From a virus: a DNA stretch of 24,472 nucleotides. The stretch is taken from positions 1 through 24,472 of IMG/VR virus record IMGVR_UViG_3300003937_000028. One strand, 5' to 3'. Below the pieces are notes generated by a model. It was not told the DNA's origin. It was given only the letters and a program-made list of their open reading frames with translations, and ran no database searches. Position 1 is the first letter of the stretch, and each line of letters starts with the position of its first letter. Of this stretch, positions 1-24,472 are shown one piece after another. The translations under genes were made by a program, and so were the position numbers.

Positions 1-15
1 TGTGTTGTTTATTTC

Positions 16-44
16 TTGACATTGACTAGGGATTCTGCTATAAT
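16..44 (+). promoter_or_regulatory. Sigma70-type early promoter P1
   Basis: TTGACA at 16-21 and TATAAT at 39-44 are separated by exactly 17 bases, and TGC directly before the -10 gives an extended -10 (TGnTATAAT). Both hexamers are perfect matches to the bacterial housekeeping consensus. Transcription should start near 51, about 30 bases before the first gene. No terminator is visible before 8500, so this promoter could feed the whole accessory cluster that follows. Confidence 0.85.
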
Positions 45-82
45 GTATCCAGTTTATTAATATATAAAGAATGGAGAAATAT

Positions 83-271
83 ATGTCGGCAGTGACTTTT
101 GAAACACCAGATTCAAGACAGCGAGTACATATGCACAATCGGAATATCAGCGAGGAAGAGATAGAAATCTTAAAGAATGATAAATCTCCCGCCTACCCGT
201 TGGGAAGATATTTCAAGATTCCTTATATTCAACCGTGCGAAGAACCAGAAATAATTGGCGGTTCGTACTAA
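83..271 (+). CDS. Small hypothetical protein, 62 aa
   Basis: First gene behind promoter P1. I chose the ATG at 83 because GGAG at 73-76 sits 6 bases upstream; the in-frame ATG at 71 overlaps that ribosome-binding site and has none of its own. The product is soluble and mixed-charge, with an acidic helical stretch (SEEEIEILKNDK) in the middle and a Pro/Tyr-rich C-terminal part. No family is recognised. A start directly behind a strong early promoter suggests a takeover or accessory role, but that is inference from position only. Confidence 0.7.
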   Translation: MSAVTFETPDSRQRVHMHNRNISEEEIEILKNDKSPAYPLGRYFKIPYIQPCEEPEIIGGSY

Positions 272-283
272 GAAAGGAAAGGT

Positions 284-457
284 ATGGCAGAAGAGGAGAA
301 TATGTCTCTTTCTCAGCATATTGAAGAGACAGAAAAGGAAATGAAAGTGCTAAAGAAAGAGATAAAACGTCTTGAAGATGTAGTAGATAAATTCAAGAAA
401 TATCACAATAATTGGCGCAATTATAAATCTCAACTTGGTTTAGGTGATGAAGACTGA
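284..457 (+). CDS. Small coiled-coil protein, 57 aa
   Basis: ATG at 284 follows AAAGGAAAGG (purine-rich ribosome-binding site) 12 bases after the previous stop. The 57-residue product is dominated by charged heptad-like helix (residues about 10-40, alternating Glu/Lys with Leu, Ile and Val at core positions), followed by an aromatic, basic patch (YHNNWRNYK). It has no membrane segment and no known family. Its 3' end overlaps the next gene by about 11 bases, so the two are translationally coupled. It could be a soluble partner of the membrane proteins encoded downstream; this is inferred from gene order. Confidence 0.65.
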   Translation: MAEEENMSLSQHIEETEKEMKVLKKEIKRLEDVVDKFKKYHNNWRNYKSQLGLGDED

Positions 458-641
458 TGATGACCCGGGGAAACTGGAACTGTCCTTACGAATACTTGGC
501 AACGAGATTTTAGGGTTTAAGATGATGGTAGATGATTTCAAAATGAAATGGATGTTAGTAGGAATAATGGCTATTGGTGTCTTAGCATACATTATGGTAT
601 CATTCGGACCTCAACTTATGGAGACATTCAATGTCTCATAA
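447..641 (+). CDS. Small single-pass membrane protein, 64 aa
   Basis: The start is ATG 447 (GTG 444 is an alternative one codon earlier), inside the end of the coiled-coil gene in another frame. The N-terminal half is charged and cytoplasmic-looking (DDDPGKLELS). A hydrophobic helix of about 20 residues (WMLVGIMAIGVLAYIMVSFG) sits at roughly residues 33-52, followed by a short tail. The basic residues (FKMKW) before the helix predict an N-in orientation. It lies 24 bases upstream of the iron-permease-like gene in the same operon, so a role as an accessory subunit or membrane tether is plausible but unproven. No family recognised. Confidence 0.6.
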   Translation: MKTDDDPGKLELSLRILGNEILGFKMMVDDFKMKWMLVGIMAIGVLAYIMVSFGPQLMETFNVS

Positions 642-665
642 TTTTAACGAAGCAGAAGGAAAAAA

Positions 666-1322
666 ATGGAAAATTTAGTTATAACACCACTACTCACATC
701 TCTCTTTATAATATTGAGAGAGGGGTTCGAGGCGATGTTAATAGTGATGTTAATATTCACATATCTAGGCCGATTTAATCTAGGACACACCAAAAGAGTG
801 TGGGTCTATGGAGGAATCTTCGCAGGAATACTTGGAAGTATTGCCGTAGCATTGGGATTCAAATTCATAGCAGGACTTACACACGCTCACGAAGAATACT
901 TTGAATCAGTTTGTATGCTTCTAGCATCTGGAGTATTGGGCTATCTAGCCTTCTGGTGCCACGGAGCAAAGAATCACTTTGAAGAAGATATACAGAGTAG
1001 ACTATACGCTCCTTCAATATCTATCGCTTCATCATTAGCGTTATCTTTCGCTGTTATGATAGCAATACTTAGGGAAGGATTCGAGATAGTCTTGTTTTAC
1101 GCGGCTCTATTGTCATCTGCATCCGCAGATAATCTATCAATAGTAGTCGGGGGCATTGTAGGACTTGTCGGCTTATTAGTAGCCTATAATATGCTGAGAA
1201 AAGGTATCGATAAAGTGCCTACCAAACAAGTCTTTTTATACAGTAAATATTTCTTTATCGCACTTGCGCTATATTTCGCATATGGTGGAATCAATGAATT
1301 GATTGAATTAGCGCATCATTAA
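666..1322 (+). CDS. FTR1/EfeU-family iron permease-like membrane protein
   Basis: The 218-residue polytopic membrane protein has REGFE at residues 18-22 (first membrane segment) and again at 136-140 (fourth segment). Two REXXE motifs in these positions are the hallmark of the FTR1 / EfeU high-affinity iron permeases, where the Glu and Arg side chains pass ferric iron through the inner membrane. About six or seven hydrophobic segments are visible; a His/Glu-rich loop (HAHEE, 73-77) follows the second and an acidic loop (HFEED, 104-108) precedes the fourth, both candidate metal sites. It is shorter than many cellular FTR1 proteins (about 250-300 aa). AGAAGGA gives a good ribosome-binding site. 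Neighbours are small membrane or exported proteins. Iron as the substrate is inferred from the family; another cation is possible. It is not part of the T4 core and looks like an accessory metabolic gene. Confidence 0.85.
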   Translation: MENLVITPLLTSLFIILREGFEAMLIVMLIFTYLGRFNLGHTKRVWVYGGIFAGILGSIAVALGFKFIAGLTHAHEEYFESVCMLLASGVLGYLAFWCHGAKNHFEEDIQSRLYAPSISIASSLALSFAVMIAILREGFEIVLFYAALLSSASADNLSIVVGGIVGLVGLLVAYNMLRKGIDKVPTKQVFLYSKYFFIALALYFAYGGINELIELAHH

Positions 1323-1643
1323 ATGAGGCTAAAAATTATGTCAGTTATTGTTGGTATTTTAATAGCATTTGGAGTATCATATCACGTATTTCCAGAAGCA
1401 TACGACACAACACCGTATGCTCTGGAGTCAAAACACGACACTTTAGTAGAGTGTCAAACAGCAAAGTCGAACTCCTTCACAATGAAGAAAGATGGCACGG
1501 TCATCAAGAATGGATTGACAGGGGTTTGTGTCGGAACGGATTTGTACTTGAAAACCGATAAAGTTCCAGTAGGAAAGACAGTGAAGCGAGAGTACACAGA
1601 ATGTGATTTTTGGGCAGGATGTTTCTTTGATTTCAGAGGTTAA
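1323..1643 (+). CDS. Exported or membrane-anchored small protein, cysteine-containing
   Basis: Starts at ATG 1323 immediately after the permease stop (TAA-ATG), suggesting coupled translation. ATG 1338 is an alternative with GAGG 9 bases upstream; the longer form keeps the basic MRLK leader. Residues about 5-20 (SVIVGILIAFGVSY) form a signal peptide or signal anchor. The rest (about 85 residues) is polar with four cysteines (in VECQ, GVCV, TECD and GCFF), which suits an oxidised periplasmic domain with two disulfides. There is no lipobox, so a signal anchor is more likely than a lipoprotein. It could be a periplasmic partner of the permease, analogous in position only to the extra subunits of Efe systems; it has no recognised homology to EfeO or EfeB. 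Confidence 0.65.
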   Translation: MRLKIMSVIVGILIAFGVSYHVFPEAYDTTPYALESKHDTLVECQTAKSNSFTMKKDGTVIKNGLTGVCVGTDLYLKTDKVPVGKTVKREYTECDFWAGCFFDFRG

Positions 1644-1667
1644 CAACTAAATACAAAGGAGAGTGCT

Positions 1668-1985
1668 ATGTTTGGTGAAGGAATGATTGACCCCGCAGAA
1701 ATGGCAGACAAGATAAATCGGCTCAAGACTGACCGAGACATTATTATGATATATTGTCCAGAATGTTCAAAGCGAGTAGAGTTTGCAGTTATTCATCCAA
1801 CTGCTGACGGGAGCCACTACCAAGGGATTAATATACCAGAACGGATTCAGCAAATGATGGAATGGAATCCAAAAGATGTTATTTGTTATGACTGTAATAG
1901 GTATTTAACCGTAACACGAAAACTTGCCAAAACCAGACCTATGACACTTGATGTAGAAATAGGAGATAAACTAGCGGTAAATTAA
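1668..1985 (+). CDS. Zinc-ribbon protein, 105 aa
   Basis: ATG 1668 follows an ideal AAAGGAGAG ribosome-binding site. Two CxxC knuckles, CPEC near residue 30 and CYDC near residue 70, form a four-cysteine zinc-binding site, with a short helical N-terminus before and a basic segment (TVTRKLAKTR) after. Such ribbons usually bind nucleic acid or protein partners; the exact role cannot be read from the sequence. It is followed after 3 bases by the cyclic-nucleotide-binding-domain gene, with no clear separate ribosome-binding site, so the two are probably co-translated. It could be a small transcription or RNA-binding modulator. Function is unassigned. Confidence 0.7.
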   Translation: MFGEGMIDPAEMADKINRLKTDRDIIMIYCPECSKRVEFAVIHPTADGSHYQGINIPERIQQMMEWNPKDVICYDCNRYLTVTRKLAKTRPMTLDVEIGDKLAVN

Positions 1986-1988
1986 GTT

Positions 1989-2318
1989 ATGAAAACATTG
2001 ACTTATAACAGAGGAGATAAAGTAATTATTGAAGGTGATGATACTAATTTCGATGCTTACATTATCTTAGATGGAGAAGTTGACGTTACGAAAGATGGGA
2101 AATTTCTAGCAACGCTGTACGAGAATTCCCTCTTTGGTGAGATAGGATTGGTTGACAATCGACCAAGAACTGCAACCTGTACTGCTAGAACTAGATGTGT
2201 GCTTGGAGTTGTAACGAAGGAAAATTATACTAGGATACTTGCTCATAAACCAGAGTATTTAAATCCTATAATGAGACTAGCAGTCGAGAGATTGCGTAAT
2301 ACACTTGAAAAAACCTAA
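1989..2318 (+). CDS. Stand-alone cyclic-nucleotide-binding domain (CNB fold)
   Basis: The 109 residues cover one CNB/cNMP-binding domain of the CRP, PKA-regulatory-subunit and CNG-channel superfamily. The beta roll runs from about 5 to 75, with YIILDGEVDV (24-33) as the typical strand pair. The phosphate-binding cassette FGEIGL (49-54) through RPRTATCTA (58-66) has Glu51 for the ribose and Arg60 for the cyclic phosphate in the canonical places. The C-terminal helix follows. There is no helix-turn-helix, kinase, channel or nuclease domain: CRP is about 210 aa, so this is the sensor alone. Intact key residues argue that it still binds a cyclic nucleotide. Possible roles are a ligand sponge, a subunit modulating a host protein, or a structural reuse of the fold. 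Confidence 0.85.
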   Translation: MKTLTYNRGDKVIIEGDDTNFDAYIILDGEVDVTKDGKFLATLYENSLFGEIGLVDNRPRTATCTARTRCVLGVVTKENYTRILAHKPEYLNPIMRLAVERLRNTLEKT

Positions 2319-2329
2319 CGGAGTAAATA

Positions 2330-2833
2330 ATGAGCGAAATGATTGGAAAACAAAGTAAACGATTCTATGAGATTCTTGATACTATCAAAGAATTGCACGA
2401 TAAGAAACGACACGATTACGGTGCAGATGAAGACATCTTTGCCAACTTCCGATTATCTGAACAGTGTGGAATTTCCGCTTGGAAAGGCTCAGTGGTTCGG
2501 ATGGGTGATAAGTATGCTCGAATAAGCAATTATATTAAGAAGGGTGAATTCAAATTCAAAGAGGAGTCTATTAAAGATACTCTGATGGATATGGCAATTT
2601 ACTCTTTGATTACTATGATTCTGTTTGAGGAAGAAGAATTTGACCAGTCTATTAAAGATGATATGAATCGTGAATGCAAAGCGGGTTTGTTAGATACACC
2701 TCCGATTATTGTTAATCAGGATTATCCCGAAGAGACAGTTATTCCAGAACGAACAGACGATTATAAAGTAACATACACATCACGGGCGCAACCTAGTTAT
2801 GCCGCGAAGATGAAAACTAAACAGGCAGAGTAG
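2330..2833 (+). CDS. Nmad1/DUF1599-like protein (nucleotide-modification-associated)
   Basis: The 167-aa product carries the pattern KKRHDYG (residues about 25-31), FANFR, then GISAWKGSVVRMGDKYAR (about 47-64) and a helical stretch ending KDTLMDMAIYSL. This is the signature of DUF1599, also called nucleotide modification associated domain 1, an all-alpha fold related to MazG/dUTPase-type pyrophosphohydrolases. The acidic and basic residues in those helices would coordinate magnesium and phosphates. In phages the family occurs with nucleotide-pool or base-modification genes. The last 50 residues are a polar tail outside the domain. GGAG lies before ATG 2330. Function is probably a nucleotide-binding or pool-shaping enzyme; the substrate is unknown. 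Confidence 0.7.
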   Translation: MSEMIGKQSKRFYEILDTIKELHDKKRHDYGADEDIFANFRLSEQCGISAWKGSVVRMGDKYARISNYIKKGEFKFKEESIKDTLMDMAIYSLITMILFEEEEFDQSIKDDMNRECKAGLLDTPPIIVNQDYPEETVIPERTDDYKVTYTSRAQPSYAAKMKTKQAE

Positions 2834-2887
2834 GTGAATTCTGACTGGCATTTTCAGACACAAAGGATTAAAAGAAGGAGAGAAAAT

Positions 2888-3139
2888 ATGGGACGATTTG
2901 AAAAATTCATCGAAGAAATACACAATGCAGTTGCTGAAGAAAATCAGCAAGATGAACAGGTAGTTCTTCCTTTGAAAAAGAAAATACCTGCAATGTCGGG
3001 GTTATTGAAGAAATTAGCAAATGGAGTATATGGTCAGCAAATCAAGGACTTAGACGGTCAAGACAAGGTTGAATTGATGAAAGCCCTTGATGTTGTGATG
3101 CGAGTACTCGAAAAGAGCGAAAAAAGTAGGAAAAAATAG
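2888..3139 (+). CDS. Small charged helical protein, 83 aa
   Basis: I set the start at ATG 2888 because AAGGAG lies just before it; an in-frame GTG at 2834 directly after the previous stop has no ribosome-binding site of its own. The product is highly charged (Lys/Glu), helical, with a central segment (MSGLLKKLANGVYGQQIKDL) and a C-terminal Lys/Arg tail (KSEKSRKK). No family is recognised. It is the last gene before promoter P2, and no terminator separates it from the next genes, so its transcript would read through the inverted repeat at 3155-3206. Confidence 0.65.
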   Translation: MGRFEKFIEEIHNAVAEENQQDEQVVLPLKKKIPAMSGLLKKLANGVYGQQIKDLDGQDKVELMKALDVVMRVLEKSEKSRKK

Positions 3140-3149
3140 TAAAAAAGGC

Positions 3150-3178
3150 TTGACACCTCTCTATTTCTAGTGTATAAT
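3150..3178 (+). promoter_or_regulatory. Sigma70-type promoter P2, inside a large inverted repeat
   Basis: TTGACA 3150-3155, 17-base spacer, TATAAT 3173-3178: perfect consensus. The -10 lies in a palindrome, GTATA-A-TATAC (3172-3182). The predicted start is near 3185. The promoter sits between the two arms of the 12-bp inverted repeat at 3155-3166 and 3195-3206. Confidence 0.85.
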
Positions 3179-3206
3179 ATACTAGTATATGACAAAATAG
3201 AGAGGT
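3155..3206 (+). promoter_or_regulatory. 12-bp perfect inverted repeat around promoter P2; SD-sequestering hairpin or operator
   Basis: The left arm ACCTCTCTATTT (3155-3166) and right arm AAATAGAGAGGT (3195-3206) are exact reverse complements, separated by 28 bases. The right arm contains AGAGAGG, the ribosome-binding site of the ATG at 3212. The left arm lies upstream of the predicted P2 start. RNA from P2 would therefore carry a free ribosome-binding site, while RNA reading through from upstream genes could fold and mask it. T4 uses the same logic at gene e (early read-through RNA silenced, late RNA translated). The alternative is a two-half-site repressor operator about 40 bp centre to centre. 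Confidence 0.7.
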
Positions 3207-3211
3207 ATTTT

Positions 3212-3298
3212 ATGACAGTGACTAACACTTTGGTAATTGGATTACTAGTTTTGAATGTGATAATTTGGGGATATGTAATGGGAGCAATTATATTATGA
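3212..3298 (+). CDS. 28-residue hydrophobic membrane peptide
   Basis: A 28-residue ORF starts at ATG 3212 with AGAGAGG six bases upstream and ends in ATGA, overlapping the start of the next gene (3295). Almost the whole peptide is one hydrophobic helix (LVIGLLVLNVIIWGYVMGAI), so it is a single-pass membrane micropeptide. The promoter, ribosome-binding site and coupled downstream start all support it as real despite its size. Tight double control (own promoter plus hairpin) would suit a product toxic to the membrane or needed at one time only, for example an exclusion or signalling peptide. That role is inference. Confidence 0.65.
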   Translation: MTVTNTLVIGLLVLNVIIWGYVMGAIIL

Positions 3299-3534
3299 TT
3301 ATAACACCTGCGAATAGAGAGGCTCATTTGCGCTCAAAAAGCAAGTTTTACGTGGCGGGATGGGTTGCCTCTGAAGGCAATGAAACCCCTCAGAAACGAC
3401 CTACCAATAAGAATCCAGACCATCACGAATACTACGAAGATTATATTGCAGGATTTGGCGAGGAAAAGGCGAATGCCTATCAACTCTCCTTACCCCCATT
3501 TAATGTTGCAGTGGAAAAGACTGGTATAGTTTAA
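3295..3534 (+). CDS. Hypothetical protein, 79 aa
   Basis: ATG 3295 overlaps the stop of the 28-residue peptide (ATGA), so translation is coupled. An in-frame ATG at 3280 lies inside that peptide gene without a ribosome-binding site, so I prefer 3295. The product is polar, with an aromatic-acidic segment EYYEDYIAGFGEEKANAYQ at about residues 45-63 that should be helical, and a basic Asn/Lys/His-rich linker before it. There is no membrane segment. No family is recognised. Confidence 0.65.
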   Translation: MIITPANREAHLRSKSKFYVAGWVASEGNETPQKRPTNKNPDHHEYYEDYIAGFGEEKANAYQLSLPPFNVAVEKTGIV

Positions 3535-3547
3535 AAGAAAGGCAAAC

Positions 3548-3868
3548 GTGAAAAATAGATGGTGTTACCCTAAAAAGGGCAATATTGTGCTATTTTTTGC
3601 ATTCTTAGGAATGCTAGGAATATCACTAACAACTGCCGCTTTCTCTGGAAAGACTGGTAGGACGATAATAACGGAAACGCATACTACTGAAATCATTGAG
3701 TTTATCCCTACTACGGACATTGAGTTCTCTCGGTGTTCTTGTGATAACTCAATTTACTGCTTGACAGATGAGCAATATACTGTTATAATGATGCAATTGG
3801 CGGCTAGAATTGAGTCTGGAGCAATGAAATCAGACCTTCCTTGGACGATGCCGGGGAATTTGCCATAG
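3548..3868 (+). CDS. Membrane-anchored or exported small protein, 106 aa
   Basis: Starts at GTG 3548 with AAAGAAAGG upstream. A basic N-terminus (MKNRWCYPKKG) precedes a hydrophobic segment at about residues 12-32 (IVLFFAFLGMLGISLTTAAF), which acts as a signal peptide or anchor. The remainder is Thr-rich, then a CSCDNSIYC cysteine cluster and a helical C-terminus. No family is recognised. Promoter P3 (3761-3789) lies inside the coding region and P4 starts 10 bases after the stop, so the downstream gene has its own supply of transcript. Confidence 0.65.
   Translation: MKNRWCYPKKGNIVLFFAFLGMLGISLTTAAFSGKTGRTIITETHTTEIIEFIPTTDIEFSRCSCDNSIYCLTDEQYTVIMMQLAARIESGAMKSDLPWTMPGNLP
3761..3789 (+). promoter_or_regulatory. 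Sigma70-type promoter P3, inside a coding region
   Basis: TTGACA 3761-3766, 17-base spacer and TATAAT 3784-3789 with TGT before it (extended -10). It lies within the preceding membrane-protein gene. The elements share GCTTGACAGAT and CTGTTATAAT with promoter P5 at 4785, which makes chance occurrence in coding sequence less likely. It would give a transcript starting near 3796, upstream of P4. Confidence 0.65.
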
Positions 3869-3877
3869 AAATAAGCC

Positions 3878-3906
3878 TTGACATTCGACCAAAGAAAGGA
3901 TATAAT
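3878..3906 (+). promoter_or_regulatory. Sigma70-type promoter P4
   Basis: TTGACA 3878-3883, 17 bases, TATAAT 3901-3906. The predicted start near 3913 falls on an ATG, so that ATG would be leaderless. The next in-frame ATG (3946) has AAAGGA five bases upstream and is the better start. P3 and P4 form a tandem pair. Confidence 0.8.
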
Positions 3907-3945
3907 AGTAGTATGAATGAGATACGAAACCTTGAAAGGACTCGG

Positions 3946-4590
3946 ATGAAAGATTTGCTCAAACGAGTGAAAACCCAGATGGTAGGGCAGGCACTCTATG
4001 CTGACGAAATCCAAGCAATATTCCAAGAAGAACTTGACCCACTCGGAGTCGAGGTTACTACTCACCCATATGGAGATGATATCGGAGCCAACCAGATTAC
4101 GGCAAATGGTTATTTCGATGAAACTGAATTAGAGATGGAAGACCCTCTAATCGAAGCAGTCCTTGTAGATATTGAACTTGTTCTCATATTAAACAATGAA
4201 GACAGACCCATAACTATAAATAATAAGGATTGGAAGTTTCTTGAACATCAAGTAACTCAAACACTTGAACACGAAATGATTCATAGAGAACAGGCTAAAA
4301 AGCGTATAGGAGCAAACTATATGCCGATATATAACCAACATATGGACGAAGAGCAAAAGCGAATTGTCTATCTTAGTGACCCTGATGAAATTGATGCTTA
4401 TGCAAATGATGTAGCATTAGATTTGTTATTACACTATACGTATATGGGTGCTTATGCCAGACTGAGAGAATACAAACAAATTAGACAGGAAGAAAGCCCT
4501 ATCTTTTGTGAGTATGTCGACACGTTTGGTTGGAATAGTGAGACTGTTCATATTCTTGTTAAGAAAGCATTAAAACGATTGGAGACGTAG
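3946..4590 (+). CDS. HExxH zinc-metallopeptidase-like protein
   Basis: I placed the start at ATG 3946 (AAAGGA at 3935-3940); ATG 3913 is in frame but coincides with the predicted transcription start. The 214-aa product carries HEMIH at residues 109-113, the HExxH zinc-binding and catalytic motif of metallopeptidases, inside a helix (TQTLEHEMIHREQ). About 35 residues on, YLSDPDEIDAYA offers acidic residues for a third zinc ligand. The layout of an acidic N-terminal half, HExxH, then D/E-rich helix resembles small phage or bacterial HExxH proteins of unknown substrate. No signal peptide or membrane segment is seen, so it acts inside the host cell. Early promoters point to takeover rather than virion maturation. 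Proteolysis is inferred from the motif only. Confidence 0.7.
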   Translation: MKDLLKRVKTQMVGQALYADEIQAIFQEELDPLGVEVTTHPYGDDIGANQITANGYFDETELEMEDPLIEAVLVDIELVLILNNEDRPITINNKDWKFLEHQVTQTLEHEMIHREQAKKRIGANYMPIYNQHMDEEQKRIVYLSDPDEIDAYANDVALDLLLHYTYMGAYARLREYKQIRQEESPIFCEYVDTFGWNSETVHILVKKALKRLET

Positions 4591-4591
4591 T

Positions 4592-4795
4592 ATGAGCAAT
4601 ACCTCAAAAGATAAATTTTATAGCCAGTGTGTGGCGCAGACTCCTTGTGTTGGAAGAGACCAAATCCAATGCAAGATGAATGAAAGCCAGACTGACTGTG
4701 TAACCTGTAAACGCACATTAGCAGAAATCAAAGGTTGGGAGACTATGCCCTTTGAAGAAAGAGAAGTTATTTGTAAAGAATTGCTTGACAGATAG
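4592..4795 (+). CDS. DUF1289-like small cysteine-rich protein
   Basis: ATG 4592 follows GGAG by seven bases, right behind the HExxH gene. The 67-aa product shows the DUF1289 pattern: TPCVG near residue 17, a cysteine at QIQCKM, then CVTCKRTLAEIKGWETM (residues about 36-52) and a terminal helix with EREV. Bacterial DUF1289 proteins (YdhL type) are small, four-cysteine proteins thought to bind zinc or an iron-sulfur cluster; their role is not established. An extra N-terminal cysteine (SQCVAQ) is present. Promoter P5 overlaps its 3' end: the -35 hexamer is inside the last codons. Confidence 0.7.
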   Translation: MSNTSKDKFYSQCVAQTPCVGRDQIQCKMNESQTDCVTCKRTLAEIKGWETMPFEEREVICKELLDR

Positions 4796-4813
4796 GCTTC
4801 TTTCTGTTATAAT
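4785..4813 (+). promoter_or_regulatory. Sigma70-type promoter P5 before the gene 33 counterpart
   Basis: TTGACA 4785-4790, 17 bases, TATAAT 4808-4813, with TGT upstream of the -10 (extended). Predicted start is about 4820, and the ribosome-binding site AAGGAA lies at 4825-4830. It shares GCTTGACAGAT and CTGTTATAAT with P3. It drives the late-transcription coactivator and helicase-loader genes. Confidence 0.85.
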
Positions 4814-4840
4814 AGTTGTAATTTAAGGAAAAAAGAAAGT

Positions 4841-5071
4841 ATGAGAAAAGTGAATAAGCAACAGGCATTCCAATTAATAATTGAGGAGAGAATGCAGGCA
4901 GGAGTTACTTATATTGATGCGATGGTAGAATATATGGTTGAACATCAACTAGAGTCAAAGCAAGTAGCCAAACTTATATCACCCGCATTCAGACTAAAGA
5001 TTGAATCAGAAGCAATAGCGAATAACCAGATTAAGGATGATGATGAAAAAGGAAGTGTTCTTCCATTGTGA
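4841..5071 (+). CDS. 33: Late transcription coactivator, T4 gp33-like
   Basis: The 76-aa product matches the core of T4 gp33 from memory: VTYIDAMVEYM corresponds to T4 MSYLEATTAFL, QVAKLISP to QFAKFIP, and IESEAIANNQI to IQSEAIDENLL. The C-terminus ends in a short hydrophobic tail (SVLPL), the position where gp33 contacts the sliding clamp gp45. gp33 bridges host RNA polymerase beta-flap and the clamp, allowing gp55-directed late transcription. T4 gp33 is 112 aa; the extra N-terminal part is missing here. Placement directly before the gp59 gene repeats the T4 order 33-59-32. Late-promoter motifs at 14492-14505 and 21670-21677 fit its job. Confidence 0.85.
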   Translation: MRKVNKQQAFQLIIEERMQAGVTYIDAMVEYMVEHQLESKQVAKLISPAFRLKIESEAIANNQIKDDDEKGSVLPL

Positions 5072-5085
5072 ATAGATAATGATTG

Positions 5086-5706
5086 ATGACAGGATTTGAA
5101 GCATATAAACTCTATGTTTCCCTAAAGCAACATTTCAGTATACAGAACGATTATAACTACGTTAAGTATAATGGAAAAATAAAGAATATGAGTCGTTGCA
5201 CTTATGATAAGCGTAATGACAGATTTTTCTTTGAAGCATTGGGGAACAAACAGAAGAAGGATTTGCTACAATATTTTGTGGCGAATTTCGCATATCACGG
5301 GAGTGATGCTGTATGGATAGGAGATTTACATAGCAAAGAGAGTGAAGATGTATACTTCAATTGGAAGAAAAGGGTACAATCTCTTTCTTACATATTTGAG
5401 GAAGATTTAAATGAAGTGAATGAGTTCCTAATAGCGAGAGGGTTAGGATTTGACAGATTGTTTGATGTAGAGGATGGAGAACATCCTATTATATTTAGAT
5501 TTGTTCAACAAAGGATGATAGAAGTAGAGTCATATATAATTATGGATTCGGTGCTTAAATTTAGCAGTCGAATCGCAAAGAATATAGTCGACTCATATAT
5601 ATTCCCGACTGAGCAATATAGATATGACCGATACGCAGACTTTTTGAACTTGAGTAAGACTAAACATTATGGAGATATTATGAAAGGAGTTTTCGTCAAT
5701 GCCTAG
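5086..5706 (+). CDS. 59: Helicase loader, T4 gp59-like
   Basis: The 206-aa product (T4 gp59 is 217) aligns with gp59 along its length: LYVSLKQHF near the start, YDKRNDRFFFEALG (residues about 37-50), VANFAYHGSDAVWIGDL (about 63-79), then FEEDLNEVNEF. gp59 is an all-helical protein that binds fork DNA and gp32 and loads the gp41 replicative helicase during recombination-dependent replication. The start is ATG 5086 (TTG 5083 is one codon upstream); the ribosome-binding site is weak, so coupling to the gp33 gene 14 bases upstream is likely. Its stop overlaps the next gene by eight bases. Confidence 0.88.
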   Translation: MTGFEAYKLYVSLKQHFSIQNDYNYVKYNGKIKNMSRCTYDKRNDRFFFEALGNKQKKDLLQYFVANFAYHGSDAVWIGDLHSKESEDVYFNWKKRVQSLSYIFEEDLNEVNEFLIARGLGFDRLFDVEDGEHPIIFRFVQQRMIEVESYIIMDSVLKFSSRIAKNIVDSYIFPTEQYRYDRYADFLNLSKTKHYGDIMKGVFVNA

Positions 5707-5953
5707 AATGAATGACAATGACCGCACTGAGATTAACCTAACAAAGGTCAATCTGAAAGAAGTAGAATACACAAGTGGCGATTCAATTGGATTGAAGTTC
5801 GCCCTCAACGATGTCACCGTATCCACGGTACTACAATACGACAATAGTTCAACCGCACGAGATGACTATCAGATGTTAATAGATATGCTGAATGCTTCTG
5901 AAGGTACAAAGAAATTACTACAGGAAACATTCACTGGAGGCGCAGGTGCATAA
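5699..5953 (+). CDS. Hypothetical protein between genes 59 and thyX, 84 aa
   Basis: ATG 5699 lies inside the end of gene 59, preceded by GAAAGGAG. The product is acidic and soluble, with beta-strand-like segments (EINLTKVNLKEVEY, GLKFALNDVTVSTVLQY), a helix (DDYQMLIDMLNASEGTKKLL) and a Gly/Ala tail. No family is recognised and it does not resemble T4 DsbA. Its end overlaps the GTG start of thyX by eight bases, and GGAGG for thyX lies inside it, so the 59-x-thyX genes are a tightly coupled unit. It may act in replication, judging only from neighbours. Confidence 0.7.
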   Translation: MPRMNDNDRTEINLTKVNLKEVEYTSGDSIGLKFALNDVTVSTVLQYDNSSTARDDYQMLIDMLNASEGTKKLLQETFTGGAGA

Positions 5954-6947
5954 AAAACTTGACCCACTGGGCGACAGTATTTCGTCTGTAGAACGACTAC
6001 CGATTGAACCCTCAGATTTGCAAGTTGTAAATGCGGCGAGGGTATCAATGCACAAGGTACACGATAAAATTCAAGAAAAAGATGCAGGATTGGTTAACTA
6101 TCTAGCGAAACATAATCATTGGACACCATTCTCTCACGCACAATATCTAGTAGAACGGAAGATGAGTGTCAAGGATTTTGTAGTCTGGACAAACAAGAGT
6201 TCTGAGGAACAATTTGTACGGGCAATCGTAGAATGTGATTTCTCATCCTGTGATGGAACGGTTCATTTTTATGAACGTGGTTCGTTGTATGCGTTTATTA
6301 AGCACGATGTTATTACTAAAGAAATGTGGAAACATAATCCATTGTCCCTTCGAGCATTCGATAAGAAGCCAGAGCATTGTGTTTATTCAGACAGGACTCT
6401 AAAAGACTGGACTCCAATGTTGGCTGATACTGACAACGAATGGTGGGACAAGGAAGAAATGTATACGGGTCTAGGTTGGAACCCGCAGAAATTAAAAGTG
6501 GCACAATTCAGAATCAGGATGCCAATATTCATAGCCAGACAATGGTATAAACACCAGATAGGATTTACTCGAAATGAGGTATCCAGACGATATGTATCAG
6601 AGGATGCGGAATTTCATATTCCTACTGAATGGAGACTACAGGCACCGAATGTGAAGCAAGGCTCTTCTAATGAAATTCACCAATATTCTGAGGATTTGGT
6701 TGGATGGATTGCAGATGCTACGGATAGAATGGACATTAAATATAAAGAATTGATGGATGAAGAGAATGTATGCCCCGAACAGGCACGGAGCGTTCTACCT
6801 CAGTCAATGTATACGGAGTTCGTGGAGACTGCTTCGATTGATGCCTACAGGAGATTGATTGAATTGAGGCTCGACCCCCACGCACAAAATGAAGTGAGAA
6901 AATATGCAGAAAGTGTAAAAAAGTGCTTGACAAAGCCCAAGTCTTAG
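5946..6947 (+). CDS. thyX: Flavin-dependent thymidylate synthase ThyX, divergent signature
   Basis: The start is GTG 5946 with GGAGG at 5936-5940. The 333-aa product has ThyX hallmarks: AARVSM near residue 32, HWTPFSHAQYLVERKMSV (about 58-75), and RQWYKHQIGFTRNEVSRRY at 198-216. ThyX makes dTMP from dUMP with methylene-tetrahydrofolate, FAD and NADPH. The family motif RHRx7S reads KHQ-x8-S here: the two arginines of RHR are Lys202 and Gln204, and one residue is inserted before NExS. An extra segment of about 80 residues (about 110-190) makes it longer than the usual 220-250 aa. The C-terminal SVLPQSMYTEF with a later RLDPHAQNEVR matches the family end. Marine phage ThyX proteins may share these traits. 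Confidence 0.88.
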   Translation: MHKKLDPLGDSISSVERLPIEPSDLQVVNAARVSMHKVHDKIQEKDAGLVNYLAKHNHWTPFSHAQYLVERKMSVKDFVVWTNKSSEEQFVRAIVECDFSSCDGTVHFYERGSLYAFIKHDVITKEMWKHNPLSLRAFDKKPEHCVYSDRTLKDWTPMLADTDNEWWDKEEMYTGLGWNPQKLKVAQFRIRMPIFIARQWYKHQIGFTRNEVSRRYVSEDAEFHIPTEWRLQAPNVKQGSSNEIHQYSEDLVGWIADATDRMDIKYKELMDEENVCPEQARSVLPQSMYTEFVETASIDAYRRLIELRLDPHAQNEVRKYAESVKKCLTKPKS

Positions 6948-6955
6948 TGTATAAT
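6927..6955 (+). promoter_or_regulatory. Sigma70-type promoter P6 before the gene 32 block
   Basis: TTGACA 6927-6932, 17 bases, TATAAT 6950-6955, within the last codons of thyX and just after. It shares GTGTATAATA and GCTTGACA with P2. A second TTGACA (6958-6963) downstream has no -10 at proper distance. P6 serves the two small genes and, with read-through, gene 32. Confidence 0.85.
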
Positions 6956-6994
6956 ACTTGACAATGCTATAACTAATACAGGAGAATGCCATAG

Positions 6995-7210
6995 ATGATT
7001 GGGACTATCCACACAGACGAAGAAATAGTCGTAAAAATTAAAGCATTAACAGACGATTGCAAGGAAATAAACCGAATAAATAAGGTTATGAGAAAACGAC
7101 CTAAATATACGGAATCGATAATTGATTATAAGATTGAATCGATGTATGCCCTAGCAATGGAATTAGACCGTGAAATTAACCCAATAAATCTTGAAGGAGA
7201 TGATGTATGA
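6995..7210 (+). CDS. Small hypothetical helical protein, 71 aa
   Basis: ATG 6995 lies about 35 bases after the predicted P6 start, with GGAG at 6981-6984. The product is soluble, mostly helical and mixed-charge (DDCKEINRINKVMRKRPKY, then YKIESMYALAMELDREI), a pattern suited to a small helical hairpin or coiled-coil dimer. No family is recognised. Its stop overlaps the next start (ATGA), so the two small proteins are made together. Confidence 0.7.
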   Translation: MIGTIHTDEEIVVKIKALTDDCKEINRINKVMRKRPKYTESIIDYKIESMYALAMELDREINPINLEGDDV

Positions 7211-7503
7211 CAGATGAAGCAAAAAGCGAAGTACGAGTAAATACCGTACGCATTGATGGAAATGATTATGATGTGGAGACCTTGCCTTCAGTGGCTAAGA
7301 TTGCCATTGAGCATTTGGTTTCTATCGACAAAGAAGTTCAGCGACTTGAAATGGCAAGAGCAGGTTTTGCTCAAGCGATTAAAGCCGTTATGGATGGGGA
7401 TGAAGCACCCGACCCAGTGAGTGGAGCAAAAGTTGATGCACCTGCACCAACCCCAGAGCCACTTAAAGTAGTTCCAGAAGCAAAGAAAACTTCGGTGAAC
7501 TAA
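7207..7503 (+). CDS. DUF6447-like small protein with Pro-rich tail
   Basis: ATG 7207 is coupled to the previous gene (ATGA) and has GAAGGAGATG upstream. The N-terminal part, VRIDGNDYDVETLPSVAK (residues about 14-31) followed by a helix IEHLVSIDKEVQRLEMARA, resembles the short DUF6447 proteins (a beta hairpin IDGxxYD and one long helix), a family without assigned role. After residue 63 the chain turns into an acidic, Pro/Ala-rich disordered tail. It precedes the gene 32 leader, so a link to replication is possible but unsupported. Confidence 0.6.
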   Translation: MTDEAKSEVRVNTVRIDGNDYDVETLPSVAKIAIEHLVSIDKEVQRLEMARAGFAQAIKAVMDGDEAPDPVSGAKVDAPAPTPEPLKVVPEAKKTSVN

Positions 7504-7525
7504 TGGTTCAAAGTTTCGTACAACG

Positions 7526-7584
7526 GGTAAGTGGACACATAGTGTGTTCACACCTTAAATCTAATATAAAACAGGAGAAACAAT
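7526..7584 (+). promoter_or_regulatory. Structured leader of gene 32, candidate gp32 autoregulatory site
   Basis: A nine-pair hairpin (7531-7539 with 7543-7551, one G-U pair, three-base loop TAG) lies 33 bases before the gene 32 start. It is followed by an A/T-rich, unstructured stretch (TTAAATCTAATATAAAA) carrying the ribosome-binding site CAGGAG. GGT at 7526-7528 could add pairs with ACC at 7552-7554 across a bulge. In T4, gp32 represses its own translation by nucleating on a pseudoknot upstream of an A/U-rich initiation region; the arrangement here is similar. A pseudoknot partner is not obvious by eye. No consensus promoter is seen here. Confidence 0.5.
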
Positions 7585-8490
7585 ATGAGTTTTGCCGCTC
7601 TTAAAAAGCGTTCTAAATCTAAAAAGGACGTAGAATCAATGATGGACAAACTTTCGCAAGCCTCTGGTGGCACGAAAGCATCATACGTAGACGACCGATA
7701 CTGGAAGTTGGAACGTGACAAATCAAGCAATGGATATGCTATTATTCGTTTTCTGGACTCTCCAGTAAACGAGGACTTTCCATTCGTGAAGATTTACAGT
7801 CACGGCTTCAAGGGTAAAGGTGGATGGTACATTGAGAATTCTCTCACAACTATTGGTAAGCAAGACCCAGTGTCTGAAGCCAATTCTGAGTTGTGGAATT
7901 CTGGTATCGACTCGAACAAGCAGATTGCAAGGGATAGGAAGCGTAGGCTTCAGTATATCTCGAACATCTATGTTGTTCAAGATTCCGCACATCCAGAAAA
8001 TGAAGGGAAAGTATTTCTCTTCAAATATGGGAAGTCTATTTTCGATATGATACAAGCCGCAGGTGCGCCTGAGTTTGAAGATGAGACACCAGTCAACGTC
8101 TTTAATCTATTCAGTGGAGCGAACTTCAAGTTGAAGGCTCGCAAAGCAGACGGCTTCGTGAAGTATGATAAGTCTGGATTCGATGAACCATCTCAGTGGT
8201 TGGAGTCTGAAGATGAAATGGAGACGTTGTATAACGGCCTCTATTCTTTGACGGCTGAAATTGCTGAAGACCAGTTCAAATCTTATGATGAGTTGAAGAA
8301 GAAGTTTAACCGTACTATCGGTGCAACTACTTCGGATACGTCTTCTTTCACTGCTGAATCAGTATCAGCACCTACTCGAAATGTAGCGGATATCGCATCC
8401 TCTGCGGCGAGTGGAGATGACATCCCAATCGGAGATGTTCCAGAGGAAGATGACACTATGAGTTATTTCTCGAAACTAGCAGAAGCATAG
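7585..8490 (+). CDS. 32: Single-stranded DNA-binding protein, T4 gp32-like
   Basis: The 301-aa product (same length as T4 gp32) has the basic N-terminal B domain (KKRSKSKK, residues 7-14) used for cooperative binding. The core OB-fold region has GYAIIRFL (50-57) and YSHGFKGKGGWYIENSL (71-87). A Ser-rich linker and an acidic C-terminal tail (DVPEEDDTMSYFSKLAEA) contact partners such as gp59. It coats single-stranded DNA in replication, recombination and repair. The protein contains no cysteine: only the zinc ligand equivalent to His64 (His73) remains, where T4 has three Cys, so the T4 zinc site is lost. ATG 7585 has CAGGAG upstream. A strong terminator follows 21 bases after the stop. Confidence 0.93.
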   Translation: MSFAALKKRSKSKKDVESMMDKLSQASGGTKASYVDDRYWKLERDKSSNGYAIIRFLDSPVNEDFPFVKIYSHGFKGKGGWYIENSLTTIGKQDPVSEANSELWNSGIDSNKQIARDRKRRLQYISNIYVVQDSAHPENEGKVFLFKYGKSIFDMIQAAGAPEFEDETPVNVFNLFSGANFKLKARKADGFVKYDKSGFDEPSQWLESEDEMETLYNGLYSLTAEIAEDQFKSYDELKKKFNRTIGATTSDTSSFTAESVSAPTRNVADIASSAASGDDIPIGDVPEEDDTMSYFSKLAEA

Positions 8491-8511
8491 TCCGTCAGGA
8501 TTCATTGTTTG

Positions 8512-8543
8512 AAAAGGGAGACCGTTCTGGTCTCCCTTTTTTT
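8512..8543. terminator. Bidirectional intrinsic terminator between gene 32 and the minus-strand late operon
   Basis: AAAAGGGAGACC (8512-8523) pairs perfectly with GGTCTCCCTTTT (8529-8540) around the loop GTTCT, followed by three more T. The A run on the other side serves as a U tract for minus-strand transcripts. The stop codon of the converging minus-strand gene (8542-8544) lies in the T tract, so the operons end within a few bases of each other. Confidence 0.92.
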
Positions 8544-8829
8544 ATTCCTTCTTTTTATATTTCGGGTCTTCTGCCCGTTCCATCCTATGCTCATCAACAT
8601 CTAACCCATATTTTGTTCGTACCATTGTGTCCAACTTTAAAATATCTGTCTGAAGGACACGAATACGGTCAATGAGTTGTATTATAATCCCTGTCTGATT
8701 GTCTAGTTTGGCATTAAGAGACACCTGTAACCATTTTATAATTTTCCAAAAACCCCAACCAACAAATAACAAACCGACAATAGGTATTCCAAGTTTTTCA
8801 ACAAGGTCCGCTATTTGTTCGTATTGCAT
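8542..8829 (-). CDS. Holin-like small membrane protein
   Basis: The 95-aa product starts with a short acidic helix (YEQIADLVEKLG), then a hydrophobic segment rich in Gly and Trp (IPIVGLLFVGWGFWKIIKWL, residues about 15-34). A long amphipathic helix (NAKLDNQTGIIIQLIDRIRVLQ) and a strongly charged C-terminal tail (DPKYKKKE) follow. One N-terminal membrane segment plus a helical, charged tail recalls the BhlA/UviB class of small holin-like proteins. It is the last gene of the minus-strand late operon. Lysis is a guess from size and topology; a membrane-associated tail protein is the alternative. AGGAG lies about 13 bases before ATG, a little far. Confidence 0.5.
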   Translation of the reverse strand: MQYEQIADLVEKLGIPIVGLLFVGWGFWKIIKWLQVSLNAKLDNQTGIIIQLIDRIRVLQTDILKLDTMVRTKYGLDVDEHRMERAEDPKYKKKE

Positions 8830-8851
8830 ACGATTTTAGTTCTCCTATAGG

Positions 8852-11728
8852 TTACCCTCTTGGTGTATTGACTCCCATCACGCCTGCTCCAGACGGAGAG
8901 AACGGAGCGTGTGCGGTTGACGGGACGTTAGTTATATTGTTGTGCGTTGCGCTGTTATCAACATTTGTATTTACCTGAGAATTTCCCCCTGTTCCTTTAT
9001 TTTGTTTCGCCTGACTCATTTGGGCAGTAACTAAGTTTGATTCTAACATTTCTGAGTTCACTGAAGGGTTAGAATCTGTGGGAACAAGTTTTTGTAGTAA
9101 GGCTTCAACGTGTGTATCGTGAGTGTATATCGAACCCGGGTTTGTGGCATCGGAAAAGAATTTATCCTGTGTTTTTACATTTGGAGTAAGAGCATTGAAT
9201 TCTTCAGCCGTCATCCCTTTAAGTTTCTGAAGCCTTGCATCAAGGACTTTATCTCGGTTACTTCCCATTTCTGTATATGCTTGTTCAGTGCGAATCCTCT
9301 CCATTGCTTCCTGACGGCCTGCATCCGAAGTGTTTCCTGCTCCTCTTGGCATACCGTATTCACCGCCATCGGCTATGTATTTCAGATTGCCATTTTCATC
9401 AAGGCTTTGATGACCAGTCTTATTGGCAACAGGTGAACCTTTTTCTCCAAAATCTACGCCCTCTCTACCCCAAAATCCATTATCATTGTATGTTACTGAA
9501 CGGCCTTCGTTCTTTGCATCTCTAATATCTTCAAGCATCTTCATATCTTTATCATCCCATACTTTAAAATCGAGAAGTGCTTGTATAGTGTCAGGGTCTA
9601 ATAGTGTAACTGCCTCTAAATCGTCAATATCACTTGGTCCCAAGTAGTTGAGGTCAACTGCGCCAGATTTATCTGCGGCTCTTGCCAGTTCTTCTTGTTC
9701 TTCTGTCCATTGTTTCTTGTTCGCAACTTTTTCTGTACCAGTAATACTAGCAACGGCTGAGTTGATTCCTTGTTCGAGTAAATGAGTATCCCATTTCGCT
9801 TCATTGTTAAAGACATCTCCTGCATCAAGTGCAGTTCTCCTATCTCCCCAAGTGCCTTCACTAATGAGTCCATCTGAATTTGCATTACCCAGTAATCCCT
9901 GTCCATCTTCGGTCATAAATCCGCCTGTCAACCAAGACAAGCCTTTTGAATTCAGTTCTGCGGTTACATCTACAAGTCCTACAGCCATTCCGGCAAGTTC
10001 TGCTCCCATATTAAGAACCGACTCGCCTAGTCCTTGACCTTGTTCCATTTTAGCAAAAATATCTAATGGAGTTAGTACCTTGGCTAATCGTCCTAGGAGT
10101 TTTCCGGCAGTATTTCCTCCTGTGCGTAATGTCGATGCCAACGCTTTGGCGGCCTCATCGGAATTCGCTGCCACATTGTCTGCGCCAGATGCCAACGATT
10201 GAACATTATTGGCTACTCCAGAAACCTTTGCACCGTCCTGTGCAATGTCTACAGCGGCATCTGCCCCTTTAACAAATTTCCCTGTCTTAGAATCTATTAA
10301 TCTTCCCGCAGAATTTAAGCGTGTAGTGGCGTGAACTGCTTTAACGCCTTCGTCAATTTTACTAACTTGAGAGCCAAGATTATCCATCTGACCGGCCAGT
10401 TTCGTAAAATCGTCCGAATAGTTAATTAGATTAGTTGCCTTGACTCCTGCCTTTAATCCTTCGTCTACCTTTGTACCTACTTTAGCAATTTCATCTGAGT
10501 GGTTAATAATTTGGTTTGCCTTTGCAACACCCTTTAATCCTTCGTCTACTTTTGTGCCAACTTTTACAAAGTCATCTGAATAATTAACAAGTTGTGATGT
10601 TTTTGCAACACCTTTAAGTGCATCATCTGCAAGAGTGACTTTCTTGCCAAGTTCAGTAGTTTTTGCAACACCTTTAAGTGCATCATCTGCGAGACCCGCA
10701 TTTTTGACGTGAGATGCAAGTTGAGTAGTTTTTGCTACTCCTTTTAATCCCTCATCAACGTGTGGGGCAACTTTGCCTACACCTTTTGCTACATCATCTA
10801 CTTTATTGGCTAGTTTGGCTATGTCATCTGCGTTATCGGCACCTTGAAGGAATTTTTTAATACCTACAAGTCCTGCAACGGATGTTGCTATTGGCAATAA
10901 GTATTTTGTTCCTAGATTGAGTAGAGATTTTCCTATTGTACTAAAGAATCCAGGGCCTTCCTTTTTGTTCAGTAAAGGAGAACCCTTACTTTTTCCTCCA
11001 AGTAATTTTGCGCCTTTTCTATCTCTACGGTCTTCTAATGCACGTCTGTCTTCTTTGATTTCCCTGTCTTCTCTACGTTCATCTAGTTCTAGTCTACGCT
11101 TATCAATTGCAAGGATTTCTTCAAGCGGGTCATTATGAACGACCATTGCTTCGCCTACAACTACAGGCTTAATTATTTCTGCGAGTTCATTTCCTCCAGA
11201 ATCAGTTCCCGGAATCTGTGGTGCCGAAACTGCGGGAAGTGGGTCAAGAGATGGAGATACATCTGTTTCTTCTTCAGGCTCTTCCTTCTTCTTTGTTTTC
11301 TTTGCCTTTGATTCGTTGTCTTTACGAGCATTCTCTGCACCCGTACCCATAAGTTCTTCTTTTGTTGCTTCGTCCCAATCAGAGTCAAACTTATTTTTCT
11401 TCTCATCGTCAATCTGTTTCTGTATCTTCTCAGTATGGGCTTTATTAAGTCTCTCAATCTGAGCCTCTTCCGCTTTTTGTAGTGCAGATTTTGTCTTGAG
11501 ACTATCAGCCATCTTTTGAAGAAGGCTACCGTGCGCTCGAAGGAATTCTTTTGATGCGTGTCTTTCTGTCTTAGCAATTTCTTTGTCCTGCTTCGCCTTT
11601 TCTTTAGCCCGCACCTTTTCAGCCCGTGCCTCAGGAGACAACTTCTTCAGTTGTTTATTAACACCTGCGATACCTGACTTTGCAGAGGCACCCATCGCCA
11701 TTAATTTCATTGCTGTTGGTGGTAGCAT
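8852..11728 (-). CDS. Large tail protein, probable tape measure (gp29 role)
   Basis: 958 aa, the largest gene in the window, AAGGA before ATG. The order is: a basic and coiled-coil N-terminal region (1-160), an acidic Pro-rich linker, a Glu/Arg helix (RRLELDERREDREIKEDRR, about 212-230), a hydrophobic stretch (LLPIATSVAGLVGIKKFL, about 273-292), then degenerate repeats based on DxxLKGVAKT and VGTKVDEGLK (about 300-460). A second hydrophobic stretch (about 560-600) and a polar, Asn/Gly-rich C-terminus follow. Length, helical repeats, hydrophobic patches and position beside gp26 and gp51 (T4 hub genes cluster with gp29) suggest the tail-length ruler; T4 gp29 has 590 aa. No lysozyme or peptidase motif is seen. 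Another hub-associated structural protein is possible. Confidence 0.6.
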   Translation of the reverse strand: MLPPTAMKLMAMGASAKSGIAGVNKQLKKLSPEARAEKVRAKEKAKQDKEIAKTERHASKEFLRAHGSLLQKMADSLKTKSALQKAEEAQIERLNKAHTEKIQKQIDDEKKNKFDSDWDEATKEELMGTGAENARKDNESKAKKTKKKEEPEEETDVSPSLDPLPAVSAPQIPGTDSGGNELAEIIKPVVVGEAMVVHNDPLEEILAIDKRRLELDERREDREIKEDRRALEDRRDRKGAKLLGGKSKGSPLLNKKEGPGFFSTIGKSLLNLGTKYLLPIATSVAGLVGIKKFLQGADNADDIAKLANKVDDVAKGVGKVAPHVDEGLKGVAKTTQLASHVKNAGLADDALKGVAKTTELGKKVTLADDALKGVAKTSQLVNYSDDFVKVGTKVDEGLKGVAKANQIINHSDEIAKVGTKVDEGLKAGVKATNLINYSDDFTKLAGQMDNLGSQVSKIDEGVKAVHATTRLNSAGRLIDSKTGKFVKGADAAVDIAQDGAKVSGVANNVQSLASGADNVAANSDEAAKALASTLRTGGNTAGKLLGRLAKVLTPLDIFAKMEQGQGLGESVLNMGAELAGMAVGLVDVTAELNSKGLSWLTGGFMTEDGQGLLGNANSDGLISEGTWGDRRTALDAGDVFNNEAKWDTHLLEQGINSAVASITGTEKVANKKQWTEEQEELARAADKSGAVDLNYLGPSDIDDLEAVTLLDPDTIQALLDFKVWDDKDMKMLEDIRDAKNEGRSVTYNDNGFWGREGVDFGEKGSPVANKTGHQSLDENGNLKYIADGGEYGMPRGAGNTSDAGRQEAMERIRTEQAYTEMGSNRDKVLDARLQKLKGMTAEEFNALTPNVKTQDKFFSDATNPGSIYTHDTHVEALLQKLVPTDSNPSVNSEMLESNLVTAQMSQAKQNKGTGGNSQVNTNVDNSATHNNITNVPSTAHAPFSPSGAGVMGVNTPRG
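10599..10690. repeat. 32-bp exact direct repeat in the tape-measure-like gene
   Basis: The same 32 bases occur at 10599-10630 and 10659-10690, 60 bp apart, encoding ADDALKGVAKT twice with a 20-residue period. Looser copies flank it (VGTKVDEGLK twice with a 30-residue period, coding positions about 10450-10560). This is recent in-frame duplication of helical units, not a CRISPR array: the spacers are coding and in frame. Confidence 0.85.
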
Positions 11729-11740
11729 AACTTATAATCC

Positions 11741-11893
11741 TTAACTTTTTTCGTGTCTTTCTTTCTCTGCTTCTAAAAACTGAGTAAGCAATCTAACATA
11801 TATGTCCCTTTCATAAGGAAGCATATTTTCTAAATCTTGGAGCGAGTAATTGTGGTGTTGCATAAGTTGAAAATTCGTTCTATAGTGATTCAT
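11741..11893 (-). CDS. 51: Baseplate hub assembly protein, T4 gp51-like (50 aa)
   Basis: A short ORF of 50 residues lies between the gp26-like gene and the tape-measure-like gene on the same strand. The sequence contains FQLMQHHNYSLQDLENMLPY and ERDIYVRLLTQFLEAEKERH, the pattern typical of the small gp51-type hub assembly proteins of T4-like phages (short N-terminus, YSLxELExMxPxERxIYVxLL). T4 gp51 acts catalytically in hub assembly and is not in the virion. The start ATG overlaps no ribosome-binding site of quality; it begins 15 bases after the gp26 stop, so coupling is likely. AAGGA for the next gene straddles its stop codon. Confidence 0.75.
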   Translation of the reverse strand: MNHYRTNFQLMQHHNYSLQDLENMLPYERDIYVRLLTQFLEAEKERHEKS

Positions 11894-11907
11894 CAACGAA
11901 TCATAAC

Positions 11908-12669
11908 TTATGCAAAGCCGAAAAAATCTTCGAGGCCCTCCAAAGTCACCTCTTCTTTATACCCACATTTGCTACACTTATAATGTACAACGTGTTTAAG
12001 AGTAGGCTGTGTTCCAAAAAACTGTTTAATTTTATCGAAACTAGGTTCTGTTAAATTTCCTACAAATTCAACTAACTCTCCTTTAGAGGTTTCGTCTCCT
12101 TTGTAAACCCCTTCTTTATCAAAAACATAATCAATGGAATCAACGATAATCTTGAACATTTTCTCAATATTATCTTCTTCTTTATCGTGTATCTTTAACT
12201 CCTCAGTAGACAGAAACTTGAACTGGACTCCGATATCATCGGTTACCATAATCTTGCTGTAGTCTTCTTTAGGAAAATTTACCTCGATATCATCAATCTT
12301 GACGGCAAATTTATCTACTGTACCACATACTTCCCCTTCTTTTCCATCCTTAACAGGTTGGTTACAGGTAAAGGACGGTTCAATAATTTCCCCTCTGCTC
12401 TTGGCACGGATATTGAGGAATAAAAAGTCCACATCAAATGCGGGCAACTTATATCCATCAATCTTTCCATCCGTACAGTTTGAGATGATTCGTATAATCA
12501 CATCTCTTACTGCATTCTGAAACTCAATTCCTTTGAGTTCCTTTGCTCCTTCCATTGCTGTAAGAAGAATCTTTTCTTCCTTTACAAGAAAGGGTCTGAA
12601 GTCAACCGAATCTCCGTTAGACGGTAACTTTAATTTATAAACTGGCGTTTCAATCTTTGGTAATGCCAT
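11908..12669 (-). CDS. 26: Baseplate hub protein, T4 gp26-like
   Basis: The 253-aa product opens with YKLKLPSNGDSVDFRPFLVK and EEKILLTAMEG (residues about 11-42), the signature of the T4 gp26 baseplate family. The C-terminus has a CSKCGYKEEV zinc-knuckle-like piece, and CNQPVKDGKEGEVCG in the middle offers a second cysteine pair, so a zinc ribbon may form (T4 gp26 is 208 aa). gp26 works in assembly of the central hub of the baseplate with gp51, gp27, gp28 and gp29. TAGGAGTG is its ribosome-binding site. It is followed directly by the gp51-like gene. Confidence 0.82.
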   Translation of the reverse strand: MALPKIETPVYKLKLPSNGDSVDFRPFLVKEEKILLTAMEGAKELKGIEFQNAVRDVIIRIISNCTDGKIDGYKLPAFDVDFLFLNIRAKSRGEIIEPSFTCNQPVKDGKEGEVCGTVDKFAVKIDDIEVNFPKEDYSKIMVTDDIGVQFKFLSTEELKIHDKEEDNIEKMFKIIVDSIDYVFDKEGVYKGDETSKGELVEFVGNLTEPSFDKIKQFFGTQPTLKHVVHYKCSKCGYKEEVTLEGLEDFFGFA

Positions 12670-12713
12670 AATATTTCACTCCTATATGATGTTAAATAAT
12701 GTAAAAGGTTTCT

Positions 12714-13352
12714 TCAAGTAACGGTCGCTTGATTTATCGTCAAGTCTTTTTGTTTAACATAACCATTCCACTCCTTGCCCGCAGGAGGTCCGTAATGCCA
12801 ATCTCTAAATGACCACGTGACATTACATTCTGCGATTTGTCCGTCACTTCCCCAAGATAACTCGACAGGTCCTACATTAGTGGGGTATGCTTCTTCCAAT
12901 ATCACTACTGGGGCTACACTCTCAAAGTTTCTATCTAAAGGTATAATCATAACCTTTGAAATGTATGATGTATAGTAAGATAAGGTATACCTTTGTCTTT
13001 TTTCTTCAGTGACTGCTTTATCATACCCTGCAACTGCTGAAATCCATCCCTCGAAATATTGATGTTCTCTATAATCTGGAGAAAGCATCAACGTCATAGC
13101 AACCGTGTCTACTATCATATCGTTTGCGACCTTGAATACAGGTCCGAAACGTCTAGCATCAATGGTTCCTAATGACTTGCCGGGCAGGGTAACCTGTTTG
13201 ACTTTATATGACATATTTGCCAGTGGTTGGGCTTCAGCATTGTTATAGAATTTTTCCTGTGCTAATGGTGGGTGGAAAAACTCTACAGCGTAAAGATTAT
13301 TACGAGCGAGGTCTCCCTGAAACGTCTGATTTTGAAATTGTGATATATCCAT
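12714..13352 (-). CDS. Tail-tube family protein (gp54 or gp19-like)
   Basis: I chose ATG 13352 because GGGGA lies before it and the gp2 stop is just upstream; an in-frame ATG at 13430 would overlap gp2 by 77 bases. The 212-aa product has QNQTFQGDLARNNLYAVEF at the start, LPGKSLGTIDARRFGPVFKV and MTLMLSPDYREHQYFEGWI, the layout of the tail-tube fold. In T4-like phages this fold is used by gp19 (tube) and by the tube initiator gp54. Sitting in the baseplate operon beside gp26 favours the initiator role; the main tube gene normally lies with the sheath and portal genes, outside this window. Confidence 0.68.
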   Translation of the reverse strand: MDISQFQNQTFQGDLARNNLYAVEFFHPPLAQEKFYNNAEAQPLANMSYKVKQVTLPGKSLGTIDARRFGPVFKVANDMIVDTVAMTLMLSPDYREHQYFEGWISAVAGYDKAVTEEKRQRYTLSYYTSYISKVMIIPLDRNFESVAPVVILEEAYPTNVGPVELSWGSDGQIAECNVTWSFRDWHYGPPAGKEWNGYVKQKDLTINQATVT

Positions 13353-13353
13353 C

Positions 13354-14043
13354 TTATTTTCCCCAAACTGATTTAGCAGATGCACCAATGAATTTCTGAT
13401 ATGGAAGATAAATAATCTGCTCCCATTCATTCGGTGGTGCTTCTAATAGACTTGTTCTTACGTGTCCATATAGATATTTATGTATCATTTTCTTAGCACC
13501 GGGTATGTTTTGTACAGCATCCCAAGATATGTTAAAATATGCTTTATCAGTAAACTTATCAGGGTCTCCTTTTTGAGAAGCAAACTTGAGAATTTTTCTG
13601 AGAAACTTCTCTCGCTCAATAGGAGAGACGTAATGAAAATTTAATCCAAGGAATCCGTCACTATACACGTCTAAAACAACAATAAGAGGAAACCTATCCC
13701 AATAGGGAAGAGTCTTCTTCATCTTAGCATCATATCCATAGGTGTATATCCTTCCCGGTTTCAGGACGGACTTTTGCTTCATATTCTTGGCTGATTCACC
13801 AACTTTGGTCTTGAACCACGCGGCTGACTTTTTAGCCTTCTTTCGAGCCGATATGCTCTTAGGACGAAGGGCAGACTGATTTAATTCTGCTCCAATAGCC
13901 TTTCTAGCCATTTGACCAGTCTTGCCAGTTTTTGTTATCTTACCCCATTGTTTACCGAGATAACGATATTTTTGACCGTCAGAAGCAACCTTTTCGGTGC
14001 CTTTGGCGATTTGAATTAATTTTTTTGCTACTTGTACTGCCAT
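13354..14043 (-). CDS. 2: DNA end-protector protein, T4 gp2-like
   Basis: A 229-aa, very basic protein. The N-terminal 100 residues are Lys/Arg-rich (KSISARKKAKKSAAWFKTKV), and the core GRIYTYGYDAKMKKTLPYWD then FPLIVVLDVYSDGFLGLNFHY (residues about 98-138) matches the conserved segment of T4-like gp2 proteins (from memory). gp2 binds the ends of packaged DNA and protects them from host RecBCD after injection. The gene follows gp4 with one base between stop and ATG, the same 2-and-4 neighbourhood as in T4. The assignment rests on core motif and synteny; the ends are divergent. Confidence 0.75.
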   Translation of the reverse strand: MAVQVAKKLIQIAKGTEKVASDGQKYRYLGKQWGKITKTGKTGQMARKAIGAELNQSALRPKSISARKKAKKSAAWFKTKVGESAKNMKQKSVLKPGRIYTYGYDAKMKKTLPYWDRFPLIVVLDVYSDGFLGLNFHYVSPIEREKFLRKILKFASQKGDPDKFTDKAYFNISWDAVQNIPGAKKMIHKYLYGHVRTSLLEAPPNEWEQIIYLPYQKFIGASAKSVWGK

Positions 14044-14044
14044 T

Positions 14045-14485
14045 TTATCTTACCAGATGGTCCTCAGTTAATATCTTGAATTGCCATTTTCTGTCTGCAC
14101 AGAATTCTCTTGCTACATCCCATTTCGCTTCATTGACTTTCCACGTCTTCAACTCTCTTAAATAGCGATATTTAGACTTAGCCGTTTTACCCATCTTGGG
14201 AGGTTCTGTCTGGCCTTTGGGTTTTACCTCTATCACTATATGATTCGTATCACCGTTATCATCTTTTACCTCAATCCAGAAATCTGGAAAATATCTATGG
14301 ACTTTGTTATCTACAGGGCTTACATAGGGAATAACCAGTTCTTCACTATTCCATTTGACCACATTAGGATTGGTATCTGCATATACCATAAATCGTCTTT
14401 CCCAAGATGAACGATATACTACATTATCAACTTCTCCAATGTATTTGTCTCTATTACGAACTTTATATTTCCCTTTATGTGCCAT
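14045..14485 (-). CDS. 4: Head completion protein with TnsA-like nuclease fold, T4 gp4-like
   Basis: A 146-aa product with YRSSWERRFM (residues 24-33), VVKWNSEELVIPY, HRYFPDFWIE (63-72) and IVIEVKPKGQTEPP (83 on). Glu29, Asp68 and Glu86-x-Lys88 form the catalytic set of the PD-(D/E)xK, TnsA-N-like family to which T4 gp4 (gp50/4, head completion) belongs. gp4 is needed to finish DNA-filled heads before tail joining. It is the first gene of the minus-strand late operon. A TATAAATA late box on the minus strand (14499-14492) ends about 7 bases before the ATG, so the mRNA may be nearly leaderless. Confidence 0.85.
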   Translation of the reverse strand: MAHKGKYKVRNRDKYIGEVDNVVYRSSWERRFMVYADTNPNVVKWNSEELVIPYVSPVDNKVHRYFPDFWIEVKDDNGDTNHIVIEVKPKGQTEPPKMGKTAKSKYRYLRELKTWKVNEAKWDVAREFCADRKWQFKILTEDHLVR

Positions 14486-14491
14486 TGCTAT

Positions 14492-14505
14492 TATTTATAT
14501 AAATA
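14492..14505. promoter_or_regulatory. Divergent T4-type late promoters (TATAAATA on both strands)
   Basis: TATTTATATAAATA is a perfect 14-bp palindrome containing TATAAATA on the plus strand (14498-14505) and on the minus strand (14499-14492). TATAAATA is the exact T4 late-promoter -10 box recognised by the gp55 sigma factor with gp33 and the gp45 clamp. It lies in the only gap between the two oppositely oriented structural operons. The plus-strand leader would be about 34 bases; the minus-strand leader would be almost none. Confidence 0.85.
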
Positions 14506-14544
14506 GTTGCAAAGGATAATTTATAGGTAAATTTCGAGGACACT

Positions 14545-15507
14545 ATGAGCATTACATCAAACGTATCACATAATGAGGATGGGAGTCCCAAAGTCTTGGG
14601 GCAGGTAAAACGAAAATCAAGTTCTCTAAAATTTCCTGATGACCCAATATCAGCAGGAAACTTTTGGACGAAGATAAGTGTAAACTCGTGGGCGCCGCAC
14701 GCTGTCGCAGGGTCAGGGCCGGCAGGACAGGCGTTTGAATTAAATCAACATCACCTTGCAGACTTATGGTTACCTATGCCCTTGACATTAGCAACTGGAT
14801 ACAATCAGAATTTTACTGATTCAGAAGATGTTATGGTGAATAGAGGTATGAGTGCTTCTGGAGCCGATGCAGGTTTCGTGGAGACGGTGAAGGACGGGAC
14901 GACCTCTACTGTATGGGGTCTTGCTCAAGAAATCAGCAAAGCCGCAAGTGGAATGATGGCAATGAATGTCTCTGCTAAGATGGCTAAAGGAAGTGTCGCT
15001 AATCAGAATATGGGATTATCGTATGACGGTGCAACCCTTAGAGCGCATACTTTCTCTTGGAGAATGACTCCAAAGAATACCGAAGAGCAACTGGCAATCG
15101 CACGCATTGTTATGGCACTCAAAGGATACACATCTCCCGTGACTAAAGGTGCTACAGGTGGCGACCCAAATAAAGAATCTACTGGTGTTCTAAAGACGAT
15201 GACGGATGCGGCAGAAGGATTTGCCAACGAACACGCTAATGTAGGTGGTAATAAAACATCTGTTCTGCGTTCAATAGGACGATTGGCGATACCGCCCACA
15301 GTCGATATTGAATTCTGGTACAAAGATAAAATCAATCCCAACCTCTTTAAAGTTAAGAGTTCTTTTATCACAAATCTTGAAGTCAACTATACTCCTACTG
15401 GAACTTGGAATGCTTATATGGATGGTGCGCCTGTAGAGACTCAGATTACACTATCAACAAAAGAGACTTCAATTGTCACGGCTGACGAAGTTGTAGGAGG
15501 ATACTAG
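14545..15507 (+). CDS. 48: Baseplate tail-tube junction protein, gp48-like (or gp54)
   Basis: The 320-aa product starts with a Ser/Gly leader, then LWLPMPLTLATGYNQNFTD (residues about 74-92). YDGATLRAHTFSWRMTPKN (about 154-172) and INPNLFKVKSSFITNLEVNY with DGAPVETQITLS near the C-terminus follow. This end pattern is shared by gp48 and gp54, the two baseplate proteins that cap the dome and start the tube. Lengths are 364 (gp48) and 320 (gp54) in T4, so either name is possible; because another tube-like protein is encoded at 12714-13352, I favour gp48. GAGGA is the ribosome-binding site; it is first in the plus-strand late operon. Confidence 0.7.
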   Translation: MSITSNVSHNEDGSPKVLGQVKRKSSSLKFPDDPISAGNFWTKISVNSWAPHAVAGSGPAGQAFELNQHHLADLWLPMPLTLATGYNQNFTDSEDVMVNRGMSASGADAGFVETVKDGTTSTVWGLAQEISKAASGMMAMNVSAKMAKGSVANQNMGLSYDGATLRAHTFSWRMTPKNTEEQLAIARIVMALKGYTSPVTKGATGGDPNKESTGVLKTMTDAAEGFANEHANVGGNKTSVLRSIGRLAIPPTVDIEFWYKDKINPNLFKVKSSFITNLEVNYTPTGTWNAYMDGAPVETQITLSTKETSIVTADEVVGGY

Positions 15508-15509
15508 AG

Positions 15510-16016
15510 ATGGCGGGGAAATATACACAGATGTTACCTAAGTTGACTTATAACGGAGTCACTATTGCGGATATTACGCATAGAATAGATATGCTTAAAT
15601 CTGTTCAGGACTTTGAATCATTATATTACACAATAAAAATTGAAGAAACAATGACACCTGAAAGGGTGGCTGAAGTTGCATACGGAAATCAGGATTATTG
15701 GTGGATTGTTTGCACAGTGAATAAAGTTATTGACCCATTCTATGACTGGGTAAAAACAGAAGCAGAAGTATATAGATATGTTGAGTTGGCATATGATGAC
15801 AAATACGGTATTCATCATTACGAAGACCAAGAATATAATCAGTACGAAACAGATAGTCCAGAAAATGATAGAGTTCCAATTACGAATCTTGATTGGGAGA
15901 TATATGAGAACGATAAGAAGCGGTCTATTCTTTTGGTCAAACCAGAGAATATTAATGATATCGTTAAGGAGTTCGAGAAATGGATGAAATCAACTAAAAT
16001 ACAGAAACAGGAATAA
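15510..16016 (+). CDS. 53: Baseplate wedge protein, T4 gp53-like
   Basis: The 168-aa product has YYTIKIEETMTPERVAEVAY and GNQDYWWIVCTVNKVIDPFY (residues about 39-75), the usual gp53 pattern (LysM-like helix and the YWWIV block). The tail is polar and acidic. In T4 gp53 joins neighbouring wedges around the hub. It starts two bases after the previous stop with TAGGAGG in the end of that gene. gp53 follows gp48 and precedes gp27, a compact baseplate operon. Confidence 0.85.
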   Translation: MAGKYTQMLPKLTYNGVTIADITHRIDMLKSVQDFESLYYTIKIEETMTPERVAEVAYGNQDYWWIVCTVNKVIDPFYDWVKTEAEVYRYVELAYDDKYGIHHYEDQEYNQYETDSPENDRVPITNLDWEIYENDKKRSILLVKPENINDIVKEFEKWMKSTKIQKQE

Positions 16017-16022
16017 TATATT

Positions 16023-17330
16023 ATGAGCCTACCCGGACAATTTGAGACATTAGAACCGAAAGCAATGTCGGAATGGAATGTTGAATTCACTAATTATGCA
16101 GGTGATTCAATGGAAATGTCGCCTATAATCGACCAACTTTCAATATTTGAGTCTATCTTCAATAACTGTATGTTTGGCAATATGAAATTGCGAGACGGTA
16201 CAGGCTTTGTGGAAGCGAATGGTATTGTAGGTTCTGGAGAGGAAAAGGTTCTTTTTGAACTTTTTACTCAAAAATCCAAAGCGAGTGACACAAAAACTAC
16301 TAATCTAGAAAAAGAATTCAGAGTCAATTCTGTATCTAATGGACATAAAAATCCAAAGTATACGGATTATGATATAGGCATTGCCTCACCATATCTTTTT
16401 GTGAATAATAAAAAGAAACTATCTCGAAGTTATATGAAGATGACAGCATCTGAGATAGTAGACCAAATCGGGGCTGAGATATTAGAGTTCGGAAGTCACG
16501 GGATATGGACGGACTTAAAGACTACTGCCTCTAAGCACATCAAAGAAATTGTTGTCCCAAATTGGAATCCTTTCCAAGTAATAAACTTTCTTGCCAAGAA
16601 CTCTGTATCCGCAGACGGCTTTTCTAATTATATATTTTTCGAGAATAATGATGGATTCAAATTCACGACAATTGATGACCTGAAGAAGAAAGACCCGAAG
16701 CGAATCTATACATTAAAAGATAGACCCGTTGGCAGTCATCTGGAACAAGGGAAGATGACAATTGATGCAGGAATGATGGAAGCCTACTCTGAGCAGGCGA
16801 GATTTGACATATCAAAAGGTCAGATGAATGGACAATATGCGACATCTATTCTGACACATAATATATTAAAAAAGAAATTGGATAAATATGAATTAGAGTA
16901 TGATGCTGATAAACATAAAGTATTCGCAGAAGGAATAGGACTCAACGGACCTCCATCTAAGAAATTCACAGATTTCAATTCAGGCCAACATACTGGATTT
17001 ATGAGTTCTAACTATATGTACGATATCCATCACCTAGGGGATAACAGTCATTACCCTTTCTATGATATGAAGCGGGCAGAACTGAGAACTAATACAGTTA
17101 AGTTTGATATACCGGGCGATACTAACCTCTTCGCAGGAGATATGGTTACGTTAATTATTGCTACTGATATGCGAACTCAGCCAGAACAAGAGAATCAATT
17201 TATGACTGGTAACTGGTTGGTCACCGCTATTCATCATAAAATTAATAATGAAGGATATACGATGACATTAGAGTGTATGAAGGATGGGTTCTTTGCAGAC
17301 CCCGATGCAGTCCTTCCTTCGAGAGTATAG
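16023..17330 (+). CDS. 27: Baseplate hub protein, T4 gp27-like
   Basis: 435 aa (T4 gp27 has 391). The N-terminal block MSPIIDQLSIFESIFNNCMF, GNMKLRDGTGFVEANGIVG and EEKVLFEL (about 34-80) is the gp27/gpD hub beta-barrel signature: a subunit that forms a trimeric torus between tube and gp5 spike. The middle has HIKEIVVPNWNPFQVINFLA, a typical hub pattern, and the C-terminal TGNWLVTAIHHKIN and YTMTLECMKDGF close the second barrel. It sits immediately upstream of the gp5-like gene, as hub and spike genes usually do. AGGA ribosome-binding site, ATG 16023. Confidence 0.82.
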   Translation: MSLPGQFETLEPKAMSEWNVEFTNYAGDSMEMSPIIDQLSIFESIFNNCMFGNMKLRDGTGFVEANGIVGSGEEKVLFELFTQKSKASDTKTTNLEKEFRVNSVSNGHKNPKYTDYDIGIASPYLFVNNKKKLSRSYMKMTASEIVDQIGAEILEFGSHGIWTDLKTTASKHIKEIVVPNWNPFQVINFLAKNSVSADGFSNYIFFENNDGFKFTTIDDLKKKDPKRIYTLKDRPVGSHLEQGKMTIDAGMMEAYSEQARFDISKGQMNGQYATSILTHNILKKKLDKYELEYDADKHKVFAEGIGLNGPPSKKFTDFNSGQHTGFMSSNYMYDIHHLGDNSHYPFYDMKRAELRTNTVKFDIPGDTNLFAGDMVTLIIATDMRTQPEQENQFMTGNWLVTAIHHKINNEGYTMTLECMKDGFFADPDAVLPSRV

Positions 17331-17341
17331 GGAGATATATT

Positions 17342-18334
17342 ATGCAATTTATGGGATTTGATGGATTTATTTGGTTTACGGGTGTCGTAGAAGACAGGCG
17401 TGACCCTATGAAACTTGGGCGAATGAAAGTCAGGATAGCAGGACTTCATACAGAAGCCAAAACACAGGCTACTGAAACTGGAATACCTACTGCTGATTTA
17501 CCGTGGGCGCATCCGATGCAACCAATTACATCTGGAGCAATGAACGGAATAGGAACAACCCCACTCGGACCTGTAGAGGGAACTTGGGTAGTTGGATTCT
17601 TCAGAGACGGAGAAAACTGTCAGGAACCTATCGTTATGGGAACTATAGGTGGATATCCTATGGAAGGACCTAAGAGTGTTGGATTTAATGACCCTAACAA
17701 AGTATATCCAAAAGAAACACATTTAATTGAACCCGATACTCACAGACGAGCGAGAGCATCTTTTAAGGAACCAGAAAATGGCGGAGAATTTACTTCAAAA
17801 CCTACTCCTTTGGATACTGAGGGTGGTAGGGTAGAAGATAAGGCAGTGTATAAAGCACTTGCAGATACTTGGGATGAGCCTGAGAATCCATTTAAAGCAG
17901 AATATCCATTCAATCACGTAAGGGCAACCGAGAGTGGACACGTTGAGGAGTTTGATGATACTCTTGACCACGAGCGTATGATGAGATGGCACAAAACAGG
18001 AACATTTGAAGAAATCAGAGAAACAGGAACAAAAGTAACTAAGGTACAAAAAGATAATTATCAGATTGTTCTTGGAGACGAATATGTACATATCAAACCG
18101 AATCCAGTAGACGGAGCGGGTGGAAATATGTATGTCACAGTAGACGGAGATTGTCACTTGGCAATTGGTGGAGACTATAAAACACACGTAAAGGGTAATG
18201 CGACCACACAAATTGATGGAAATTGGAGTGTTACTATTGGTGGAAATACAGAGATACAGACAGGTGGAACTAAACTAGACCAATCTGGAGGAGTACATAC
18301 AATTAAAGGAAGTGTTATACACTTAAACCCATAG
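17342..18334 (+). CDS. 5: Baseplate spike protein, T4 gp5-like without lysozyme domain
   Basis: ATG 17342 with GGGAGA upstream; an in-frame ATG at 17273 would overlap the hub gene. The 330-aa product begins with an OB-fold (FTGVVEDRRDPMKLGRMKVR, then PLGPVEGTWVVGFFRDGENC and IVMGTIGGYP) as in gp5/VgrG. It ends in a triple-stranded beta-helix with repeats of eight residues on a VxGxx or IxGGxx pattern (about 255-325, VTVDGDCHLAIGGDYKTHVK). T4 gp5 has 575 aa with a lysozyme domain (about 170 aa) between the two; that domain is missing here. A linker fills the place. The PAAR protein encoded further on would cap the needle. Confidence 0.85.
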   Translation: MQFMGFDGFIWFTGVVEDRRDPMKLGRMKVRIAGLHTEAKTQATETGIPTADLPWAHPMQPITSGAMNGIGTTPLGPVEGTWVVGFFRDGENCQEPIVMGTIGGYPMEGPKSVGFNDPNKVYPKETHLIEPDTHRRARASFKEPENGGEFTSKPTPLDTEGGRVEDKAVYKALADTWDEPENPFKAEYPFNHVRATESGHVEEFDDTLDHERMMRWHKTGTFEEIRETGTKVTKVQKDNYQIVLGDEYVHIKPNPVDGAGGNMYVTVDGDCHLAIGGDYKTHVKGNATTQIDGNWSVTIGGNTEIQTGGTKLDQSGGVHTIKGSVIHLNP

Positions 18335-18344
18335 GAGTTATATT

Positions 18345-19061
18345 ATGTTTGAAGTGAATCCTTCTATGAAAATAGAGGTTATTACTGGAATTAAAGGAAG
18401 AAATATAGTTATTATTGACGATTTTTTCAAGAACCCAGATGAGATTAGAGAACGAGCAATGAATCTCAACTATACTAGTGACCCAGAAGTGACGGGTGGA
18501 TTGCCCGGGACAAGAGGAGTTGATGAAGACCCTGAGGTAAAAGAGAAATTAAAAAAGATTTATTCGACTCTTTGTAACTTATACTTCCCTTATAGAGAAG
18601 GGATTAATGAGAAGGACTTTAATGATAATTGGGATAATCAAGCGTTTATGATTAACTCAATTAATGATGAGACACTAAAGGAGAACCCATTAGGGATATT
18701 ACCTCATCAAGATTGGTGGGAGAACGATGAATCTACATTCCAATTTGGGAGTGTAATTTATTTAAATAAAGACAAGGAGTGTGCAGGTGGAACTAGATTT
18801 TACAGTCATTTTGAACGGATATCGATTCCAGAGGATTGGCAACCACAATGGGTAATAGATATTCCTCCAGAAGTACGACATATAAAGTTTCAACATATTT
18901 ACACACGGATACAGGAAGGAAATCCGTACAGAGTTGAATATCAGGCGAATATGAAATATAACAGAATGGTATTATATGAAGCAGATATTCTTCACGGACA
19001 GGAAGTCGATATAGGACAGTTTGAAAAATATAACAGAATCAATCAAGTATTGTTTATGTAG
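18345..19061 (+). CDS. DUF6445-like Fe(II)/2-oxoglutarate oxygenase-type protein
   Basis: 238 aa, AGGAG ribosome-binding site, inserted between the spike and the large structural protein genes. The N-terminus IVIIDDFFKNPDEIRERAM and PGTRG resemble DUF6445/prolyl-hydroxylase-like proteins. H121-x-D123 (LPHQDWW), then VIYLN and GGTRFYSHF, H217 (ADILHGQ) and R231 give the HxD...H...R set that binds Fe(II) and 2-oxoglutarate in the double-stranded beta-helix fold. The substrate is unknown. T4 has no such gene in its baseplate operon; marine T4-like phages often encode 2OG oxygenases. It could modify a virion protein (its operon neighbours) or a host target. Confidence 0.75.
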   Translation: MFEVNPSMKIEVITGIKGRNIVIIDDFFKNPDEIRERAMNLNYTSDPEVTGGLPGTRGVDEDPEVKEKLKKIYSTLCNLYFPYREGINEKDFNDNWDNQAFMINSINDETLKENPLGILPHQDWWENDESTFQFGSVIYLNKDKECAGGTRFYSHFERISIPEDWQPQWVIDIPPEVRHIKFQHIYTRIQEGNPYRVEYQANMKYNRMVLYEADILHGQEVDIGQFEKYNRINQVLFM

Positions 19062-19070
19062 GGGAAAAGA

Positions 19071-21362
19071 ATGGTAAGTTTAAGCAAATTAGGGAATACA
19101 GTATCTTCTGCTATTCAAGCAGAGACAGGCACTTCGTATTTTACTGGTGTAAATGATGCTTTAGATAAGGTCGGAGGTCTTCTTCAGTCTCCTGCTCACG
19201 GCTCTGCAAAGGCTATGAAAACGGCCGCTAATTCTCTTTTCATAACAGACCAAATTGATGAGGTTGCACTTCAGACGGCTTTTCCAAATGACTATCAGGA
19301 CATCTGGGGAGCAATGCAGGAAGTACAGGACTTATCAGATGCTTTCACTAATTGTGGAGACTTTGCTCTGGATGCAGTTCTTGGCGCACAAACAGACTTT
19401 ATTAAAAATAGTGGAATTCAACAGGCAGGCAGAGACCTTGCTACTGCAATTGGTGGCTACGAGGCTGAAATAGATTGTGTGGCAGGATTCGCTACCTTGT
19501 TTGATGGTGCAGGAGTTATTGACGATGCTCTTGGATTAGGAGATTTAGGACAGATACAAAGACGTGCAAGGGTGATGATTTCAGATGCGACCAACCCCGC
19601 TAAATTAGCAAATATGGTTTCAAATGCTGATATTGTCAGGACATTAGTACAAGATTACAACAATATGTGTCAGGATATGATGGGTGGACTAAACGCCCTC
19701 ATACAAAAAGATATTGATTCTATGCAGGCGGCTCTTAATAAATTGAGCCAGTGGGCGGCTTTTGCTAAATTAGCAACTGGTGACCCTTGTGCATTAGTAA
19801 ACAATGACTTAATGTTGGGACATATCGCTGAACCAGTGATGGATGACATTGTCAAGTTATATAATAAAGTAACTGGACAATCAGCATCACCATCTAACCC
19901 AATCATTCCCCTAGGAAAATTCTTAGGAGTTCCTACAGGTGGAATCCCCTCAGTTCCTAAATTGAAACAGGCGGCGGCAGATGGATTAACTTCTTTTGCT
20001 GAAACCGCTAGTTCTATTCCAACTGGAACGGAATTGGTGGATACTGCCTATACGACTACAGCGATGGATTATATTAATGGAGTCGGATGGGTACTACCCG
20101 AAGATGCTCAGACAGATTTTACAAAAGAAGTTGTATCTGGTGCGACAAGATTCAATAATTCAAAAGACCATTTCATTCAGAATGCTAAAGATAAAGCATA
20201 TGAAGTAACTAATATGGCTAAAGGCGCAGTAGCGAAAGTCCATAAAGTAGGATGGTGTACTGGTGGAGTAAAAGACACAGATAAAAATAGAAATAAACCA
20301 CACTGTCTAGCAACTGAGGGAACTTGGAACACTAAAGAGATGACATCCAATGAAGTCTCAATTGCAGGTTCTATTGAAGCGGCAATGGGTATGGTTGGCA
20401 AAACATTAGACGATGCGTTCTCTGCTATAGTCGGAGACCCTCCTCCATCAAGTCCTTCATCCGCACTTGCAGGTGGACCTCCTGCCGTTATGTCAAAAGC
20501 AAGACAAGGCTTTGCTCCCCCTAACCCGGGTGGCGCAGGTGGCGCACCAATTCCCCCTTCTCCTGCGGCCGAGGCGGCAAGTAGCCCAGACCCTCACGAC
20601 CCAACGCCATTTGTACCTCTAGATACGGCTTCGTTTTTTAATGTGGCTCTGCTTCCGGGACAGGCATTGGCTAAGACTGGTGCAAAAGTCGCTTCTGCTT
20701 TCACAGAGCAATTATCCAACATTGGTGGAGATATATCAGAGTATCATAAATCTATGGAAGTTGTAGAAGAAGCAATGAAAACAGGAGACTGGAGTCGAGT
20801 CGAAACCTGTACCTGTCAACCAAAACGGGCTGTAGCAGGAACAGTTGAAGTTGGCTCTTGTGATTTTTCAGGACTGGCATTTCCCGATGGATACAAATTA
20901 ATAGAAAAATCGTTCTATACAGACGAACTTATGGCGAAAGTTACTAAGGCAGAAGCATCTGGCTCTCAGGAATATGTAATGGGGGATGACGGTGAAATCT
21001 ATCAGTCTGCGGAAGTTGTTGTCATACAGCAATACGGAGCAACTAAAGTTGACCCATTTTTACCGGGCAAAGATGCTTGCATAAAATACTCAGGAAGGTG
21101 GCTTGCCTCTCAGGAAGAAGAAGCAGGTTCCTCAGGTGGTACATCATCATTTGATATAGAAAACGCTAAATCTAAAGAAGTATGTGAGAATGCTAATGGA
21201 AGTTGGATTTGTCAACAAGGACAACCAAACAGTACGGCAGGTAATAAGGCGATTGAATCTTTCGGAAAATTTACAAATAAAAAGAATGTAAATGTGAAGT
21301 CAAAACTGCCAACAAGTAAGGCATTTGATACAGATAAACTTCCAAACATTACTTTTACGTGA
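19071..21362 (+). CDS. Large virion structural protein with Cys-Gly-x-Trp repeats
   Basis: 763 aa, GGGGAAAAG before ATG. An Ala/Gly/Asp-rich helical N-terminal half (about 1-440) has no recognised family. A Pro/Ala-rich linker follows (about 455-515, APIPPSPAAEAASSPD), then a beta-rich C-terminal part. Three short cysteine motifs of the form C-x4-GxW occur at about residues 411 (HCLATEGTW), 670 (ACIKYSGRW) and 704 (VCENANGSW), plus a CTCQPKR cluster. Such repeats occur in structural proteins of marine phages. Location between spike, PAAR and gp25 genes suggests a baseplate or tail-tip protein, possibly adhesion-related. No enzyme motif is seen. Confidence 0.6.
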   Translation: MVSLSKLGNTVSSAIQAETGTSYFTGVNDALDKVGGLLQSPAHGSAKAMKTAANSLFITDQIDEVALQTAFPNDYQDIWGAMQEVQDLSDAFTNCGDFALDAVLGAQTDFIKNSGIQQAGRDLATAIGGYEAEIDCVAGFATLFDGAGVIDDALGLGDLGQIQRRARVMISDATNPAKLANMVSNADIVRTLVQDYNNMCQDMMGGLNALIQKDIDSMQAALNKLSQWAAFAKLATGDPCALVNNDLMLGHIAEPVMDDIVKLYNKVTGQSASPSNPIIPLGKFLGVPTGGIPSVPKLKQAAADGLTSFAETASSIPTGTELVDTAYTTTAMDYINGVGWVLPEDAQTDFTKEVVSGATRFNNSKDHFIQNAKDKAYEVTNMAKGAVAKVHKVGWCTGGVKDTDKNRNKPHCLATEGTWNTKEMTSNEVSIAGSIEAAMGMVGKTLDDAFSAIVGDPPPSSPSSALAGGPPAVMSKARQGFAPPNPGGAGGAPIPPSPAAEAASSPDPHDPTPFVPLDTASFFNVALLPGQALAKTGAKVASAFTEQLSNIGGDISEYHKSMEVVEEAMKTGDWSRVETCTCQPKRAVAGTVEVGSCDFSGLAFPDGYKLIEKSFYTDELMAKVTKAEASGSQEYVMGDDGEIYQSAEVVVIQQYGATKVDPFLPGKDACIKYSGRWLASQEEEAGSSGGTSSFDIENAKSKEVCENANGSWICQQGQPNSTAGNKAIESFGKFTNKKNVNVKSKLPTSKAFDTDKLPNITFT

Positions 21363-21378
21363 TTGATAGGTAGAAAAG

Positions 21379-21669
21379 ATGCCGGGTACAGTAAGACTAA
21401 CAGATATTTGCACAGGACACGGATGTTATCCTCCACGGGAAAATGCTTCGGCTTCTCCTAATGTGTTTGCTAATAGTCTAGCCTGTCACAGAGTAGGAGA
21501 TGCTTGGCAACCCCACGGATGTGCGGTATGTGCGCCTCACGGAGCATCCCAAGCAAGTGGAAGTCCAAATGTGTTCGTAAATAGTAAGGCTTTGGCTCGA
21601 ATTGGAGATGCAATTGATTGTGGTTCTTCAAATCAAACAGGTTCGGGTGATGTGATTACAAACGGATAG
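21379..21669 (+). CDS. PAAR-type spike tip protein
   Basis: The 96-aa product has the PAAR-like pattern: MPGTVRLTDICTGHGCYPPR, SPNVFANSLACHRVGDAWQP, then SPNVFVNSKALARIGDAID and a closing GSGDVITNG. PAAR proteins form the sharp cone on the gp5/VgrG beta-helix and bind a metal ion (iron or zinc) with His and Cys side chains at the tip. Seven cysteines and several histidines (TGHGC, HGCAVCAPH) are available here, more than the minimal set. In T4 the equivalent is gp5.4. It is placed between the large structural protein and gp25. Confidence 0.85.
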   Translation: MPGTVRLTDICTGHGCYPPRENASASPNVFANSLACHRVGDAWQPHGCAVCAPHGASQASGSPNVFVNSKALARIGDAIDCGSSNQTGSGDVITNG

Positions 21670-21677
21670 TATAAATA
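21670..21677 (+). promoter_or_regulatory. T4-type late promoter before gene 25
   Basis: TATAAATA at 21670-21677 starts one base after the PAAR stop codon. The predicted start is near 21683, giving a leader of about 22 bases to the ATG at 21705, with AGAGGAAG as ribosome-binding site. It matches the late box found at 14492-14505. It would give extra late transcripts of genes 25 and 6. Confidence 0.8.
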
Positions 21678-21704
21678 TAAGATATAAAGAGGAAGATGAA
21701 TTAG

Positions 21705-22112
21705 ATGCCTGCACCAATAAGAACACAGAGAGTTAGAAAATATAGAGATTTAGACCTTGATTTCTTAGTTCATCCAATGACCAATGATATTGTTGGGCGT
21801 TCTGATGTTGATGCTATCAATGGTTCTGTCATCAATATTATAAAAACCCAAAAAGGGGAAAGAGTTTTTCAGAGTGAATTTGGTTCGACTATCTATCATT
21901 CTCTATTTGAACCAATGATTACTGAAACCCGTGTCATACTAACGGCCGCAATTGAAGAAGCGATTCGTACTTATGAACCACGAGTTGAATTACAGGGAGT
22001 CGAGGTCGTTGCTGAACCAGATAGGAATGGTTATACTGTAACAATAGTATATATTCCAGTTAATAGCGGTTCACCAGTTACACTAGATTTCTTCTTAAAT
22101 AGATTGAGGTAG
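21705..22112 (+). CDS. 25: Baseplate wedge protein, T4 gp25-like
   Basis: The 135-aa product (T4 gp25 has 132) contains DLDLDFLVHPMTNDIV, KTQKGERVFQSEFGSTIYHSL and the invariant YEPRVEL followed by GYTVTIVYIPV. The GPW/gp25 family forms the inner wedge that joins baseplate and sheath and nucleates sheath assembly; EPR is its signature. No enzymatic activity is expected. It overlaps nothing and precedes the gp6 gene by 7 bases. Confidence 0.93.
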   Translation: MPAPIRTQRVRKYRDLDLDFLVHPMTNDIVGRSDVDAINGSVINIIKTQKGERVFQSEFGSTIYHSLFEPMITETRVILTAAIEEAIRTYEPRVELQGVEVVAEPDRNGYTVTIVYIPVNSGSPVTLDFFLNRLR

Positions 22113-22119
22113 ACGGAAA

Positions 22120-23880
22120 ATGGCAAAGAATACAAAACAATTAGACTTATCAAATCTGGAATTTGATGGTATTAAGGCTAATATAAAAGAATATTTAAAA
22201 GGACAAAATGAATTTGTAGACTATGACTTTGACGGTTCTGGTATGTCTGTTATGCTTGATGTTATGGCATATACGACTCACTATATGGGCTTTCATACGA
22301 ATATGGCTGTTAATGAAGCATTTCTTGACACAGCAACCTTACGTAACTCTGTAGTATCTCACGCAAAGTCTATTGGATATATTCCAAAGTCAGTTACGGC
22401 CGCTGAAGCAATTGTTAAATTGACATTCGATACTACTGGATATGACCCGTCTTACATTATTGTAGAGAAAGGAACACAGTTCATATCGAATATAACAGGA
22501 ATCCCACTCCCTTTCACGAACTTAAACACAGTTAATATATTCGCAGACGAAGGTGGAGAGTTCAACGGAGAGATTAAAATCCATCAGGGAGAACTCAAAG
22601 CCCTTGAATGGACATACGATTCTACATCCGAATCTCAATCTTTTTTAATTAAAGATGATACTTGTGATAGGTCAACCATCACAATGCTTGTTAATGATAA
22701 GCCTTGGGAAGTAAATATTAACCTAAGTGAATTGGATGGGAACTCTTTGACATTTTTCTTGCAGGAAGGATTAGACGGAGTAACAGAAATTTATTTTGGA
22801 AATGGAATTTTTGGAAAAATCCCTCTTGATGGGCAATCAGTTAAAGTAACTTATCTATCGACATCTGGAGCCAAAGGAAACTATACTTCAACAATTAACG
22901 AACAAACATTTGCACTAGAGTCAACTATTGATAATGTCTATACTGGAGGAGAAGTCACACTCGACACAGTAGATATTTCTTCTCTTGGTGCAATAGCAGA
23001 AACTACTGAAAATATCAAGTTGACTGCGCCACGAGCGTATGAAAGACAAGACCGAGCGGTAACGGCAGAAGACTATAAGAACATTCTAGTTGAAAAATAT
23101 CCAAATATTGAATCAATTGCTGTCTGGGGTGGAGAAGATAATGACCCTCCTCAATACGGTGCAGTCTTTATTTGTATAAAACCGAAACACGGATTGGAAT
23201 TATCGCCACTAACCAAGCAAAAATTAACGACAGATATACTGTCAAAATACAATATGTTAGCAATCAATCCGATTATTACCGCACCAGAATACACATATAT
23301 TGATGTAGAATCAACGGTTAAATATAACCCGATTCTAACGTCACTTTCTGCGGGTGAAGTTCAGACAAAGGTTATTAATGGAATTGCTGACTTCTTTGAA
23401 GAGGAAGTATCTGCGTTTAAAGTTATTATGAGATATTCTCGCCTTGTTAATACGATTGACAATGCTGACGAATCCATTTCTAATAACCTTACATCAATTA
23501 AATTTTATAAAAAGTTTTATATTCAAGCATCCAATACAGTTGGTAACTACATTTTCAAATATGATAACGCCATTCAACCCGGTACTGCTGTTTCTTCTGT
23601 ATTTGGTAATACTACAGACGGTACTCAATACGCACTACTTGATGATGGGCAGGGAAACATACTATTGTATGATATTGTAAATGAAAAATTCCTCAACACA
23701 GAACAAGGAACTATTGACTATGAAACAGGCGTAATTGAGTTGATTGGATTTAGACCCGTACTAGACACAAATTCAGTAATAAGTTTGTACGCTACTCCTC
23801 AATCAAATGATATTAACGCAATTAGAAGTAATCTACTCATACTAAATAACAGTAGCATTACAATGCAAAGCATCAATTGA
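22120..23880 (+). CDS. 6: Baseplate wedge protein, T4 gp6-like
   Basis: 586 aa (T4 gp6 has 660). The N-terminal domain MSVMLDVMAYTTHYMGFHTN and NEAFLDTATLRNSVVSHAKS (about 42-85), then YFGNGIFGKIPLDGQSVKVTY and LTAPRAYERQDRAVTAEDYK, is the conserved gp6/gpJ wedge core. gp6 dimers form the inner ring that drives the baseplate switch. The C-terminal part is beta-rich (TGVIELIGFRPV). It follows gp25 exactly as gp25-gp6 pairs do in T4-like and P2-like tails. GACGGA is its ribosome-binding site. Confidence 0.92.
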   Translation: MAKNTKQLDLSNLEFDGIKANIKEYLKGQNEFVDYDFDGSGMSVMLDVMAYTTHYMGFHTNMAVNEAFLDTATLRNSVVSHAKSIGYIPKSVTAAEAIVKLTFDTTGYDPSYIIVEKGTQFISNITGIPLPFTNLNTVNIFADEGGEFNGEIKIHQGELKALEWTYDSTSESQSFLIKDDTCDRSTITMLVNDKPWEVNINLSELDGNSLTFFLQEGLDGVTEIYFGNGIFGKIPLDGQSVKVTYLSTSGAKGNYTSTINEQTFALESTIDNVYTGGEVTLDTVDISSLGAIAETTENIKLTAPRAYERQDRAVTAEDYKNILVEKYPNIESIAVWGGEDNDPPQYGAVFICIKPKHGLELSPLTKQKLTTDILSKYNMLAINPIITAPEYTYIDVESTVKYNPILTSLSAGEVQTKVINGIADFFEEEVSAFKVIMRYSRLVNTIDNADESISNNLTSIKFYKKFYIQASNTVGNYIFKYDNAIQPGTAVSSVFGNTTDGTQYALLDDGQGNILLYDIVNEKFLNTEQGTIDYETGVIELIGFRPVLDTNSVISLYATPQSNDINAIRSNLLILNNSSITMQSIN

Positions 23881-23898
23881 TTGGAGATTTAGCAACAA

Positions 23899-24472
23899 AT
23901 GGCTAACGATAAATTTACTAAAACTCCTGCAAAATTCCTTTCAGTCTTTGTAGAGAGAATGGTTCCTGACTATGTTCGGGAAGACCATCCTATGTTCATC
24001 ACCTTTCTCCGAAAGTACTTCGAGTACTTGGAGAGGGAAACTGGTGTCAACGGTGAACTAGGTGAATACAATCAGATAACTGATTTAATTCAGAACATAG
24101 ACGTTGACCACGCTCTAAATCAATTCATCCCTGAGTTTGAGGCAAAGTATCTACACGGTACTCCTCATACTGCTATTGACCCTACTGTACCTACTACAGA
24201 TAAGGCATTCCTTTCAAAGAACATCAAACCTTCGTATAGGCAGAAGGGAACAACTTCTGCCCTTGATTTCCTCTTTAGGAGAGATTTCGACACTAGTGTT
24301 GATACTATCTATCCTAAACAGTGGATGATGAAAGCATCTGGCTCCGTTTGGTATGAGCCAGAATGGATTACAGTACTAACGGACAGAGCAAGTGAAGACG
24401 TAAACCACGAGTACTATGGTGCTACTGAGAACGTACACGAAGCCACTACAGTACGTGAAATCTATAATAAAA
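23899..24472 (+). CDS. Virion structural protein, N-terminal part (cut by window end)
   Basis: ATG 23899 with GGAG 12 bases upstream; the frame is open to the last base (about 191 residues). It starts FTKTPAKFLSVFVERMVPDY then EDHPMFITFLRKYFEYLE and continues with QKGTTSALDFLFRRDFDTSV, a pattern shared by large tail-associated structural proteins encoded after gp6 in marine T4-like phages. In T4 this position holds gp7/gp8, but the sequence does not resemble them as I know them. Probably a long baseplate periphery or fibre-attachment protein; function unassigned. Confidence 0.7.
   Translation, partial: MANDKFTKTPAKFLSVFVERMVPDYVREDHPMFITFLRKYFEYLERETGVNGELGEYNQITDLIQNIDVDHALNQFIPEFEAKYLHGTPHTAIDPTVPTTDKAFLSKNIKPSYRQKGTTSALDFLFRRDFDTSVDTIYPKQWMMKASGSVWYEPEWITVLTDRASEDVNHEYYGATENVHEATTVREIYNK

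Follow-up and report, generated by a model that had tools for sequence, protein, structure and literature searches.

The left end of the IMG/VR virus record IMGVR_UViG_3300003937_000028 raises the question of whether a phage can carry an iron importer of its own and, if so, with which partner proteins, under what control and to what end. Large parts of the ocean are poor in iron, and the case for phages affecting host iron has so far been made mainly from changes in host expression and from the iron in phage tails. The window analysed here is the whole stretch of 24,472 nt, and its first 2 kb contain the following features.

16–44, + strand: consensus sigma-70 promoter (TTGACA-N17-TATAAT), 12/12 match, with TG before the -10 element
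71–271, + strand: 66-aa ORF, first gene after the promoter, no family match (Pfam, PHROGs)
284–457, + strand: 57-aa charged coiled-coil protein, weak coiled-coil-type matches only
444–641, + strand: 64/65-aa single-pass membrane protein of a family common in marine phages, independent of FTR1
666–1322, + strand: compact six-helix FTR1-family iron permease, 218 aa (Pfam profile, motifs, alignment, model)
1323–1643, + strand: small protein, exported or anchored in the membrane, with four conserved Cys; in contig L132 a homologue comes directly after FTR1
1668–1985, + strand: 105-aa zinc-ribbon-like protein (CPxC...CxxC), directly downstream of the Cys ORF

A compact FTR1-family permease

The ORF at 666–1322 encodes an FTR1-family permease, as the initial annotation had proposed from two REGFE motifs, and the coiled-coil, membrane (TM), FTR1 and Cys ORFs lie where it placed them, all on the + strand. 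The Pfam FTR1 profile (PF03239) matches the ORF at E=1.8e-23 (83.7 bits against a cut-off of 25.3), a score far too high for a chance REGFE motif, and a six-frame search of the window recovers the same ORF. The two motifs lie at residues 18–22 (TM1) and 136–140 (TM4), and are accompanied by HAHEE-FE at 73–80 and WCH at 97–99. Comparable PF03239 scores are obtained for the relative in L132 (90.5 bits) and for SAR11 homologues (88–93 bits). R18, E19, E22, E80, R136, E137, G138, E140 and three other residues are invariant in an alignment that includes distant bacterial FTR1.

EfeU, a protein of 276 residues with seven TM helices (a number also described for Ftr1p), is accompanied by EfeO and EfeB (PMC9174327). 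With EfeU of the EfeUOB system (E. coli; YwbL in B. subtilis) the phage protein shares the FTR1 core, the RExxE motifs in TM1 and TM4 and the E-LFEG motif, but it has six helices, and EfeO was not found with it. Aligned to full-length FTR1, the phage and SAR11 forms end after TM6, without loop 6–7 and TM7, and the AlphaFold2 model of the window protein likewise has six helices (pLDDT 81.6). The cut-offs of the EfeU equivalog NF041756 (85.3 vs 255 bits) and of TIGR00145 (95 vs 303.8 bits) are not reached. Since the phage protein, like its SAR11 homologues, has six rather than the seven TM helices expected of the family, it is classed as a compact variant of PF03239. HxHEE and WCH/FCH are additions of the compact clade, not typical of other FTR1, and may be metal ligands. 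Fold searches of the PDB and BFVD gave no significant structural relative, and a sequence search of the PDB gave none either. The compact form poses the question of how small a working FTR1 can be.

Distribution among viruses

Homologues of the permease occur on 19 other viral contigs, 17 of which were found in one viral-contig scan; L083, which is more distant, and L132, reached via its neighbouring TM protein, complete the set. Counting the window there are 13 distinct sequences, with 37–100% identity to the window protein. Pairwise dN/dS is about 0.06–0.25 (0.06–0.24 in pairs with unsaturated dS; the most distant pairs are saturated), indicating purifying selection and ruling out a pseudogene. 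No relative was found in PHROGs, and tblastn against the cultured phages of INPHARED gave no true one; unannotated fragments there labelled 'Listeria/Staphylococcus phage', with about 30% identity, are most likely host DNA. The open-access literature yielded no report of a phage-encoded FTR1 or EfeU, which leaves the absence of such reports unproven.

A near-identical second contig (L002) matches the first 8,571 nt of the window at 99.9%, and the diverged L132 repeats the gene order of the FTR1 block, so that the locus is not an assembly accident. The window also encodes the T4-type proteins gp59, gp32 and a gp6 baseplate wedge protein, as well as the thymidylate synthase ThyX, and in L017 the permease gene sits between ORFs resembling DNA polymerase and sliding clamp (read by eye). 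Bacterial contamination is ruled out by the surrounding phage genes and by the recurrence of the permease in several phage lineages. With true phage genes on both sides, an intact reading frame and purifying selection acting on it, the gene shows features expected of an auxiliary metabolic gene. The baseplate protein of the window favours no particular host group, being equally distant from those of pelagiphages, cyanophages and OM43 phages.

Neighbouring genes

The initial annotation considered a new minimal permease assembly possible, as none of the neighbours resembled EfeO or EfeB. EfeO (PF09375) was indeed found in none of 18 viral records, all of them fragment contigs, but its absence is not peculiar to phages, as it was also found in 0 of 10 FTR1-bearing SAR11 genomes. 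The cFtr1-P19, FetMP and FtrABCD systems have an FTR1-type permease as in the phage; their partners were not found on the phage contigs, with no P19 (PF10634) in 19 records (again fragment contigs) and no cupredoxin (PF13473), apart from one sub-threshold cupredoxin-like stretch in a 1196-aa ORF of the L132 contig.

A dedicated phage complex in which FTR1 is joined by the coiled-coil, TM and Cys proteins, and perhaps by the zinc-ribbon protein, and in which the Cys protein takes the place of EfeO, P19 or a ferroxidase, would account for the synteny of the window with the diverged L132, where the order coiled-coil, TM, FTR1, Cys, zinc ribbon and cyclic-nucleotide-binding (cNMP) protein is the same. 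The L132 contig has a similar coiled-coil protein at the same place, and its Cys protein is 47% identical to that of the window, with all four Cys kept; this protein has been seen solely with FTR1, in these two lineages. However, the two phages are related, and the shared order may reflect ancestry. The related phages L003–L006, which otherwise have most genes in common with the window, keep FTR1 without the coiled-coil, TM and Cys neighbours, as do all other FTR1 phages. At least 116 relatives of the TM protein were found in viruses, and among the 80 loci kept, FTR1 occurs in the fetched DNA only in the twin contig and L132, so that an FTR1-specific role is rejected for this widespread family. 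The zinc-ribbon protein is a conserved neighbour downstream of FTR1 in 10 viral records and occurs without it too; in FTR1-free phages (L226–L241) it comes after a 2OG oxygenase and before a ClpP-like ORF. Such a complex thus appears unlikely. Of the two claims of the initial annotation, that of a missing EfeO-like partner holds, and that of a novel four-part assembly is weakly supported. The Cys protein is the only remaining candidate partner, and at most a possible one.

Some further properties of these neighbours may be recorded. The TM ORF more likely starts at ATG 447 than at GTG 444, and the Cys ORF probably at ATG 1338, which has the better Shine-Dalgarno sequence and is the Met from which the L132 homologue aligns. 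The TM family (62–65 aa, consensus GKLELSLRILGNEIIGFKMVVDDFKMKWMLLGLVAIGAISWIMVQFGPQLMETFSG; L131–L210) is unusually well conserved for a small phage protein and occurs in at least four gene contexts; conservation is highest in the amphipathic stretch that precedes the TM helix. Its neighbours elsewhere are ORFs that by motif resemble gp4, NrdB, IscU and IscA, and neither INPHARED nor PHROGs contained a match. The model of the zinc-ribbon protein (pLDDT 72.9) gave no fold match. Next in the window is a stand-alone cyclic-nucleotide-binding domain protein (1989–2318, E=4.8e-16), which is kept in L132 and is unusual in a phage.

Relationship to SAR11 FTR1

The nearest genomic relatives of the phage permease all belong to SAR11 (41–50% identity), the one exception being a partial phage-like contig in an archaeal bin; other bacteria reach at most 33%, in a scan built on short conserved peptides, which could have passed over homologues of intermediate similarity in other groups. 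The exception (L034, from a Pacearchaeota MAG) has FTR1 beside a DnaB-helicase-like ORF and is probably a misbinned phage contig. A profile of the phage sequences searched against 385 Alphaproteobacteria scored 251–259 bits in SAR11 and at most 140 in others.

A first tree unites phage and SAR11 FTR1 in one clade (support 99/99), with SAR11 as one group (99/100), and in a second tree the joint clade is supported at 93/95. The best tree nests SAR11 FTR1 among the phages, but the phages as a single clade are not rejected (p-AU 0.27), so the tree does not settle which side was donor and which recipient. Only 7 of 197 Pelagibacterales genomes contain the gene, in agreement with published surveys (PMC4771312, PMC12636525). 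The stand-alone FTR1 of SAR11 (e.g. HIMB058) shares the compact six-TM form and the WCH/FCH motif with the phage proteins, and again no EfeO was found in the genomes that carry it. In contrast to the phage copies, which have no Fur box, the SAR11 genes are chromosomal and often stand behind Fur boxes; the window gene lies in a phage operon behind a consensus sigma-70 promoter.

A shared clade raises the question of exchange of uptake-system genes between phages and abundant bacteria. More specifically, marine T4-like phages and SAR11 might share a distinct six-helix subfamily that needs neither EfeO nor EfeB nor a ferroxidase, the patchy SAR11 copies being phage-derived and having come under Fur control later. 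We regard this scenario as rather doubtful; if it were true, the most abundant heterotrophs of the ocean would owe an iron-uptake gene to viruses. In one freshwater SAR11 contig, a rubrerythrin-VIT1 fusion (MbfA-like) directly follows FTR1 (L031, 5690–6667).

Promoter and Fur control

The promoter at 16–44 is likely the start of the transcript that carries FTR1. It is one of six perfect sigma-70 sites (12/12, 17-nt spacer) on the + strand of the window, at 16, 3150, 3761, 3878, 4785 and 6927, where 0.003 would be expected. Many perfect sites are likewise present in L003, L005 and L132. Such a promoter stands upstream of FTR1 in the window, L002, L132, L003/L004 and L005, and in none of L007 and L010–L015.

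Fur-box-like sites, defined as having at most one mismatch to TGATAATNATTATCA, were scanned for in 146 kb of SAR11 DNA, and 11 of the 12 sites found lie within 150 nt upstream of FTR1. They precede the gene at 8 of 17 loci, some of which are near-copies, and the scan gave no clear Fur box at 7 of the 17 SAR11-type loci. Fur boxes before SAR11 FTR1 have been reported independently (PMC4771312). At the same threshold there is none upstream of any phage FTR1 and none in the window. The phage gene may therefore escape Fur and be transcribed early; because L007 and L010–L015 lack a perfect promoter, the case for early expression free of Fur is limited to the window and the phages closest to it, and the proposal is best supported for the window's own lineage. 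An importer without a Fur operator would, if this is true, give a phage a direct genetic means to raise host iron uptake.

Iron context and proposed role

That iron matters to this virus had been suggested from an Fe(II)-dependent oxygenase and a PAAR tip in the window, but both genes are commonplace in marine T4-like phages and say little on this point. The oxygenase itself is only partly confirmed: the ORF at 18345–19061 matches DUF6445 (E=1.6e-13), 2OG-FeII_Oxy_3 only at E=0.007, and also the PHROG 'minor coat protein' (E=4e-33). The neighbours of FTR1 in other phages and in freshwater SAR11, by contrast, point to iron handling. Nfu and SufT directly follow it in L010–L015, a ferredoxin lies just upstream in L016, and the L083 contig, with its divergent FTR1, encodes a heme oxygenase and SufT (4274–4861 and 7158–7640). 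Phage genes for Fe-S assembly and heme oxygenase are known as auxiliary genes, and they too bring host-like iron handling into marine phages; these act on intracellular iron, whereas the phage FTR1 would be an importer. A pelagiphage without FTR1 is reported to upregulate the host iron transporters afuABC (PMC12753301), which makes a demand for iron during infection plausible.

Phage membrane proteins often act in superinfection exclusion, receptor change or membrane remodelling, and the place of FTR1 beside small membrane proteins, in an operon that is probably early, would suit a role of that kind instead of iron supply. Against it stand the RExxE residues, every one of them conserved under purifying selection in the 13 sequences, and the Fe-S genes beside FTR1 in other lineages; this alternative is very improbable. 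Nothing observed here points to the altered receptor that the initial annotation had also considered. FTR1 relatives can also move other divalent metals. Transport of another metal (e.g. Mn or Zn), or export of iron against oxidative stress, would fit the extra His and Cys residues (HxHEE, WCH) of the compact clade, which are not typical of other FTR1, and the rubrerythrin-VIT1 protein beside one SAR11 gene. However, the Fur boxes before the nearest SAR11 genes (also in PMC4771312) indicate import under iron shortage, and the Fe-S neighbours again speak for iron; we consider this possibility to be small. Of the proposal that the phage raises host iron uptake, the FTR1/EfeU-family permease is established, and iron is probably its substrate.

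The phage FTR1 is real and conserved and belongs to a compact subfamily that SAR11 has too; it is most likely an auxiliary iron importer, and not a new kind of system. We infer transport, its metal and direction, the timing of expression and the host from the comparisons above. Taken as a whole, the model in which an auxiliary metabolic gene lets an uncultured marine T4-like phage add to its host's iron import at an early stage of infection, independently of Fur, is a fairly likely one. The host RNA polymerase would transcribe the gene early from the consensus sigma-70 promoter, and with no Fur operator present, import would be on whether or not host Fur would repress. The product would sit in the inner membrane of a Gram-negative host as a minimal permease built of two three-helix halves, each beginning with its RExxE helix. 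Iron would be taken from the periplasm, with delivery by host binding proteins or reductases, as is presumed to happen with the stand-alone permease of SAR11, and would serve the needs of infection in Fe-S proteins, ribonucleotide reductase, 2OG/Fe(II) oxygenases and respiration.

A few other genes near FTR1 in these phages may be mentioned. L010–L015 also have a ClpS gene nearby, and an SbmA/BacA-like peptide transporter lies just upstream of FTR1 in L011 (E=1.8e-133), with a similar ORF in L013. In L007 (9264–12112) a fatty acid desaturase lies beside the permease gene, and past the zinc-ribbon protein there is a radical SAM protein with a zinc ribbon of the HMPTM type.
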